64,000 bases of DNA from Bacteroidia bacterium. Lineage in GTDB: Bacteria > Bacteroidota > Bacteroidia > B-17B0 > Aurantibacillaceae. The position numbers and the translations under genes were made by a program. The notes below the pieces were generated by a model, which was given only the letters and a program-made list of their open reading frames with translations, did no database searches and was not told the DNA's origin. Position 1 is the first letter of the stretch, and each line of letters starts with the position of its first letter. Shown piece by piece: positions 1 to 64,000 of the stretch. Where the stretch lies: NCBI GenBank assembly GCA_016787895.1, contig JAEUTN010000014.1, positions 496,001-560,000 of the forward strand, given 5' to 3'.

Positions 1-1769
1 TTTCCAAGCGAATCGGCTTCCAGCACCTGAGGGGTGCAGGAATCGCACACCAAAGTAATTTTTGCTTTGCCAATAGCACGGGGGTGTTTTTTGCTGTTCA
101 TCACTTTCATGTTCAGCACTATGTCCTGGTGTTTTACCTTTACCTTTCCCACCAGTTTTACAGGCTCCAGATTTACTTCCCGTTTGATTTCCTGATACGA
201 CTGGTTGCGGTTAACACTTACATCCTCGTTGTAAAACTCTTCGCCCGATTCGGTTCTGTATGAAAAATTGTATTCTTTGCCTGGTGGTAAAATAGTGGAA
301 AAGCTGCCGTTCTCAAGCCGCGGCCTGTAAGTTCCAACAATTTCATTCGATTCCTTGTCGCGCACAACAATTACCAGATGATCCGGCAGTGATTCGCCTT
401 CTGCCGGAATCAAACGTCCTTTGAAGAGGGCCAGAAATTTTTCACGTGGTTCGGCAATGGTAATTCGGTAAATGTCGTTTTCTCCAAACCCGTCTTTTTT
501 AGCGGAAGAAAAATACCCTCTTTTTCCATCCGGGGAGGTCACGTAAAAAATATCATCATCTGTGGTATTTACAGGATAACCAATATTGGTGGCGTTTGAA
601 AATTTATTGTCTTCGTTAAGTGTAGCGTACATGATATCGTAACCCCCCATGGTTTTGTAACCATTGGTGGAATAAAAAAACGTTTGTCCATCGGGATGAA
701 TAAAAGCCCCATCTTCATCGTACTCTGAATTGATGTTCTCACCCATGTTCAGTGCTTTGCTCCATTGCCCGTTCGGTAATTTCACACAACGGTAAATGTC
801 TTTTCCGCCGTAGCCTCCCGGGCGATCAGAGGCAAAAAACAAAACAGTACCATCCGCATTAAGGCAGGCGTGCGACTCCCAGAACTCGGTGTTTACGTTC
901 GATCCGAATTCATTGAGAATGCTCCACTGGGTGCCGTCGAAACTGGTGTAATAAATATCCCCGTTGCCATTGTTGTCCTTAAACACAATCAAAATTTGCC
1001 CGTCCGGCGATAAATTAATGGAAGCCTCATGTCCCATGGAGTTCACGTTTTCGCTCAGGCTCACAGGTTTACTCCAAATCCCGTTTTCGTCTTTATGGCT
1101 CACCACTATGTCTTCGAAATACAATCCCTCGGGCGTTTTTTGTCCTCCGGTGCTGCTGGGACGTCGGGTGGTAAAAATAAGGGTGTTTTCGTCGGCGTTC
1201 AAAACGGGGCTGTATTCCGGGTAAGGGCTGTTAATGCTGTCGCCCATGTTGGTGATCATTACATTAATGGGATTGGCCACCATGGTTTTAGCCAGGCTTG
1301 AAGTGGCTACTTCCTTCTCAAGCATTTTTACATACTCTTTGTCTTTTGGGTCAACATAGCGGCTGAATTCTGCAAACTGTTTGAGTGCTTCATCAAATTT
1401 GTAGTTCAGGTGCAAGGCTTGTCCGTAAAAAAAATAGGCTAAAGGAGGGGCTGCCTTTTCAGAAGCCATATCGGCTTTGTAAGAATTTGAAATGTCTTTA
1501 ACGGCTCGCGCCAGGTGGTATTCGGCTTTGGCTTTTTTCGTGCTGGATTGAAGATAACAAATTCCCAGCATGTAATTGATGTTGGCCGAAGAGGAATCCA
1601 TGCGGTAGGCGATCTCGAAATTTCGCAGGGCACCAACAGGATCGTTTTCCACCATAAGGAAAGAGCCCTCTTCAAAATACGTTTTGTAAGTAGGAATCTT
1701 GGTTTCGGTTTGAGCCGAAACGTTTAAAATGAAACAAAGGAGAGGCAGCAGTATTCTCGTTTTTTTCAT
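1..1769 (-). CDS. PorE-like TPR/PD40 beta-propeller envelope protein (C-terminus beyond window)
   Basis: The reading frame is open from a start at 1769 to the left edge of the window, about 589 codons, so the C-terminus is missing. The N-terminus (MKKTRILLPLLCFILNVSAQ) is a signal peptide. Residues ~25-110 look like TPR helices (EIAYRMDSSSANINYMLGIC). From ~160 to ~420 there are PD40/WD40-like propeller repeats with the recurring patterns NLSPDGQ, LNADGTVLFFASDRPGG and TSPDGKRGYFSSAKKDG. Two carboxypeptidase-regulatory-like segments follow (FKGRLIPAEGESLPDHLVIV and VGKVKVKHQDIVLNMKV). This TPR-propeller-CRD order is that of PorE-type proteins, which end in an OmpA-like peptidoglycan-binding domain and work with the T9SS; that last domain would lie outside the window. 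Many OmpA-family proteins of this phylum share the plan, so the PorE link is inference. Confidence 0.75.
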   Translation of the reverse strand, partial: MKKTRILLPLLCFILNVSAQTETKIPTYKTYFEEGSFLMVENDPVGALRNFEIAYRMDSSSANINYMLGICYLQSSTKKAKAEYHLARAVKDISNSYKADMASEKAAPPLAYFFYGQALHLNYKFDEALKQFAEFSRYVDPKDKEYVKMLEKEVATSSLAKTMVANPINVMITNMGDSINSPYPEYSPVLNADENTLIFTTRRPSSTGGQKTPEGLYFEDIVVSHKDENGIWSKPVSLSENVNSMGHEASINLSPDGQILIVFKDNNGNGDIYYTSFDGTQWSILNEFGSNVNTEFWESHACLNADGTVLFFASDRPGGYGGKDIYRCVKLPNGQWSKALNMGENINSEYDEDGAFIHPDGQTFFYSTNGYKTMGGYDIMYATLNEDNKFSNATNIGYPVNTTDDDIFYVTSPDGKRGYFSSAKKDGFGENDIYRITIAEPREKFLALFKGRLIPAEGESLPDHLVIVVRDKESNEIVGTYRPRLENGSFSTILPPGKEYNFSYRTESGEEFYNEDVSVNRNQSYQEIKREVNLEPVKLVGKVKVKHQDIVLNMKVMNSKKHPRAIGKAKITLVCDSCTPQVLEADSLG

Positions 1770-1895
1770 GCAGGGGCTCTGAATTACAGAAGTTAAATTT
1801 AACGAACAAAGTACCGGCCTGAGTTGAGGCCTATGAATCTTATTAACTGTAAGTTGTGATTATCCCGGGCTTCCCTCAATACTTCAAAAAAGGAT

Positions 1896-1903
1896 TATCT
1901 TTG
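1896..1903 (+). promoter_or_regulatory. -7 promoter box (TATCTTTG) of prfC
   Basis: TATCTTTG matches the Bacteroidota TAnnTTTG -7 box and ends 19 nt before the prfC ATG. No convincing TTG -33 element is visible upstream. Confidence 0.5.
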
Positions 1904-1922
1904 CCGGCCAATTCAGCCCTGT

Positions 1923-3503
1923 ATGACCATTTCAGAGGAGATAAAAAGAAGAAGGACTTTTGCCATTATTGCTCACCCCGATGCGGGGAAAACAACACTT
2001 ACCGAAAAGCTGCTGCTGTTCGGAGGGGCCATACAGACCGCGGGAGCCGTAAAATCGAACAAAATCAGAAAGTCGACCACCTCCGACTTTATGGAAATTG
2101 AAAAACAGAGGGGGATCTCCGTTTCCACCTCGGTTATGGCCTTCGATTACAAAAATTACAAAGTAAATATTCTGGATACCCCCGGTCACGAGGATTTTGC
2201 AGAAGACACCTACCGTACCCTCAGCGCTGTTGACAGTGTTATCATGGTGATTGATTGCGTAAAAGGGGTAGAGCCTCAAACCCGTAAATTGCTTGAGGTA
2301 TGCCGCATGCGCAACACCCCGGTGATTGTGTTTATCAATAAACTCGACCGCGAAGGGCAGAACCCTTTTGATTTGCTGGATGAAATTGAAAAAGAGCTCA
2401 ATATAAAAGTGAGGCCCATGACCTGGCCCATTGGTATTGGAAAATCATTCAAAGGGGTTTACGACCTCAGCAAAAAAGCCTTAAACCTGTTTCAGGGCGA
2501 CAGTAAAACCACCGTTGAAGAAAAAGTCACCATCAATAACATCGATGATCCTTTGATTGAAAAGCGTGTGGGCGCAGACTTTGCCGAACAATTAAAAGCG
2601 GATGTTGACCTTATTGATGGGGTTTACGATACCCTGGACCCTGAAAAATACCTGCAAGGCAAGATTTCCCCGGTGTTTTTCGGAAGTGCAGTGAACAACT
2701 TTGGTATACACGAGTTGCTGGATTGTTTTGTGGAAATTGCTCCTTCTCCCGGACCAAGAGAAACCGACCATGGAACAGTAAAACCCGAGGACGCTAAATT
2801 CAGCGGATTTGTGTTTAAGATACACGCCAACCTCGACCCCAAACACCGCGACCGCATTGCTTTTTTGAGAATTTGCTCCGCAAAGTTTGAGCGCAACAAA
2901 TACTATTACAATGTAAGGGATAAAAAACAGTTGAGGTTCAGCAACCCAACAGCTTTTATGGCTCAGCAAAAATCGGTGATCGACGAGGCTTATCCCGGAG
3001 ATGTGGTGGGTTTATACGATGCCGGCAATTTTAAAATTGGGGACTCATTAACCGAAGGCGCAGATCTGCAATTTAAGGGTATTCCCAGCTTTTCGCCCGA
3101 ACTTTTCAGGTACGTGACCAACCTCGACCCCATGAAAACCAAACAACTTCAAAAGGGTTTAGAGCAGTTGACCGATGAAGGGGTTGCCCAGTTGTTCACC
3201 AAAAAAGTGGATGGAAGAAAAATAATCGGAACCGTTGGAGCGCTTCAGTTTGAGGTGATTCAGCACCGTTTAAAATCGGAATACAATGCCAGCGCCAGTT
3301 TCGACCAGATTGACCTCTACAAGGCACTTTGGGTGAGCTGTGAGGATAAAAAGAAACTCGACACCTTCCTTCAGGACCGCCATGCCCACATTGCCCAGGA
3401 TAAGGAAGGCCGGCCTGTGTTTCTCGCTGAAAGTGCCTGGTTGCTGCAAATGGCCAGGGAAAAATTTCCCGATATACAATTTCACGTTAAAAGTGAATTT
3501 TAG
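1923..3503 (+). CDS. prfC: Peptide chain release factor 3
   Basis: RF3 is a translational GTPase that recycles RF1/RF2 from the ribosome after peptide release. The 526-residue protein has the usual family length. GTPase motifs are in order: G1 [13 protein letters not shown] near residue 17, a G2 region around [11 protein letters not shown]3 DTPGHEDF near 85 and G4 NKLDRE near 139. The RF3-type C-terminal region contains the stretch [18 protein letters not shown], which separates it from EF-G and LepA. The gene stands alone, divergent from the PorE-like gene, with its own -7 box. The start at 1923 fits the conserved opening [21 protein letters not shown]. Nothing looks damaged. Confidence 0.97.
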
Positions 3504-3560
3504 GGCTTTTAACCCTTAATATCCGCTTCCTGAACAATCACTCTTAATTTGTGTTAGAGC

Positions 3561-3592
3561 TTTGCTTCTCTACCATTTTTATGGTATTTTTG
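3561..3592 (+). promoter_or_regulatory. Promoter of the suf operon (TTTG-N20-TATTTTTG)
   Basis: TTTG at 3561-3564 and TATTTTTG at 3585-3592, separated by 20 nt, form a full match to the Bacteroidota sigma-70-type promoter (TTG, about 19-21 nt, TAnnTTTG). The predicted transcription start falls at about 3597-3600, inside the inverted repeats described next. Confidence 0.7.
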
Positions 3593-3595
3593 TAG

Positions 3596-3629
3596 CCTAA
3601 TTAGATTTAGTCTAATTAATTATAATTAG
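3596..3629. promoter_or_regulatory. Overlapping inverted repeats at the suf transcription start (candidate operator)
   Basis: AATTAGA at 3599-3605 and TCTAATT at 3611-3617 form a perfect 7-bp inverted repeat around TTTAG. CTAATTA at 3612-3618 and TAATTAG at 3623-3629 form a second one sharing the central half-site. They sit directly downstream of the -7 box, where a bound repressor would block initiation. The core TTAG..CTAA resembles sites of DtxR/MntR-type or Rrf2-type regulators, but which protein binds is inference. AT-rich leaders can contain chance repeats. Confidence 0.45.
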
Positions 3630-3654
3630 TTATATACCTATAAAACAATACGTT

Positions 3655-3981
3655 ATGATTACTGTAACCGAAAATGCCAAAAATCATGCTCTTGAATTGA
3701 TAAAGGCTGAAAACCGCCCTCTTGACACCTTTATTCGCGTTGGGGTTGAAGGTGGTGGATGTTCCGGTTTGTCGTACAAACTGGAATTCGACAATCAAAT
3801 GAAAGAAGGCGATCAGCAGTTCGAAGACAAGGGTATTAAAATTGTTGTTGACCGCAAAAGCTTCTTATATCTGGTAGGTACTGAATTGGAATACACTGGA
3901 GGTTTGAACGGGAAAGGATTTGTGTTTAATAATCCCAACGCCAATCGTACCTGTGGTTGTGGGGAATCCTTCTCGGTTTAA
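3655..3981 (+). CDS. sufA: HesB/IscA-family A-type Fe-S carrier
   Basis: A-type carriers hold nascent Fe-S clusters or iron and pass them to apo-proteins. This 108-residue protein has the family's three cysteines: one in GGCSGLSYKLEF (residues ~35-46) and two in the C-terminal TCGCGESF. It is the first gene of the operon and lies behind the promoter and candidate operator at 3561-3629, 54 nt before sufB. IscA, SufA and ErpA cannot be told apart from sequence; position in a suf operon favours the SufA role. The start is the only ATG that gives the usual opening ITVTENA. Confidence 0.92.
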   Translation: MITVTENAKNHALELIKAENRPLDTFIRVGVEGGGCSGLSYKLEFDNQMKEGDQQFEDKGIKIVVDRKSFLYLVGTELEYTGGLNGKGFVFNNPNANRTCGCGESFSV

Positions 3982-3989
3982 GCCAAGAC

Positions 3990-4003
3990 CCGATAGCTAT
4001 CGG
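3990..4003. repeat. 14-bp perfect palindrome between sufA and sufB
   Basis: CCGATAGCTATCGG is a perfect 14-bp palindrome in the 54-nt gap between the carrier gene and sufB. No T-tract follows, so it is not a standard terminator. It could be a transcript-processing hairpin tuning sufA against sufBCDSE, or a copy of a dispersed short palindrome. No second copy was seen in this window. Confidence 0.6.
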
Positions 4004-4035
4004 ATTGCACGAATGACACTAAAACGAAATTGACG

Positions 4036-5496
4036 ATGCCGGAACAAAACGAAATATTAGAAGAACATATTAACAGCGAATACAAATGGGGGTTTACCAC
4101 CGACATTGATTCCGACACCTTTGCCAAAGGACTGAATGAAGATGTGGTGAAGGCTTTGAGTGCCAAAAAAAATGAACCGGAATGGATGCTGGAATTTCGT
4201 TTGAAAGCTTTCCGCCATTGGCTGACCATGAAAGAGCCCAATCATTGGGCACACATCCCTTATCCAAAAATTAATTTTCAGGACATCAGCTATTATTCCG
4301 CACCAAAAAAGAAACCGGAATTAAAAAGTCTGGATGAGGTAGATCCTGAATTACTCAAGACCTTCGAAAAACTGGGCATCTCTCTCGAAGAACAGAAACG
4401 GTTAAGCGGCGTACAATCCAACATTGCGGTGGATGCTGTGTTCGACAGCGTATCAGTGAAAACCACCTTTCGGGAAACACTTGCCGAAAAAGGAATTATC
4501 TTTTGTTCCTTCAGCGAGGCAGTCATTGAACACCCTGAACTCATCAAAAAATACATGGGTACTGTTGTGCCTTACACCGACAACTATTATGCCGCATTAA
4601 ACAGCGCGGTATTTAGCGACGGTTCGTTTTGTTACATTCCAAAAGGTGTACGCTGTCCTATGGAATTGTCCACTTATTTTCGTATTAACTCCACCGGCAC
4701 CGGACAGTTTGAAAGAACCCTGATTGTCGCCGATGAATCCTCTTATGTTTCTTACCTCGAAGGCTGTACTGCTCCACAACGCGACGAAAACCAATTACAC
4801 GCGGCCATTGTAGAAATTATTGCTCACCGCGACGCTGAGGTAAAATACAGCACGGTACAAAACTGGTATCCCGGTGATAAAGATGGCAAAGGCGGTATTT
4901 TTAATTTTGTGACCAAACGCGGTATTTGTTTAGAAGACAATTCCAAAATCTCCTGGACACAGGTGGAAACAGGCTCAGCCATCACCTGGAAATACCCATC
5001 CGTGATTTTGAAAGGAAATAATTCGGTGGGTGAATTTTATTCCGTTGCCTTAACCAATAACCGTCAGGAAGCCGATACCGGTACCAAAATGATTCACATT
5101 GGTCGCAATACCAGAAGCACCATTATTTCAAAAGGCATCAGCGCGGGAAAAAGCAACAACTCCTACCGCGGTTTGGTTCAGATTCGTAAAGGCGCCACAA
5201 ATGCAAGAAACTTTTCGCAGTGCGACAGTTTGCTGATGGGTGATCAATGCGGAGCACACACCTTCCCCTATATTGAAATAAAAGACAAAAGCGCGGTGGT
5301 GGAACACGAAGCCACAACCAGTAAAATCGGCGAAGACCAATTATTTTATTGCAAACAAAGGGGCATCGATATGGAAAAGGCCATTGCGCTTATCGTTAAC
5401 GGCTACTGCAAAGAAGTACTGAATAAATTGCCTATGGAATTTGCGGTTGAAGCGCAAAAACTTCTGGCCATCAGTTTGGAGGGCAGTGTAGGTTAA
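4036..5496 (+). CDS. sufB: Fe-S cluster assembly scaffold protein SufB
   Basis: SufB is the scaffold subunit of the SufBC2D complex, on which Fe-S clusters are built from persulfide sulfur and iron. The 486-residue length is normal for the family. Typical segments include [48 protein letters not shown] and the C-terminal [20 protein letters not shown] with [12 protein letters not shown]. The ATG at 4036 is preferred over an in-frame TTG at 4030 because it gives the ordinary opening MPEQNE. The gene is immediately followed, one base after its stop, by an unrelated membrane protein gene instead of sufC. Confidence 0.97.
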
Positions 5497-5497
5497 A

Positions 5498-7240
5498 GTG
5501 TTCGCTTCTGTTCAAAATAATTATAGTCGTTATGTTTTATCGCTTGCCGGGCTGGGAGGCCTTATAGCCTCTTATTTTTTAGTCTGGAAAAATCACAACA
5601 CAAGCGCTGTTAATTTTATTGACGGAGACCCCGAATATTACTATTACTATTTGCAAGCCACATTCAGTAAAACCTATTTGCCCGATTACGAGTGGCTGAA
5701 ACCCGGAACCATTAACACCATCACCCATCACCCCGCCGGATTATCGCTCCTGCTCCTGCCCTTTTATTTACTCGCCACCTTATTTGCAGTACTTTTTAAT
5801 TTTAGCACCAATGGTTTGAGTTTACCTTACCAAATAAGCATCAGTTTAGCCGGACTCTGCTATGCCTTGCTTGGATTGTTCTATTTGACGAAGTTTTTTA
5901 AGGTTCAGGGCATTTCCAATCGTATCTCCAATTTAGTCATTCTGCTTTTGTTTTTTGGAACCACCTTGTTCCAATACAGCATTGTTGAACCTGCCATGTC
6001 GCATGTATATTCCTTTGCAGCGATATCGGCCTTTTTATATTTCTACGCTTCGTTTGTGCAAGCTAAAACCAATCAATACATTTTGCTTAGCGCTTTAATG
6101 CTGGGGGTCATTCTCCTGATTCGTCCCAACAATATCTTGATTGTGCTTTTTGTTCCTTTCCTCTACGAATCCGGTGCAGATTTTATAGCCGGTGTTAAGG
6201 GGCTCTTAAAGCGAAGAGCATTTTATTATTCCATCGGACTCTTGTTGTTGTTTGTTGTTTTTCAGTTGTTGATTTGGATGCGGTTTGAAAACACGCTTTT
6301 CAGCGATCGTTACGCCGCTTATGGTTTTGACTGGTTGCACCCTCACTTGTTTGAGGTATTGTTTGGCTTCGAAGCCGGTTTGTTTGTTTACACCCCGCTT
6401 TGTTTTTTATTTCTGTTGGGTGTGTTTCCCATGTTCCGAGAAAGCAGGTATCGTTTTATAGTGATCTTCGGTTTCCTCGCTCTTTTAATCTACTTTTTTT
6501 CAGCTTATAGTGCCTACACTTATTTTGATGGACTGGGCATTCGTGTGCTGGTGGATTTTTACGCCGTGTTTGCTTTGCTTGGGGCGAAGTTGTTCATGCA
6601 CTTCAATGAAAAACCGGTGTTGTTCACCTCCGTTTTGATACCTGCTTTGATTTTGGTTTTTGTTAACCTGGTTTACACCTACCAGAGCAGCGCCGGTATT
6701 TTGCTCAGGTCGGGTATGAATTACGAAAAATGGAGTTACATTTTTCTGAAAACATCCGACAAATACAAATCTTGCCTGGGAGGCATGAACGATTACCCGC
6801 CTTATGCCAAAACACCACCCTCAGCTGTTCTTTCCAAAGAACTGGAATTGAATCAGCCCTTTGATTACTCCGGTAAAGAATATGGATTGGTGATGCACTT
6901 CGATAGTCTTGGTTTTTCATCCAATCGTCTCTTTTTAAAAATACGCTTGTCCAGAAAGGAAACCGCATTACATTCAAGCCAACGTGCCTTGGTTTGTGTT
7001 GCTTTGCAAGATAGTCAAAACAAAACGCTCAAATCCTATTTTCAATTTGCTCTGAACGAAACGCCTGCGGTTGACTGTTGCGAAAGCAAAACCTATAACT
7101 TCAGCGCCAACATGAACGCGGATGTAAAGGCCGGAGACAACTTGTCGATCTACATCTGGAATCTTCAAAAACAAAATTTTACAGTTGAAACTTTTTCAGC
7201 TGAGATCTTTAATTACAATTATCAAATCGCAACACCATGA
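5498..7240 (+). CDS. GT-C-like polytopic membrane protein inside the suf operon
   Basis: This 580-residue protein has roughly ten to twelve hydrophobic segments followed by a soluble C-terminal domain of ~170 residues. An early outward loop contains an acidic motif (DGDPEYYYYYLQ, ~43-54) and then HHPAGLSLLLLPFYLLA (~76-92), a pattern common in lipid-sugar-using GT-C (PMT/ArnT-like) glycosyltransferases; LLIRPNNILI near 205 also fits that group. Donor and acceptor are unknown. It starts at GTG 5498, one base after the sufB stop, and its TGA overlaps the sufC ATG by 4 nt, so it must be co-transcribed and probably coupled to sufC. No role in Fe-S assembly is known for such proteins; it may be a passenger. 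Confidence 0.7.
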   Translation: MFASVQNNYSRYVLSLAGLGGLIASYFLVWKNHNTSAVNFIDGDPEYYYYYLQATFSKTYLPDYEWLKPGTINTITHHPAGLSLLLLPFYLLATLFAVLFNFSTNGLSLPYQISISLAGLCYALLGLFYLTKFFKVQGISNRISNLVILLLFFGTTLFQYSIVEPAMSHVYSFAAISAFLYFYASFVQAKTNQYILLSALMLGVILLIRPNNILIVLFVPFLYESGADFIAGVKGLLKRRAFYYSIGLLLLFVVFQLLIWMRFENTLFSDRYAAYGFDWLHPHLFEVLFGFEAGLFVYTPLCFLFLLGVFPMFRESRYRFIVIFGFLALLIYFFSAYSAYTYFDGLGIRVLVDFYAVFALLGAKLFMHFNEKPVLFTSVLIPALILVFVNLVYTYQSSAGILLRSGMNYEKWSYIFLKTSDKYKSCLGGMNDYPPYAKTPPSAVLSKELELNQPFDYSGKEYGLVMHFDSLGFSSNRLFLKIRLSRKETALHSSQRALVCVALQDSQNKTLKSYFQFALNETPAVDCCESKTYNFSANMNADVKAGDNLSIYIWNLQKQNFTVETFSAEIFNYNYQIATP

Positions 7241-7998
7241 TCAGCATCAAAAACCTGCACGCTTCTGTTGAAGGAAAACAAATCCTTAAAGGCATCAACC
7301 TTGAGGTAAAAGCCGGAGAAGTTCACGCCATAATGGGACCGAACGGTTCCGGAAAATCCACCTTATCCAGTGTTTTGGCAGGAAAAGAAGATTACGAAGT
7401 TACCGAAGGAGAGGTAATTTTTAATGGAAAAAATCTCTTGGACCTATCGGCGGAGGACCGTGCGCGTGAAGGTTTGTTTTTGGCCTTTCAATACCCGGTT
7501 GAAATTCCAGGTGTAAGCAACATTAACTTTCTTAAAACCGCTTTGAATGAAATCAGAGCTTACAAAGGACTGGAGGCCATTCCGGCAAAGGACTTTCTGG
7601 CCCTAGTGAAAGAAAAACAAAAACTCGTTGAACTGGATGGCAAACTCGCCAACCGAAGTGTAAACGAGGGATTCAGCGGAGGTGAGAAAAAACGCAACGA
7701 AATTTTTCAAATGGCCATGCTCGATCCTAAACTGGCTATTCTGGATGAAACCGATTCGGGTTTGGACATTGACGCTTTAAAAATAGTAGCCAATGGTGTA
7801 AACACCTTGCGCAACAAAAACAACGCTTTTATTGTGATTACTCACTACCAAAGGTTGCTGGATTACATCGTTCCTGACTTTGTACATATTTTATACAATG
7901 GTCGCATTGTTAAATCAGGCAACAAAGAACTGGCCCTGGAACTGGAAGCCAAAGGTTACGATGAAATCAAAAAACAATTTGAACAGGAAAAAGTATAA
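7237..7998 (+). CDS. sufC: Fe-S assembly ATPase SufC
   Basis: SufC is the ABC-type ATPase of the SufBC2D scaffold; ATP binding drives rearrangement of SufB-SufD. The 253-residue protein shows Walker A GPNGSGKST (~35-43), the SufC-type signature FSGGEKKRNEI (~148) and Walker B LAILDETDSGLDIDAL. The extra DSGLD wording is characteristic of SufC rather than of import ATPases. Its ATG overlaps the stop of the membrane protein gene (ATGA), and sufD follows after about 18 nt. Confidence 0.97.
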   Translation: MISIKNLHASVEGKQILKGINLEVKAGEVHAIMGPNGSGKSTLSSVLAGKEDYEVTEGEVIFNGKNLLDLSAEDRAREGLFLAFQYPVEIPGVSNINFLKTALNEIRAYKGLEAIPAKDFLALVKEKQKLVELDGKLANRSVNEGFSGGEKKRNEIFQMAMLDPKLAILDETDSGLDIDALKIVANGVNTLRNKNNAFIVITHYQRLLDYIVPDFVHILYNGRIVKSGNKELALELEAKGYDEIKKQFEQEKV

Positions 7999-8016
7999 CA
8001 GGGACACTACGTGAGC

Positions 8017-9291
8017 ATGATCGCAGAAAAATCAACATTAACCCAAACCCTCATCCACCGTCTTTCCTCTCAAGGGAACAAGGTGGCCTTTTTACAGGAA
8101 AATGTACTGATAGAAGCCCTACAGTATCTGGAGGAAAATGGCATTCCCAACAACAAACATGAAGATTACAAATACTGTAATGTGGAAGCCATTCTGAAAA
8201 AGGAATTTCAGAACATTGAACAAAAGTTCAGTACTGAACTGGTAAAAAATAGCTTTTCAAACAAGGGCAACATTACTCTGGTACTTTTGAATGGTGTTTT
8301 TTCTCCTGAATACAGCGATGCGTTTGAAAAAGAAGAGATTTTAGTAAGCGCCTTTTCGAAGTTAGACGCGAAACGTGCTTCCTACATCGCTCAATTAGCC
8401 CCAGTGAAGCAGGATGCCTTTGTGGCTTTGAACACTGCCTTTAGCAGCGATGGGCTGTTTGTTGAAATTCCAAAAAACACCATACTTAAAAACCCCATTT
8501 GCATTCTCAATGTGGTCAATGCCAGCTCTGAAGTATTTTTAAACACCCGGCATTTTATTCATCTTCAGGAAGGTGCAAAAGCTCAGGTTATCCTGGAAAC
8601 TAAACACCTTGGTGAACACAAGGTATTTATCAATTCGGTGAGCGAACGTCAACTAGAAAAAGGGGCTCAACTTATTGCAAGCGAACTTCAGAACGAGCAT
8701 TCAAAAGTGTATGCTGTAAATACGGTTAACGCACACCTGGATCGGGAAGCTGTTTACGATTGCACCAGCATCAGTTCCGGAGCACAGCTTATCCGAAACA
8801 ACCACAACGTTTCTTTGAACGGGGAATATGCCGCTGCACACCTGTACGGTTTATTTGCCGCCAATGGCACTCAGCTGATCGATAACCACACCCTCATGGA
8901 TCACCGTGTGCCCAATTGCGAAAGCAACGAGTTATACAAGGGCATTGCCAATGGAAAAAGCACAGGTGTGTTTAACGGGAAAGTTTTTGTTCAGGCCCAT
9001 GCTCAAAAAACCAATGCTTACCAAAGCAGCAAAAATATTTTGTTGAGCGATGAGGCCAGTATTTATACCAAACCACAGCTGGAAATTTATGCCAATGATG
9101 TAAAATGTTCACACGGCACTTCAACCGGAAAAATAGATGAATCTGCTTTATTTTATTTAAAAGCCAGAGGCATTGGAGAAGAAAGCGCTAAAAAACTATT
9201 GCTTCAGGCCTTTGCAGGAGAAGTGATTCAACATTTAGCCACAGAAGAACTGCAGGAAAGCGTAAGTCAATTATTTGAGCACACCCTATAA
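8017..9291 (+). CDS. sufD: Fe-S assembly scaffold protein SufD
   Basis: SufD is the second beta-helix subunit of SufBC2D, paired with SufB at the cluster-building interface and needed for iron entry. The 424-residue protein has typical segments: NKHEDYKYCNVEAIL near the N-terminus, HNVSLNGEYAAAHLYGLF, IDNHTLMDHRVPNCESNELYK and the C-terminal DVKCSHGTSTGKIDESALFY, where the cysteine-histidine pair is the conserved site. ATG 8017 is chosen; an in-frame GTG at 8011 would add two residues. The stop at 9291 abuts or overlaps sufS. Confidence 0.95.
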   Translation: MIAEKSTLTQTLIHRLSSQGNKVAFLQENVLIEALQYLEENGIPNNKHEDYKYCNVEAILKKEFQNIEQKFSTELVKNSFSNKGNITLVLLNGVFSPEYSDAFEKEEILVSAFSKLDAKRASYIAQLAPVKQDAFVALNTAFSSDGLFVEIPKNTILKNPICILNVVNASSEVFLNTRHFIHLQEGAKAQVILETKHLGEHKVFINSVSERQLEKGAQLIASELQNEHSKVYAVNTVNAHLDREAVYDCTSISSGAQLIRNNHNVSLNGEYAAAHLYGLFAANGTQLIDNHTLMDHRVPNCESNELYKGIANGKSTGVFNGKVFVQAHAQKTNAYQSSKNILLSDEASIYTKPQLEIYANDVKCSHGTSTGKIDESALFYLKARGIGEESAKKLLLQAFAGEVIQHLATEELQESVSQLFEHTL

Positions 9292-9292
9292 T

Positions 9293-10510
9293 TTGATCGA
9301 TCAAAACCATATTCGCCAACAGTTTCCCATACTTCAACGAAAAGTAAATGGGCAAAACCTGGTGTATTTCGACAACGGAGCCACCAGTCAAAAACCATTA
9401 CGGGTGATTGAGGCCATCAGTCGTTATTACTCCAATTACAACTCTAACATTCACCGGGGTGTTCACACCTTAAGCCGTGAAGCCACTGAAGCCTTTGAGG
9501 CCGCGCGTAAAAGCCTGGCTTCTTTTTTTAATGTTAGCAACCAACAACAAATCATTTTCACGGCCGGCACTACCGACTCAATTAACATGGTGGCGCAGGG
9601 GCTCGCTAAAAACCATTTGCAAAGGGGGGATGAAATTGTTCTCGCCGCCTATGAACACCACTCCAATATTTTGCCCTGGCAACTGTGGGCCGAAGAACAG
9701 GGCGGTAAATTAAAAGTGATTCCTCTGAAAGAAAATCAGCAATTGGATGTTGAGGCCATTGAGCCGCTGATTTCTGATAAAACAAAATTGATTGCGGTCA
9801 CCCATGTATCCAACACTTTAGGTTTGATAAGCAATTTGGAACACATCAAATCCATTTCTGTTAAACACCATATTCCTCTGTTAATTGATGGGGCCCAATC
9901 AGCCCCGCACATGGCCATTGACCTGAAAGCACTTGAGCCCGATTTTTTTGTTTGCAGTGCTCATAAAATGTACGGCCCCACCGGAATTGGTTTGCTTTAC
10001 CTTTCGGAAAAGTGGCTGAAGCATCTGCCGATCTCTAAAACAGGAGGCGGTACCATTAAAACCGTGAGTTTTGAAAAAACCGAATACGCTGAAGGCGCTT
10101 TACGTTTTGAGCCCGGAACTCCACACATTGCAGGAGCCATTGGCTTTTCTGAAGCCGTATCCTTTATGCGTGAATTGGGTATGGACCATTTGCATCAGCA
10201 CGAGAACCTTTTGGTTCAGCACGCGCAAAAGCGTTTGCGGGAATTGCCGGAAGTAATCCTCTACGGCGACTCGGCTCACAAAGCGGGAGTTATTTCGTTT
10301 AATATTAAAAACCAGCATCCTTTTGATGTGGGTACCTTGTTGGATCAATACGGTATTGCGGTAAGAACCGGTCACCATTGTACGCAACCTTTGATGAACC
10401 TGCTTGGTGTTCCCGGTACCGTGAGAATTTCGTTTGCGGTTTATAATACTTTAGAAGAGATTGATTTTTTTATTGAGAAATTAAAGCGAGTCATAAAGAT
10501 GCTGAACTAA
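9293..10510 (+). CDS. sufS: Cysteine desulfurase SufS (type II)
   Basis: SufS is a PLP enzyme that takes sulfur from cysteine and passes it as persulfide to SufE and SufB. The PLP lysine is in SAHKMYGPTGIGLLY (~residue 228) and the persulfide cysteine in RTGHHCTQPLMN (~367). The N-terminal FDNGATSQKP is also typical. No ATG precedes the domain: TTG 9293, one base after the sufD stop, gives MIDQNHIRQQFPIL and the normal family length (405 aa); TTG 9275 would add six residues and overlap sufD. The one-base gap mirrors the sufB/membrane-protein junction. Confidence 0.95.
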   Translation: MIDQNHIRQQFPILQRKVNGQNLVYFDNGATSQKPLRVIEAISRYYSNYNSNIHRGVHTLSREATEAFEAARKSLASFFNVSNQQQIIFTAGTTDSINMVAQGLAKNHLQRGDEIVLAAYEHHSNILPWQLWAEEQGGKLKVIPLKENQQLDVEAIEPLISDKTKLIAVTHVSNTLGLISNLEHIKSISVKHHIPLLIDGAQSAPHMAIDLKALEPDFFVCSAHKMYGPTGIGLLYLSEKWLKHLPISKTGGGTIKTVSFEKTEYAEGALRFEPGTPHIAGAIGFSEAVSFMRELGMDHLHQHENLLVQHAQKRLRELPEVILYGDSAHKAGVISFNIKNQHPFDVGTLLDQYGIAVRTGHHCTQPLMNLLGVPGTVRISFAVYNTLEEIDFFIEKLKRVIKMLN

Positions 10511-10513
10511 GTC

Positions 10514-10927
10514 ATGAGTATAGAAGAAATCGAAAACGAAATAATCGAGGAATTCGGATTGTTTGGAGAGGACTGGGAATCCAAATACGAGCACATCATT
10601 GATTTGGGCAAACACCTTCCTTTAATTGACCCTTCTTTGAAAACAGATGATCGTATCATTAAAGGGTGTCAAAGCCGGGTTTGGTTAAATTCTGAACTAA
10701 AGGACGGGAAACTTGTTTTTACTGCTGACAGCGATGCGATTATCACAAAAGGTATGGTGGCTTTAATCATCAGGGTATTATCCGGTCAAACACCCCAGGA
10801 TGTGGTGAATGCAAAATTGGATTTTATTAATAAAATTGGTTTGGTGCAACATCTTAGTCCCACAAGAGCCAATGGATTAGTGAGCATGATACAAACCATG
10901 AAAAAAGAAGGACTTAAATACATTTAA
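10514..10927 (+). CDS. sufE: Cysteine desulfurase activator / sulfur acceptor SufE
   Basis: SufE accepts persulfide sulfur from SufS and delivers it to SufBC2D. The 137-residue protein carries the catalytic cysteine in IIKGCQSRVWL (~residue 51) within the fold expected for the family. It begins four bases after the sufS stop and is followed two bases later by the DUF59 gene, so SufS and its partner are translated side by side. Confidence 0.95.
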   Translation: MSIEEIENEIIEEFGLFGEDWESKYEHIIDLGKHLPLIDPSLKTDDRIIKGCQSRVWLNSELKDGKLVFTADSDAIITKGMVALIIRVLSGQTPQDVVNAKLDFINKIGLVQHLSPTRANGLVSMIQTMKKEGLKYI

Positions 10928-10929
10928 CT

Positions 10930-11259
10930 ATGCCAGCCATCATTGTTACTAAAAATACGGAGTTAATGCAGAGAGTCATCGACGAGATCAAAACCTGCTA
11001 CGATCCTGAAATTCCGGTCGATATTTGGGAGTTGGGACTCATTTACGAATTGCACCTTGATGAGGAAAACAATTTAAAGATTGTGATGACCCTCACGTCT
11101 CCTAATTGTCCGGTTGCCGAAAGTTTGCCGGCCGAGGTTGAAAATAAACTGAAGTTGCTGCCGGGAATTGCCTCCGCAGAATTAAAACTCACCTTTGAAC
11201 CGCCCTGGGAAAAAGACATGATGAGCGAAGTAGCCCAGCTGGAGCTTGGGTTTATGTAA
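10930..11259 (+). CDS. sufT: DUF59/MIP18-family Fe-S maturation protein (SufT-like)
   Basis: Stand-alone DUF59 proteins, often named SufT, help mature or transfer Fe-S clusters. This 109-residue protein has the hallmark DPEIPVDIWELGLIY (~28-42), TSPNCPVAESLP with the conserved cysteine (~62), and the C-terminal FEPPWEKDMMSEVAQLELGF. It closes the operon, two bases after sufE. No terminator hairpin is visible after it; a structured repeat lies downstream at 11412-11559. Confidence 0.93.
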   Translation: MPAIIVTKNTELMQRVIDEIKTCYDPEIPVDIWELGLIYELHLDEENNLKIVMTLTSPNCPVAESLPAEVENKLKLLPGIASAELKLTFEPPWEKDMMSEVAQLELGFM

Positions 11260-11340
11260 AAATAAAGTCACCCTTTTAATAGATTCACTTAAAATCTTCA
11301 ATATTTAGCACACTAATTTCTTTTTGGTCTTGTTAATCGG

Positions 11341-11383
11341 TCTTCGACTCCCTGCCCGTCCGGCAGGCGGGTGCTCAGACTGA
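11341..11383. repeat. Palindromic intergenic repeat (TTCGACT...GCTCAG type with inserted hairpin)
   Basis: The flanks TTCGACTCC and GCTCAGACTGACA look like one short motif split by a GC-rich inverted repeat, CCTGCC (11351-11356) and GGCAGG (11362-11367) around CGTCC. Its base composition is unlike the AT-rich flanks. It lies inside the 374-nt gap between sufT and clpX; the first ~80 nt of that gap hold nothing I can identify. A mobile or REP-like short repeat is likely, but only one copy is present here. Confidence 0.45.
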
Positions 11384-11411
11384 CAATCGACTCGGCTCGT
11401 ATTTTATTGCT

Positions 11412-11559
11412 GCGTGAGGGATGCGAAAGGTTTAGCTCTTTTTTGATGAGGGCCTTAGCCCGAAATCAAAAAAAGCCGGAGCGCAGCGGAGCCTGAAGCA
11501 GCCCGACCCCTGAAGCGAGGCCTGTGTTTTAAGGTATGCCTCAGCTTAAGGGGACACGC
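11412..11559 (+). repeat. Structured intergenic element, copy 1 (three-stem junction)
   Basis: Closing helix P1: GCGTG (11412-11416) pairs with CACGC (11555-11559). Inside, AGGGATGCG is followed by P2, a long hairpin of GCTCTTTTTTGAT with ATCAAAAAAAGC capped by GGGC-CTTA-GCCC. After CCGGAGCGCAGCGGAGCC comes AGCAGCCCGA, then P3, CCCCTGAAGCGAGGC with GCCTCAGCTTAAGGGG, and one unpaired base before P1 closes. The same plan with different bases recurs at 18706-18847. It may be a structured RNA or a folded mobile DNA repeat. It is not coding. Confidence 0.65.
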
Positions 11560-11616
11560 CCAAATCAAACCAATTCATAACAAACCTTAATACACAGCCC
11601 TTTCACCCCAATTTAT

Positions 11617-11624
11617 TACCTTTG
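11617..11624 (+). promoter_or_regulatory. -7 promoter box (TACCTTTG) of clpX
   Basis: TACCTTTG matches the -7 consensus and ends 9 nt before the clpX ATG, implying a 5' leader of only a few nucleotides. Confidence 0.55.
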
Positions 11625-11633
11625 TAAACCACC

Positions 11634-12878
11634 ATGGCAAAAGATACCGGAATACGCTGTTCCCTCTGCGGGAGAGACAAAAAAGAAAGTAAAATTTTAA
11701 TCGCGGGCATTAACGGGCACGTGTGCGATGCCTGCATTCAACAAGCCCACAACATTATTAAAGAAGAAAGCGTTGGAGAACAGAAACAACAGATTCAACA
11801 CGCCCTGAATTTACTGAAACCTCAGGCCATTAAACAAAAACTGGACGAGTACGTCATTGGTCAGGATGAGGCCAAAAAAGTGCTGAGTGTGGCGGTGTAC
11901 AACCATTTTAAACGCATCAGCCACGCTTCTAAAAACAACAAGGAGGAGATTGAGATTGATAAATCCAACCTCATTTTAGTGGGTGAAACCGGTACCGGTA
12001 AAACCCTGCTGGCCCGCACCATTGCCAACATGCTGCAGGTGCCCTTTTGTATTGCCGATGCTACCGTGTTAACCGAAGCCGGTTATGTGGGCGAAGATGT
12101 GGAAAGTGTGTTGACCCGTTTGTTGCAGGCCGCCGATTACGATGTGGCAGCGGCCGAACGCGGCATTGTTTTTATTGATGAAATTGATAAAATTGCCCGT
12201 AAAAGCGATAACCCTTCGATTACCCGCGATGTGAGCGGTGAAGGCGTGCAGCAGGCCATGCTGAAATTGCTGGAAGGCACCACGGTGAATGTGCCCCCAC
12301 AAGGCGGACGCAAACACCCCGACGCCAAAATGATACAGGTGAACACCAAAAACATTTTATTTATTTGCGGAGGGGCGTTTGATGGCATTGAGAAAAAAAT
12401 TGCCAAGCGTTTGAACACCCAGGCCATGGGTTTTACCGCATCCATCAACCAAAACGAAATCGACAAAGGCAATTTGCTGCAATACGTTTCGCCTCAGGAT
12501 TTAAAATCCTTTGGTTTAATTCCCGAACTCATCGGACGTTTGCCGGTGCTTACCTACCTGAAACCTTTGGACCGTGCCACCCTAAGGGCCATTTTAACTG
12601 AGCCCAAAAACGCGCTTATCAAACAATACGTGCATCTGTTTAAAATGGAAGGCACCAAGCTGGAGTTCGAAAACGAAGTGCTGGATTTAATTGTTGACAA
12701 AGCCCTTGAGTTTAAATTGGGTGCCAGAGGTCTGCGTGGCATTTGCGAAGCCATTATGACGGATTTAATGTACAGCTTGCCTTCGGAAGAAAAATCTGTG
12801 AAACATTACCTGGTGACATTGGATTACGCTTTGGACAAACTCAACAACGCGCGCCTGAGCCAGTTGAGGGTGGCTTAA
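11634..12878 (+). CDS. clpX: ATP-dependent Clp protease ATP-binding subunit ClpX
   Basis: ClpX is a hexameric AAA+ unfoldase that feeds tagged proteins to ClpP. The 414-residue protein has the N-terminal zinc-binding domain (CSLCG...CDAC, residues 9-34), Walker [12 protein letters not shown] (~118), the pore loop GYVGEDV, Walker [12 protein letters not shown], the RKH loop in [10 protein letters not shown] and the arginine-bearing sensor GARGLRGI. The partner clpP is not in this window. The gene has its own short-leader promoter. Its stop overlaps by 4 nt the 3' end of the convergent nucleotidyltransferase gene. Confidence 0.98.
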
Positions 12879-13363
12879 CGTCCTTTGCTGCTCTGCATTT
12901 TTCGGATTTTTTCAAGTTCTTCCACATCCAAGAGATCCTTTGGTCTGGCAGAAGCTTTTTTCGCTTCAATCAGTTGGTTAATGTGTAAAAACTTAACGGG
13001 AATTTCTTCAATTAATGCAGTTGGTGAAATCTGATAACATTCATCAAATTCAATTTGTTTTAACCCTGTTAAGTAACTCATGATGTCCAGTTCAAATCCT
13101 GAGCCCAAGCTTATGCTGGTGTAGCCGGGCACAAACTCCGTTGTTTCTATACTTTCAAAATCACCAAGCCCCAATTCATGAAGGGCTTTTCTTAAACGCT
13201 TTCTATTTTCAACATCATCTTTAATCCAAATATCAATGTCCTCCGTCATGCGATTAAACCCGTGAAGCGAACAGGCAAAGCCCCCAACCATAATGTATTT
13301 GGTTTGGTTTTTGTGCAGCAGGCGCCACAAATTGAGAATATCCTCATCCAGGTAATCCATCAC
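12875..13363 (-). CDS. Nucleotidyltransferase-fold protein (DUF6036/AbiEii-like)
   Basis: The 162-residue protein carries a polymerase-beta-type nucleotidyltransferase signature: [14 protein letters not shown] then TEDIDIWI (GG followed 13 residues later by DxD, residues ~26-44). A third acidic residue may be in FELDIMSYL. Such proteins occur alone, in toxin-antitoxin-like pairs and in abortive-infection systems; substrate and role here are unknown. It follows, with a 20-nt overlap, a 54-codon gene on the same strand (13344-13508), and its 3' end overlaps clpX by 4 nt tail to tail. A second ATG three bases inside the start is equally possible. Confidence 0.7.
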
Positions 13364-13508
13364 CTGCTGGTTGGGAAGTAATTTTAGCAGCCTTAAGTTT
13401 TTTGCCTAAGCGAATCAAGGCAATAAGGTTTCTGAAACGCTCTTCATAGGAACGACTGAGGTGTAGTTTAAGTTTTTCCTCTTCTGTAATGAACTTTTGT
13501 TTGCTCAT
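13344..13508 (-). CDS. Small basic helical protein upstream of the nucleotidyltransferase
   Basis: A 54-codon frame starts at ATG 13508 (MSKQKFITEEEKLKLHLSRS) and ends at TGA 13344, overlapping the next gene by 20 nt. It is rich in Lys and Arg and predicted to be helical (SYEERFRNLIALIRLGKKLK). Its tight overlap with the DUF6036-like gene indicates a two-gene unit. I recognise no domain. It could be a partner or antitoxin-like subunit of the nucleotidyltransferase, which is inference from layout. Confidence 0.55.
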   Translation of the reverse strand: MSKQKFITEEEKLKLHLSRSYEERFRNLIALIRLGKKLKAAKITSQPAGDGLPG

Positions 13509-13605
13509 GGATGCAAAGCCTAAGGTACAAATTTAATAGATGACCTAAAAGGTCTCTATTTCTGCAGTTATCTCGATTTTTTGGGCGCCGGCCGGGCTTA
13601 ATGTT

Positions 13606-13613
13606 TAATTTTG
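13606..13613 (+). promoter_or_regulatory. -7 promoter box (TAATTTTG) of pepT
   Basis: TAATTTTG ends exactly 6 nt before the pepT ATG, so the mRNA is predicted to begin at or within a few bases of the start codon. Confidence 0.5.
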
Positions 13614-13619
13614 GGTATT

Positions 13620-14870
13620 ATGAGCAACTTTTCAAACTACCCTTTTACCGTTTCCGAACGTTTTATCCGTTACGCGAAAATCGACACCCAATCCAATCCT
13701 GAATCCCCCACCTGCCCGAGCACAGAAAAACAAAAAAACCTGTCGCGTTTATTGGTAGAGGAACTCAAAGCCATGGGCATAGCCGATGCCGAAATGGATG
13801 AACACGGTTATGTTTACGCCAGCATTGAAAGCAATACCGATAAAAAAGTGCCTGTACTTTGTTTTTGTTCGCACGTGGATACCGCCCCCGATTGCAGCGG
13901 AAGCAACGTAAAGCCTGTGGTGCACCACAATTACAAGGGCCAGGATCTGGTACTTCCCGGCGATCCCTTACAAGTAATAAAAGTGAGTGAACACCCCGAA
14001 TTAAAAAACCAAATTGGCAATGATATCATCACCACCGATGGCACTACTTTATTGGGTGCCGACGACAAAGCCGGTGTGGCCGAAATTATGGATGCCGCAC
14101 ACTATTTAATAAAACACCCCGAAGTAAAACACGGGAAGATCCGGATTTTGTTTACCCCCGACGAAGAAATTGGTCGTGGTGCCGACAAAGCCGACATTAA
14201 AAAGCTTGGTGCTAACGTGGGTTATACACTGGATGGAGGCACGGTGGGCACTTTGGAAAACGAAACCTTTAGTGCCGATGGGGTGAGCTTAAAAATTAAA
14301 GGTTTTTCTACCCATCCCGGTTATGCCAAAGACAAAATGCAGCACGCGATGAAAATCGCCGCGGAAATCATCGGTAAATTGCCGGCGGATAAAAGTCCGG
14401 AGCGCACCGAAAAAAAACAAGCTTTCATCCATCCCAACACCATTAACGGGGGTTTGGAAGAAGTGGAAATTAAATTTCTCATTCGTGCGTTTGATAACCC
14501 TACCCTTTTGGCTTTGGAAGAAGAGCTCAGACAAATTGTGATTGAAGTATTAAAACACTACAACAAAAGCTCCTATGAGTTTGTAGTAACCCAACAGTAC
14601 CGCAATATGAAAGAGGTGCTGGACAAACAACCTGAAATTATCAACTACGCTTTGGAGGCCATTACCCGTTCGGGCGTTAAGCCGGTATTGGACAGCATAC
14701 GCGGCGGTACGGATGGCTCCCGTTTTTCGTTTATGGGTTTGCCTACCGCCAATTTATTTGCAGGGGAGCACGGCATACACAGCAAACAGGAATGGGTAAG
14801 CGTGCAGGACATGGAAAAGGCGGTGATGACGATTGTAAACCTCTGTACTATTTGGGAGGAGAGGGCTTGA
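13620..14870 (+). CDS. pepT: Peptidase T (tripeptide aminopeptidase)
   Basis: PepT is a cytosolic dizinc M20-family exopeptidase that removes the N-terminal residue of tripeptides. Zinc-site motifs are in order: FCSHVDTAPDCSG (~84), TTDGTTLLGADDKAG (~140), FTPDEEIGRGADKAD (~175), LDGGTVG and the C-terminal AGEHGIHSKQEWV. The 416-residue length is normal. ATG 13620 is chosen over an in-frame TTG at 13611, which lies inside the -7 promoter box. The gene stands alone between two nucleotidyltransferase modules. Confidence 0.95.
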   Translation: MSNFSNYPFTVSERFIRYAKIDTQSNPESPTCPSTEKQKNLSRLLVEELKAMGIADAEMDEHGYVYASIESNTDKKVPVLCFCSHVDTAPDCSGSNVKPVVHHNYKGQDLVLPGDPLQVIKVSEHPELKNQIGNDIITTDGTTLLGADDKAGVAEIMDAAHYLIKHPEVKHGKIRILFTPDEEIGRGADKADIKKLGANVGYTLDGGTVGTLENETFSADGVSLKIKGFSTHPGYAKDKMQHAMKIAAEIIGKLPADKSPERTEKKQAFIHPNTINGGLEEVEIKFLIRAFDNPTLLALEEELRQIVIEVLKHYNKSSYEFVVTQQYRNMKEVLDKQPEIINYALEAITRSGVKPVLDSIRGGTDGSRFSFMGLPTANLFAGEHGIHSKQEWVSVQDMEKAVMTIVNLCTIWEERA

Positions 14871-14888
14871 AATGTTACTTACATTTCT

Positions 14889-14896
14889 TAAATTTG
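14889..14896 (+). promoter_or_regulatory. -7 promoter box (TAAATTTG) of the mntA-hepT pair
   Basis: TAAATTTG ends 4 nt before the GTG start at 14901, which suggests near-leaderless translation of the antitoxin. Confidence 0.45.
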
Positions 14897-14900
14897 AATA

Positions 14901-15191
14901 GTGAATAGTAAATCCATAGTTGCCGCTCTTAAACTTGAAATGCCTTACCTCCGCTCACGTTTTGGTGTTCAGGAGCTTGGTTTGTTTGGCTCCTATGCTC
15001 TTGATCAAGCCACAGAAAATAGCGATGTAGATTTACTTGTAAAAACGAACAATAAAGATCTTGGTAACTATTTCGGTTTATTGGATTACCTTGAAGCCAA
15101 GTTCAAAACCAAAGTTGATTTGGTTACAAAACACAATCAATTGAATCAAAGGTTCCTGGATAGTATCAGCAAACACATCATCTATGTCTGA
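14901..15191 (+). CDS. mntA: MntA-type minimal nucleotidyltransferase antitoxin
   Basis: MntA proteins neutralise their HepT partner by adding AMP units to a tyrosine. This 96-residue protein has the diagnostic GS-x10-DxD motif, GSYALDQATENSDVDLLV (~30-47). The frame starts at GTG 14901 just after a -7 box, and its end overlaps the HEPN gene by 8 nt, as expected for a toxin-antitoxin operon. MntA action is established for characterised HepT-MntA systems; activity of this copy is inference. Confidence 0.85.
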   Translation: MNSKSIVAALKLEMPYLRSRFGVQELGLFGSYALDQATENSDVDLLVKTNNKDLGNYFGLLDYLEAKFKTKVDLVTKHNQLNQRFLDSISKHIIYV

Positions 15192-15552
15192 TGAAGTGTT
15201 GATTTCAAAACTCTACACTTGCCTTGAGCACATTGATGCTGTCAGTTCCTATTACCTTCTTTTGAAACAAAATTCGGACTCGAAAAAAAATGATAGTGCA
15301 TTGTACTATGATGCTATAATCATGCGACTTCAGGCACTTGGTGAATCGTTTAAACGATTGGTAAAAAAGTATCCGAATATTCAGGAACAGCTGAATTATC
15401 AAGATCTAAATCACTTGATTCGTTTCAGAGATTACATTTCCCATCATTACGAACAAATTGAAAGCGAAGTGATACGAGATATCTGCGAACACAAACCTCC
15501 CGTTTTAAAGGTAAAGACAGAAGAATTGATTACAAATTTGAGTAAGGTTTAA
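15184..15552 (+). CDS. hepT: HepT-type HEPN ribonuclease toxin
   Basis: HEPN toxins of the HepT/DUF86 type dimerise and cleave RNA, including tRNA. The 122-residue protein is helical and carries the family motif R-x4-H-x-Y as RDYISHHY (~80-87); the tyrosine is the residue AMPylated in characterised pairs. It overlaps the mntA end by 8 nt. Catalytic residues look intact, so the toxin is probably functional and held in check by its neighbour. Confidence 0.85.
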   Translation: MSDEVLISKLYTCLEHIDAVSSYYLLLKQNSDSKKNDSALYYDAIIMRLQALGESFKRLVKKYPNIQEQLNYQDLNHLIRFRDYISHHYEQIESEVIRDICEHKPPVLKVKTEELITNLSKV

Positions 15553-15572
15553 ACCCGGCTGAAACCGTATTC

Positions 15573-15692
15573 ATGAAAAACATCCTTGCCCTCTTATTGC
15601 TAATTGGCTTTTCCTCGTTTGCACAAGGTACCTTGATCTGGAAAAACAATTCAAGAACAATTGTTTCCCTTGTAAGCTCCAATGAAAGTTGA
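15573..15692 (+). pseudogene. Truncated secreted-protein gene (signal peptide only)
   Basis: ATG 15573 opens a 39-residue frame: a clear signal peptide (MKNILALLLLIGFSSFAQ) plus about 20 residues before a TGA at 15690. No further coding sequence continues in another frame. This looks like the surviving 5' end of a deleted exported-protein gene, left between the hepT toxin and another small exported protein. It could instead be a genuine tiny secreted peptide. Confidence 0.5.
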
Positions 15693-15717
15693 CCATTTAA
15701 AAGTTGATTAAAAAATT

Positions 15718-16179
15718 ATGAAAAAAGGAATACTTATTGTTTTGTTGCTTTCAGTCGCGAACATCCTTAGTGGGCAAAATGACTCACTATTTATCCGACA
15801 AATGACAGGGATACTAGTCACTATAAAGACCATCGACTCAAGTGCCAACCTTGCGAAAAAAGAAAAATACCGCTGGAGACAAAATAAAGTCAAAATCAAG
15901 TATTATTCTTCCACTGACAATACAATAAAACACAAGGTTATCATCCTTAGCAGAAATGGCAAAACATACGCTTTGCATAAGATGAGATTTGGTTACTCCA
16001 CAAAAATTAAAATGACCACCTTAGATGACATGCCCATTTTCATAAGTCGGAGGGACAGTGAAGGAAATACAACAGTACTGTTCAATTACCTGGGCAATGC
16101 AAAATGGTATTTCAATTATAAGGTTGGGGATCAAACGAAAAAGTATTTTGTAACACAGGACATCAGCAAGTGGCGTTAA
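15718..16179 (+). CDS. Small exported protein of unknown function
   Basis: The 153-residue protein begins with a signal peptide (MKKGILIVLLLSVANILSGQ). The mature part is basic and probably beta-rich (KYYSSTDNTIKHKVIILSRN). No domain is recognised. It has no T9SS sorting tail and no lipobox, so a periplasmic place is most likely. It lies 26 nt after the truncated signal-peptide gene. Confidence 0.6.
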   Translation: MKKGILIVLLLSVANILSGQNDSLFIRQMTGILVTIKTIDSSANLAKKEKYRWRQNKVKIKYYSSTDNTIKHKVIILSRNGKTYALHKMRFGYSTKIKMTTLDDMPIFISRRDSEGNTTVLFNYLGNAKWYFNYKVGDQTKKYFVTQDISKWR

Positions 16180-16209
16180 CAAACTGATAAAGAATTGAAG
16201 AATAATTCC

Positions 16210-16980
16210 ATGAGAAAAGCCGGTGTTATATTTATTAATCTCATCCTAATCGCGGCGGCGATTCTGACCAGCCTTTACAGTATGGACCATTATGCCGACG
16301 GAGGTTGCGATGGGGGTTTGTGCGGTTTGGGTTTGTTGTTTCACGCCTTGCCCCTGGCCATTGTTTGGATTTTGGAGATAATTGCCTTTAACCTCAGCTT
16401 AAGAAAAAAAAGCGCAACCTTTGTGCTTCTGGCCCTTGCTCTGGCCATCAATACTCTGGTGTATTCCCAAAACACTGGCTATGCCCTTCAGGAACTTGAT
16501 CTGGAACCTGAAATACTTTACTTCTTAGCAGCCCTTTGCCTGGCCCTGTATTTCCGTGATTTCAATTCCGAAAAAAAAGTAGAAGGGCATTCCGAACCAG
16601 AAAAAAACAATGCCCTTAAAAAATCACATCCACTGCTGCTGTCTGCCGCTGTGCTCTGGGTGTTGTGCGATTTCTTCTCCTATTTCAGGTATCTCATTTC
16701 TGCCGGTTGGGAACAAATGCAAGCCAATGTTTTATCGACCATTTTGGGTTTATGCATCTTGACCCTTCAATTTACCTTGCTTGTATACTGCTTCAGGGGA
16801 CGGCCTTGGGCTCTGATTGTCTTATTTGCCCTTGTGCTCTATCAAACCCTCATGCTCCTGATTTATAATTTCAAATACGAAATTGCCTTTTTCGACACTA
16901 TTCTGGTGGCTTGCAATCTTTATTTAATGCTTGCCTTAGCACTCCAGTATATGAGAATAAAAACAGCAGACAAAGCGTAG
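16210..16980 (+). CDS. Polytopic membrane protein of unknown function
   Basis: The 256-residue protein has about seven hydrophobic segments: the first at ~8-26, then a Cys/Gly-rich loop (DGGCDGGLCGLG), and further spans through to the C-terminus, with a charged loop near 118-134 (FNSEKKVEGHSEPEKNN). I do not recognise the family. ATG 16210 is preferred to an in-frame TTG at 16195. It ends 22 nt from the convergent pabB. Confidence 0.6.
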   Translation: MRKAGVIFINLILIAAAILTSLYSMDHYADGGCDGGLCGLGLLFHALPLAIVWILEIIAFNLSLRKKSATFVLLALALAINTLVYSQNTGYALQELDLEPEILYFLAALCLALYFRDFNSEKKVEGHSEPEKNNALKKSHPLLLSAAVLWVLCDFFSYFRYLISAGWEQMQANVLSTILGLCILTLQFTLLVYCFRGRPWALIVLFALVLYQTLMLLIYNFKYEIAFFDTILVACNLYLMLALALQYMRIKTADKA

Positions 16981-17002
16981 ACACAAAAAAAGAGGTTCAA
17001 TC

Positions 17003-18058
17003 TCACTCAGTCAGTGCCCTCATTAAATTCTCCGCCTTTAACAAACACTCCTCGTATTCTTTTTCCGGTTCACTTAAATAGGTAATGGCTCCACCAACTG
17101 CAAAGTTGATACGTTTATTTTCGGAATCGTAAAAAATGGAACGGATGACCACGTTCAATTTAAAATCTCCTTTTTCATCCAAAATCCCAAAACTGCCGGA
17201 ATAATAACGGCGATCAAAGTCTTCAAACTCATCAATTAAATCCATGGCCATTTGTTTTGGCGCCCCGGTCATGCTGGCCATAGGAAAGGTGGCATTTATA
17301 ATTTCCTCGAAAGGAGTGCCCGGTTTTAGTTGGCAAGAAACGGTGCTCACCATCTGATGAACCGTGGCAAAACTTTCAATACCAAACAAGGTGTCCACTT
17401 TTACCGAGGCCCGATCGGCAATAATGGAAAGGTCGTTGCGGGCCACATCTACGGCCATTACGTTTTCTGTTTGTTCTTTTAAACTGTTTTGTAATTCCTG
17501 TTTCAGGCTTTGGTCTTCTTGTTCTGTTTTTCCTCTTCTGGCCGTGCCTTTAATGGGTTTGGTAATGAGTGTGGTGTTTTCCTTTTTTAAAAACAATTCG
17601 GGACTCGCGCACAAAATATAGTCCTTACCCAATTTTACAAGCGCCGCGTAAGGGGCATTGGCTTTTTTCTGCAGCTCAAAAAAGGTGTGAATTGGGTCCG
17701 ATTCCGCATTATTTGCCGTAAAATTCATGCAGAAATTGATTTCGTAGATGTTGCCGTATTGTATGTGTTTTTTTAGTTCCAGCACCTTATTAAGGTATTC
17801 CTCTTTGCTCAGAGAGGGCTGTGGCCGTATGGACTTAAGTGCCGTTGAAGAGACTTCCTCAGTCAAACTCACCTCATGTGTAGATAGTATAGGGTAATAC
17901 TGAACAGCTATCTTTTGTTTTTTGGGATTAGCATAAGGAATCAATACAAACCCATTTGGCCGGTAGCCTCCCCTGCTGCCCAGCACATGCAGCTTGCCTT
18001 TGCCGGAAAGGCCGGGAAAAGGAAGGAATACGAAATTCTCAAGTGCTGTGATGTTCAT
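17003..18058 (-). CDS. pabB: Aminodeoxychorismate synthase component I
   Basis: PabB turns chorismate and ammonia into 4-amino-4-deoxychorismate for folate synthesis. The 351-residue protein is a chorismate-binding enzyme without the long N-terminal domain of anthranilate synthase. Key motifs are KPIKGTARRG (the PIKGT lysine marks PabB rather than TrpE, which has PIAGT), NVMAVDVARNDLS, ATFPMASMTGAPKQMAM and YYSGSFGILD. The ATG at 18058 is chosen; an upstream ATG at 18103 would overlap the divergent nadD start. No pabA or pabC is in the window. Confidence 0.92.
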   Translation of the reverse strand: MNITALENFVFLPFPGLSGKGKLHVLGSRGGYRPNGFVLIPYANPKKQKIAVQYYPILSTHEVSLTEEVSSTALKSIRPQPSLSKEEYLNKVLELKKHIQYGNIYEINFCMNFTANNAESDPIHTFFELQKKANAPYAALVKLGKDYILCASPELFLKKENTTLITKPIKGTARRGKTEQEDQSLKQELQNSLKEQTENVMAVDVARNDLSIIADRASVKVDTLFGIESFATVHQMVSTVSCQLKPGTPFEEIINATFPMASMTGAPKQMAMDLIDEFEDFDRRYYSGSFGILDEKGDFKLNVVIRSIFYDSENKRINFAVGGAITYLSEPEKEYEECLLKAENLMRALTE

Positions 18059-18097
18059 GGCCGTAAAAATATGTTTAATTTTAAAGCCATATCGCTT

Positions 18098-18670
18098 ATG
18101 CACATTGGTTTATTTTTCGGCTCTTTTAATCCCATTCACGTAGGGCATTTGGTGTTGGCCAATTACATGCTGGAATTTACACCCATGGAAGAACTCTGGT
18201 TTGTAGTGAGTCCGCACAACCCTTTAAAAGAAAAAAGCAGTCTGTTAAATCAAAACCAGCGTCTGGTGATGGTGAACCTAGCCATTGAGGACCATCCCCG
18301 AATGCGAAGTTCAAGCATAGAGTTCGATTTGCCTCAACCCTCTTATACCATCAACACCTTAGCGCATTTGAAGGAAAAATACCCTCAGCACAACTTTAGT
18401 TTAATTTTGGGTCAGGATAACCTGAAGAGTTTTAGCAAGTGGAAAAATTACGAGGCCATTCTACAACACTACGAACTTTATGTGTACCCAAGGCCAGGCG
18501 CTGAGGCCAGCGAATTCGACCAGCACCCTCGTGTGCACCTCACTCAGGCCCCGGTGATGGATATTTCATCCACCTTTATCCGCCAGGCCATAAAAGACAA
18601 AAAAGACATTCGTTATTTTCTTCCGCCCAAGGTTTGGGAAGAAGTGGATGTGATGAATTTGTATAGGTGA
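18098..18670 (+). CDS. nadD: Nicotinate-nucleotide adenylyltransferase
   Basis: NadD adenylates nicotinate mononucleotide to NaAD in NAD synthesis. The 190-residue protein shows the nucleotidyltransferase motif GSFNPIHVGHL (~9-19) and the C-terminal ISSTFIRQAI (~156). The start at 18098 gives the classic opening MHIGLFFGSFNP. The gene is divergent from pabB with 39 nt between starts, so the two promoters must overlap. Confidence 0.95.
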   Translation: MHIGLFFGSFNPIHVGHLVLANYMLEFTPMEELWFVVSPHNPLKEKSSLLNQNQRLVMVNLAIEDHPRMRSSSIEFDLPQPSYTINTLAHLKEKYPQHNFSLILGQDNLKSFSKWKNYEAILQHYELYVYPRPGAEASEFDQHPRVHLTQAPVMDISSTFIRQAIKDKKDIRYFLPPKVWEEVDVMNLYR

Positions 18671-18705
18671 TTCTGAATGATTTTTAAATACTAATGACTT
18701 GATTC

Positions 18706-18847
18706 GCGCCAGGGATTGCAGCGGAAAGCCCGCAGCGTCCACCGAAGCCTTAGCGAAGGTGGGGCGAGGACTTGAAGCGAAAAGCCCGACCCTGACAAGC
18801 AAAAACTTAAGGAGTAGAATTTGGTTTTTGCTTCGTCAGGGGGGCGC
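18706..18847 (+). repeat. Structured intergenic element, copy 2 (three-stem junction)
   Basis: P1: GCGCC (18706-18710) pairs with GGCGC (18843-18847). AGGGATTGC follows, then P2, CCACC with GGTGG around GAAGCCTTAGCGAA, then AAAAGCCCGA, then P3, CCCTGACAAGCAAAAAC with GTTTTTGCTTCGTCAGGG (17 pairs, one bulge), and one base before P1 closes. Conserved with copy 1 at 11412-11559 are AGGGAT, the GCCTTAGC apex and AGCCCGACCC; the helices differ but stay paired. It lies between nadD and the convergent M28 peptidase gene. It is not coding. Confidence 0.65.
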
Positions 18848-18881
18848 CCAAAAACCACCGGAAGCCAAAAACGAAATGAGT

Positions 18882-20036
18882 TCAGAACCCCCTCACAAAA
18901 TCAGTGATGAGCTTAAACACATCCTGGTATTCCGCTAAAGGAAGGGTTTTTTCAATGTCGTACACATCGTGGTAGGCCTTAATACCCCCCATGGTATACA
19001 TAAAAAAGCAAGGCACCCCCGCTTCGGTAAACCAATAGTGGTCGCTGTTTTTGGCTTTACCGCGTTTTTTGATTTCAACCAGGTAATGCTGTTGTTCATT
19101 GATGTTTTGAAGTCGTGAAAATTCCTTTTCGTGAATGGCCCCATTCACCACCATAATGCCTTCTTCTCCGGTGCCCATTAGATCGAGGTTCAGCAGAAAT
19201 TTGATTTTTTTAGTGTCGAGTGTTTTACTCTCTACAAAATACTTTGAACCGATTAAACCCGCCTCTTCACCGGCAAAAAACACAAACACGGTTTTGTATT
19301 TTGGGGGATAGGCCATGTAATGTTTCATCAGATTTAAAAGCATGCTCACTCCGCTGGCGTTATCGTTGGCTCCGGGGAAATAGGTTTTTTTGCCAAGGCC
19401 TCCCAAATGGTCGTAATGCGCTGTAAATACCATACAGGTGTCGTTACTCACTGATCCGGGCACAAAGGCACAAATATTTTTGCTAATGAATTTGGTCAGC
19501 ACCTTGGCGTCCAGTTGTACTTCCGCAGTTTTTGGCTTATCCGGACAAGAGGTTTTCAGCACATCGAGCAGTCCCAATGCAACACTATTGCTCGCCACGC
19601 TAAAGGTTAACTTGTTTTTTAAACTCAGCAGCAATTTCCCGCTTTCGTTCACACCCACAAAGGTCACGCTGTCTTTTTGTTCCAGCGTAAACTTTCCTTT
19701 CAGGCTTCTACTTTGTGGATCGGGAATAAAATCAAAGCCGGGTTTTAAAACTTTGTTGTTGAGCTTTAAACTCACTTTATCGGGAAAAGTGTTCACGTTA
19801 AAATCGAACCACTGGTGGTAGCCGGTAGCAAACAATTGTTGAGCGCCAATCTTTTTTATTTCTGCGGTAATGTAGTCGGCTGATTTTTCAAGCCCTCCTT
19901 TAAGATATCCTCTGCCATAAAAAGCAGGGGAACAAAGTTGCCGTAACACCGTTGTTGTGTAAACCATGTCCTGAGCAGGGAGCGAAAAGCAAAAAACAAG
20001 TGCAAAAGCAACAGCGAAAAAAGACGGACGTTTCAT
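18882..20036 (-). CDS. M28-family zinc metallopeptidase, exported
   Basis: M28 enzymes are dizinc aminopeptidases or carboxypeptidases. The 384-residue protein begins with a signal peptide (MKRPSFFAVAFALVFCFSLP). The five metal ligands appear in order: His in TAHYDHLGG, Asp in PGANDNASG, Glu in FVFFAGEEAG, Asp in LNLDLMG and His in NSDHYWFTEAG. No T9SS tail is present, so it is probably periplasmic. Its ATG overlaps the stop of the upstream 187-residue gene (ATGA), showing coupling. Confidence 0.9.
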   Translation of the reverse strand: MKRPSFFAVAFALVFCFSLPAQDMVYTTTVLRQLCSPAFYGRGYLKGGLEKSADYITAEIKKIGAQQLFATGYHQWFDFNVNTFPDKVSLKLNNKVLKPGFDFIPDPQSRSLKGKFTLEQKDSVTFVGVNESGKLLLSLKNKLTFSVASNSVALGLLDVLKTSCPDKPKTAEVQLDAKVLTKFISKNICAFVPGSVSNDTCMVFTAHYDHLGGLGKKTYFPGANDNASGVSMLLNLMKHYMAYPPKYKTVFVFFAGEEAGLIGSKYFVESKTLDTKKIKFLLNLDLMGTGEEGIMVVNGAIHEKEFSRLQNINEQQHYLVEIKKRGKAKNSDHYWFTEAGVPCFFMYTMGGIKAYHDVYDIEKTLPLAEYQDVFKLITDFVRGF

Positions 20037-20596
20037 TCAAAACGGCGTTTGACGATGCTGTAGAAGTGTTTTACTACATCCTGCTGTTCTTTCCAGGTGT
20101 AAAGCGATTTTAGACTGTTTAGATAGAGCTCAGAATCGTTCCAGTTTTGCAAGGCCGAAAGTTGTTCAATGGCGATGTTAAACTCGGCAGGGTTTTGTGA
20201 GAAAAGTTCATTAATAAATCTGAACTTATCATTAATGCCCACCACGATTGGTGCGTGGATTTTATTGGAAGGCGTTTTGTTGGGAATGGGCGCCTCGCCT
20301 GGTTGTACAGGCAGTTTTGTTTCCACGGGTTTCCCGGCCGGAGGAGGCTCGGGCGGAAACAGTTCTTTCACCTCTTCGCTCACCCTGGCGTGGATGTTAA
20401 AACTGGGCGACACCTCCTGATTTAAACGCTGGTGTTTGTAAACGGCCAGATTTTCCTGAAGTTTATACAGTTTGTTTTGAAGGTCTTCGCACTCCGATGC
20501 GCCGGGATGAACAGCTATGTCACCAAATTGCTCAAGGGTTTTTATCAATTCCCCGATCTGTTCCCGCATCTTACCCAAAACCTTGTCGTTCGCCAT
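20033..20596 (-). CDS. Bacteroidota-type conserved protein of unknown function
   Basis: The 187-residue cytosolic protein has an N-terminal helical, coiled-coil-like part (~1-60), a proline-rich linker (PPEPPPAGKPVETKLPVQPG, ~80-105) and a helical C-terminal domain (NDKFRFINELFSQNPAEFN ... YSIVKRRFE). The C-terminal block resembles one I associate with conserved uncharacterised Bacteroidota proteins, but I cannot assign a function. It overlaps the M28 peptidase gene by 4 nt and is divergent from tdk. Confidence 0.7.
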   Translation of the reverse strand: MANDKVLGKMREQIGELIKTLEQFGDIAVHPGASECEDLQNKLYKLQENLAVYKHQRLNQEVSPSFNIHARVSEEVKELFPPEPPPAGKPVETKLPVQPGEAPIPNKTPSNKIHAPIVVGINDKFRFINELFSQNPAEFNIAIEQLSALQNWNDSELYLNSLKSLYTWKEQQDVVKHFYSIVKRRFE

Positions 20597-20684
20597 ACTT
20601 CTGTAAAACTTTAAACTTAAAAATAATTTGAATTCAACACATCCTTCTTTACATTTAAGTTTTGTTTTACACGCTTTTTAAACA

Positions 20685-21260
20685 ATGATTCCGGAATACA
20701 GGTATAGTCCCGAAACGCGAGGGTGGATAGAGGTGATTTGCGGCAGCATGTTTTCGGGGAAAACCGAAGAGCTGATCCGGCGATTAAAACGTTCTCAATT
20801 TGCCAAACAACACATCGCCACCTTTAAACCGGATACCGACAAACGTTACGATGATTTTAAAGTAGTGTCGCATCAGGGCACTGAATTATTGAGTCAGGCC
20901 ATTGGATCGAGCAAAGACCTGTTGCGGCTTTGCGGAGAGGCTAAAGTACTTGGTATTGACGAAGCCCAGTTTTTTGATATGGAACTGCCTGAGGTGGCGC
21001 AACACCTTGCCAACAAAGGCCTGAGGGTAATTATCGCCGGTCTTGATTTGGATTACAAGGGGGAACCTTTTGGCCCCATGCCCCAATTGATGGCCATTGC
21101 CGAATACGTGACCAAAGTGCACGCCATTTGTATGCGCTGCGGAAGCCTGGCTTATGTGAGCCACCGAAAATCAAATACGAAGGAACTTGTATTGCTCGGA
21201 GAAACCGAGGCTTACGAACCCTTGTGCCGAACCTGTTTTAACCTGGAAAAAATACACTGA
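20685..21260 (+). CDS. tdk: Thymidine kinase (type II)
   Basis: Thymidine kinase phosphorylates deoxythymidine in the salvage pathway. The 191-residue protein has the P-loop GSMFSGKTEELIRR (~22-35), the catalytic-Glu region GIDEAQFFD (~87), a substrate loop around GLDLDYKGEPFGPM and four zinc cysteines in CMRCGS and CRTCF. Its TGA overlaps the ATG of murF-alr (TGATG), so the two are translated together. Confidence 0.96.
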   Translation: MIPEYRYSPETRGWIEVICGSMFSGKTEELIRRLKRSQFAKQHIATFKPDTDKRYDDFKVVSHQGTELLSQAIGSSKDLLRLCGEAKVLGIDEAQFFDMELPEVAQHLANKGLRVIIAGLDLDYKGEPFGPMPQLMAIAEYVTKVHAICMRCGSLAYVSHRKSNTKELVLLGETEAYEPLCRTCFNLEKIH

Positions 21261-23707
21261 TGTATACTGCGGAACAAATTGCCGAAATCACGAATTGTCA
21301 ACTCATCGGAAAAAACCAGGTGCGACTCAGGTATTTTTTAAACGACAGCCGCGAGCTGCAATTTCCTGATGAAAGCCTCTTTGTTGCCCTGAAGAGCGAT
21401 TGGAACGACGGACACCGGTACATTCCTGAACTGATTGAAAAAGGGGTAAAAGCGTTTTTGGTAGCCGATATGGGATTTGATTTTAAACCCTATGCCGGGC
21501 AGGATCTGTGTTTTTTACTTTGCGAATCGCCTTTGCATACTCTTCAACAATTGGCTGCTTACCACCGGCAGAGGTTCAACGTTCCTGTGATTGGCATTAC
21601 AGGAAGTAATGGCAAAACCATGGTGAAAGAGTGGTTGTACCAGTTGCTAAAAAACAAGTATAGCATCTGCCGCAGTCCTAAGAGTTACAATTCGCAAATT
21701 GGAGTGCCCTTAAGTGTTTTAAACCTCAACGAAAACCATACTCTTGCCATTTTTGAAGCCGGCGTTTCCAAACCCGGAGAAATGGAACACCTCGCCTCCA
21801 TTATCCGCCCAACACTTGGTGTTTTTACTTCCATTGGTTCGGCACACGACGAAGGTTTTGATTCGCGACAACAAAAAATCACGGAAAAAGCGCACTTGTT
21901 TTTAGCCTGTGAAACCGTGTTGGCCAATGGTTTAAGGAAAACAGACTTAAACAACCCGGGGCTGAATGCTGCGATACTTATTTCTGAAAACGAAGACGCC
22001 GATTGGAAACTAAGTCAGCAGGGATTTACTTTTGAGCTTAAGAGTAAAAATAAAACAGTAGGATTCAGTTTGCCATATAACGACAAAGCTTCGGTAAACA
22101 ACGCGGCCACCTGCGCGCTGGTTATGTTGCAATTGGGTTTTAATGAAAAAGAGATACAAACAGGCCTCTCCCAGCTACAAAGTTTAGCGTTGAGACTGGA
22201 ATTAAAAAAAGGAATCGACAATTCTTTACTGATTAATGATTTTTACAATTCCGATCTGGATTCCATCGCTATCGCTTTAAGTTATTTGAACCGCCAGGCG
22301 CAAAACACTAAAAAAGTGCTGGTGATATCAGACATTGAACAGTCGGGCATGTCGACTGAACAGTTGTACGGGCTTTTAGCCGGACTTCTGGCACAAAATA
22401 AAATTGATTTGTTATTGGGAATTGGTCCTGAAATTTCTGAACACAAACACCTGTTCCCTTCGCATTCAGCGTTTTTTCAAAACACCAACGACTTTGTTGC
22501 TCAATTCAGCGCCATACGACCTCATTTTACTAATGCTTCGGTATTGCTGAAAGGCGCAAGAAGTTTTGGCTTTGAAAAAATTGCCGCTTTATTGCAATTG
22601 AAAAGTCACGATACCGTATTTGAAATCAACCTCAACAAATTGCAGCACAATTTTTCGTATTACCGTTCTCTGCTGCAACCCGGTGTAAAAATCATGGGCA
22701 TGGTAAAAGCCATGGCGTATGGCAGCGGTAGCAGTGAAATTGCTCTGGCCCTGCAGCACATGGGCGCAGGCTATTTAGCGGTGGCCTATGCCGATGAAGG
22801 AGTAGAACTCCGAAAATCACACATTACGCTTCCCATTCTAGTCATGAATCCTGAGGAAGCCGCTTTTGAAGACATCATCAATTATCGCCTTGAGCCTGAA
22901 ATTTTTTCATTTCGTGTGTTGAGGAATTTTATAAAAACGCTGGATGCCTTGGGAATTACGGAAGCTTACCCTATTCATCTAAAAATAGATACCGGCATGC
23001 ACCGACTTGGTTTTTTGCCGGAAGAAACTGAATCTCTGATAAACGAAATCAAGTCCAGCCATCAAATCAAAATCCGATCGGTATTTTCTCACTTAGCTGC
23101 ATCAGACAACCCGCAGTTGGATGACTTCACAGAACTTCAAATCAAGCGGTTTGAAACGTCTTGCAAACAACTTGAAGCAGGATTAGGCTATGCCTTCCTA
23201 AAACACCTTTGTAATTCTTCGGGCATCACACGATTTAAAGCTGCGCATTTTGATATGGTTCGATTGGGCATAGGTTTGTATGGCATTGGCAGCAACGAAA
23301 AGGAACAGCAGTTACTGGAAAACGTTGGGACACTTAAAACCAAAATCTCTCAAATCAAAAGTCTTGAAGCAGGAGAAAGTGTAAGTTATAACCGCAGCGG
23401 TCAACTGAATAAAAAAAGTCGCATCGCTGTTATACCAATTGGTTATGCCGATGGGTTCAGCCGTTTGCTGGGCAATGGTAAACACGGGGTGTATATTAAC
23501 AAGCAGTTTTGCAAAACGATTGGCAACATTTGTATGGACATGAGCATGATTGATGTGAGCGATTGCCCCTGCGAAGAAGGGGACGAGGTGATTATTTTTG
23601 AAAATCCCGAACAAATTCATGCTCTGGCCAAAGCCCTTGGCAGCATTCCTTATGAAGTGCTGACCAATGTTTCAGGACGAGTGAAACGGGTGTATGTGAG
23701 AGAATAA
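21260..23707 (+). CDS. alr: Bifunctional MurF-like ligase / alanine racemase fusion
   Basis: Residues 1-~445 are a Mur-ligase module (MurF adds D-Ala-D-Ala to UDP-MurNAc-tripeptide), with P-loop ITGSNGKTMVKEW (~115) and YNSQIGVPLSVL. Residues ~450-815 are a PLP alanine racemase, which makes D-alanine: EINLNKLQHNF, the PLP lysine region VKAMAYGSGSSEIA, HLKIDTGMHRLGF and the second catalytic site in GNICMDMSMIDVS. This fusion is well known in Bacteroidota and links supply and use of D-Ala. In the ligase part, some active-site residues differ from stand-alone MurF, so this half may be regulatory; I cannot tell. Confidence 0.93.
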   Translation: MYTAEQIAEITNCQLIGKNQVRLRYFLNDSRELQFPDESLFVALKSDWNDGHRYIPELIEKGVKAFLVADMGFDFKPYAGQDLCFLLCESPLHTLQQLAAYHRQRFNVPVIGITGSNGKTMVKEWLYQLLKNKYSICRSPKSYNSQIGVPLSVLNLNENHTLAIFEAGVSKPGEMEHLASIIRPTLGVFTSIGSAHDEGFDSRQQKITEKAHLFLACETVLANGLRKTDLNNPGLNAAILISENEDADWKLSQQGFTFELKSKNKTVGFSLPYNDKASVNNAATCALVMLQLGFNEKEIQTGLSQLQSLALRLELKKGIDNSLLINDFYNSDLDSIAIALSYLNRQAQNTKKVLVISDIEQSGMSTEQLYGLLAGLLAQNKIDLLLGIGPEISEHKHLFPSHSAFFQNTNDFVAQFSAIRPHFTNASVLLKGARSFGFEKIAALLQLKSHDTVFEINLNKLQHNFSYYRSLLQPGVKIMGMVKAMAYGSGSSEIALALQHMGAGYLAVAYADEGVELRKSHITLPILVMNPEEAAFEDIINYRLEPEIFSFRVLRNFIKTLDALGITEAYPIHLKIDTGMHRLGFLPEETESLINEIKSSHQIKIRSVFSHLAASDNPQLDDFTELQIKRFETSCKQLEAGLGYAFLKHLCNSSGITRFKAAHFDMVRLGIGLYGIGSNEKEQQLLENVGTLKTKISQIKSLEAGESVSYNRSGQLNKKSRIAVIPIGYADGFSRLLGNGKHGVYINKQFCKTIGNICMDMSMIDVSDCPCEEGDEVIIFENPEQIHALAKALGSIPYEVLTNVSGRVKRVYVRE

Positions 23708-23762
23708 TGATCATCACCATTTGAATTCTAATCCTGTATTCCAATCTAAAACTACCCATTTT

Positions 23763-24248
23763 ATGTCAAGCTCTAACCTTTTAAACCTGAAGTTTACAAA
23801 AGCAGGTCCGAATGAAGCCGAAATTTTAACCCAGCTCCGCATTGAGTTTTTAGAAGAGTATTGGGGCCGTCAGGAAGAAACACTCAGAAAAAATCTGGGC
23901 ACAAAACTGATGGACTATTTTTCACGCTCCCTTGCGGATGGCAGCTATGTGTGTTATTTAGCCAAAAACAATAAAGAATGGGTTGGCATTGGTGGCATGG
24001 TCATTCGTCATCAGCCCGGAGGCTTTAAAATACCCAATGGAAAAATAGCCTACATCATGAACATGTACACCCGGCCGGCCTACAGAAAACAAGGGGTAGC
24101 CAAACACATTCTGCAATTGTTGATGGATGAGGCCAAATCTCTGGCTTGCGAAGCCCTGGAATTACACGCCACTCAGGAAGGTGAACCTGTTTATCAAAAA
24201 GCAGGATTTTATCTGCATCCCGAACCTACGTATCGCAAGATTTTTTAG
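23763..24248 (+). CDS. GNAT-family N-acetyltransferase
   Basis: The 161-residue protein has the GNAT acetyl-CoA site in NMYTRPAYRKQGVAKHIL (~100-117) and the C-terminal block ALELHATQEGEPVYQKAGF. Substrate is unknown. ATG 23763 (MSSSNLLNLKF) is preferred over an in-frame TTG at 23721. It follows murF-alr by 55 nt and ends at a hairpin shared with the convergent T9SS gene. Confidence 0.85.
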   Translation: MSSSNLLNLKFTKAGPNEAEILTQLRIEFLEEYWGRQEETLRKNLGTKLMDYFSRSLADGSYVCYLAKNNKEWVGIGGMVIRHQPGGFKIPNGKIAYIMNMYTRPAYRKQGVAKHILQLLMDEAKSLACEALELHATQEGEPVYQKAGFYLHPEPTYRKIF

Positions 24249-24253
24249 GTCAA

Positions 24254-24283
24254 AAAAAATCCCTGCCGAAGCAAGGATTTTTT
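24254..24283. terminator. Bidirectional terminator between the GNAT and T9SS cargo genes
   Basis: AAAAAATCC pairs with GGATTTTTT around TGC-CGAA-GCA. A-runs and T-runs on both sides let it stop transcription from either strand between the two convergent genes. Confidence 0.8.
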
Positions 24284-24300
24284 CATTAAGAAAAAGCGTT

Positions 24301-25758
24301 TTAATTCACAATGAGTTTTCCGGTTTTTATTTGTCCTGTTGTATTCAACAAATGATAGAAATAGATACCCGGCGTAATGCCATTGGTGCTGAACTTTAAG
24401 CTTGATCCCGACAAGGGTTCTGAATGCACCAATTTGCCTTGTGCGTCAAAAATTTTGAATTGGTAATCAGTACTGCTATCCAGAACGCCTTCAGCGTTTT
24501 CTATTCTACACTCTCCTGAACATGGATTCGGGAAAATGCTCAGGGAACCTGTTTGGATGTAGTTTTCATTTATACCCACATAGGTAAAGTTGGCATACAC
24601 CTTCTTTTGTTGGTTCACTAGAACAGAGTTGGTATTGTCCCATAATTGCCAAATGATTTGTACGATGTTGAAACTTGCATCATAGCTGTAAATAAGCTTC
24701 TCCTGAAAATCAGTTTCCCAAGCGTTGTTGATTGTATTCCAGGATTCGTTTTTTGAACCTGTGTAATTTAAATTGCTATTAAAAGATCGAGAGTAACGGG
24801 TAGCGTTTTCCCAGGTTGCTCCGGTGAACGATTCCCACGTTTCAATGTATCCACCTAAAGGATCATAAACTGCATTTATGCGCTCTGAATTGTTCCATTG
24901 GTTACTTTGCGGTGTTCCCCAGGTTTGAACGGTGCCTGATTGAATTGCAACATTGTCGCAATACCAACCGCACCAGTTGTGAAATACCAAATTGATCCAG
25001 CGCGAGCCATTGTCGTAAGAAGTGCCGTTCCACAATTGCATTGTCAATTGCACTGGTGCGTTGTTGAGACTGTATACGAAAGTGTACTTGCAATCGTTAT
25101 CCCAGTTGGCTCCATTTGGAACCTTGGATTCCAATGACAAAATGTTGTTGTTCGCGTCAAACGTAAATGCGGTTTCACGATAACCGTTCTCCCAGGCATT
25201 ATTGGTAGTGTTATAATTTTGATATATATTATCTGTTATTCTGTTTGAAGCATCGTAGGTAAGGATATTTTTTATGCCATATTGAATTTCCCACTGGTTG
25301 GTGACGGTATTAAAGCTCTCATATATGTTTTGTGTCATATACCCCTGATTATTGAACTGGTTGGTGGATCTGGCATTATTTTGCCAATTATTAAGAAACC
25401 CATCCCAAGATTGAAACACCTCTTGGGTTACTCGCCCTTGTGCATCATAAGTAATTATATTCCGTGAGTTTGGTGTGCCATTCCTTGAAGTCTCACTTGT
25501 GAGGTTCCCGGAAAGGGTATAGGCATAAAAACTGGAATCACTGTAAACCCATTGTGAAGATTGGTCATCCCAGTAATAATTCACAGAACGTCCCGGCCGG
25601 CTGTTGGTACTAGTTAACACAGCCTGTGTGGCATTTTGCTGGGTTTTTTGATGTGCCCCGCTCTTAGACTTTAAGATTTTCACCAGTTTGCTTTGAGCCT
25701 TAAAATCAGCAGCCCCTACCAACACTAAAACGAAACAAAATAAAATAGCATTTTTCAT
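24301..25758 (-). CDS. Secreted T9SS cargo protein with YD-like repeats
   Basis: The 485-residue protein has a signal peptide (MKNAILFCFVLVLVGA...) and a C-terminal T9SS type A sorting domain: SIFPNPCSGECRIE, then DAQGKLV, GITPGIYFYHL and a final KTGKLIVN. Between them, from ~60 to ~395, are about eight imperfect repeats of ~37-40 residues with the pattern YDAxGRVTxxxxQxWxxxxNxWEN, reminiscent of YD/RHS repeats. It would be exported, cleaved and held at or released from the cell surface. Ligand or activity is unknown. Confidence 0.85.
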   Translation of the reverse strand: MKNAILFCFVLVLVGAADFKAQSKLVKILKSKSGAHQKTQQNATQAVLTSTNSRPGRSVNYYWDDQSSQWVYSDSSFYAYTLSGNLTSETSRNGTPNSRNIITYDAQGRVTQEVFQSWDGFLNNWQNNARSTNQFNNQGYMTQNIYESFNTVTNQWEIQYGIKNILTYDASNRITDNIYQNYNTTNNAWENGYRETAFTFDANNNILSLESKVPNGANWDNDCKYTFVYSLNNAPVQLTMQLWNGTSYDNGSRWINLVFHNWCGWYCDNVAIQSGTVQTWGTPQSNQWNNSERINAVYDPLGGYIETWESFTGATWENATRYSRSFNSNLNYTGSKNESWNTINNAWETDFQEKLIYSYDASFNIVQIIWQLWDNTNSVLVNQQKKVYANFTYVGINENYIQTGSLSIFPNPCSGECRIENAEGVLDSSTDYQFKIFDAQGKLVHSEPLSGSSLKFSTNGITPGIYFYHLLNTTGQIKTGKLIVN

Positions 25759-25801
25759 GGGTATTCAGTTTAAGTGAGATGTTAACGCAAGTTAGTGAAA
25801 A

Positions 25802-26134
25802 TTATTGTTCGTTTAATTTGGGGTTTTGTTTGTGCCTATCGGCATCCCGTGTTGTTTTTTTCTCCACGCTTTTTTGTAACGCTTCTTCAAGATTAATACC
25901 ACACTGGTTGGCTAAACAAATCAGTACAAACAACACATCCGCCATTTCTTCCCCCAGATCTTTTCCTTTATCGCTCTCTTTCTCGCTTTGCTCTCCATAG
26001 CGCCTGGCCATAATGCGCGACAACTCCCCTACTTCCTCCATCAGCAAAACGGTATTGGTGAGTTCATTAAAATATCGCACTCCGTGTTTTTTTATCCATT
26101 GGTCAACGAGTTCCTGTGCTGCTTTAATTTCCAT
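25802..26134 (-). CDS. MazG-like nucleotide pyrophosphohydrolase
   Basis: MazG-fold enzymes hydrolyse nucleoside triphosphates to monophosphates and help clear non-canonical nucleotides. The 110-residue protein shows the metal-binding glutamates in LLMEEVGELSRIMAR (~30-44) and GEEMADVLFVLICLAN (~61-76). It is the single-domain form. It starts two bases after the end of mscS on the same strand, so the two are co-transcribed. Exact substrate is unknown. Confidence 0.88.
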   Translation of the reverse strand: MEIKAAQELVDQWIKKHGVRYFNELTNTVLLMEEVGELSRIMARRYGEQSEKESDKGKDLGEEMADVLFVLICLANQCGINLEEALQKSVEKKTTRDADRHKQNPKLNEQ

Positions 26135-26136
26135 GT

Positions 26137-27027
26137 TCAGGCGTTTTGAATTTTTTGTTGCTGTATGGCTGCCTTGATTTGTTTTTTGTCAAATGCAGTT
26201 TTAAGTTCCTCATACAGATTACTGCTTAACAAAGTGGTATCCTCGGGTTTACAATACGGTTTTACATTTAATTTGATGGCGCCTGCTTCAGCAATAGAAA
26301 TAATAATGAGGGGCTCAGGTTCTTTTAAAACCATAGGGTTATTGTGCAAAACTTCCCACACTGCGTTTTTAATTTCAAGGGTGTTGCTGTTCGCGTCCAG
26401 GTTCATCACAACATCAATACGCAAATCTCCCTGACGGGTGTTGTTTACAATGGTTCCATTGGATAAAGGACCATTTGGCAAAATCACCGTTTTGTGGTCG
26501 GCGGTAACCAGTATGGTATTAAAGATTTGGATTTCTTTCACTTCTCCGGTTTGTCCGCCTGCTTCAATAGTATCGCCTACTTTAAAAGGCTTAAAAATCA
26601 GTATAAGTACTCCCCCGGCAAAATTGGAAAGCGAGCCCTGCAAAGCCAAACCCACTGCTAAACCGGCCGCTCCTAAAATGGTGACAAAACTCGTGGTTCC
26701 TATGCCTATCATGCCCGCCACGGTGACAATGAGAACGATTTTGAGTCCGATACTGATTAAACTCCGCAGAAAGGTTCTCAAACTTATATCCAGGTCCCGC
26801 TTTTGCATGGCTTTGGTGGCCAAAGTAGAAATGCGCTTGATGAGCCACATTCCAACCAGTAATACCAGCAAAGCAGAAACCAAATTGGGCGCAAAATCTC
26901 CGGCTTGTTGCAAGAGGCGGTCAAAATAGGCGTTGAGTTTTTCTTCCTGCTGGCTCAGGTTTTGCTTCACCTCCTTTACCACCGGAGAGGCCTGATTGAT
27001 TAAGAAGGAAAGGGATTGAAGAATCAT
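26137..27027 (-). CDS. mscS: Small-conductance mechanosensitive ion channel (MscS family)
   Basis: MscS channels open under membrane tension and release solutes on osmotic downshock. The 296-residue protein has three transmembrane helices (~45-65, ~88-110, ~118-140); the pore helix carries the Gly/Ala-rich GAAGLAVGLALQGSLSNFAGG. The following beta domain has FKPFKVGDTIE, TILVTADHKTVILPNGPLSN. An N-terminal helical stretch (VVKEVKQNLSQQEEKLNAYF) precedes the membrane part. A -7 box lies upstream at 27049-27056. Confidence 0.93.
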   Translation of the reverse strand: MILQSLSFLINQASPVVKEVKQNLSQQEEKLNAYFDRLLQQAGDFAPNLVSALLVLLVGMWLIKRISTLATKAMQKRDLDISLRTFLRSLISIGLKIVLIVTVAGMIGIGTTSFVTILGAAGLAVGLALQGSLSNFAGGVLILIFKPFKVGDTIEAGGQTGEVKEIQIFNTILVTADHKTVILPNGPLSNGTIVNNTRQGDLRIDVVMNLDANSNTLEIKNAVWEVLHNNPMVLKEPEPLIIISIAEAGAIKLNVKPYCKPEDTTLLSSNLYEELKTAFDKKQIKAAIQQQKIQNA

Positions 27028-27048
27028 AAAATAAAATTTATACCTTCA

Positions 27049-27056
27049 CAAATCTA
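27049..27056 (-). promoter_or_regulatory. -7 promoter box (TAGATTTG, minus strand) of mscS-mazG
   Basis: Read on the minus strand this is TAGATTTG, 21 nt before the mscS ATG at 27027. No clear TTG lies at the expected -33 place. Confidence 0.4.
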
Positions 27057-27142
27057 ATAATTTAGCTGCTCTTGCTGCACAGCAGCCTGGCTTAAAAAAA
27101 CCTGATCTTAAACCAATTATTGCTCCACTTGTTGCTATTGAT

Positions 27143-28981
27143 ATGTATAAAAGCCTGAGCGAATGTCTTCTCGACCTTGAAAAAAACGGTCACCTGGTGC
27201 GCATTCATGAGGAGGTAGATCCTGAACTGGAAATGGCCGCTATTCATTTGCGTGTGTTTGAAAAAAACGGACCTGCACTTTTGTTTGAAAACATTAAGGG
27301 CTGCAACTACAAAGCAGCGAGTAATCTTTTTGGGGACATGAAGCGAAGTCGGTTTATGTTTGGTTCAACTTTTGAACGCATGCAGGAGTTGGTGCAATTA
27401 AGAAACAATCCCATGCAGGCGTTGAAACAACCTTTGCGTTTTGTTTCAACCGGTTTTGCCGCGCTTAAAGCCCTTCCTAAAAAAGGCCGGTTTTCTTCGG
27501 CTGGTTTTAAGGAAATTCAAGTTTCAGAGCTTCCCCTTATTAAACACTGGCCTATGGACGGGGGCGCATACGTTACGCTTCCCCAGGTGTACAGCGAAGA
27601 TCCGGAGCAGCCGGGGGTACAACATTCTAATCTGGGCATGTACCGCATACAACTCAATGGCAACGATTACCAAAGCAACAAGGAAATTGGTTTACACTAT
27701 CAAATACACCGCGGCATTGGAGTACACCAAAACAAAAGCAATAAAAAAAATACACCTTTAAAAGTCAGTGTGTTTGTAGGCGGTCCCCCCTCACACAGTC
27801 TTGCAGCCGTGATGCCCTTACCCGAAGGCATGAGCGAACTGACCTTTGCCGGCGCGCTTGGAGGAAGGCGTTTTCGTTATGCTTATAAGGACGGGTATTG
27901 TATTTCCCTTGATGCGGATTTTGTAATTTGTGGTGAAGTGCATCCATACGAAAACAAAGAAGAGGGACCTTTTGGAGATCACCTGGGGTATTACAGTCTC
28001 AAACATCCTTTTCCTTTAATGCGTGTTCACAAAGTATATGCAAAGGAAAATGGCATCTGGCCCTTTACTGTGGTGGGTCGACCGCCCCAGGAGGATACGG
28101 CCTTTGGAGCCTTGATTCATGAGATCAGCGGTGACGCCATTCCCAAAGAAATTCCGGGGGTAAGAGAAATTCACGCGGTGGATGCCGCCGGCGTGCACCC
28201 TTTGTTATTGGCCAGAGGCAGCGAGCGGTATACACCTTATTTAAAACACACCATACCTGCCGAAATTTTGACCCAGGCCAATCATATTTTGGGTACCGGT
28301 CAATTGAGCTTGGCGAAATACCTGTTTATTGCCGCTGAGCAAAACAATGGACCCGATTGCCATGAAGTAGAATTGTTTTTTGAACACGTGTTCGAGCGCA
28401 TCGATCTGAAACGCGATTTACATTTTTACACCAAAACCAGTATCGACACCCTCGACTATTCGGGTGAGGGCCTTAATGAAGGCAGCAAGCTGGTTGTGGC
28501 TGCAGGCACAGAAAAAATCAGAGAACTGGACGACACGCTCCCTTCTGTGTTTAATGAGTGTACACTTATCTCTGAACCTGTGCTGTTGATGAAAGGGGTT
28601 GTTGCTTTTAAAACCAAGGGCTTTTACAATTATACCGACACCCAGCTGGAGATGCAGGAATTGAAATCCTGGTTCAAATCAAAACTTAATGCCTTGCAAG
28701 GAATTGTACAACTGGTGATTTACGACGAGCACAATTTCAAATCCTCGGCACATCCTTTCAGGGATTACCTTTGGATGACCTACACGCGAAGCAATCCCAG
28801 CCATGATGTGTATGGGGTGGGCGAATTTATTGAAAACAAACACTGGGGCTGCACAGGACCAATGATTATTGATGCCCGTAAAAAACCACACCATGCCCCG
28901 GAATTAAAAAAAGATGCCGAAATTGAAAAACGTATTCAACGGTTTTTCAATAAAGGAGCAGTCCTCCAAAAATGGGGCTAA
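27143..28981 (+). CDS. UbiD-family prenylated-FMN decarboxylase
   Basis: UbiD-type enzymes use prenylated FMN to decarboxylate aromatic or unsaturated acids. The 612-residue protein has the opening SLSECLLDLEKNGHLVRIHEEVDPELE, the conserved FENIKG, VFVGGPPSH, EGPFGDHLGYYSL (~274-286, with the catalytic-site acid) and late residues GPMIIDARKK. This length and the presence of mqnA in the same window make a role in decarboxylating the futalosine-pathway menaquinone precursor (MqnL-like) plausible, but UbiD paralogs cannot be assigned by sequence reading alone. A UbiX-type flavin prenyltransferase is needed and is not in the window. cinA follows 7 nt later. Confidence 0.88.
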   Translation: MYKSLSECLLDLEKNGHLVRIHEEVDPELEMAAIHLRVFEKNGPALLFENIKGCNYKAASNLFGDMKRSRFMFGSTFERMQELVQLRNNPMQALKQPLRFVSTGFAALKALPKKGRFSSAGFKEIQVSELPLIKHWPMDGGAYVTLPQVYSEDPEQPGVQHSNLGMYRIQLNGNDYQSNKEIGLHYQIHRGIGVHQNKSNKKNTPLKVSVFVGGPPSHSLAAVMPLPEGMSELTFAGALGGRRFRYAYKDGYCISLDADFVICGEVHPYENKEEGPFGDHLGYYSLKHPFPLMRVHKVYAKENGIWPFTVVGRPPQEDTAFGALIHEISGDAIPKEIPGVREIHAVDAAGVHPLLLARGSERYTPYLKHTIPAEILTQANHILGTGQLSLAKYLFIAAEQNNGPDCHEVELFFEHVFERIDLKRDLHFYTKTSIDTLDYSGEGLNEGSKLVVAAGTEKIRELDDTLPSVFNECTLISEPVLLMKGVVAFKTKGFYNYTDTQLEMQELKSWFKSKLNALQGIVQLVIYDEHNFKSSAHPFRDYLWMTYTRSNPSHDVYGVGEFIENKHWGCTGPMIIDARKKPHHAPELKKDAEIEKRIQRFFNKGAVLQKWG

Positions 28982-28988
28982 CTGAATT

Positions 28989-30251
28989 ATGAAAGCAGAA
29001 ATTATAAGCATAGGCGATGAAATTCTGATTGGTCAGATCAACAACACCAACAGCGTGTGGATTGCTCAGCAATTAACATTGATGGGAATTCACGTGGTGC
29101 ACATGAGTTCGGTGTCCGACGAAGAAAACGCTATCGTTCAGGCCTTCGATCAGGCCCTGTTGCGTTCCAAACTTGTGTTTATCACAGGTGGTCTTGGTCC
29201 CACAAAAGATGACCTCACCAAAAAAACCTTTGCCAATTATTTTAAAGTGCCCCTGGTAATGAACGGGGAAGTGCTTGACGTGGTGCATTCCTTTTTTACC
29301 AAACGCGGAAGAGAGCTTACGGAAATCAACCGCCAACAGGCCCTGGTGCCCGAAGGCAGTGAAGTGATTATGAATTACAAGGGCACTGCGCCCGGCATGT
29401 GGATGCGAAAAAACGATTGCATTTTTATCAGCATGCCCGGGGTGCCTTATGAAATGAAAGCCATGATGACCGAGACCATACTGCCAAAAATCAAGGCTGA
29501 ATTTAAGCTGCCCTCCATATATCATAAAACCGTTCTCACCAATGGTATTGGCGAAAGTATGCTGGCTGAATTGATAGAGGATTGGGAAAACAGCTTAAGT
29601 GCGGAAGGCTTAAAACTGGCCTACCTGCCTCAGCCCGGCATGGTTCGGTTGCGGATTTCGGCATTTGGAGCAGACCTGGAAGACTTAAAAAACAAAGTTG
29701 AAAAACAAATACTATCGCTTAAGGCACTCATCCCTGAGTACATTTTCGGTATGGAAACGTTTGGGGAAGAACCTTTGAATCTTCAACACATTGTTCTGAA
29801 TCTGCTTTTGGAAAGAAAAGAAAGTCTGAGCATTGCCGAAAGTTGTACGGGTGGTTATCTTGCTTCCCTGATAACCTCGATACCCGGCGCCTCACAGGTG
29901 TTCAGCGGAGGATTGGTACCATACGCCAACGAAGCCAAACACAAGTTGCTGGGGGTTGAACTATCCATTTTTGACACGGTAGGCGCCGTAAGTAAAGAAT
30001 GTGTGGTGGCTCTGGCCCGTAACGTGCGTGAAAAATTTAACAGCACCTATGGCATTGGCATTTCGGGCATTGCCGGCCCCGGTGGCGGTACCGAAGAAAA
30101 ACCTGTTGGTTTGGTGTGGATAGCCGTTGCTGACAAAAACAAAGTGATTCCTATACAGCTTCAATTTGGCGACATCCGTCAAAACAACATTGTAATGAGT
30201 TCGAATGCCGCACTCAACCTGCTGAGGAAATTTATCTTAAAACAAAAGTAA
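28989..30251 (+). CDS. cinA: CinA: competence/damage-inducible family, NMN deamidase and pyrophosphatase
   Basis: CinA joins an N-terminal MoCF/COG1058 domain (ADP-ribose pyrophosphatase activity in characterised members) to a C-terminal NMN deamidase domain of the pyridine nucleotide cycle. The 420-residue length fits the two-domain form. N-terminal motifs: SIGDEILIGQINNTNSVWI and ITGGLGPTKDDLT. C-terminal motifs: AESCTGGYLASLIT, FSGGLVPYANEAKHKLLGV and GISGIAGPGGGTEEKPVG. It is co-transcribed with the UbiD gene. Confidence 0.95.
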   Translation: MKAEIISIGDEILIGQINNTNSVWIAQQLTLMGIHVVHMSSVSDEENAIVQAFDQALLRSKLVFITGGLGPTKDDLTKKTFANYFKVPLVMNGEVLDVVHSFFTKRGRELTEINRQQALVPEGSEVIMNYKGTAPGMWMRKNDCIFISMPGVPYEMKAMMTETILPKIKAEFKLPSIYHKTVLTNGIGESMLAELIEDWENSLSAEGLKLAYLPQPGMVRLRISAFGADLEDLKNKVEKQILSLKALIPEYIFGMETFGEEPLNLQHIVLNLLLERKESLSIAESCTGGYLASLITSIPGASQVFSGGLVPYANEAKHKLLGVELSIFDTVGAVSKECVVALARNVREKFNSTYGIGISGIAGPGGGTEEKPVGLVWIAVADKNKVIPIQLQFGDIRQNNIVMSSNAALNLLRKFILKQK

Positions 30252-30255
30252 AGGA

Positions 30256-31386
30256 TCAGCTTCGTTTCGGAGGCGCAATCAGGGCGTTGCACTTGATGAA
30301 GAGGTCCATGAACAAAATCTTTGGATTGGCATTTCGTTCAATGTAATAATAGTTGGAGTTAAATTCTTCAATCAGCTTTTCGTAATTTTTCTGATTCACA
30401 AAGGGGGCGAATTTTTCAAGAAAACTCCTTTCACTTCCACTCAATCTTACCAAATCCCGATTCCCGTAATTGTACATCAAACAATCCCTGAACACTTCAA
30501 GGCCGTACTGAAAAAATCGTTTTTGTTTTTCACGCCCCAGACTTGCGTTTTCTTCTACCCAGGCTTGTACTTTCGCAAAATCAAAACTGAAAGCCAAACG
30601 CATGAAGTTCTGAAAGTGGCTGGTTAAATCGTCTCCCAGTGTATCCTCTTCCAGCATACGTAAAGCTTCATTAAAATTTCCATCTGCAAGCAGGGCCATT
30701 TGTTCCGCCTCTTCTTTTGTTTTTCCATGCGCTGTCTGCAGGGCACTTGCAATTTCTTCATTGCGCAGTTTCACCAAAGGAACCTGCTGTACACGTGAAA
30801 GGATGGTGCTTAACAACTGATCGGGCTGGTGACTTACCAGGATAAAAATGGTGTTGTCGCTTGGCTCTTCGAGCACTTTCAAAATTTTATTGGCTGCTTC
30901 CGCATTCATTTTTTCCGGGAGCCACATCAACAGTATTTTATATTGCCCTTCAAAACTGGTGTAACTTAATTTTCTGAGAATATCTGCAGCTTCATCGGTT
31001 CCAATAACCGGTTGTTTATTCTCCGCGCTGATCTCTATGAACCAATCTTCAAGATTGAGGTAAGGGTTTTTGAGAAAGGCCGCCCTGAATTCTTTTACCC
31101 AATAATCGCTGTTACGAACGTCTTTTGACAATACGATGGGAAACACCAGGTGTAAATCGGGATGGGTGAGTTTATTCGATTGTACACAGGAACTGCAGGT
31201 TCCACAAGCGCCCTGGGGCGTTTTCTGTTTGCAAAGCAAATGTGTGGCAAATGCAATGGCCAAGGGTAAATTTCCACAACCTTCGGGTCCCTTAAAAAGA
31301 AGGGCATGCGGCACCCGGTTCTCTTCCACCATGTTTTGCAGGCGGATTTTGCTGTCGGCTTGACCAATAACGTTTGAATAGTTCAC
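30256..31386 (-). CDS. holB: DNA polymerase III delta' subunit
   Basis: Delta' is the rigid stator of the clamp-loader complex. The 376-residue protein has the AAA+ plan with a zinc site (CKQKTPQGACGTCSSC) and a degenerate P-loop, GPEGCGNLPLA, lacking the usual GKT; loss of ATP binding is normal for delta'. Other segments are LMWLPEKMNAEAANKILKVLEEPSDNT and STILSRVQQVPL. It is the last gene of a minus-strand set SET-pth-holB, 19 nt after pth. Confidence 0.9.
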   Translation of the reverse strand: MNYSNVIGQADSKIRLQNMVEENRVPHALLFKGPEGCGNLPLAIAFATHLLCKQKTPQGACGTCSSCVQSNKLTHPDLHLVFPIVLSKDVRNSDYWVKEFRAAFLKNPYLNLEDWFIEISAENKQPVIGTDEAADILRKLSYTSFEGQYKILLMWLPEKMNAEAANKILKVLEEPSDNTIFILVSHQPDQLLSTILSRVQQVPLVKLRNEEIASALQTAHGKTKEEAEQMALLADGNFNEALRMLEEDTLGDDLTSHFQNFMRLAFSFDFAKVQAWVEENASLGREKQKRFFQYGLEVFRDCLMYNYGNRDLVRLSGSERSFLEKFAPFVNQKNYEKLIEEFNSNYYYIERNANPKILFMDLFIKCNALIAPPKRS

Positions 31387-31405
31387 GAGTTGAAATTAAG
31401 CATTC

Positions 31406-31972
31406 TTACTTCGTGTTGTATTGATTCATACAACGTTCGAGTCCTATAAAACTAAACGCGGTAACGGCTTCAGCGGCCAGTTTAATTCTGGCATCCAGGG
31501 TTTTCAGTTCTTCCTCATTCCATTTGCCTAAAACATAATCCACCTGCTGTCCCTTCCCGAATTCGGCCGCAATGCCAAACCTCAACCGGGGATAAACAGT
31601 GGTGTTTATTGTTTCCTGAATGCTTTTTAATCCATTGTGTCCTCCATCGCTGCCTTTGGGTCCGATGCGGATCTTGCCAAACGGAAGCGCCAGTTCATCT
31701 ACTAACACCAGCATGTTTTGCAATTCAATCCCCTCCGTTTGCAACCAATAGTTCACCGCTTTGCCGCTCAGATTCATGTAAGTGCTGGGTTTGATAAGTA
31801 TCAAAGTTCGGCCCTTGTATTTGAACTCAGCTCTGTCGGCCAAACGGGAAGAATTAAATTTGCATTGGTGTTGAGCCGCGAGCTGATCAATGATCTTAAA
31901 TCCGATGTTGTGGCGGGTTTCGGCATACTCCTCGCCAATGTTTCCCAAACCCACTATCAGATATTTGCTCAT
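31406..31972 (-). CDS. pth: Peptidyl-tRNA hydrolase
   Basis: Pth releases peptides from tRNAs that drop off the ribosome. The 188-residue protein shows the N-terminal YLIVGLGNIGEEYAETRHNIGF (catalytic His in RHNIGF, ~residue 21), KPSTYMNLSGKAV (~65-77), LVDELALPFGKIRI and PKGSDGGHNGLKSI. Length and motifs are normal. It lies between the SET-domain gene and holB. Confidence 0.96.
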   Translation of the reverse strand: MSKYLIVGLGNIGEEYAETRHNIGFKIIDQLAAQHQCKFNSSRLADRAEFKYKGRTLILIKPSTYMNLSGKAVNYWLQTEGIELQNMLVLVDELALPFGKIRIGPKGSDGGHNGLKSIQETINTTVYPRLRFGIAAEFGKGQQVDYVLGKWNEEELKTLDARIKLAAEAVTAFSFIGLERCMNQYNTK

Positions 31973-32002
31973 GCCTCTTTTTGTTTACCGCAAAGCATTG
32001 AA

Positions 32003-32440
32003 TCAACTTGCGTTGGCGAGTTCCTTTGATTTGTATAGGTTGTTTTTAATGTTGTAGCGTATGCAATCCCAATAATCTTTGGAATAGCTTACAAATATTT
32101 CTTCTCCGGCTTCAATGTTACGCGTTGCTACAATGTAACACTTGTCGTCGAAAATTTCATAAACGGCATTGTTCCTCAGTCCTTTGATGCGGCTTAGGCC
32201 TGCCGCGTCGTTGGCGTACCGGGCCTTGTGTTGAGGCGTATTATAGGCATCAATACAACGTTTTTTGTTAATGTAAAAAAGGTATCCGTCTTTATCCTCT
32301 TTTACCCGCTTTTCATATTCTTTCCAATCAATAATTTCTCCTTTGTATTCCACAATTTTTTCGTCTTTCAGGATACGTTTTGTTGTAAACAAGCCTTTTC
32401 CGGCTTTAGGTAGGGTTGATTTTTTTACTAATAAGGCCAT
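32003..32440 (-). CDS. SET-domain protein-lysine methyltransferase-like protein
   Basis: SET domains transfer methyl groups from S-adenosylmethionine to lysine. The 145-residue protein is little more than a SET core: the N-terminal KAGKGLFTTKRILKDEKIVEYKG matches the GxGxF entry, YANDAAGLSRIKG takes the place of the usual RFINHS motif, and GEEIFVSYSKDYW matches the GEE-YDYG end. The target is unknown; ribosomal or DNA-binding proteins are guesses. ATG 32440 is preferred over an in-frame GTG at 32449. It is 30 nt upstream of pth and probably co-transcribed. Confidence 0.8.
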   Translation of the reverse strand: MALLVKKSTLPKAGKGLFTTKRILKDEKIVEYKGEIIDWKEYEKRVKEDKDGYLFYINKKRCIDAYNTPQHKARYANDAAGLSRIKGLRNNAVYEIFDDKCYIVATRNIEAGEEIFVSYSKDYWDCIRYNIKNNLYKSKELANAS

Positions 32441-32512
32441 AACGGGCACAAAAATAATTTTTTACAGGCACTCTGTTGCCCTTGCTGATAAAATGTTTGC
32501 ATTTTGCCGGGT

Positions 32513-33256
32513 TTACAAATACGAGCCACCCAGGGCTAAAAATGCCGGGCGGGTGATGGCTGTTTCGGTATCCAAAAGCTCGGCTCTTCCTTCGGAAAGC
32601 AGAAGCAGCTTGTTGCAATATTCCCGAACCAAATGTAAATCATGTGAGCTGACCAGAATACATTTGTTTTGTTCCTTAGCCAACTTCTGAAGCCATTCAA
32701 ACAAGCGGTGTTTTGAACCGTAATCCAGATAGGCTCCTGGTTCATCTAATACTATCGTTTGGGTTTGTTGAGCCAGGGCCTTTGCAATCAGAGCTTTCTG
32801 AAAATTACCATCGCTGAGCTCGTGCAGGGGCTTTTGTGACAAGGCACTCACACCCGTCATTTCCATGGCTTCCCTCACCACCTTCAAATGCGTTTCGTTG
32901 AGCTGATGAAACAAATTGGTGTAAGGCATTTGTCCCGAAGCTACCAAATCAAACACGTTTAAATTAAAGCCCCTGATTTTTTCGGTGAGTACAAGGGCCA
33001 TCTTTTTCGACAAGTCCTCCAGAGAGCAGCTTGAAATGGGTTTGTTTTCCAAAAGAACCTCTCCTTTCAAAACAGGCAGTGCACCACAAAGACTTTTAAT
33101 GAGAGTGGATTTACCGGCGCCATTCAGGCCCACCAACCCTATGCAATCGCCTTCCGAAAATTCAAGATTCACTTCCTGCAAAACCGGCACCACCTTTTTA
33201 TTGTTGCGGTAACCCAGGTCGGCAGCTCGTACCGTTATGAGTGTTTTTTTTACCAT
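32513..33256 (-). CDS. ABC transporter ATPase, FecE/BtuD type
   Basis: This is the ATPase of a TonB-linked inner-membrane importer for iron chelates, haem or cobalamin. The 247-residue protein has Walker A GLNGAGKST (~43), a divergent signature ELSDGNFQKALIAKALA (usual LSGGE replaced by LSDGN) and Walker B IVLDEPGAYLDYGS. Its start overlaps the permease stop by 7 nt. The altered signature is seen in several Bacteroidota FecE-like ATPases and need not mean loss of function. Confidence 0.9.
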   Translation of the reverse strand: MVKKTLITVRAADLGYRNNKKVVPVLQEVNLEFSEGDCIGLVGLNGAGKSTLIKSLCGALPVLKGEVLLENKPISSCSLEDLSKKMALVLTEKIRGFNLNVFDLVASGQMPYTNLFHQLNETHLKVVREAMEMTGVSALSQKPLHELSDGNFQKALIAKALAQQTQTIVLDEPGAYLDYGSKHRLFEWLQKLAKEQNKCILVSSHDLHLVREYCNKLLLLSEGRAELLDTETAITRPAFLALGGSYL

Positions 33257-34224
33257 TGTTTGGTTTTAAACATAAGATACAAGACCACAGGTGCGCCCAG
33301 TAAAGTGGTGATGATGTTTACCGGCAAGTTCGAATCCGGAATCAGGTTATGGCTTATAGCATCAGCGAACAACAGCAAACTGCTGCCCATTAACACCCCC
33401 GAAAGCAGATGCCATTCCTGCCGCGAAGTTTGAAAAAGGATGCGGGATAAAATAGGCACAGAAATACCCACAAAAGCTACAGGACCACAAAACGCAGTGC
33501 AAATACCGGTAAGCAAAGAGGAAATGAGAATTAGAAAAAAACGTGTTCGGGAAATAGTAAACCCAAGACTTCTGGCGTATTCGTCGCCCAGCAAAAGGGC
33601 GTTCAGGGGTTTTATATAAAATAATAGCATCAAAAAGGAAATCAGAATGAACCCCAACAGGATAAAAAGGTCCTTGTAGTTTGTGCCGGATAAGGAGCCC
33701 ATGCCCCAGAGCACAAAGTTTTTAAGATTGCCGGGCTCGGCATAATATTCAAGGGTGCCCAACAAAGCAGCACAGATCTGAGAGATCATCAAACCAATCA
33801 ACAACAACACCACATTGTTTCTTACCCTTGAAGAAATTGCCAGCAACAACAAGGTCACTGCAAAACTTCCGGCCAGGGCAGATACAATTAAAACACTTTT
33901 GCCAAAAAACAAACCAAAACCAATGCTTTGCGCGGCCAGCAAACTTATAGCCACCATTAATGAAGCCCCTGAACTGATGCCCAACGCGTAAGGACCCGCC
34001 AAAGGATTACGGAACAAAACCTGCAGTAATAGACCTGCTGTGGGAAGCGCAAAGCCGGCCAATACAGCCGTTAAAGTTTTTGGCAAACGTATTTCCCAGA
34101 AAATAAAATTAGCGCTGTTTATTTCTGACCAGTTCAATGTGCCACTACCACCAAAAAATATACTGCAATAAATGGCTGATAAAAAAACCACAAAGAGTAA
34201 GAGTATGCCGTACTTCAGTTTCAA
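33250..34224 (-). CDS. FecCD/BtuC-family ABC transporter permease
   Basis: The 324-residue protein has the hydrophobic pattern of the ten-helix BtuC fold. Typical segments are FWEIRLPKTLTAVLAGFALPTAGLLLQ (~46), NPLAGPYALGISSGAS (~73-88), LLLIGLMISQICAALLG and the coupling-helix region GPVAFVGISVPILSRIL (~247). It lies directly between the binding-protein gene (1 nt gap) and the ATPase gene (overlap), giving a complete importer. Substrate cannot be read from the permease. Confidence 0.93.
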   Translation of the reverse strand: MKLKYGILLLFVVFLSAIYCSIFFGGSGTLNWSEINSANFIFWEIRLPKTLTAVLAGFALPTAGLLLQVLFRNPLAGPYALGISSGASLMVAISLLAAQSIGFGLFFGKSVLIVSALAGSFAVTLLLLAISSRVRNNVVLLLIGLMISQICAALLGTLEYYAEPGNLKNFVLWGMGSLSGTNYKDLFILLGFILISFLMLLFYIKPLNALLLGDEYARSLGFTISRTRFFLILISSLLTGICTAFCGPVAFVGISVPILSRILFQTSRQEWHLLSGVLMGSSLLLFADAISHNLIPDSNLPVNIITTLLGAPVVLYLMFKTKQW

Positions 34225-35376
34225 TCAGCGAATTTTTCGGTAATAATACAATTCCTTTTCATTCACATCCGGTGAATGAAAAATAAGTATAAGGTCCCTT
34301 AACACCCTGTCCGGATGAAACATGGCGGTTTCCCAATAATCAGAATATCCTTTGGCATTCACCCGTTTGTTATTATTGTAGAGGCGATTCGTTTGAAAGG
34401 CTTTAAATTTTTGGTAACGTTCATCCTCACCAAGCATTTCGTTTTGGCTGATAACCATGGATAGGTTGATCCACACTTCTGCATCGCCGGCAATGCGGTA
34501 CACCTGTTCAAAACTCAGTGGCAAACTGCCTTTGTCTTTATTTTCTTTCCAGGCGTATAGCCCTCTGGCATCGTTAATGAAAGCCGACATAAAACTCTTT
34601 CCTCCGGGCACATACCAGGTTTCTCCGTATTTTAATTCACTCAACACTTTAGGTCCCTTTTCAAGCTTTTGAATGGAGTCTTTTAATGCAATGTAATTTC
34701 GTTCAACCGCCTTAAAAATGGAGTCGGCTTGTTTTCCTTTTCCTGCAAAAGCGGCAATAAATTTAATCCACTCCGCTCTTGCCAATGGAGTTTCTTCAAG
34801 ATGATCGACAATCAAAGCCACCGGGATTTCCGCTTTCAGCAATTGGGGTGGGGATTCATCCTCAGCATTTCCCATACCAAACATCAACACCATATCGGGC
34901 TTGAGTAAAAGTGTTTTTTCGATATCCAACTGAGGGCCTTTTGACACTTCCATCAATTGGCCCGAACGGTGTTTCTCTACTATTTCAGTTTGATTGACGT
35001 AATCCACATTGTCGATGGCCACCAAACGTTTCAGAGCATTTAGTTCTGCCAGCATGGCCGAGTAAATGCTGCTCAGGGCAACAATCCTGGTACAGGGCAC
35101 TTTAATAAAATAGGTCGTTTGATTGAATTTCAGAGCCGGTTTCAAACTATCGTAAAGCACAAAAACCGCCGTGGTATCCACTGCGTTCTTTTTTCCACAA
35201 AGAGTAAGGAGGCGATAACCTTCTCTCTCTTCCAAACCGAAGTGCTTTGCATGTTGAATGCTGTTGCCGGAGGGTTTTTTTAAAGCACTTGCAGGAGTCC
35301 GATTCCCGGATGGTTCGCAGCATACAAAAGCGAGGGCGCTTATGCCCAAAAAAAAGTAATGCATCTTAAGCCGCAT
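34225..35376 (-). CDS. Periplasmic binding protein of the FecCD-type importer (probable lipoprotein)
   Basis: The 383-residue protein starts with a signal sequence ending in two cysteines (MRLKMHYFFLGISALAFVCC), a probable lipoprotein signal. The body has TroA/BtuF-type features: CTRIVALSSIYSAMLAELNAL, KRLVAIDNVDYVN, KGPQLDIEKTLLLKPDMVL and LSELKYGETWYVPGGKSF. Such proteins hand iron-siderophore, haem or cobalamin to the permease. ATG 35376 overlaps the histidine kinase stop by 11 nt; ATG 35364 is an alternative but loses the Arg-Lys n-region. No TonB receptor is in the window. Confidence 0.88.
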   Translation of the reverse strand: MRLKMHYFFLGISALAFVCCEPSGNRTPASALKKPSGNSIQHAKHFGLEEREGYRLLTLCGKKNAVDTTAVFVLYDSLKPALKFNQTTYFIKVPCTRIVALSSIYSAMLAELNALKRLVAIDNVDYVNQTEIVEKHRSGQLMEVSKGPQLDIEKTLLLKPDMVLMFGMGNAEDESPPQLLKAEIPVALIVDHLEETPLARAEWIKFIAAFAGKGKQADSIFKAVERNYIALKDSIQKLEKGPKVLSELKYGETWYVPGGKSFMSAFINDARGLYAWKENKDKGSLPLSFEQVYRIAGDAEVWINLSMVISQNEMLGEDERYQKFKAFQTNRLYNNNKRVNAKGYSDYWETAMFHPDRVLRDLILIFHSPDVNEKELYYYRKIR

Positions 35377-36340
35377 AAAAACGAATGCTAAATACGGTTC
35401 CTTTGGGTGTATTGTCTTTTACCTGTATGTCTCCCTTCTGCGCTTCTACCAGTTTTTTGACAATGTAAAGCCCAAGCCCGGTGCCTTTGGTTCTGCGGGT
35501 TTCTTCATTACCTGCACGGTAAAACCGGGTAAATATTTTTTCTTTGTCTGTTTTTGAAATACCAACCCCCTGATCTTTCACTTCCATTACAACCTGCGCC
35601 TCCTGTTGGTTCAATTGAACCTGAATGTTTTTTTCTTCACCCGAATATTTCAGGGCATTGTCTACTAAATTGGTAATTATGGAAGTGAGTGCCTGTTCAT
35701 CGGCCAAAACCGGACGGGAGGCACCCGCGTTCAACTGTATGGAACCGGACTCGCATTCTCTGGAATAATACCTTTTCATGACCTTTTGTAAAATCTCAGA
35801 TATGTTTGTTGGGCGCAACTCCACTTTAAAACCCGGGGTTTCCATGCTGCTGGCCAAAAGCACATTGTCAATTAAGGTGTTCAGTCGCTCCGTCTCCTGC
35901 AGTGCATTTTGAATGAGCTCTTCCTGCAGTGCGGCTGCCGGCTTTTGTTTTTGTATGGTTTGCAACTGCAATTTGGTGGCAGCGATGGGTGTTTTTAATT
36001 CGTGTGTGATGCTGAGGAAAAAATTATTTTGCTGGCGGCGCAATTCGTCCTCCTTATCGTAAGCCTGTTTTATTTTATACACTCCAAACAACAAAAGCAA
36101 CAAAAACACCGTGCCCTCGCTCACAATCATCACCGTTTTGGTTCTGCGTTTGCTTTGCAACTCCTTTAGCTCCGCTTTTAGCTGCTGATCGTTGCTTACC
36201 GAAAGCGCCACTACTTTTTGTTTTTCGTCAATAATTTGTCCGCTTTGTTTGACGAGCAGTATTTCCCACCACAAAAATTGCAGCACCACATAGGTGAACA
36301 AAATGCTGAAAAAGATAAGTGCTTTGGGTTTATGCTTCAT
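35366..36340 (-). CDS. Sensor histidine kinase without adjacent response regulator
   Basis: The 324-residue protein has two membrane helices (~10-30 and ~65-83) around a short loop of ~35 residues, too small for a ligand-binding sensor fold. The kinase core follows: H-box SITHELKTPIAATKLQLQ (His ~112), N-box ITNLVDNALKYS, G1 KDQGVGISK and G2 GTGLGLYIVKKL. ATG 36340 (MKHKPK) overlaps the end of mfd by 11 nt; the ATG at 36373 lies further inside mfd. No response regulator lies in the neighbourhood. It sits between mfd and the importer genes, so it may sense envelope or metal state. Confidence 0.9.
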   Translation of the reverse strand: MKHKPKALIFFSILFTYVVLQFLWWEILLVKQSGQIIDEKQKVVALSVSNDQQLKAELKELQSKRRTKTVMIVSEGTVFLLLLLFGVYKIKQAYDKEDELRRQQNNFFLSITHELKTPIAATKLQLQTIQKQKPAAALQEELIQNALQETERLNTLIDNVLLASSMETPGFKVELRPTNISEILQKVMKRYYSRECESGSIQLNAGASRPVLADEQALTSIITNLVDNALKYSGEEKNIQVQLNQQEAQVVMEVKDQGVGISKTDKEKIFTRFYRAGNEETRRTKGTGLGLYIVKKLVEAQKGDIQVKDNTPKGTVFSIRFYAA

Positions 36341-39300
36341 GATTTTGCGCTTCGGCTTTTGGAACAAGTTCAAGAATTTCGTTTAAGGTGGCCATGGCTT
36401 TTTGAACCGAATCCACATCCTCTATACTAAGATACAGTTTATTGTTTTGCTCTTTTAAGATACAACGCATTGGAAACTTCTGTGCAAACAAAAGCGCTCC
36501 CTGAAAGTGCGGACCTGAAAAATAATCGCTCTGTTGTTTGCTGAGAAAATAGGCAATCATTTTGTTGTTTTTCAATGTCAGCTTCTCAAACCCCAGTTTC
36601 ATGGCCATCCAGCGCATGCGCACTACCAGTATAAGTTCGCTCACTTCTTTTGGTAGAGGACCAAAGCGGTCGCGCAAATGGCTTTCGAATAAACCCAGAT
36701 CTTCTTCTTTGGTAATGTTGTCCAACTCTCGGTATAACAACAAACGCTCACCAAGGTTGCTCACATAAGCATCCGGAATGAGTAATTGCAAATCGGTTTC
36801 CACCAGGGTTTCTTTCACAAACTGCCTTGAGAATACGGAACGGTCTTCTTTGGCGTCTTTATCGTGAACGGCTTCTTTGTACCAGTCCTCCTCCTTCAAC
36901 TCTTCCATGGCCTCGTTCAGAATTTTCATGTAAGTATCGAAACCCATGTCGTTGATGAATCCGCTTTGTTCTCCGCCCAACAGGTTTCCGGCTCCGCGTA
37001 TATCGAGGTCGCGCATGGCGATTTGAAATCCACTGCCCAGGTCGCTGAATTCCACAATGGCCTTTAGGCGTTTGCGGGCTTCGGTGGTAAGCAAGATGGA
37101 AGAAGGGGCCAGTAAATAACAAAAGGCTTTTTTATTGCTGCGCCCGACTCTTCCCCTCATCTGGTGCAAATCGCTCAAACCAAACATATGAGCCTCATTA
37201 ATTAATATGGTATTGGCATTGCTGATGTCGAGACCACTTTCAATAATGGTGGTGGCCACCAACACATCGTAATCGCCTTCCATAAAACCCATCATCACGT
37301 CTTCCAGTTTTTCACCATCCATTTGCCCATGCCCAATGGCCACGCGCGCATCGGGCACCAAACGCTGAATGGTTCCGGCCATTTCAAGTATGCTTTGCAC
37401 TTTGTTGTGCACAAAAAACACCTGTCCGCCCCGATTCAGCTCAAATTGTATGGCATCACGTATCAGGGCTTCGTCAAAAACATGCAACTCGGTTTGAACC
37501 GGATAACGGTTGGGAGGTGGTGTGCTGATGACCGATAAGTCGCGGGCCCCCATTAAACTGAACTGGAGTGTACGTGGAATTGGTGTGGCCGTGAGCGTGA
37601 GCGTGTCTACGTTACTTTTTAGTGTTTTCAGTTTGTCTTTCACCCCAACTCCAAATTTTTGTTCCTCGTCAATGATTAATAAACCAAGATCTTTAAACTC
37701 TGTTCCTTTACCCACCAATTTATGGGTGCCTATTAAAATGTCGATTCGTCCCTCCGCCAGCTTTTTTTTAATTTCAGTTTGTTCCTTCGCGCTTCTGAAG
37801 CGGTTGATATATTCTACTGTACAGGGCAAATCCTTTAAACGATCACTAAATGTTTTATAATGCTGGTACGCCAATATGGTAGTGGGCACCAGCACCGCAA
37901 CTTGCTTGCTATCGCAAACGGCTTTAAAAGCAGCGCGTATGGCCACTTCTGTTTTTCCAAAACCCACATCGCCGCACACCAATCGGTCCATGGGATGGGG
38001 TTTTTCCATATCGCGTTTTACATCACGGGTCACCTTTATCTGATCGGGAGTATCCTCATAAATAAAAGAAGCCTCGAGTTCGTGTTGAAGGTAATTGTCC
38101 TTAAGGAAAGCGTGCCCCGGTTTGGATTTTCGTTCGGCATACAACTTAATTAAATCGTAAGCGAGTTCTTTGACCTTCTTTTTAGTTTTTTGTTTGAGGG
38201 TGCTCCAGGTGCTGCTGCCCAATTTATCGATGCGGGGCACCTGGCCTTCTTTGCCGCTGTATTTGCTGATGCGGTGTAAGCTGTGAATGCTCACATACAG
38301 GGTGTCGTTGTCGCGAAACAATAGTTTTACACTTTCTTGTTCCTTGCCATTGATGTGCAATTTTTGCAAACCCGCAAAACGCCCGATGCCATGGTCGATA
38401 TGCGTTACATAATCGCCGGGATTGAGGTTAAGAATTTCTTTGATGGTCAGGGCCTCCTGGCTTCTTGCGCGGGTTTCGCGCAGCTTAAAACGGTGGTAAC
38501 GTTCAAAAATCTGATGGTCGGTAAACAATGCGATTTTAAACTCTTCATCAACAAAACCTTCATGAATGCTGATGGGCACATGTTCGATAAGGCTGTCGAA
38601 GGTTCGGTTCTCGCGACTCAGCAAATCATTAAAAATGCTGATGAGGCGCTCGCTTTGTTTGGTGTTATCGGTTAAAAAATAATTCTGAAAATCCTTGGTT
38701 TTATTGGCTTTCAGATGCTCGATCAGCAGATCAAAGTTTTTCTTAAATCCGGGTTGTGGTTTTTGATGGAATTGAAGGGTATCGGAGCCATAGTAATTGT
38801 TTAGACCAAATTCCACTCCGGGAAATTTATCAAACACTCTTGCCATTTCCTCCGCATTGGCGTATAAGGTTTGAGGAGGCAATTGTTTGATTTCGCCTTT
38901 GTGGGCCTCAAAGGCTTTTTGTGCCTGTTCAAACTTTTTACCGGCCGTGTCGAAGCAAAACTTTACATCCTCGCTAAACAGAAGGGTGTTTTCTTTTTCG
39001 AAATAGGCTGTAAGCAGTGCTTTTTCATCTGTAAATAAAGTGGAATTAATGTCGGGTAAAATGGAAACAAAATCGTAACGGTGTTCTGAAAGCTGAGTGA
39101 CCGGGTCGAACGACTTGATGGCATCCACTTTGTTGCCAAACAATTCAATACGGTAGGGTAATTCCCCGGAGAAAGAGTAGATGTCGACAATGCCGCCGCG
39201 AATGCTGTATTGTCCGGGTTCGTAAACAAAATCTACCGCTTCAAAATGGAAGGATTGCAAAAACTCAGCAATAAACTCCAGAGATAGTTTTTCCTCCTTT

Positions 39301-39716
39301 TTAATGAGCAGGGTGTTTTGGTGAAGTTGTTTTTTGAGGCTTACTTTTTCGCACAGAGCTTGAGGGTAAGTTACCACAACTCCACAAAACGAATCGGAAG
39401 AAATGCGACTCATCACCTCAGCACGCTCCTGGATATTGGCGTTCAGTGTTTTTTCAGGTTGGTAGGGTTGGCGGTACGATTCGGGGAAAAACAACAATTT
39501 GCCGGGTGACAAGAGGTTTTCAAGATCGTTGTAAAAATAGGCCGCCTTTTCTTTGTCGGAAGCAATGAGAACGCAGGATCTGTTGTGTGTTTTGTGTATG
39601 GAAGCGAGCAGAAAAGACAAAGAGGACCCGCTTAAACCCCGGAAATAGTGCTTTTTATCGGGATTAAAGGAAAAGAGTTTGTCGTTAAAAATTCCCTCCA
39701 GGGCCTTGAGGCTCAT
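36330..39716 (-). CDS. mfd: Transcription-repair coupling factor
   Basis: Mfd removes stalled RNA polymerase at DNA lesions and recruits UvrA. The 1128-residue protein has the N-terminal UvrB-like module, the RNA-polymerase-interaction domain (YVTHIDHGIGRFAGLQ), and the RecG-like motor with Walker A CGDVGFGKTEVAIRAA, DEEQ box LLIIDEEQKFGVG, TATPIPRTLQFSLMG and TIIESGLDISNANTILI, followed by QMRGRVGRS and the C-terminal TRCF domain. Full family length, nothing missing. It is the first gene of a minus-strand set whose next gene overlaps its 3' end. Confidence 0.98.
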   Translation of the reverse strand: MSLKALEGIFNDKLFSFNPDKKHYFRGLSGSSLSFLLASIHKTHNRSCVLIASDKEKAAYFYNDLENLLSPGKLLFFPESYRQPYQPEKTLNANIQERAEVMSRISSDSFCGVVVTYPQALCEKVSLKKQLHQNTLLIKKEEKLSLEFIAEFLQSFHFEAVDFVYEPGQYSIRGGIVDIYSFSGELPYRIELFGNKVDAIKSFDPVTQLSEHRYDFVSILPDINSTLFTDEKALLTAYFEKENTLLFSEDVKFCFDTAGKKFEQAQKAFEAHKGEIKQLPPQTLYANAEEMARVFDKFPGVEFGLNNYYGSDTLQFHQKPQPGFKKNFDLLIEHLKANKTKDFQNYFLTDNTKQSERLISIFNDLLSRENRTFDSLIEHVPISIHEGFVDEEFKIALFTDHQIFERYHRFKLRETRARSQEALTIKEILNLNPGDYVTHIDHGIGRFAGLQKLHINGKEQESVKLLFRDNDTLYVSIHSLHRISKYSGKEGQVPRIDKLGSSTWSTLKQKTKKKVKELAYDLIKLYAERKSKPGHAFLKDNYLQHELEASFIYEDTPDQIKVTRDVKRDMEKPHPMDRLVCGDVGFGKTEVAIRAAFKAVCDSKQVAVLVPTTILAYQHYKTFSDRLKDLPCTVEYINRFRSAKEQTEIKKKLAEGRIDILIGTHKLVGKGTEFKDLGLLIIDEEQKFGVGVKDKLKTLKSNVDTLTLTATPIPRTLQFSLMGARDLSVISTPPPNRYPVQTELHVFDEALIRDAIQFELNRGGQVFFVHNKVQSILEMAGTIQRLVPDARVAIGHGQMDGEKLEDVMMGFMEGDYDVLVATTIIESGLDISNANTILINEAHMFGLSDLHQMRGRVGRSNKKAFCYLLAPSSILLTTEARKRLKAIVEFSDLGSGFQIAMRDLDIRGAGNLLGGEQSGFINDMGFDTYMKILNEAMEELKEEDWYKEAVHDKDAKEDRSVFSRQFVKETLVETDLQLLIPDAYVSNLGERLLLYRELDNITKEEDLGLFESHLRDRFGPLPKEVSELILVVRMRWMAMKLGFEKLTLKNNKMIAYFLSKQQSDYFSGPHFQGALLFAQKFPMRCILKEQNNKLYLSIEDVDSVQKAMATLNEILELVPKAEAQNHEA

Positions 39717-39843
39717 GTTGCGGAGCCGAAGGTAAGCATTTTGGGTTCAAAGGCCCTCCTGGCGAGGCTTGAATTTTAACAATTGACTTTCTTTACTTTG
39801 GATTTACTTTACTAAATTCGTGTGACTAATCTAAACCTATACA

Positions 39844-41793
39844 ATGAAAAAACATGTATTCACGTTTGTACTGCTTTTAGCAGGCATAACACTTTTTGCT
39901 CAATCGACACGAATGAGTGTATATGAGGAATTCACCGGAGAGACCTGCCCACCTTGTGCGCAAACCAATCCCGGACTTAATGCTTTGCTGGCATCTCCAA
40001 CAAACACTCCTAAAGTAATTGCATTAAAATGGCAAGTGCCCATTCCAAGTGCCCCAACCAAAACCTGGAGTTTGTATCAAACCAACAAAACCGAAATTGA
40101 CTGGAGGTACCGTTCTACCGCCCAAGGTGGATATGGCTATGCGATTAACTCGGCGCCCAGCGGGAAGATGGATGGGCAAAATGTTACGGTTTTTGGCGCG
40201 AGCTCCAATCACCCGGCTAACTTAACCAGCGGCATCATTGCCACGGCACAATCCTACACCACGCCGTTTTCCATTTCGGTGATCCGCAACTGGTCACCTA
40301 CCGGAACTGCTGTGGACCTTACAGTAACAATCACTTCCAGTACACCATTTACTTCTGTAGGAAATTTAATTCTTCGTACCTGCATGGTAGAGCGTTTGAT
40401 CCAATTCAGCGTTCAGCCGGGCACCAACGGAGAAACCACTTTTGAAGATGTAGTGATTAAATCTTTCCCTTCTATTCAAAATGGTATTGCTCTACCAAAC
40501 AACTGGACTGCCAGCCAGTCCCAGACTTATACCTTGAGCTGCCCTATCCCGTCTTACACCCGTAAGATTACAGAAATCGCCATGGTGTGTTTTATCCAGG
40601 ACGACGGTGACAAAAAAATCTGGCAGGGAGTAAGAGCCGAAAAACAAGGCGTTCCCAATGATGCGGAAGCCATTTCGGCTACTGTACCTAATTTTACCTG
40701 CAGCAATAGTGTGGATCCAATGGTTACTATTAAAAATTCAGGTATTACTACCATAACTGACATGACCATCACACCGGCCATTGACGGCGTTGCTGGCACT
40801 CCGGTAGTTTGGAACGGCAGTTTGGCTCAGGGAAGTACTACTACCATTTCGGTTGGAACTCTCACTTCCTCCATAGGCGGAGGACATGTTTTTTCCTACA
40901 CCATTACAGGGGTGAGTGGAACCGACTTTTACACCATGAACAATTCGGCCAAATCGAATTTTTACATGGTTAGTGGGTATCAAGGCACACCGGTAGCAGA
41001 AGATTTCTTCGCGGTAAGTTTTCCTCCGGCATCCTGGGGTATGGTTAACACAAATAACGGTGTCAGCTGGAGCCGGGTTTCCAATGTAGGCGCTTATGCT
41101 ATTTTGCCTCTGGGATCCATGAAATATGATTTTTTCAATAACACAGTGGCCGGTGATGCTGACGAGATGCTGCTCCCTCCTTTAAACCTGGCTGGAGGAA
41201 ACTCTCCTTTATTAACGTTTGACATTGCCAAAGCCTTCCGCACAGGTAAAAACGACATGCTGGAAGTAATGGTGTCTACAGATTGTGGAAACACCTGGAT
41301 TACCGTGTATTCAAAATCAGGCACTACCTTGGCAACCTGGCCAACGGCTATCACCTCCAATTACCTTCCGGTAACGGCAGCTGAATGGAGAACCGATTCG
41401 GTGACCTTAAGCGGCTTTAACGTAGCCAACCTGTTGGTGAAATTTGTAGCTACCAACGACAATGGTAACAACATGTATCTGGATAACATCAACCTTTCGC
41501 AAAGCAACCCCGTGGGCATCAAAACCTATGGTATGGTAAATTATCTGGTGGATGTTTATCCAAATCCAAGTAATGGAGAAACCAATGTTATGATTAACGC
41601 CATTTACCCTTCAAAAGCGGAGCTTAAAGTGTTGAACAGCATTGGACAGGTTGTGTATGTTTCAACTGAAAACCTTAATTCGGGGGAAAACCTGATTCAG
41701 CTGGATGCTTCCAGGTTTGCGCATGGAGTGTACTCCATCGTTGTAGAATCTGAGCACGGCAAAGTGGTGAAAAAACTCACTGTAGCTGAGTAA
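39844..41793 (+). CDS. Omp28-like secreted protein with T9SS sorting domain (paralog 1)
   Basis: The 649-residue protein has a signal peptide ending at FAQ, then an Omp28-type domain opening with VYEEFTGETCPPCAQTNPG, a thioredoxin-like CPPC motif at ~39-42. A middle region (~275-360) has a CARDB-like beta pattern (MTITPAIDGVAGTPVVWNG), another beta domain follows to ~550, and the C-terminus is a T9SS type A tail (VDVYPNPSNGETNV ... KVVKKLTVAE). It may bind or handle thiols at the surface, which is inference from CPPC. It forms a tandem pair with the next gene; the first ~250 residues are closely similar. Confidence 0.88.
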   Translation: MKKHVFTFVLLLAGITLFAQSTRMSVYEEFTGETCPPCAQTNPGLNALLASPTNTPKVIALKWQVPIPSAPTKTWSLYQTNKTEIDWRYRSTAQGGYGYAINSAPSGKMDGQNVTVFGASSNHPANLTSGIIATAQSYTTPFSISVIRNWSPTGTAVDLTVTITSSTPFTSVGNLILRTCMVERLIQFSVQPGTNGETTFEDVVIKSFPSIQNGIALPNNWTASQSQTYTLSCPIPSYTRKITEIAMVCFIQDDGDKKIWQGVRAEKQGVPNDAEAISATVPNFTCSNSVDPMVTIKNSGITTITDMTITPAIDGVAGTPVVWNGSLAQGSTTTISVGTLTSSIGGGHVFSYTITGVSGTDFYTMNNSAKSNFYMVSGYQGTPVAEDFFAVSFPPASWGMVNTNNGVSWSRVSNVGAYAILPLGSMKYDFFNNTVAGDADEMLLPPLNLAGGNSPLLTFDIAKAFRTGKNDMLEVMVSTDCGNTWITVYSKSGTTLATWPTAITSNYLPVTAAEWRTDSVTLSGFNVANLLVKFVATNDNGNNMYLDNINLSQSNPVGIKTYGMVNYLVDVYPNPSNGETNVMINAIYPSKAELKVLNSIGQVVYVSTENLNSGENLIQLDASRFAHGVYSIVVESEHGKVVKKLTVAE

Positions 41794-41811
41794 TTTAGAT
41801 AAATTTTAAAG

Positions 41812-41847
41812 AAAAAACCCCTGCCCTGAACCAGTAGGGGTTTTTTT
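41812..41847 (+). terminator. Terminator after Omp28-like paralog 1
   Basis: AAAACCCCT pairs with AGGGGTTTT around GCCCTGAACCAGT and is followed by a T-run, about 20 nt after the stop codon. Confidence 0.85.
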
Positions 41848-41880
41848 ATGCCCCCCCCCTTTGATTTAACACTTGTGTGC

Positions 41881-41910
41881 TTGAGATAATGAAGGCTTTT
41901 TTTATATTTG
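41881..41910 (+). promoter_or_regulatory. Promoter of Omp28-like paralog 2 (TTG-N19-TATATTTG)
   Basis: TTG at 41881-41883 and TATATTTG at 41903-41910, 19 nt apart, form a full consensus promoter, 33 nt before the ATG. Together with the preceding terminator it gives this paralog its own transcription. Confidence 0.7.
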
Positions 41911-41943
41911 TTTTCCCTAATATTAACTAAAACTTAAGAATTC

Positions 41944-43902
41944 ATGAAAAAACAATTACTTGCCCTGGGCCTTCTTTTAGGCGCTGCTGGAATGAATGCT
42001 CAATCCACACGATTGAGTGTTTTCGAAGAGTTTACCGGTGAAACCTGCCCACCTTGTGCAGCCACCAATCCCGGACTGAATGCCTTGCTGGCTTCACCTA
42101 CCAATACGCCAAAAGTAATTGCCCTTAAGTGGCAAGTGCCTATTCCTTCCGCACCTACCACTACCTGGTCTTTATACCAAACCAACAAAACGGAAATCGA
42201 TTGGAGATACAGATCTGTAGCTTCGGGTGGTTTTGGCTACAATAACCCCGGTGGCATTACTTCTGCACCCAATGGCAAAATGGATGGACAAAATCCAACT
42301 GTTTTTGGCGCCTCTTCTGATCACCCGGCCAATCTGAACAATGCTGTCATTGCTGCGGCTCAAGCCGTACCAACGCCTTTTTCTATCAACGTTCTCCGCG
42401 CCTGGGATCCAACGTACAGTGCTTTAACAGTAACCGTTAACATTTCCGCTTCTGCGGCATTTACTGCTACCGGTAACTTGATTTGCCGTGTGGTAATGAT
42501 TGAAAGAAGAATACACTTCGCTACTCAACCAGGCACCAATGGTGAGAAAGATTTTGATGACGTAGTTATTAAATCCTTCCCAAGCATTCAGGCCGGTACT
42601 CCTTTGCCTGCTACCTGGACCAATGGTCAATTACAATCCTTTACCCTCAGTTGCCCATTACCGGCTTATACCCGCGACAAATCGGAAGTGGCTATCGTAG
42701 CCTTTATTCAGGACGATGCTGCCTCCAGCAAATTGATCTGGCAAGCAGGTGTTGCTGAAAAAGAAGGTTTGGCAAATGATGCCAAAGCTATTTCAGTTAG
42801 CCTTCCGAACATCGTATGTACTTCCACCATCGCTCCAAGCATTGTGGTTGGTAATCATGGTACCAATGCCATTACTGCTTTAACCATTACACCTTATGTT
42901 GATGGTGTTGCTCAAACGCCGGTTAACTTAACTACCAACCTTGGTGTTGGCAGCAGCACAACAGTTGGTGTTGGCATCCTTAACGTTACCAGTGGTGCTC
43001 ATACCTTCTCTTACACTATCAATGGTGTGAGTGGTGGGGACTTTAACCTTGCCAACAACAGCATGAAAACTTCCTTTGTTGTGAACAGCAGCTACCAGGC
43101 CGTTCCTGTTGCTGAAGGTTTTGTTGGAACCTTCCCTCCTGCAGGCTGGTCAACTTACAACAACTCAAGTTCACCAACCTGGATTAAAGTAACAACTGCC
43201 GGTGGTTTTGGTTTAACCATGGAGTCAACCAAAATGGATTTTTACAACATTGCTGCCGGAACAGTGAACGACCTGAACCTGCCTGCCTTGAACCTTACCG
43301 GAACTCAAACTCCATCGTTGACTTTTGATGTGGCCTATGCTTCTTACAATACCACTTTGGTTGATACCTTGGATGTGATGACATCTACCAATTGCGGTGC
43401 TACCTGGAACGTGGTGTACTCAAAAGGAGGTCCTAATTTACAAACTTCACCTCCTCAAACTGCCGCGTTTACACCTAGCGCAGGTGCCGGACAATGGAGA
43501 AAAGAAACCGTTGCTTTAACCGGATTAAACACCAATTCCGTATTGGTTAAGTTTGTAGCCCGTTCAGGATATGGCAACAACCTTTACATTGACAACGTTA
43601 ACCTCAGACAAACTGACGCTGTAGGTATCGAAACCATCAGCAATTCAATTGTAGGAGTAGAAATGTATCCTAACCCTGCCGGTAACGATGTGAACCTCAA
43701 CATTGCCTCTTTAAATGCAGGCACTGCTAAGGTAACCATGATCAATACGCTCGGGCAGGTTGTTTACAGCACTTCCACTTCACTTGAAATCGGAAACAAC
43801 ACCTTAAACATTGATGTTAAGGGTATGGCTTCAGGTGTGTACAATGTGATGATTGATACTGCTCAAGGCTCTACCGTTAAAAAATTAACCGTTTCTCACT
43901 AA
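41944..43902 (+). CDS. Omp28-like secreted protein with T9SS sorting domain (paralog 2)
   Basis: The 652-residue protein repeats the plan of its upstream neighbour: signal peptide (ending MNAQ), Omp28 domain with FEEFTGETCPPCAATNPG (CPPC at ~39-42), CARDB-like region (LTITPYVDGVAQTPVN), a beta domain (GNNLYIDNVNLRQTDAVGIE), and the T9SS tail VEMYPNPAGNDVNLNI ... STVKKLTVSH. The N-terminal domains are nearly identical in long stretches (such as LNALLASPTNTPKVIALKWQ) while the C-terminal halves have diverged. It lies between two strong terminators behind a consensus promoter, suggesting high independent expression. Confidence 0.88.
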   Translation: MKKQLLALGLLLGAAGMNAQSTRLSVFEEFTGETCPPCAATNPGLNALLASPTNTPKVIALKWQVPIPSAPTTTWSLYQTNKTEIDWRYRSVASGGFGYNNPGGITSAPNGKMDGQNPTVFGASSDHPANLNNAVIAAAQAVPTPFSINVLRAWDPTYSALTVTVNISASAAFTATGNLICRVVMIERRIHFATQPGTNGEKDFDDVVIKSFPSIQAGTPLPATWTNGQLQSFTLSCPLPAYTRDKSEVAIVAFIQDDAASSKLIWQAGVAEKEGLANDAKAISVSLPNIVCTSTIAPSIVVGNHGTNAITALTITPYVDGVAQTPVNLTTNLGVGSSTTVGVGILNVTSGAHTFSYTINGVSGGDFNLANNSMKTSFVVNSSYQAVPVAEGFVGTFPPAGWSTYNNSSSPTWIKVTTAGGFGLTMESTKMDFYNIAAGTVNDLNLPALNLTGTQTPSLTFDVAYASYNTTLVDTLDVMTSTNCGATWNVVYSKGGPNLQTSPPQTAAFTPSAGAGQWRKETVALTGLNTNSVLVKFVARSGYGNNLYIDNVNLRQTDAVGIETISNSIVGVEMYPNPAGNDVNLNIASLNAGTAKVTMINTLGQVVYSTSTSLEIGNNTLNIDVKGMASGVYNVMIDTAQGSTVKKLTVSH

Positions 43903-43908
43903 TATCTT

Positions 43909-43940
43909 AAGCCCCGCCGAAACCCGGCGGGGCTTTTTTT
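43909..43940 (+). terminator. Strong terminator after Omp28-like paralog 2
   Basis: AAGCCCCGCCG pairs perfectly with CGGCGGGGCTT around AAACC, followed by a T-run. Confidence 0.93.
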
Positions 43941-43952
43941 AATACACTACCA

Positions 43953-44714
43953 ATGAAAAAGTTACTTCTATTGCCTGTTCTGTGTTTTTCGCTTAATGCC
44001 GGTGCTCAGGGAAGCATTCTGTTGTCGAACAATGATAACGCTTCAACCCTTACGCCAAATTCAGTTATTCAGCTGACCACAGCAGCATCCACTCCCTCTT
44101 CGGTTTTTAACATAAAATTCAACATCGATATTAAAAACACCAGCGGAAGTACAAAAACATTTCTTGTGAAACGTTATGATGTGACCTTAAATCCAGGAGC
44201 TGATGCTTATTTTTGTTTCGCGGGTAATTGTTATGGCCCGCCTACAACTCTTGCTCCTACTGCTCTCACTTTAACAAGCAATCAATCAGCCTCCCAGGTG
44301 CAGGGTCAGTACCAGATTCTTACTGCTGACCTCGACGAAGCAGCTACTGTAGGCTACAGTTTAATTAAATACACCTTTTTTGATGAGAACAATGTCTCCG
44401 ATTCCGTTCAAATCAGTTTACGATATAATTCACCCGCTGGTGTTTCTGAAATAAAGAAAAACCTGAAATCCATGGAACTTTTCCCGAATCCAAGCGAGGG
44501 CAGTTCAACCTTGTTGATTAACGCTCAATCCGCTTTCAACGGAAAAGTGATGGTTTACAATTCACTCGGTGATTTAGTCAGCGAACAAACCGCAAACATT
44601 TCACAGGGTCAGAATAAAATCGAACTTAACCTTCAAAACCTTAGCCCAGGTGTTTATCTGGTAAGTGTAAAAGCAGGTAATGCCAGCCTTACTAAACGTT
44701 TGGTGATAAGGTAA
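43953..44714 (+). CDS. Secreted T9SS cargo protein, 253 aa
   Basis: The protein has a signal peptide (MKKLLLLPVLCFSLNAGAQ), a beta-rich domain of ~150 residues (FNIKFNIDIKNTSGSTKTF) with a Cys pair in CFAGNCYGPP, and a T9SS type A tail (MELFPNPSEGSSTL ... SLTKRLVIR). No catalytic motif is seen. It begins 13 nt after the preceding terminator. A promoter of its own was not identified, so it may depend on read-through or on a weak site. Confidence 0.85.
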   Translation: MKKLLLLPVLCFSLNAGAQGSILLSNNDNASTLTPNSVIQLTTAASTPSSVFNIKFNIDIKNTSGSTKTFLVKRYDVTLNPGADAYFCFAGNCYGPPTTLAPTALTLTSNQSASQVQGQYQILTADLDEAATVGYSLIKYTFFDENNVSDSVQISLRYNSPAGVSEIKKNLKSMELFPNPSEGSSTLLINAQSAFNGKVMVYNSLGDLVSEQTANISQGQNKIELNLQNLSPGVYLVSVKAGNASLTKRLVIR

Positions 44715-44736
44715 ACTCCAGCTATTGCCATTTAGA

Positions 44737-44766
44737 AAAGCTCCGAAAACACGGGGCTTTCTTTAT
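44737..44766 (+). terminator. Terminator after the 253-aa T9SS cargo gene
   Basis: AAAGCTCCG pairs with CGGGGCTTT (one mismatch) around AAAACA, followed by CTTTATTT. Confidence 0.75.
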
Positions 44767-44828
44767 TTAGGGCCTCCTGTTATTCATTTTTTTTTGCTTT
44801 CTTTACGTCTTTAAATCATCCCCCCACT

Positions 44829-45833
44829 ATGGAATTATACCTCGATTCAGCGAACATGAAGGAAATTGAAGAAGGCTTTAAACTTGGCTTTCTGAATGGT
44901 TTAACCACCACCCCTACTTTCATGCAAAAAGAAGGCATTACCGATATTGACGGCACCATTGTAAAACTCAGCAAAATGGTTCCGGTACTCCAAATTGAGG
45001 CCCTGGGTAACAGCGCTGAAGAGATTCTGGCCGAAGCCGAGCGTCAGTTGGCCTTAGGCTTAGACCCAAAAAAAACGGTGTTTAAAATCCCGGTGTCCCT
45101 TGAAGGGGTAAGGGCCTGTAAAATGCTCCGAAATAAAAACTACCTGGTAAATGTGCATCTGGTATACACCCTCCAACAAGCATACATGGCCATGCAGGCC
45201 GGCGCCAGTTACGTTTGTCCTTTGGTAGGTCGTTTGCAGGATCAGGGCCACGATGCCTTAACCTTGGTTCAACAATGTGTTGACGCTGTAGACTTATACG
45301 AGTACGATACTAAAATCATGTTCTCATCCGTAAGAAATGTGGAACATGTTCGTAATGCCATCAACATTGGTGTACACACCATTACCGTGCCGCTTAAAGT
45401 GATGAAACAACTCACTGAAAATAATTTTACCACAGTAGGCACCGATCAGTTTATAATGGATACACGCCTGATGATGGTGAAAGTAAAAGAAGCTATCAAC
45501 GGGGTAAATCCTATTGTTGACGAAAGTACCAGCCTGAGCGACGCACTGGTAAAAATGACAGAATATAACTTTGGCGCAGTAACCGTGGTGAAAAAAGACG
45601 GAAGCATACGTGGCGTTTTCACTGATGGTTCCCTCCGTAAATTATTAATGGAACAAGGCAAAGATGTACTGAATAAAAAACTCGGTGATTTAACCTACCG
45701 TGATCCCATCAGCATTGAAGGTGATATGCTTTTGAATGAAGCCAATACCCTATTCAAAAAAACCTCGGTGGATACCATTGTGGTTACCGATAAAGGCAAG
45801 CCGGTAGGAATGCTTGACATTCAAGACCTCTAA
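44829..45833 (+). CDS. Transaldolase/FSA-like aldolase fused to a KdsD-type CBS pair
   Basis: Residues 1-~222 are a class I aldolase of the transaldolase/fructose-6-phosphate aldolase family: MELYLDSAN (Asp6), Schiff-base Lys86 in VFKIPVSLEG, and GASYVCPLVGRLQDQG. Two usual active-site residues are changed: the Asn of TTNP is Thr28 (LTTTPT), and the Thr after strand 5 is His110 (VNVHLVY). Residues ~228-334 are two CBS domains worded like those of arabinose-5-phosphate isomerase KdsD (IRGVFTDGSLRKLL, KPVGMLDIQDL). The next gene is KdsC-like. The true substrate is therefore unlikely to be that of housekeeping transaldolase; a sugar-phosphate or 3-deoxy-sugar step regulated by a nucleotide ligand is inferred. 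Confidence 0.85.
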   Translation: MELYLDSANMKEIEEGFKLGFLNGLTTTPTFMQKEGITDIDGTIVKLSKMVPVLQIEALGNSAEEILAEAERQLALGLDPKKTVFKIPVSLEGVRACKMLRNKNYLVNVHLVYTLQQAYMAMQAGASYVCPLVGRLQDQGHDALTLVQQCVDAVDLYEYDTKIMFSSVRNVEHVRNAINIGVHTITVPLKVMKQLTENNFTTVGTDQFIMDTRLMMVKVKEAINGVNPIVDESTSLSDALVKMTEYNFGAVTVVKKDGSIRGVFTDGSLRKLLMEQGKDVLNKKLGDLTYRDPISIEGDMLLNEANTLFKKTSVDTIVVTDKGKPVGMLDIQDL

Positions 45834-45842
45834 ACTTAATTT

Positions 45843-45866
45843 GCCCCGTATTGCGGGGCTTTTTTT
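45843..45866 (+). terminator. Terminator between the aldolase-CBS gene and the KdsC-like gene
   Basis: GCCCCG (45843-45848) pairs with CGGGGC (45854-45859) around TATTG, followed by seven Ts that run directly into the ATG at 45867. It would cut most transcripts before the KdsC-like gene. Confidence 0.85.
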
Positions 45867-46574
45867 ATGCAGGACATGATCCGCAAATTTTCTGAGTTGG
45901 GTGGTAGTTTCATTACAGCCCCTGAGGACCTGAGAAAAAAACTCGATGGCGTGAAGGCCTTTGTGTTCGATTGGGATGGGGTATTTAACAATGGTCAAAA
46001 AATTCTTGGCAGCGGCAGTCCCTTTAGCGAAGTTGACAGCATGGGCACCAACCTCCTTCGCTTTTCGCATTACATCAAAACAGGACAAGTTCCAATCAGT
46101 GCCGTTATCAGCGGAGAAAAAAACGACAGTGCCATTTCATTTTCTGAACGGGAGTGTTTCCACTATTCCTTTTTTAAAACGCCCCACAAAATTGAAGCTC
46201 TGGAGTTCATTTGCAAAAAACAAAACATACGTCCGGCTGAGGTTGCTTATGTGTTCGACGATGTGCTGGACCTTTCCATTGCGCGGGTATGTGGTTTAAG
46301 AATACTGGTAAGGCACAAAGCCAATGTGTTGTTTGAGGAGTACTGCCGGAAAAACAAACTTGCGGATTACATTACGGCTTCGGATGGAAGCAATTATGCC
46401 GTGCGCGAAACCTGTGAGCTGCTCATGGGCCTGAATGGAAATTTCGACGAATGCATTTCTCACCGCGGAGACTATTCAAAAACCTACAACGATTACCTCC
46501 TGTTACGCAAAGCCATAAAAACAGAGTTGTACAGTGTAAAAGACGGGACCATTCAGTCCCTAAGCCCTTTCTGA
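45867..46574 (+). CDS. KdsC-family HAD phosphatase
   Basis: KdsC-type HAD enzymes dephosphorylate 8- or 9-phosphates of Kdo or neuraminic-type acids. The 235-residue protein shows HAD motif I VFDWDGVFNNG (~33), motif II VISGEK, the lysine in TPHKIEALEF, and motif IV YVFDDVLDLSIARVCGL; the later SNYAVRETCELLMGLNG matches the KdsC C-terminal GAVREVC...LL block. It is longer than KdsC by an N-terminal and a C-terminal extension, so the substrate may differ. It starts right after a terminator T-run; ATG 45876 is an alternative start. Confidence 0.85.
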   Translation: MQDMIRKFSELGGSFITAPEDLRKKLDGVKAFVFDWDGVFNNGQKILGSGSPFSEVDSMGTNLLRFSHYIKTGQVPISAVISGEKNDSAISFSERECFHYSFFKTPHKIEALEFICKKQNIRPAEVAYVFDDVLDLSIARVCGLRILVRHKANVLFEEYCRKNKLADYITASDGSNYAVRETCELLMGLNGNFDECISHRGDYSKTYNDYLLLRKAIKTELYSVKDGTIQSLSPF

Positions 46575-46600
46575 ACCTTTTTCCGATGCTGAATTCTGTT

Positions 46601-46608
46601 TACCTTTG
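46601..46608 (+). promoter_or_regulatory. -7 promoter box (TACCTTTG) of the sterol-desaturase-family gene
   Basis: TACCTTTG ends exactly 6 nt before the ATG at 46615, the same spacing as at pepT and the 50242 gene. Confidence 0.5.
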
Positions 46609-46614
46609 CCTGCT

Positions 46615-47523
46615 ATGAACGAGTTCAGAGAGTCTTTACTGGTGATGATTTCGGTTCCCATCTACGTAGTGGTGATTGGTGCCGAACTGTTGTATTCTCA
46701 CTTTTACAAAAAAGGCTATTACAGCGGCAAGGGGCTTCTCTCTAATCTTTATCTGATGTTGTTGAACATGGGTCTCGACATTCTCGTTCGCGGTGTTTGT
46801 TTAATGGCCCTTAATTATTTTTACCGGTTTCACATAGCGGACCTTTCATTGCAACCCATTTTGTACTGGGTGGTATTGATTGTTGCCGAAGATTTTTTGT
46901 TTTACTGGCTGCATCGGGTGGATCATTATTGTCGTTTGTTTTGGGCAGTGCATGTGACTCACCACAACAGCGAGGAGTTTAATTTAAGCGTGGGCTTCCG
47001 TTCCTCTGTGTTTCAGCCCCTTTACCGTTTTATTTATTTTATCCCTCTTGCCCTTTTTGGATTCAAAGGCATTGACATTATGTTTGCCTACAGCGCCACA
47101 CAAATTTTTGGTATTCTGGTGCACACACAAAGTATTAAAAAATTAGGCTTTCTTGAATACGTGCTGGTTACGCCCTCTCACCACCGCGTTCATCATGGTA
47201 GCAATGTGCGTTACCTGGATAAAAACATGGGTATGTTCCTGATCATATGGGATAAACTCTTCGGAACCTTTCAGGCAGAAGAAGAAAACGATCCGGTGAA
47301 ATACGGTCTCACCAAAAATATTGAAACCCATCACCCGGTAAAAATGGTATTTCATGAGTGGGTAAACATTTGGAAAGATATTAAGGAAAAAAACTGCAGC
47401 TTTAGCGATAAACTCATGTACCTGTTTGGCCCTCCCGGCTGGAGTCACGATGGAAGCACCAAAACCAGCGCACAACTCAGGGCTGAACTGAAACGGAAAG
47501 AAAATAAACATGTCGGAGCCTAA
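46615..47523 (+). CDS. Sterol desaturase/fatty acid hydroxylase family membrane protein
   Basis: These are di-iron membrane enzymes that hydroxylate or desaturate lipids. The 302-residue protein has about four membrane spans and the histidine clusters of the family: HRVDH (~102), HVTHHNSEEFN (~115-125) and HHRVHHGSN (~191-199). The hydrophobic N-terminal part carries three spans. ATG 46615 is preferred over TTG 46606, which lies in the -7 box. Its end overlaps the helicase gene by 14 nt. The lipid substrate is unknown. Confidence 0.9.
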   Translation: MNEFRESLLVMISVPIYVVVIGAELLYSHFYKKGYYSGKGLLSNLYLMLLNMGLDILVRGVCLMALNYFYRFHIADLSLQPILYWVVLIVAEDFLFYWLHRVDHYCRLFWAVHVTHHNSEEFNLSVGFRSSVFQPLYRFIYFIPLALFGFKGIDIMFAYSATQIFGILVHTQSIKKLGFLEYVLVTPSHHRVHHGSNVRYLDKNMGMFLIIWDKLFGTFQAEEENDPVKYGLTKNIETHHPVKMVFHEWVNIWKDIKEKNCSFSDKLMYLFGPPGWSHDGSTKTSAQLRAELKRKENKHVGA

Positions 47524-49441
47524 AGCGTATGAACGCCTGAGGCGATTGAAGGGTTTACTGAAAATTGAGCAGGACGAGGATTATCGCCAATACAAGGAAC
47601 AATTTCTTCGAGTCAATCTCGAACAACGCAAACTCAATGGCCTCAGCTGGTACCCCGTAAAAATCAATTCTGAGGAACTGGGAAGTAACGAGCTCATCAC
47701 CCTCGAGATTGAACGCACCTCTCTGCTCGATCACCCCCACCAGTTCAGCTCGGGTAAAAACGTGAGTTTATTCAGCCAACAGTCGCAACCCATTCGCGAA
47801 CTTAATGGCACGGTAAAATCGGTAAACCGCAACAGTTTGAAATTGATTGTGAACGCCGATGAACTGCCGGATTGGTGTTTTGAAGGCAAGCTGGGTTTAA
47901 ACATACAGTTTGATGAAAACTCCTATCAGGAAATGCAAAAGGCTCTGGATGCCTTGTTATTTACCAAAAACCAGCGTCTGATTGAATTGCTGAATGTATT
48001 GGAAGGAGAGCAGGAAGCCGCCTTTGATCCTCTTAATAATGAGGTGTTGGTACAAGGCCTTAACCTTTCGCAAAACAGAGCGCTACGGCACGTGCTGAGT
48101 GCCAAAGACCTTGCGGTTGTGCATGGTCCTCCGGGCACAGGAAAAACCAGCACCATGGTGCAGGCCATACGTTATACCCTGCAGGAAGAACGGCAGGTTT
48201 TGGTGTGCGCCCCTACCAATACGGCAGTTGATCTCATCAGTGAAAAACTTCTGGAATTGGGTGTTGATGTACTGCGTTTAGGTCATCCGGCAAGGGTTTC
48301 AGAGGAACTGCAGGTGTGCAGCCTGGATGGTAAAGTGGCCGCTTCAAAACATTTTAAAGAAATTAAACTGCTGAGAAAAAATGCGGAAGAGTATTTCCGT
48401 ATGGCTGGTAAATACAAACGGGTTTTTGGAAAAGAGGATGCCGCGCAAAGGGCCGCCTATTATGCCGAGGCAAAAAACAACATCAAGGAAGCCCGCTTGC
48501 TCGAAGATTTGGTGGAAGACGAATTGTTTAAAACGTCTCAGGTAATTTGCTGCACCCCCGTGAGCAGCACCCACCGAAGGCTGGGGAGAGCCAAATTTAA
48601 AACCCTGTTTTTTGACGAAGCCTCTCAGGCCCTGGAACCCATGGTTTGGATCCCTCTTTTAAAATGCGAACGTTTGATTTTGTTTGGTGATCACTTTCAA
48701 TTGCCTCCGGTGGTAAAAAGTATGGAGGCTAAAAAAGGGGGGCTTGACCAAAGTTTGCTCGACCGTTGCATTGAATTGGACAAAACCACTGTGTTGCTTA
48801 ACCGTCAGTACCGCATGAACCAAATCATCATGGGCTTCAGCAACAGCTGGTTTTACAAAGGTGAACTCAGCGCCGATGAAAGTGTAAAGGAACAGGTGTT
48901 GGCGGATGAAGAAACAGCCTACCTGAACCAATGTCTTGAGTTTATTGACACCGCAGGTTGCGATTTTGAAGAAGAACAAAATCCTGAAACCCTGAGTTAT
49001 GCCAACCCGAAAGAAGGCGAGGTGCTTTTCAAACATCTACAACACCTGCTCGAAACCTATTCGATGCAGGAAAATGCTCCTGATCTCAGTATAGGCCTCA
49101 TCTCCCCATATAAGGAACAAAGGGAATGGATGAGCCAACACCTTGAGGACTTTGGTTTGAATAAAACCAAGGTCGAAGAATTGCACATTAAAACCATTGA
49201 TGGATTTCAGGGAGAAGAAAGGGATGTGATTTATATTTCCCTTGTACGAAGTAATGAAAAACAGGAAATTGGCTTTCTGAGCGACGAAAGACGAATGAAT
49301 GTAGCCTTAACCAGGGCCAGAAAAAAACTGGTGGTCATTGGGGATAGCTCCACCATAGGGCTTAACCCTTTTTACAAAGCTTTTTTGGAATACTGCGAAA
49401 AAAATGGGGTATACCGCACCGCCTGGGAGTGGGCTGTTTGA
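47510..49441 (+). CDS. SF1 helicase of the UPF1/IGHMBP2/DNA2-like (AAA_11/AAA_12) group
   Basis: The 643-residue protein is a superfamily 1B-type helicase: P-loop HGPPGTGKTSTMV (~205), motif Ia VCAPTNTAVDLI, Walker B LFFDEASQALEP, motif III FGDHFQLPPVV, motif IV LLNRQYRMN, motif V IDGFQGEERDVIYIS and motif VI RRMNVALTRARKKLVVIGD. Residues ~1-150 form a beta-barrel-like region as in IGHMBP2 relatives. Such enzymes act on RNA or DNA; the target is unknown. It overlaps the upstream hydroxylase gene by 14 nt. Confidence 0.9.
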   Translation: MSEPKAYERLRRLKGLLKIEQDEDYRQYKEQFLRVNLEQRKLNGLSWYPVKINSEELGSNELITLEIERTSLLDHPHQFSSGKNVSLFSQQSQPIRELNGTVKSVNRNSLKLIVNADELPDWCFEGKLGLNIQFDENSYQEMQKALDALLFTKNQRLIELLNVLEGEQEAAFDPLNNEVLVQGLNLSQNRALRHVLSAKDLAVVHGPPGTGKTSTMVQAIRYTLQEERQVLVCAPTNTAVDLISEKLLELGVDVLRLGHPARVSEELQVCSLDGKVAASKHFKEIKLLRKNAEEYFRMAGKYKRVFGKEDAAQRAAYYAEAKNNIKEARLLEDLVEDELFKTSQVICCTPVSSTHRRLGRAKFKTLFFDEASQALEPMVWIPLLKCERLILFGDHFQLPPVVKSMEAKKGGLDQSLLDRCIELDKTTVLLNRQYRMNQIIMGFSNSWFYKGELSADESVKEQVLADEETAYLNQCLEFIDTAGCDFEEEQNPETLSYANPKEGEVLFKHLQHLLETYSMQENAPDLSIGLISPYKEQREWMSQHLEDFGLNKTKVEELHIKTIDGFQGEERDVIYISLVRSNEKQEIGFLSDERRMNVALTRARKKLVVIGDSSTIGLNPFYKAFLEYCEKNGVYRTAWEWAV

Positions 49442-49472
49442 TTTTTTGCTATCTTCATTTTAAAAATTGCCA

Positions 49473-50138
49473 ATGCCACACGCTGACGTTGCCGCCTATC
49501 TGAAGGTCATCCCTGAACGATTCCGGCCCATGGTGAGCGCCTTACGAAAAATTATTGCCGGTTCTGACAAACATTTGCAAGAACGTATCAAATGGAATGC
49601 GCCCAGTTATTATTTCATTGATGATATTGTGACTTTTGGTCCACTAAGGAAAGAAAAACTCCTGTTGGTGTTTCATCATCCCTCAGTAGTGAAAGTAAAT
49701 TCAGTTTTCCTGGAAGGCAAATACAAAGACCGGAGATTAGCCTGGTTTGAATCCATTAAAGAGATAAAAGTCGCTGAAAAAGAGTTGGTGAAGATTATGC
49801 AATTCATACTGTCTGAGATTGATAAAAAACAGGTTTTACCAGGTTCCAAAAACAAAGGCACTTTAAAGGTGTGTAAACTGGGCCATAAATTTTACAAAAG
49901 CAGCGATTGTCCTGTTTGTCCAAGCTGTGAAAAACTCAGGAAAAAAGAAACAAATGTGTTTTCGGTACTTTCTGCCCCAGCCCGCAGGGCATTGGAGAAG
50001 GAAGGCATTAGCTCCTTAAAAATACTATCCGGGTATTCGGAAAAAAAGCTGTTAGCATTGCATGGCTTTGGTCCCTCCAGTCTTCCCCCTCTTAAATCCC
50101 TTTTGGACAGTAAAGGTCTAAAATTCAAAGCCAAATAG
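49473..50138 (+). CDS. DUF1801 domain fused to a Cys cluster and a helix-hairpin-helix/alpha-CTD-like domain
   Basis: Residues ~1-110 are a DUF1801/YdhG-type domain (ERIKWNAPSYYFIDDIVTFG), a frataxin-like fold of unclear function. A linker with four Cys and a His (VCKLGHKFYKSSDCPVCPSC, ~132-151) may bind zinc. The C-terminal ~65 residues (LSAPARRALEKEGISSLKIL, LLALHGFGPSSLPPLKSLL) are helix-hairpin-helix, like the DNA-binding C-terminal domain of RNA polymerase alpha. The usual two parts occur separately; together they suggest a nucleic-acid-linked role. ATG 49473 is used instead of an in-frame TTG at 49467. Confidence 0.75.
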   Translation: MPHADVAAYLKVIPERFRPMVSALRKIIAGSDKHLQERIKWNAPSYYFIDDIVTFGPLRKEKLLLVFHHPSVVKVNSVFLEGKYKDRRLAWFESIKEIKVAEKELVKIMQFILSEIDKKQVLPGSKNKGTLKVCKLGHKFYKSSDCPVCPSCEKLRKKETNVFSVLSAPARRALEKEGISSLKILSGYSEKKLLALHGFGPSSLPPLKSLLDSKGLKFKAK

Positions 50139-50227
50139 GAAACTGCAAAGGACAAGGTGAAAGATATCAAACCCATATGGTTGAATTTGTCTGCCTGATT
50201 TAGCTAAAGCATACGTAAAAAACGACT

Positions 50228-50235
50228 TACTTTTG
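50228..50235 (+). promoter_or_regulatory. -7 promoter box (TACTTTTG) of the T9SS cargo gene at 50242
   Basis: TACTTTTG ends exactly 6 nt before the ATG at 50242. It overlaps the TTG codon at 50233 that would otherwise be an earlier start, which supports the ATG. Confidence 0.5.
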
Positions 50236-50241
50236 AGGAAG

Positions 50242-51510
50242 ATGTGGCTGAGACTGGCTTTATTATTATTTTTTAAAACAGGTTGTTTAATGCCTTTGTG
50301 CGTGAGCGCTCAGGTTGCACTTGCCAATGCATGGAACGCCTCTACTTCTGCCCCACTCTCTCACACAGCCGGCGCGGGCAGCAACCGTTTGCTGGTGTAC
50401 GTGATTTCGTTTGAGGACGACGACAACCTCAACGATGTAACGGCTGTAAGTTATGGTGGACAGGCCATGACTCAGGCCGTTCAGAGCACCACCATCACCG
50501 GCACCGGAAGTCAAAGCCGGGCTGAAATTTGGTACCTGAATCAAGCTGGCATTGTTCTCGCTTCCAACACCACCTTTACACCGGTATTCAGCATTTCGAA
50601 TCCGGCCACCAGCCACGGGTATTATGCCATGGCGGTTACGCTTAGTGGTGTAAACCAGGTAACACCTGTTTGCACAAGCAGAACCGGAGAGCGTTTAACC
50701 AGTACCACGGTGAACTTAAGTTCAGGAATAAGTGTGCTGCCCGGCGAGTTGATGATTTACGGAACACATACCGGCGATTCCAGAACTCATACTCCGGCCG
50801 GAGGATACACCGAATCGTTTGACCTCAATGGGGCAGGTGGAGGACAAGCTGCTTCTATAAACCATAAACTCATCGTAACAGCCGGCACCGAAAATCCCAC
50901 TTCCACATTAAATGCCAGCGGAAACCGCTTTATTATGGCCGCGGTCAGGGTTTTGGCCTTTGGCGCTACCTGTTCGAGTGCCCTGCCAATTGAATTGAGT
51001 GCCTTTGATGTGTTTCAGGAAAACAAATGGATTCGACTTCATTGGCAAACGGTTTCTGAAAAAAACAATCAATGGTTTGTCGTGCAGCGCTCAGACAATG
51101 GAAGGGATTGGGAAGATCGTGTGAGAAAAGAAGGCGCAGGAAACAGCTCAGGTCTTAAAGATTATTTCACAGAAGATATCACACCACTTCCCGGAACATC
51201 GTATTACCGGCTTAAACAAATAGACACGGATGGTTCTTTTACTTATTCAGGAATTGAATCCATCCATTTTGAAGACCCAACCGACCTTCCTCTGCAACTT
51301 TATCCAAATCCCTGTACAACTGAAATTACAGTATTTACAGGGAACTGTTCAGAAGAAGGGATGAAGCTGACCAATTTACTTGGGGAAGCTTTGTGCGTGA
51401 AGTTTAACTTGGTTTCAGATGGCATCTACCGCCTTGACCTCAGCGACCTCGCTTCCGGTTATTACCTGGTTCGAGCTGGTGGGCAGGCAGCCTGGTTCTT
51501 TAAGGACTGA
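50242..51510 (+). CDS. Secreted T9SS cargo protein, 422 aa
   Basis: The protein has a signal peptide (to ~25, MPLCVSAQ), an N-terminal beta-sandwich of ~220 residues (HTAGAGSNRLLVYVISFEDD, YYAMAVTLSGVNQ), a second domain with WQTVSEKNNQWFVVQRSDNG and YYRLKQIDTDG as often seen before sorting tails, and a T9SS type A tail (LQLYPNPCTTEITVF ... SGYYLVRAGGQAAWFFKD). The tail is slightly irregular at its last residues. The function of the sandwich domain is unknown; no catalytic motif is seen. Confidence 0.85.
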   Translation: MWLRLALLLFFKTGCLMPLCVSAQVALANAWNASTSAPLSHTAGAGSNRLLVYVISFEDDDNLNDVTAVSYGGQAMTQAVQSTTITGTGSQSRAEIWYLNQAGIVLASNTTFTPVFSISNPATSHGYYAMAVTLSGVNQVTPVCTSRTGERLTSTTVNLSSGISVLPGELMIYGTHTGDSRTHTPAGGYTESFDLNGAGGGQAASINHKLIVTAGTENPTSTLNASGNRFIMAAVRVLAFGATCSSALPIELSAFDVFQENKWIRLHWQTVSEKNNQWFVVQRSDNGRDWEDRVRKEGAGNSSGLKDYFTEDITPLPGTSYYRLKQIDTDGSFTYSGIESIHFEDPTDLPLQLYPNPCTTEITVFTGNCSEEGMKLTNLLGEALCVKFNLVSDGIYRLDLSDLASGYYLVRAGGQAAWFFKD

Positions 51511-51514
51511 ATTT

Positions 51515-52015
51515 TCAGGCGTTTATTGATTTCCCTTTCATGTGTTTAAGGTTCATGTAATACATAACAATAAACACCAAATCGAGGAGTATGGAAAACA
51601 CCAGGCTTCCGTATTGTGGCCCTTCTTCACCGGTGTTAATGTTAAGACTAAAAAAATTAATACTGATCTCTGCGATCACATATAAATAAAAACCGATTTT
51701 ATCCAGTTTCCACATCATAATAACGCCTATCAGAGAAAACACATTGGCGATTAGTCCATATATACTCACCATGCCCACCTGATGAAAAAACTCTACCCCC
51801 TCCACATTTTCAAACTGAGGGTAACCTTCCACAATTTGTGGCCAGATTTCATCAATGGTTTCAGGACTAATACCCAGCACCATGGCTCCCAGAGCATAAA
51901 CCAAAAGCATAAGGCCCGAGGCAATAAACGAAAGAATACAAATGATTTTTAAAAACTCCGGCCGCTCGGGCTGAACGTGTTCTGTTGATTGAAAGCTATA
52001 ATTGCTGTTTTCCAT
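51515..52015 (-). CDS. Four-helix membrane protein of unknown function
   Basis: The 166-residue protein has a hydrophilic N-terminus (ENSNYSFQSTEHVQPERPE) and four hydrophobic segments at ~27-48, ~82-105, ~108-125 and ~135-155. I do not recognise the family. It converges with the T9SS cargo gene with 4 nt between stops. Confidence 0.6.
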   Translation of the reverse strand: MENSNYSFQSTEHVQPERPEFLKIICILSFIASGLMLLVYALGAMVLGISPETIDEIWPQIVEGYPQFENVEGVEFFHQVGMVSIYGLIANVFSLIGVIMMWKLDKIGFYLYVIAEISINFFSLNINTGEEGPQYGSLVFSILLDLVFIVMYYMNLKHMKGKSINA

Positions 52016-52067
52016 AATAATTTAAAATGGTAACTAAAAGTAAAGAAATTTCAGAAACCGGGGCATA

Positions 52068-52099
52068 AAAAAACAAGAGCGGTTCTCCGCCCTTGTTTT
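52068..52099 (-). terminator. Terminator of the DUF4389 gene
   Basis: AAACAAG-A-GCGG pairs with CCGC-C-CTTGTTT around TTCT. On the minus strand it is followed by a T-run (the A-run at 52066-52073), about 25 nt after the DUF4389 stop. Confidence 0.8.
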
Positions 52100-52121
52100 C
52101 GGTAATAGCAGTGGATGTAGT

Positions 52122-52730
52122 TTACTTTCCTGAAAAAGGCGGGTATTTGTCGGTTAGAAATAACATGTACAATCCCACCCGGGTCGACCAACGCAGGGTA
52201 TCCACAATGAATTCGTGCATGCCTTTAGGGTATTTGCCGGTAAATAAAACAATCAGCCAGGCTAAAATGATATAGATGTATACCAAAATCATTCTTAAAA
52301 ATAGCACGATACCATGGGGAAGAATCACATAAAAGAGTCCAAAAAAAGTGCGAAGCAATAAGGTAAGACGGCTAAGTTGCTGGGGATGCACCAAGGTTAA
52401 GGTGACATTGGAGTCCTCGGCGTTTAAGCCAAAGGCAGGATAACCATCGCTTAGGTGCAAAAGCCTTGCGCTTACTCTCAGGCCCCAACGTTGCAATGCC
52501 ATTTGAAAATCAAAAAACGATTTTGGATACTGGGCAGTAAACAACACAATCCACCAGGCCAGAAATTGTAAGATGCCCGCTGCGATTTGCATAAAAAACA
52601 AAACGAAGGCGTGGGGTATAGCAATGTAAAGCCAGCCAAAAAAGCTGCGCAACAACAATTGTCCTCTGGAATACTGCTCCTGGTGCTGTATCTCAAAGAC
52701 AAATTCAGGGGCGGGATTGGTTTCTTCCAT
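52122..52730 (-). CDS. Tandem DUF4389 membrane protein
   Basis: The 202-residue protein holds two copies of one membrane module. Copy 1 (~18-100) has RGQLLLRSFFGWLYIAIPHA, WWIVLFTAQYPKSFFDF and LHLSDGYPAFGL; copy 2 (~112-202) has LTLLLRTFFGLFYVILPHGI, AWLIVLFTGKYPKGMHEF and LFLTDKYPPFSG. The shared IPH, VLFT-YPK and DxYPxF motifs are those of DUF4389. Role unknown. An imperfect promoter (TTGAC and TACTTTG) lies about 35-60 nt upstream. Confidence 0.85.
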   Translation of the reverse strand: MEETNPAPEFVFEIQHQEQYSRGQLLLRSFFGWLYIAIPHAFVLFFMQIAAGILQFLAWWIVLFTAQYPKSFFDFQMALQRWGLRVSARLLHLSDGYPAFGLNAEDSNVTLTLVHPQQLSRLTLLLRTFFGLFYVILPHGIVLFLRMILVYIYIILAWLIVLFTGKYPKGMHEFIVDTLRWSTRVGLYMLFLTDKYPPFSGK

Positions 52731-52834
52731 GGTTAAAGGGTTTTAGGGTTTATAATTTACCCAAAGTACAGCCCCGTGTAAATTTGTCAAGTCCAAGTTG
52801 ATGTGAAGTTTTGAACAGCAAACCTCAGGTCATG

Positions 52835-54553
52835 CTATCCCCGCCTCCAAACTTCAAAAGCTTTTGTATCGCCCTGAGCCAGTTTTAAAAGTTTTGGTGC
52901 AAAAAAGAAGGTATTTCCCTTTTTATCCCTGCTTATTTTTACATTTTTAAGCTTTTCGCCTGAATTCACACTCAGTTCAATCTCTTCTTCTCCTGAGAAA
53001 TAGAGCAGCCAATTGTTCAGGTTGTTTTTGAGTAGCATACCATTCACCGCCATGATTTCATCGCCGGCAAACAAACCCGCTTTCCAGGCCGGAGAGTAAG
53101 GGGCCACCAAACTTACCTTACTGAAAAACCCATTGTCAACTGTTTTAAATCCATAGCGGTGTTCGGCCTCTAAAGGCGAATCGGCCTTTACCAGCTCAAT
53201 GCCCAGATAGGCCAAACATTCTTTCAATGGAATTTCAAAGTCGCCTGTACCATAAACGTAGGTATTAAAAAACTCCCCGAGGTCTTTTCCCGCCACTTCA
53301 TTCACCAGTAACTGAACCAATTGTTCTGTATACCCTTTGTTTTGTTTGCCGCAGCGTTCGTAAAGTAAAACACATACATCCCTCAGGCTTTTTTTCGTGT
53401 TAGTGGCCTGTAGAATCATAACATCCAGCATAAAAGCAATTAAACAGCCTTCATCGTAGATGTTAGTTTTACGGTAAGGAGCGCCGGGTACATAGCCATC
53501 TAGCCAGGTCTCCCAGCTGCTGTGCGCCACACTTAAATTGAAGCGCCCGTAATTGTGAAAATGTTTCATTACCCGCTCTTCAAGTGTTTTAAAATATTGT
53601 TCAAGGCTAAACACCCCGCTGCTCAGTAATAATTTATCGCCATAATACGTAGTAAATCCCTCGTACACATAACCCGTGCGGGCGTAATTTTCTTTAGTAA
53701 AATCATAGGGCAGCATTTCCTGTGGACGAATGGTTTTGATGTTCCAAACGTGAAACAATTCATGACAACTCACACCTAAAACGTCCTCATACGTCGCCCC
53801 ATTGTTTAAGTCATAGCCCGGACCAATCGCAATCACGGTGTTGCGTTTGTGTTCCACACCATGGTAATACCGGTATGGAGTGATTTGAAAAATAAAATGG
53901 TATTCAGGATAAGGGAAATCGCCCCAAAAACGGATGTTCGCTTTGGTGAAGGCTGAAAAATCTTCTTTTATCGTTTTAAAATCGGGTTTACACAGGCCGT
54001 TAAAATGCAGGTGAAAAGTGATATCGTTTACTTTAAAAAAATCGGATTGTACCTGAGTGCCGGCAATAAAAGGAGAGTCGGCCAGTTCATCAAAAGAAGC
54101 GGCCATGAGCGTAGTGCCCTCTTTGGGAAGAGAGCTCACGATGGTGTAATGCGCGGGAACGATTAAACTCACCTGATGTTTTTCCTGCATTCTTTCAGGC
54201 ACATACATACAGCAATGCACAGGGTTAATATACATTTGGCTGGCATCTGCAAAACAGGAGCCCGCCGTGAGTTCAGCAGCATAATAACTATACGTTACTT
54301 TTAACTGTTTACAATTGCTGGTGTTGATTCTCCAGAGGTCTTTGTTCAATTTGGTAAAGGGCAATACTTCTTCTTTTTCATTAAAGGCGTCCACCCGTTT
54401 GATGTTTTTTGCAAAATTACCCAGTTCATAACGACCGGGTCGCCAGGCGGGTAGCTGTAAATCCATAGTTTCGCCTGCAATGTTGTCTATAACCAGGTCA
54501 ATATATACATAGTGTGAAGCCGGATTTTTCTGATAAAAACTGTAGCTGATCAT
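52835..54553 (-). CDS. M61-family (glycyl aminopeptidase-like) metallopeptidase with PDZ domain
   Basis: The 572-residue protein has an N-terminal M61 beta domain (LQLPAWRPGRYELGNFAKNI), the zinc site HELFHVWN (HExxH, ~256) with downstream glutamate in YEGFTTYYGD, and a C-terminal PDZ-like domain (SPAWKAGLFAGDEIMAVNGM). M61 enzymes cleave N-terminal Gly or Ala. The start at 54553 (MISYSFYQKN) fits the family opening; the frame upstream to 54622 has no family match. No signal peptide is seen, so it is probably cytosolic. Confidence 0.9.
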   Translation of the reverse strand: MISYSFYQKNPASHYVYIDLVIDNIAGETMDLQLPAWRPGRYELGNFAKNIKRVDAFNEKEEVLPFTKLNKDLWRINTSNCKQLKVTYSYYAAELTAGSCFADASQMYINPVHCCMYVPERMQEKHQVSLIVPAHYTIVSSLPKEGTTLMAASFDELADSPFIAGTQVQSDFFKVNDITFHLHFNGLCKPDFKTIKEDFSAFTKANIRFWGDFPYPEYHFIFQITPYRYYHGVEHKRNTVIAIGPGYDLNNGATYEDVLGVSCHELFHVWNIKTIRPQEMLPYDFTKENYARTGYVYEGFTTYYGDKLLLSSGVFSLEQYFKTLEERVMKHFHNYGRFNLSVAHSSWETWLDGYVPGAPYRKTNIYDEGCLIAFMLDVMILQATNTKKSLRDVCVLLYERCGKQNKGYTEQLVQLLVNEVAGKDLGEFFNTYVYGTGDFEIPLKECLAYLGIELVKADSPLEAEHRYGFKTVDNGFFSKVSLVAPYSPAWKAGLFAGDEIMAVNGMLLKNNLNNWLLYFSGEEEIELSVNSGEKLKNVKISRDKKGNTFFFAPKLLKLAQGDTKAFEVWRRG

Positions 54554-54693
54554 AAAAAGGATTTGGCATAAAAGTAAAGATTTGGGGCTTTGATTGTTTG
54601 TTCCGAGCAGAAGCCTTCTCAAATTCTTTTCCCTAATTTTGTTTTGTAAAAGGCTAAATACCGATAACTGGAATTTAGCTAAACAAACCAGGC

Positions 54694-55035
54694 ATGAACT
54701 CTAAAAAAAACAAACGGGTGGATGTGGTGTACTCCACAAATCCCAATTATAAGTATACTGAAGAATCAGAGGGTGCAACCGAAACCTTAAACAAGCAGGC
54801 TCAAAACTTAAAAGTGTATCTCGACCGTTTAGGCGGTGGTAAATTATTAAGCAGGGTAGCGGGCTTCGTAGGAAAAACCGAAGACCTCGAGGCCCTGGCC
54901 AAATTACTGAAACAAAAATGCGGGGTGGGTGGTAATGCCAAAGAGGGGCAAATTCTGATTCAGGGCGACAAACGCGATAAGCTTATTGAAATACTCCTCA
55001 AAGAAGGGTATAAGGCCAAAAAAGCAGGAGGTTAA
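54694..55035 (+). CDS. SUI1/eIF1-family translation factor (YciH-like)
   Basis: YciH-type SUI1 proteins bind the ribosome and affect initiation accuracy or stress. The 113-residue protein has the SUI1 fold signature: LKVYLDRLGGGKLLSRVAGF, LAKLLKQKCGVGG and the final KEGQILIQGDKRDKLIEILL. Its end overlaps the convergent serine hydrolase gene by 4 nt. It is divergent from the M61 gene. Confidence 0.93.
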   Translation: MNSKKNKRVDVVYSTNPNYKYTEESEGATETLNKQAQNLKVYLDRLGGGKLLSRVAGFVGKTEDLEALAKLLKQKCGVGGNAKEGQILIQGDKRDKLIEILLKEGYKAKKAGG

Positions 55036-56825
55036 TCCACTTTGGCAAATTCAAAGCCACTGTAATAAATGTTCCCGTTCTCAAGCACCCTTACTGTTTC
55101 ACCGGTATTCCTGCCGATGCCACCCGTTACCAGAAGTTTGTCGTCAATCACCTCAAGATAACATTTCCCTTGCATGTCGGGCGACTTGGCTTTGGTTATT
55201 AAAACAATGTAACCATCTTCTTCTTTTAATGTCATTTTTAAACCCTCAGGATTGCCGTAAGGACAATTGGTGCAGGGATAAGCTTTGTTGGCAAGTTTAT
55301 ATTTGCCATAGGCGTTTTTCCAGGTCATGGGAATGGGCTTTGGCTCCTCTTTATAAGCAAGGTACTCCTCTCCATTGTTAGCCGTTAGAATTACCTTGGC
55401 ATAGGTATTGCCGGCCTTGTTCTCAAACGTGAACAACTGATCTTTGATTTTGATGGAAATGATTCCGAGCAATACGGCTTTCAGCTTATACTTCGCGGGG
55501 TCCTCCTTCTTTTGATTCAGCACCACCATCACCGGGCCTTGTTTAAACTTTATCTTTTTAGTGCTCTTTACTTTAATTAAAAACTGATTCAAATTGTAAA
55601 TGCCTTTGATGTCCTCAGGGCCGGTTGTTTTTTTCATAGCTAATGCGCCTGAATCTAACGGAACCTTGTAATTGGTATTGAGTTTAATGCCTCTGGCTTC
55701 TTTCAGATAAATCTTAAGCAACTTGTTTGCACTGCGAATACTTGCTCCTTTATCGGAATTGGTTAACACCACCACGCCCACCTGCAACTCGGGAATAAAT
55801 CCAAAATCGGCATGGTAAGCATAGGTGTCTCCGGCATGTTGCACAATGTTGATCAGGCTACTGTCCTGCCCCTTTTTTATTTGGGCGCGTTTTGTGTAAA
55901 GTCCGTACCCCCAGGCATCCTGATCGGGAAGCGTGATATCGGCAATCTGATTTTTCATCATCTCGTCGATGCCATCCGGACTCAGAATGTATCCTGATTT
56001 GTGTTCCCCTTTGTTTAAATACATCAACAGGTAATTGGACATGTCCAGCACCGTGCTGTGGATTAACCCTGCTGCCTGGTCACGAATCAGTGGCTCTTTG
56101 ATTTGTTTTTTATTCACATAACCTTTGGCGTAGCGTTTCGAAAGAAGGCTATCCTCAACAATGTAACTCGAATGCATGTTCAAAGGGAGAAAAATATTTT
56201 GTTTTACATAGTTGCTGTAGGTGGTTTTGCCCAATCTGGCAATAACCTCACCCAGCAAGCCATAGGCCGAATTGGAATAAGCGTGTTTGTAGCGGCGGGG
56301 AGAGATGGTAGTTTGTTTATTCAGTTCAGCTATCAGCCAGTTCATGTCGGGAGGGGCATCGCAGAAAAAACCATTGGTTACATCGCAGGGCAAACCCGAA
56401 ACGTGGCACATCATGTCTTTAATATAGATCTGATTATTATCGTTAAACCGACTCTTAATTTTTAATTCGGGTAAATACTGCTTTACCGAATGTTCAATGT
56501 TGAGCTTGTTTTTTTCATGAAGTTGTAAGATTGACAGAGAGGTAAAGGATTTGGAACAGGAGCCGATGCGGTAAATGGTACTATCCGTAGCCGGGGTTTG
56601 ATTCTCTTTATCCGAAAACCCATAGCCCATGCTGTAAACAATTTGTCCACTATCCACAATGGCCAGACTTAAGCCTACAGCTTTGTACTTTTTAATGATG
56701 GAAGTATAAGTGCTGTCCAACACTTTTTTGGTACGGGCACTTACCTTATTGTGGGTTTGCGACTGAGCCCAATTAGCGTGGAGACAAAACAGAACAATCA
56801 ACACGTTTAGGATAGAATACTTCAT
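55032..56825 (-). CDS. Beta-lactamase-family serine hydrolase, exported
   Basis: The 597-residue protein starts with a signal peptide (MKYSILNVLIVLFCLHANWA). The penicillin-binding-protein/class C beta-lactamase fold has its catalytic SxxK in GSCSKSFTSL (~81-84), the YxN motif in HAYSNSAYGLLGEV (~177) and HxG in HAGDTYAYH (~326). A C-terminal domain of ~200 residues follows, of unknown role. These serine hydrolases are usually esterases or D-amino-acid peptidases rather than true beta-lactamases. ATG 56825 is preferred; an upstream ATG at 56870 would disrupt the signal peptide and lies ahead of the -7 box. Confidence 0.9.
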   Translation of the reverse strand: MKYSILNVLIVLFCLHANWAQSQTHNKVSARTKKVLDSTYTSIIKKYKAVGLSLAIVDSGQIVYSMGYGFSDKENQTPATDSTIYRIGSCSKSFTSLSILQLHEKNKLNIEHSVKQYLPELKIKSRFNDNNQIYIKDMMCHVSGLPCDVTNGFFCDAPPDMNWLIAELNKQTTISPRRYKHAYSNSAYGLLGEVIARLGKTTYSNYVKQNIFLPLNMHSSYIVEDSLLSKRYAKGYVNKKQIKEPLIRDQAAGLIHSTVLDMSNYLLMYLNKGEHKSGYILSPDGIDEMMKNQIADITLPDQDAWGYGLYTKRAQIKKGQDSSLINIVQHAGDTYAYHADFGFIPELQVGVVVLTNSDKGASIRSANKLLKIYLKEARGIKLNTNYKVPLDSGALAMKKTTGPEDIKGIYNLNQFLIKVKSTKKIKFKQGPVMVVLNQKKEDPAKYKLKAVLLGIISIKIKDQLFTFENKAGNTYAKVILTANNGEEYLAYKEEPKPIPMTWKNAYGKYKLANKAYPCTNCPYGNPEGLKMTLKEEDGYIVLITKAKSPDMQGKCYLEVIDDKLLVTGGIGRNTGETVRVLENGNIYYSGFEFAKVD

Positions 56826-56852
56826 GGTTCCTGTTTTAAAGATTAGTCGTTG

Positions 56853-56860
56853 CAAAAGTA
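56853..56860 (-). promoter_or_regulatory. -7 promoter box (TACTTTTG, minus strand) of the serine hydrolase
   Basis: On the minus strand TACTTTTG lies 27 nt before the ATG at 56825. It supports the shorter start because it lies within the longer frame. Confidence 0.45.
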
Positions 56861-56937
56861 GTGTTAACATCCGGGCTTCAGCTCACATAAGCATGCTATT
56901 TCAGGCCCATTCAAGTATACGCATACTTTTGAAAACA

Positions 56938-56966
56938 AAAAAGGGAAGTCTTGTGGACTCCCCTTT
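56938..56966 (-). terminator. Terminator of the minus-strand peroxiredoxin gene
   Basis: AAAGGG-A-AGTC pairs with GACT-C-CCCTTT around TTGTG, followed on the minus strand by a T-run (the A-run at 56934-56942). Confidence 0.8.
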
Positions 56967-56987
56967 CACGTGTGTGTACTTTTGAAA

Positions 56988-57620
56988 TTAGTGTTTGCTC
57001 AGGTAATCGGCCACTCCGGCGTGCGATTCCTTCATGCCTTCGCTGCCTTTGGTCCAGTTGGCTGGACAAACTTCTCCGTTCTCTTCAAAGAACTGAAGAG
57101 CGTCAACCATACGCAGGGTTTCTTCTACATTGCGCCCCAAAGGAAGGTCGTTGATCAGTTGATGACGAACAATCCCTTTTTTATCGATGAGGTACAAACC
57201 GCGGAAAGCAATCATGGGTCCTGTAGCAATCAGGTCGCCGGCTTCATTTACATCGTAATCGCCAAACAGGGTGCCGTATGCTAAAGAAATGGTTTTGGTG
57301 GTATCGGCAACAATGGGATAGGTAACACCTTTAATGCCGCCTTCTTTTTTCGACATTTGTAACCAGCCCCAGTGACTTTCTTCTGTGTCGGTGCTGCAGG
57401 CCACAACGGCCACGTTACGGCTTTCAAATTCTTTCAGTTTTTCCTGAAAAGCGTGCAATTCGGTTGGGCACACAAAAGTGAAATCCTTTGGGTAAAAGAA
57501 AAACACCACGTACTTTTTACCAATGTATTGATCGAGAGAAAAATTCTCTGACATTTCGCCTCCGTTAACAACGGCTGTTGCCTTGAACGAAGGGGCTTTT
57601 TTTCCTACTAAACTTGACAT
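56988..57620 (-). CDS. Typical 2-Cys peroxiredoxin (AhpC/Prx1 type)
   Basis: 2-Cys peroxiredoxins reduce H2O2 and organic peroxides. The 210-residue protein has the peroxidatic cysteine in DFTFVCPTELHAF (~51) and the resolving cysteine in GEVCPANWTKG (~170), with ACSTDTEESHWGW between. An alkyl hydroperoxide reductase partner (AhpF) is not in the window. It is divergent from a second peroxiredoxin, with ~100 nt between, and has its own terminator. Confidence 0.95.
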   Translation of the reverse strand: MSSLVGKKAPSFKATAVVNGGEMSENFSLDQYIGKKYVVFFFYPKDFTFVCPTELHAFQEKLKEFESRNVAVVACSTDTEESHWGWLQMSKKEGGIKGVTYPIVADTTKTISLAYGTLFGDYDVNEAGDLIATGPMIAFRGLYLIDKKGIVRHQLINDLPLGRNVEETLRMVDALQFFEENGEVCPANWTKGSEGMKESHAGVADYLSKH

Positions 57621-57722
57621 ATGATTTGATTTTTAGATTTAATATTTTGTGTAAAAGTATACATTCCTTAGAAAACCATTTAAGCCTAATCTTGTTCAGT
57701 TTTTAACTTAACAATAATTAAT

Positions 57723-58193
57723 ATGAGTTTGAGCCTTGGCCAGCCGGCCCCCGATTTCACCCTTCACAACACTGTAAAAGCAGAAATCCGCCTGAGTGCC
57801 CAGAAAGGCAAACATGTGGTGTTGTTGTTTTTTCCTTTGGCCTTTACCAGCACCTGCACGGCCGAATTGTGCTCGGTTAGAGATGAATTAAGCACTTATA
57901 ATGGTTTAAACGCCTTAGTTTTTGGCATTTCCAACGACAGCGTGTTTACCCTCGCGAAATTTAAAGAAGAACAGAAGTTAAATTTTGACCTGCTGAGCGA
58001 CTTCAACAAGACCGTTTCTGCAGCCTACAACAGTTTATACTCTGAATTTATTCTGGGCATGAAAGGGGTGAGCAAACGTTCGGCCTTTGTGATTGACAAA
58101 GAAGGGGTGCTGCGTTATGCCGAAATTTTGGAAAAGGCCGGGGATCTGCCTAATTTCAATGCGATTAAGGACTGTCTTCAAAACCTACAATAA
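57723..58193 (+). CDS. Peroxiredoxin (AhpE/BCP-like)
   Basis: The 156-residue protein has the peroxidatic cysteine in [19 protein letters not shown] (~47) with a second cysteine five residues later, the pattern of AhpE/BCP-type peroxiredoxins. No resolving C-terminal cysteine of the 2-Cys type is seen (a late Cys in KDCLQNLQ is near the end). It pairs divergently with the 2-Cys enzyme. rnhB follows 11 nt later and is probably co-transcribed. Confidence 0.93.
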
Positions 58194-58204
58194 TCGTATA
58201 CCTC

Positions 58205-58804
58205 TTGTTAAAGCCTTATCTCAATAAAAAATTCACAGAAGCCGGTTGCGATGAGGCCGGAAGGGGCTGTTTGGCGGGGCCGGTGTTTGCCGCAGCGGTG
58301 ATATTGCCAAAAAATTACCGTAACAAATGGCTGAACGACAGTAAAAAACTCAGCGATACAGACCGATATGAATTGCGTCCTGAAATAGAAAACAAGGCCC
58401 TGGCTTACTCGGTGGCTCAGGTATCGCACAGCGAAATTGATGAAATCAATATTTTAAACGCCTCTTTTTTGGCCATGCACAGGGCAGTGGAACAACTTCA
58501 GCCCTCACCTGAATTTTTACTCATCGATGGCAACCGTTTTAAACCCTACCCCGGCATCCCCCACCAATGCATTATAAAAGGAGATGGTAAATTTTTAAGC
58601 ATTGCCGCAGCCAGCATTTTGGCAAAAACGTACAGAGACGATTACATGAAAACTCTGGATCTGGAATTTCCTCAGTATGGCTGGGCTCAAAACATGGGCT
58701 ATCCTACCCTTTCGCATAGGGCTGCTATACGTGAATTTGGCGCCAGTCCGCACCACCGTATGAGTTTCAGGCTGCTCCCCGCACAATTGGAACTGGAGTT
58801 TTAG
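58205..58804 (+). CDS. rnhB: Ribonuclease HII
   Basis: RNase HII cuts RNA in RNA-DNA hybrids and removes single ribonucleotides from DNA. The 199-residue protein has the first catalytic acid pair in [17 protein letters not shown] (~15-31), LNDSKKLSD (~50), LLIDGNRF (~110) and [16 protein letters not shown] (~127). No ATG precedes the domain; TTG 58205 gives MLKPYLNKK, the usual distance to the first motif. It ends at a terminator. Confidence 0.95.
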
Positions 58805-58805
58805 A

Positions 58806-58831
58806 CCGGGTTTTTCAATACCCGGATTTTT
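58806..58831 (+). terminator. Terminator after rnhB
   Basis: CCGGGT (58806-58811) pairs with ACCCGG (58820-58825) around TTTTCAAT, followed by ATTTTT. Confidence 0.8.
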
Positions 58832-58888
58832 GAAAACTCTTGTTTACTCTCCCCATTCAAGACCGAATATTGCCTAGTTTAGCGAGGT

Positions 58889-61468
58889 ATGTCAGCCCTC
58901 AAAAATGTGCTTTTTACCCTCCTGGTGGTTTTGGCTTTGGCCGGAGGAGCCTGGGCCTATTTAAAACTCAGGGAAATTAAAAAACCCTCTGAAGATGCCC
59001 TTCAGCGTTTACCGGCCGATTGCTCGATTTACCTGTATACACAGGATTTGCTCGAACTCAACAACCGTTTAAACACCCGAAGTTTAATCATCGACAAGTT
59101 TGCCGAACTTTCGCCTTTGTCGGATTTTCTGCCTGCTCTTGAACGGTTTTGCGAAGGGGTATCAGAACACCCGGTTCTGGAAGAAAACATTTCCGATAAT
59201 GGTATTCATTTTGCCCTGTATCCCGAAAAAAGAGAATGGCTCATCAGCTTTAATTTGAAAGAGCTCGGGCAGGAAAGAAATTTTCAAACCGCCTTTTCGG
59301 AAACCTTTGCCTCCAAAAAAATCGACATCGAACTCTACAGTTTTGAATTTGCACAATTGGGTTTGTTATATGTGAATTACCGCAAAGGCGGTGTGTGTAT
59401 TTCCAATTCAAAACAAAGTATAGAGGCTGCCCTTGATCCTGCAGTGCCAAGACTCAAACAGGATTCTGCTTTTAAACTCTGTTCCGCTGATTTTGAGGAA
59501 GCCGAACTCCTCAGTGTTTATCTGGCACACGATCGTCTTTCCGGCAAAAAACAAAGCCTAAGGTTTAATGCGCTTCAAAATAGCGGCTATACCTCCGGTC
59601 AGCTGGAAGTGCAACCTTCTCAACTCATTTTTAATGGCCTGGTGATTCCGGGTGAAAACACCTTATTTAAAAAATTGCTTCAACAAAGGCCTACCGGTCC
59701 TGAACTTGAACTGATGCTGCCGAATACCTGTACAGCCTTTCAGGCTTATGGATTTCAGGATTGCCTTCCACTTCTTGATGAAGGCCAGAATCTGAAATTT
59801 TGGAAAACCGTGAGTGATTCTGCAGGCCTTGAATTGAGTTCGGGGTTTTACAAAAACACACTTCTCTCCATTTGTGAATATAGTGTATCCAACAGCCCGG
59901 GAAAATTTTTGGTGGCGGGACTCGCGGATACAATCAGCGCTCAGGAACAGCTTGAATACATGAGCGACAGTATACTTGTGGATGGAGAAAATAAACTTTA
60001 CCGTGTAATCGCCTTGCCTGAACCCCCGCGTTTATTCGAGCCCTTAAGTTCAGCGAAGTGTGCTTTTGCTTTTGTATTTAACACCTACCTTTATGTCGCC
60101 GAGAACCAGGAGGCAGCGCTTTGGTTATTGCAAACCATGCGAGAAGGCAAGACATTTGAAAAAAACAGGGACTTAATGGCCTACGCCAGAGAGCAGTTCC
60201 CTGAAACCTTCAGCGTTTTAAAATACATCTCACCTTCTTCTCGTCCGGAATCCATAAGGGATTTTTATCCTGCCGCTTCCAAAAGCAAAGAGGAAACGTT
60301 TCAGGGATTAAAACACGTTTCATTATCCCTTGTTGCACAGGAAAGGGAGTTTAAAATGCGCTGGCATTGTTCCTTTGAAAACGAAATAGAAGAAAGCGGG
60401 GAACAATTTCTGTGGACTTTAAAACTGGACACCAACTGCAACATGGCGCCACAAAAATTCGTAAACCACATCAGCGGGGAAGAGGAACTTCTGGTGCAGG
60501 ACGAAGCCAATGCCCTGTACCTAATTAACAGTAAAGGAAAAATTCTTTGGAAAAAACAATTGAATGAAAAAATCCGCTCCAAAATTTACATGGTTGACAT
60601 GTTTCGCAATGGTAAAAACCAAATGCTGTTCAGTTCCGACAATTACCTTCACCTGATCGATCGCAATTCGAACTACATCGAAACTTACCCGGTTAAAACC
60701 CCCGCAAAATTGAGCTCCCCGCTTTGTGTGTTTGATTATGAGGAGAGCCGGGATTACCGCTTGTTTTTTGCCTGTACAAATAAAAAAATATACAATTACA
60801 CCATTTACGGTATTCGCAACGAAAGATTTACGCCAGTTAAAACAGAAGAAGAAGTGCAGGTGCCTATACAATACATTAAAGTGGGCGCCAGTGATTATTT
60901 GTTAGCCCTTGACCGGGAGGGAAAAATTTATGGCTTCAGCCGGAAAGGGGAATTACGTTTGCAGCTCAGCAACCGAACCCTGGTGCCTTGCAGGGACGTG
61001 TATGTGGACGTCACCAAAAGTTTGCAGAGCACCAAATTAATTTTTGCCGATGAAAAAAGCGGAGGCATTCATCGCATATCTCTTGCGGATAAAAAAGAAA
61101 TTCTTGATTTAAAAGAGGTAGAATCGATTTTGTGTTACAGTTTTGCCTTGGTGGATGAAAACCGAAACATGGACCTTGTGATGGCCGGTACTGAAAGCAT
61201 AAGCGCATACAACCTTAATGGTACCCGTTTATTTGAAACCAAAACCCCCATTGAACTTTCGGAATTGGGTTTTTACACTGATCAGAACCACACGGTGTAT
61301 TATGGCTGGAGCAAAAACAATGCTGAGTTGTATTTGTATGAAAGCCGTAAAAACGAAAGCCTGAGTTTAAAAGCCGGCGCTATGCCTTTGTTCAGCAATC
61401 TTTTTAAAAACAACAAAATTTATCTGGTGTTTCCGGAACAGGACCGCCTGAACTGTTTGGCTTATTGA
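58889..61468 (+). CDS. Large membrane-anchored protein, DUF3352-like with C-terminal propeller
   Basis: The 859-residue protein has one N-terminal membrane helix (~6-26, LFTLLVVLALAGGAWAYL) and an extracytoplasmic body. The first ~470 residues resemble DUF3352 (LQRLPADCSIYLYTQDLLEL; a domain that compares energies of substrate-free folds, function unknown). From ~520 on, repeats such as VQDEANALYLINSKGKILWK, SDNYLHLIDRNSN and YLLALDREGKIYGFSRKG look like a PQQ/propeller domain. A near -7 box (TAGTTTAG) ends 6 nt before the ATG. Its end overlaps the convergent PurM-like gene by 7 nt. The function is unknown. Confidence 0.75.
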   Translation: MSALKNVLFTLLVVLALAGGAWAYLKLREIKKPSEDALQRLPADCSIYLYTQDLLELNNRLNTRSLIIDKFAELSPLSDFLPALERFCEGVSEHPVLEENISDNGIHFALYPEKREWLISFNLKELGQERNFQTAFSETFASKKIDIELYSFEFAQLGLLYVNYRKGGVCISNSKQSIEAALDPAVPRLKQDSAFKLCSADFEEAELLSVYLAHDRLSGKKQSLRFNALQNSGYTSGQLEVQPSQLIFNGLVIPGENTLFKKLLQQRPTGPELELMLPNTCTAFQAYGFQDCLPLLDEGQNLKFWKTVSDSAGLELSSGFYKNTLLSICEYSVSNSPGKFLVAGLADTISAQEQLEYMSDSILVDGENKLYRVIALPEPPRLFEPLSSAKCAFAFVFNTYLYVAENQEAALWLLQTMREGKTFEKNRDLMAYAREQFPETFSVLKYISPSSRPESIRDFYPAASKSKEETFQGLKHVSLSLVAQEREFKMRWHCSFENEIEESGEQFLWTLKLDTNCNMAPQKFVNHISGEEELLVQDEANALYLINSKGKILWKKQLNEKIRSKIYMVDMFRNGKNQMLFSSDNYLHLIDRNSNYIETYPVKTPAKLSSPLCVFDYEESRDYRLFFACTNKKIYNYTIYGIRNERFTPVKTEEEVQVPIQYIKVGASDYLLALDREGKIYGFSRKGELRLQLSNRTLVPCRDVYVDVTKSLQSTKLIFADEKSGGIHRISLADKKEILDLKEVESILCYSFALVDENRNMDLVMAGTESISAYNLNGTRLFETKTPIELSELGFYTDQNHTVYYGWSKNNAELYLYESRKNESLSLKAGAMPLFSNLFKNNKIYLVFPEQDRLNCLAY

Positions 61469-62667
61469 TAAACAAATTCTCCGTAAGCTGAACGCACGGT
61501 GACCTGCTTTTGGTGGTGTGCCTCTACTCTGCCAATAACTTTGGCTTCTATGTTAAACGATTGGCTTATGGCAATAATTTTTTGGGCGATGGTTTCATCG
61601 CAATAAATTTCCATGCGGTGCCCCATGTTAAACACCTTGTACATCTCTTTAAAATCGGTTTGACTTTGCTCCTGTATCATTTTAAACAAAGGCGGGAGTT
61701 CAAACAGATTGTCTTTTATAACGTGAAGTTTGTCATTGAGAAAATGCAAGACTTTGGTTTGCGCGCCTCCGCTACAATGCACAATTCCATGGATGCCTGA
61801 GTTGATCTCGTTCAGAATTTTTTGGATAACCGGGGCATAAGTGCGGGTTGGAGAAAGCACCAATTTTCCGGCGTTGATGTTTTCCTTTTTTATTTCTCCG
61901 GTGTTTGATCTGTAACTTACCTCCACCTCATCGCTTAATTTCATTTTGCCGCAATACACCAAATCAGAAGGTACCCCCTGATCATAACTTTCAGGGAATT
62001 TAGAAGCAAGTGAATGGTGAAACACGTCGTGTCGCGCCGAAGTAAGGCCATTGCTGCCCATGCCCCCATTGTATTCCGATTCATAAGTGGCTTTTCCGCT
62101 GCTGGCCAGACCTACTATAAGGTTACCTGCTTTGATGGCGTCGTTAGAAATCACGTTTTTCCTTTCCATTCGGCACATTACCGTGCTGTCCACAATAATG
62201 GTTCTTACCAAATCTCCAACATCCGCGGTTTCGCCTCCGGTGGAAAAAATGCCAATTCCATTGTCTCTTAAATTGCTGAGCACTTCTTCGGTTCCATTAA
62301 TAATAGCGGTAATCACTTCTCCCGGCACAAGGCGTTTATTTCTACCAATAGTAGATGAAAGTAAAATATTCTGAGTGGCCCCTACACAAATAAGGTCATC
62401 CACATTCATTATCACAGCATCCTGGGCAATACCTTTCCAAACGCTCAGATCACCGGTTTCTTTCCAATACATATAGGCCAGTGAGGATTTGGTTCCAGCC
62501 CCATCGGCATGCATCACCAAACAATGGTCCTCGCTGCCCGAGAGGTGATCGGGCACAATTTTACAAAAGGCTTTTGGAAATAATCCCTTGCTTAGGCCCG
62601 CAATTGCCGCATGAACATCTTCTTTTCCTGCAGATACGCCCCGCAACTGGTATTTGTTATCGCTCAT
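61462..62667 (-). CDS. purM: PurM-like AIR synthase (phosphoribosylformylglycinamidine cyclo-ligase family)
   Basis: PurM closes the imidazole ring of AIR in purine synthesis. The 401-residue protein has the family blocks YQLRGVSAGKEDVHAAI, HADGAGTKSSLAY, IAQDAVIMNVDDLICVGA (~82-99), FSTGGETADVGDLVRTI and, at the end, FNMGHRMEIYC. The wording is that of the longer Bacteroidota form rather than the E. coli one. Neighbouring purine genes are absent. A -7 box lies 8 nt before the ATG. Divergent from mqnA. Confidence 0.88.
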   Translation of the reverse strand: MSDNKYQLRGVSAGKEDVHAAIAGLSKGLFPKAFCKIVPDHLSGSEDHCLVMHADGAGTKSSLAYMYWKETGDLSVWKGIAQDAVIMNVDDLICVGATQNILLSSTIGRNKRLVPGEVITAIINGTEEVLSNLRDNGIGIFSTGGETADVGDLVRTIIVDSTVMCRMERKNVISNDAIKAGNLIVGLASSGKATYESEYNGGMGSNGLTSARHDVFHHSLASKFPESYDQGVPSDLVYCGKMKLSDEVEVSYRSNTGEIKKENINAGKLVLSPTRTYAPVIQKILNEINSGIHGIVHCSGGAQTKVLHFLNDKLHVIKDNLFELPPLFKMIQEQSQTDFKEMYKVFNMGHRMEIYCDETIAQKIIAISQSFNIEAKVIGRVEAHHQKQVTVRSAYGEFVYQ

Positions 62668-62675
62668 AAACAGGG

Positions 62676-62683
62676 CAAAGATA
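62676..62683 (-). promoter_or_regulatory. -7 promoter box (TATCTTTG, minus strand) of the PurM-like gene
   Basis: On the minus strand TATCTTTG ends 8 nt before the ATG at 62667, another short-leader arrangement. Confidence 0.5.
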
Positions 62684-62708
62684 ATGAAATGGTTTAAGCG
62701 GTATTGCT

Positions 62709-62716
62709 TAATTTTA
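62709..62716 (+). promoter_or_regulatory. Near-consensus -7 box (TAATTTTA) of mqnA
   Basis: TAATTTTA differs from the consensus only at its last base and ends exactly 6 nt before GTG 62723, which helps choose that start. Confidence 0.35.
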
Positions 62717-62722
62717 CAGCCT

Positions 62723-63481
62723 GTGAATCAGGAAAAAATCAAAGTTTCAATTGTTAACTACACCAACACCCTGCCCTTTAAATGGGCCCTGAAACGCAGT
62801 ACCCTCTTATCCAGGATGGATTTGCAGGAGGACATTCCGAGCATTTGTGCTCAAAAACTAAAATTTGGGCAGGTGGATTTAGCCCTGGTGCCGGTGGCCC
62901 TGCTGCCTGAACTGAATAACTACACTATAGTGAGCGGGTTTTGTATTGGAGCAAAAGGAAAAGTGGATACGGTAAAACTTTATGCAAAGGTGCCCTTTCA
63001 TGAAATGAAAGAAGTGAGCCTCGACTACCAATCCAAAAGTTCAAATGCACTGGCCAGGGTTTTGTTTCAGCATTTTTGGAAAATACCTGTGCAATACAAA
63101 GACGCCTTGCCGGGTTTTGAAAAAAACGTAGAGGGAAATCAAGCCATAGTAGTTATTGGTGACAGAACCTTCGGGCTGAATGGAAAATTCCCTTACGAAT
63201 ACGATTTGGCCGAAGAATGGCAAAAAGCAACCGGACTGCCCTTTGTGTTTGCCTGTTGGGTTAGCACCAAACTACTCGACCCTGCTTTCATTAAACAGTT
63301 TGATGAATGTTTGTTTTATGGGGTTCAGCACGTTGTAACAGCGGTTGAAGACATGGGAAACGAAAGTCCAATCAACAAACAGAATACTCTGGAATACCTC
63401 ACCAAGCGCATTGACTACAAGCTTGACGAAGAAAAACGGAAAGCGCTGAACCTTTTTCTTGATTTAATGCAAACTATTTAA
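62723..63481 (+). CDS. mqnA: Chorismate dehydratase MqnA (futalosine menaquinone pathway)
   Basis: MqnA turns chorismate into 3-[(1-carboxyvinyl)oxy]benzoate, the first step of the futalosine route to menaquinone. The 252-residue protein has the opening KVSIVNYTNTLPFKWAL (with the SxxNTxP-type substrate loop), GQVDLALVPVALLPEL, VSLDYQSKSSNALARVLF and VVIGDRTFGLNGKF (~145). It belongs to the MqnA/MqnD fold; the VNYTNTLPF and FPYEYDLAEEW wording fits MqnA. GTG 62723 is chosen over the upstream in-frame ATG 62654, which would overlap the divergent purM promoter. Confidence 0.88.
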   Translation: MNQEKIKVSIVNYTNTLPFKWALKRSTLLSRMDLQEDIPSICAQKLKFGQVDLALVPVALLPELNNYTIVSGFCIGAKGKVDTVKLYAKVPFHEMKEVSLDYQSKSSNALARVLFQHFWKIPVQYKDALPGFEKNVEGNQAIVVIGDRTFGLNGKFPYEYDLAEEWQKATGLPFVFACWVSTKLLDPAFIKQFDECLFYGVQHVVTAVEDMGNESPINKQNTLEYLTKRIDYKLDEEKRKALNLFLDLMQTI

Positions 63482-63688
63482 TCCACCCCCTGCGGCTTCC
63501 CAGTTTCAAACTTTACTTTCATCTCTTCAGGCTCTGCGTAAAAAAATAGTTAGAATAACCTTTCTTTCACGTTAATTACAAAGGGTTTTGGTTAAACTCT
63601 TCGCGCAGGTAAAATCAATGTTCCTAAATTCTATTCATTCTTAATCTTTTCTTCATGCAAGGCTAACTCCCAGGGAGCACTGCCCGTC

Positions 63689-63696
63689 TAATTTTG
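63689..63696 (+). promoter_or_regulatory. -7 promoter box (TAATTTTG) of the 63720 gene
   Basis: TAATTTTG matches the consensus and ends 23 nt before the ATG at 63720. The rest of the 63482-63719 gap shows nothing recognisable. Confidence 0.45.
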
Positions 63697-63719
63697 GGGC
63701 TCATTAAACTCTAAACAAC

Positions 63720-64000
63720 ATGACAAAGAATTTTACAACACTAATTTGCGCACTCGGACTGATGGGTCTTGGTCAGGCGCAAACACTTCAAACCGGGCCT
63801 AGCACTACCGTTAGTCCTGGTATGTACCCTACGGTTGCCGGAGGAACTATGGTTTCAATACTTCATGCCGGTGAAAGCATTGGCGGATATACCCTATCCG
63901 GACTTGGTGATGGCATGGGAGCCTATGAGGCAGGCGGATCTACTTTTACTGTTTTGATCAATCACGAAATGGGAAATACTGTTGGAGCAACACGTGCACA
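63720..64000 (+). CDS. Exported protein, 5' part only (runs off the window)
   Basis: ATG 63720 opens a frame to the right edge (93 codons seen). It starts with a signal peptide (MTKNFTTLICALGLMGLGQAQ) and continues as TVSPGMYPTVAGGTMVSILH and LSGLGDGMGAYEAGGSTFTV then LINHEMGNTVGATRA. The wording GDGMGAY followed by LINHEMG recalls PhoX-like or DUF839-type secreted phosphatase proteins, but so little is present that this is a weak guess. A T9SS tail may lie downstream. Confidence 0.6.
   Translation, partial: MTKNFTTLICALGLMGLGQAQTLQTGPSTTVSPGMYPTVAGGTMVSILHAGESIGGYTLSGLGDGMGAYEAGGSTFTVLINHEMGNTVGATRA

Follow-up and report, generated by a model that had tools for sequence, protein, structure and literature searches.

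Flavo-1 RNA (Rfam RF01705) was described by Weinberg et al. in 2010 (PMC2864571) and a 2022 survey (PMC9029176) counts it among the most abundant families of bacterial "sRNA". Transcriptome data from F. psychrophilum place Flavo-1 "indistinctly" in either direction, sense or antisense, and frequently beyond transcripts; some matches coincide with structured 5′ transcribed regions, and no strand-specific Flavo-1 RNA is supported (PMC9723704). The element considered here is a three-way junction of the helices P1, P2, and P3. It shares with Flavo-1 the core GAUUGnAGCGGAAnnCC...GnnUGnAGCGnAAAGC, which is its P2 arm, as well as the phylum and the high copy number. The Rfam model (76 nt, filed as "Gene; sRNA") differs from it in lacking P1, P3, and a second class of P2 arm, and the CC/GG at the base of the Rfam consensus P2 stands in another flanking frame, the GGG/CCC of the element being placed within P1–P3.

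Three other systems are comparable in part. Like the REP sequences of RAYT (TnpA_REP) transposases, the copies are dispersed, non-coding, intergenic hairpins without target-site duplication, but they have no GT[AG]G foot and no flanking RAYT gene (~70 loci), form a three-way junction rather than a single hairpin, and have mosaic arms. RAYT subclass 2.6 is known from Bacteroidetes, and the GT[AG]G foot is not required of this subclass (PMC6006769). With MITEs the element has in common that it is short, non-coding, and present in high copy number with a short terminal inverted repeat; it differs in the lack of a target-site duplication, in that no parental IS was found in 1.6 Mb of fetched loci, and in its structurally constrained interior. 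Integron attC sites are likewise imperfect palindromes in which the fold matters more than the sequence, whereas the copies of the element stand singly beside housekeeping genes and not in cassette arrays.

Structure of the Copies in the Window

The window, i.e., the whole stretch of 64,000 nucleotides that was analyzed, contains two copies of the element and the remnant of a third. Copy 1 (11412–11559, + strand) is a three-way junction that lies between a sufT-like gene (ORF 10930–11259) and clpX (11634–12878); it scores 128.6 bits (E = 3.6e-30, own genome) with R1, a covariance model built on seven copies from the same genome (G000), and has an orthologue in the sister genome G013. Its P1 pairs GCGTG (11412–11416, + strand) with CACGC (11555–11559, + strand), which is followed by CC and an A-rich right flank. 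AGGGAT is at positions 11417–11422 and AGCCCGA at 11500–11506; the P2 arm (11418–11504, + strand) is closed by GGG(AT)/(AG)CCC and belongs to the class "GCGnAGGGTTTAGCTCTTTT", and P3 is formed by CCCCTGAAGCGAGGC and GCCTCAGCTTAAGGGG (11507–11553, + strand). This P3 is common to copies L018 and L026 of the same genome (similarity 0.88–0.90), whose P2 arms differ from that of copy 1. In the relatives G010 and G017, only ~30 bp separate the sufT-like gene from clpX at the site that copy 1 occupies in the window.

Another palindromic repeat (GGTCTTCGACTCC...GCTCAGACTGACA) is found directly to the left of copy 1, at positions 11339–11394, and 49 nt of it recur at 94% to the left of the own-genome copy L017.

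Copy 2 (18706–18847, + strand; 86.5 bits, E = 3.5e-19 with R1), which also has an orthologue in G013, lies between a nadD-like gene (ORF ending at 18670) and a peptidase-like gene (18882–20036, − strand). Here, P1 pairs GCGCC (18706–18710, + strand) with GGCGC (18843–18847, + strand), AGGGAT is at positions 18711–18716, AGCCCGA is at 18783–18789, and the P2 arm (18712–18787, + strand) is Flavo-1-like. The P3 arm (18790–18841, + strand), CCCTGAC..AAGCAAAAAC paired with GTTTTTGCTT..GTCAGGG, is followed by one base and the closing strand of P1. It is common to copy L030 (0.91), whose P2 is unrelated.

Both elements with this P1/AGGGAT/P2/AGCCCGA/P3 plan, including the two different P1 helices, had been proposed in a sequence-only reading of the window, and both were found as proposed. 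Folded as single-stranded DNA, copy 1 has −34 kcal/mol compared with ~−21 kcal/mol in dinucleotide shuffles (z = −4.4), and copy 2 has −33 compared with ~−22 kcal/mol (z = −4.0), with 0/200 shuffles reaching the observed value in either case. The same reading took a shared GCCTTAGC apex as a feature of the family, which did not hold, since other copies have unrelated apices and the P2 arms of copies 1 and 2 are of different classes.

The remnant of the third copy (13577–13598, − strand) is downstream of clpX and consists of the right end, TTTTTTGGGCGCCGGCCGGGCT on the + strand. At this site, G013 has a complete copy, and the remnant in G000 looks like the product of a deletion between GCCGGGCT repeats. 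Also downstream of clpX, at positions 12875–13363 of the − strand, there is a nucleotidyltransferase-like ORF that is absent from G013.

Covariation and Distribution of the Family

The general plan of the element is P1 (5 bp), A, GGGAT, P2, AGCCCGA, P3, one base, and P1. Since the GGG of GGGAT pairs with the CCC of AGCCCG, the two "conserved motifs" together close the P2 arm. Nearly all copies have the layout GCGyn-A-GGGAT-(variable P2)-AGCCCG-(variable or absent P3)-nGCGC-CC, followed by AAAWAA; the ends are sharp, with the right flank AAAWAA and a T-rich left flank.

In the own genome, the search with R1 gave ~30 copies with E < 0.01 (E-values down to 1e-38), and in genomes of the same genus it gave 0–49, so that further copies exist beyond the two from which a covariance model had been suggested. 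In an alignment of 97 copies, 96.3% of paired cells pair, compensatory changes are observed in 26 of the 27 pairs, and the number of doubly changed cells is 459, compared with 123 in shuffles and 38–59 with partners slid. The claim of selection for structure, for which the compensatory changes of two copies were weak evidence, is overwhelmingly supported at this sample size. The junction motif also covaries, GGG/CCC being replaced by GTG/CAC (L025, L345) or GCG/CGC (L338). In a model-free check on 150 copies, picked by their 5′ pattern with no use of the 3′ arm, 143 had a downstream sequence exactly complementary to the 5′ strand of their P1, compared with 11% for the arms of other copies; P1 types include GCGTG/CACGC, GGGTG/CACCC, GCGCC/GGCGC, and GTGCC/GGCAC.

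The GTDB representative collection contains at least 119 stretches that match a pattern for one P2 class. Among the matches listed, all titles are those of Bacteroidota, and the hosts are Foetidibacter luteolus (dozens), several Flavobacterium, Algibacter, Seonamhaeicola, Mesonia, Chitinophagaceae, Sphingobacteriaceae, and Tannerellaceae. No gene family was convincingly recurrent beside independent copies; a RAYT cluster in the neighbor search consists of loci fetched on purpose.

Two observations concern the left side of the element. In the copies at the Foetidibacter luteolus loci L180–L256, the module on the left is either GCAGCnTGTTnCACnTT or GGTAACCnGCAACCGGCTTTC, joined to the same P2, which suggests a third exchangeable module. 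Several copies (left flank of L026, L336, L349) have a second, long structured repeat (GCGTGAGGnCC...CGACCGAAAGC...GGCAACAAACCnGT...CATGTTTGTCCTGAGCGAG) directly on their left and thus form composite arrays.

Relation to Flavo-1

A scan of the window with Rfam at the gathering cut-off, which is 42 bits for RF01705, gave nothing. An E-value scan of a short stretch gave Flavo-1 at 18703–18795, below this cut-off (35.5 bits, E = 2.9e-6). Copy 2 aligned over the whole RF01705 model (1–76), with the conserved P2 core (GAUUGnAGCGGAA...UGnAGCGnAAAGC) present; copy 1 is without this core, and its P2 has no match in Rfam, Flavo-1 included. The comparison with Rfam that the sequence-only reading had suggested ties copy 2 to a known family and leaves copy 1 unmatched. 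Other copies exceed the cut-off, namely L026 (53.7 bits) and L028 (47 bits) in the own genome, L053 (64.9 bits) in a congener, and most of the Flavobacteriia copies tested. Because of these matches, together with that of copy 2, Flavo-1 is, as judged from alignment to the Rfam model, the P2 arm of the element, this arm belonging to Flavo-1 or being its sister. The numbers of Flavo-1 matches per genome are at least 112 in F. psychrophilum, at least 105 in F. ichthyis, and at least 105 in Foetidibacter (146 candidates scored); matches were found in 22 of 148 Bacteroidota genomes in an even sample and in none of 14 control genomes.

The two P2 classes are linked by one orthologous site, at which L020 in G000 has a P2 of the copy 1 type and L342 in G013 has a Flavo-1-like P2, the two copies sharing P1 (GCGTT/AACGC) and the right flank and having related P3 arms. 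On this basis, the copy 1 class and the Flavo-1-like class belong to one family.

The proposal of a candidate new RNA or folded DNA repeat family, and with it the earlier interpretation as a whole, is thus partly supported: a structured, covarying, multi-copy intergenic repeat is present, but its P2 arm is not new. No earlier description of the full P1–P2–P3 element was found in the open-access literature, and as far as that literature shows, the novelty appears to lie in the three-way-junction frame, in the second class of P2 arm, and in the swapping of arms.

Mosaic Arrangement of the Arms

Among 25 own-genome copies, similarity in P2 and similarity in P3 are unlinked. Copies L018 and L026 are nearly identical in P3 (0.98) and dissimilar in P2 (0.22), and L026 and L028 are alike in P2 (0.94) and less so in P3 (0.45). 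Eight pairs are alike in P2 and six in P3 in G000, and two and two, respectively, in G013, with no pair alike in both arms. As a rule, this absence is contradicted by G009, with two pairs alike in both arms, and G017, with 14 of 45 comparable pairs, which means that whole-element amplification also occurs; since the arms travel together in G017, exchange of arms does not hold for every genome. Where non-orthologous copies match, the match mostly starts at P1 and stops at the P2/P3 junction or at the right end.

The sister genomes G000 and G013 are ~93% identical at the window loci, and 15 sites are apparently occupied in both. L025 and L345 have near-identical flanks on both sides but another P2 apex, L020 and L342 differ in the entire P2, and the pairs L026/L129 and L040/L350 have changed further, with conservation of the right flank. 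The sites of the G013 copies L347 and L344 correspond to a short element-free gap in G000. For six copies found in G013 only, clean empty sites were sought in G000, which gave these two element-free regions and no exact insertion point; whole intergenic regions differ. Overall, the arm comparisons show that the copies are, at the sequence level, mosaics in which P2 and P3 combine independently and in which sister species have different arms at orthologous sites.

DNA-Level or RNA-Level Structure

RNA tolerates G-U pairs and not A-C pairs, while pairing at the DNA level favors neither. Among the paired cells of the 97-copy alignment, we counted 25 G-T and 27 A-C pairs; G-T makes up 1.2% of standard pairs, compared with a yardstick of 9.2% G-U in 13 tRNAs from the same loci, and it should be noted that fitting the alignment to the model should, if anything, have biased the count toward G-U. 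The gene contexts of the own copies are +/+ in 8 cases, −/+ in 7, −/− in 7, and +/− in 5, divergent promoter regions included, and across the phylum the four configurations number 26/15/14/11. There is no U-tail of an intrinsic terminator in either reading direction, because of the AAAWAA right flank and the T-rich left flank; a terminator search found none at copy 1 and one weak match, near chance level, inside copy 2. Since G-T is not above A-C, all four gene orientations occur, and there is no U-tail, the data favor an element that acts as folded DNA rather than RNA. Between the two alternatives that the earlier proposal had named, the transcriptome of F. psychrophilum also points to DNA. 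As some Flavo-1 copies are transcribed in that species, a subset of copies may have an RNA role.

The strong covariation would equally be expected if, as the Rfam classification as sRNA implies, the copies were genuine non-coding RNAs, each transcribed and with its RNA fold kept by selection, and the Flavo-1 matches at structured 5′ transcribed regions of F. psychrophilum agree with this. The count of G-T against A-C pairs, the mixed orientation with divergent intergenic regions, the many F. psychrophilum matches that lie outside transcribed regions and are indifferent to sense, and the presence of up to 100 or more divergent mosaic copies per genome speak against it, and we regard it as unlikely. 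That the copies are chance hairpins or ordinary terminators with an accidental family resemblance has practically no probability: A/T-rich intergenic DNA often contains short hairpins, but the genome matches of R1, with their E-values and ~30 copies, and the covariation in 97 copies refute chance, and the element has no U-tail in either orientation.

Search for a Mobilizing Enzyme

If the copies were moved by a RAYT in the manner of REP sequences, in the context of the Bacteroidetes subclass 2.6 (PMC6006769), intergenic palindromes without target-site duplication would be expected, as is observed. In ~40 genomes, Pfam PF01797 and a profile built on six proteins similar to subclass 2.6 gave ~70 Y1/RAYT loci, from the own genome and relatives. 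Within 1.5 kb of these, there is one full copy (L120/L319, ~300 bp from a RAYT in G018) and one partial copy (L085, by a RAYT in G010); a single full copy is roughly what chance would give and does not amount to a REPtron, in which copies flank the RAYT gene. No copy lies within 1.5 kb of the own-genome Y1 genes, the subclass-2.6-like gene of G010 has another palindrome on its flanks, the GT[AG]G foot is present in 2 of 97 copies, and four genomes with matches gave no Y1 transposase at the sensitivity used, all of which makes this origin improbable. A further origin, as MITEs, i.e., deletion derivatives of an IS moved in trans by a double-strand-cutting transposase, would fit the sharp ends, the short terminal inverted repeat (P1), the A/T-rich right flank, and the whole-element amplification in G017. 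Yet target-site duplications of at least 4 nt were found in 0 of 47 cases (shuffled mean 0.8), the terminal repeat is only 5 bp long, variable, and kept as a helix rather than as a sequence, and the internal arms are under a structural constraint that MITEs do not need, so we consider it very unlikely. The attC boxes RYYYAAC/GTTRRRY were found in 0 of 97 copies, which sets the attC interpretation aside.

Neither the ~70 Y1/RAYT loci nor the search for an ORF-bearing autonomous version, with split halves around an ORF (none in 1.6 Mb of fetched loci), identified a mobilizing enzyme. The copies seen are non-autonomous.

Two other repeat systems were met at these loci. At L085/L099 (G010:C272), the subclass-2.6-like RAYT gene lies between GCACGAGCTACAAGCTCGCGC palindromes, likely its own REP, with the partial copy of the element just beyond. 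At L010 (G000:C2:71642–74986), a Y1 transposase with the subclass-1.2-like motif YIQNQEEHH has GCTCCGTAGGAGC palindromes nearby and is with them another repeat system in G000.

Proposed Mechanism and Implications

We consider it probable that the element is a dispersed, non-coding DNA repeat of Bacteroidota, the P2 arm of which has been described as the Flavo-1 "RNA", and that a putative enzyme recognizes its junction, where arms are exchanged. The element would fold in single-stranded or extruded DNA, for example in the lagging-strand template. A putative DNA-processing enzyme would then recognize the junction (GGGAT/AGCCCGA, with P1 ending in CGCCC-AAA) and copy or move the element, and whole hairpin arms could be swapped if the junction is cut and rejoined or if a template switch takes place there. 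A bolder form of this proposal, which is plausible although we lean slightly against it, is that Flavo-1, rather than being an sRNA, is one of the interchangeable arms in a family of three-way-junction DNA elements found throughout the phylum, which a putative enzyme or replication process would propagate, cutting or switching at the junction and swapping entire arms, including in place at orthologous sites.

The evidence favors the view that the element represents the known Flavo-1 family in a wider form that acts at the DNA level, and not a new RNA. Flavo-1 contributes to RNA counts in Bacteroidota genomes, and if it is a DNA element, such annotations mislead. Counting G-T against A-C pairs is a simple test, applicable to candidate RNA families in general, of whether a structure is one of DNA or of RNA. 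As a DNA element, the family would be a new kind of structure-guided mosaic repeat and would pose a testable problem.
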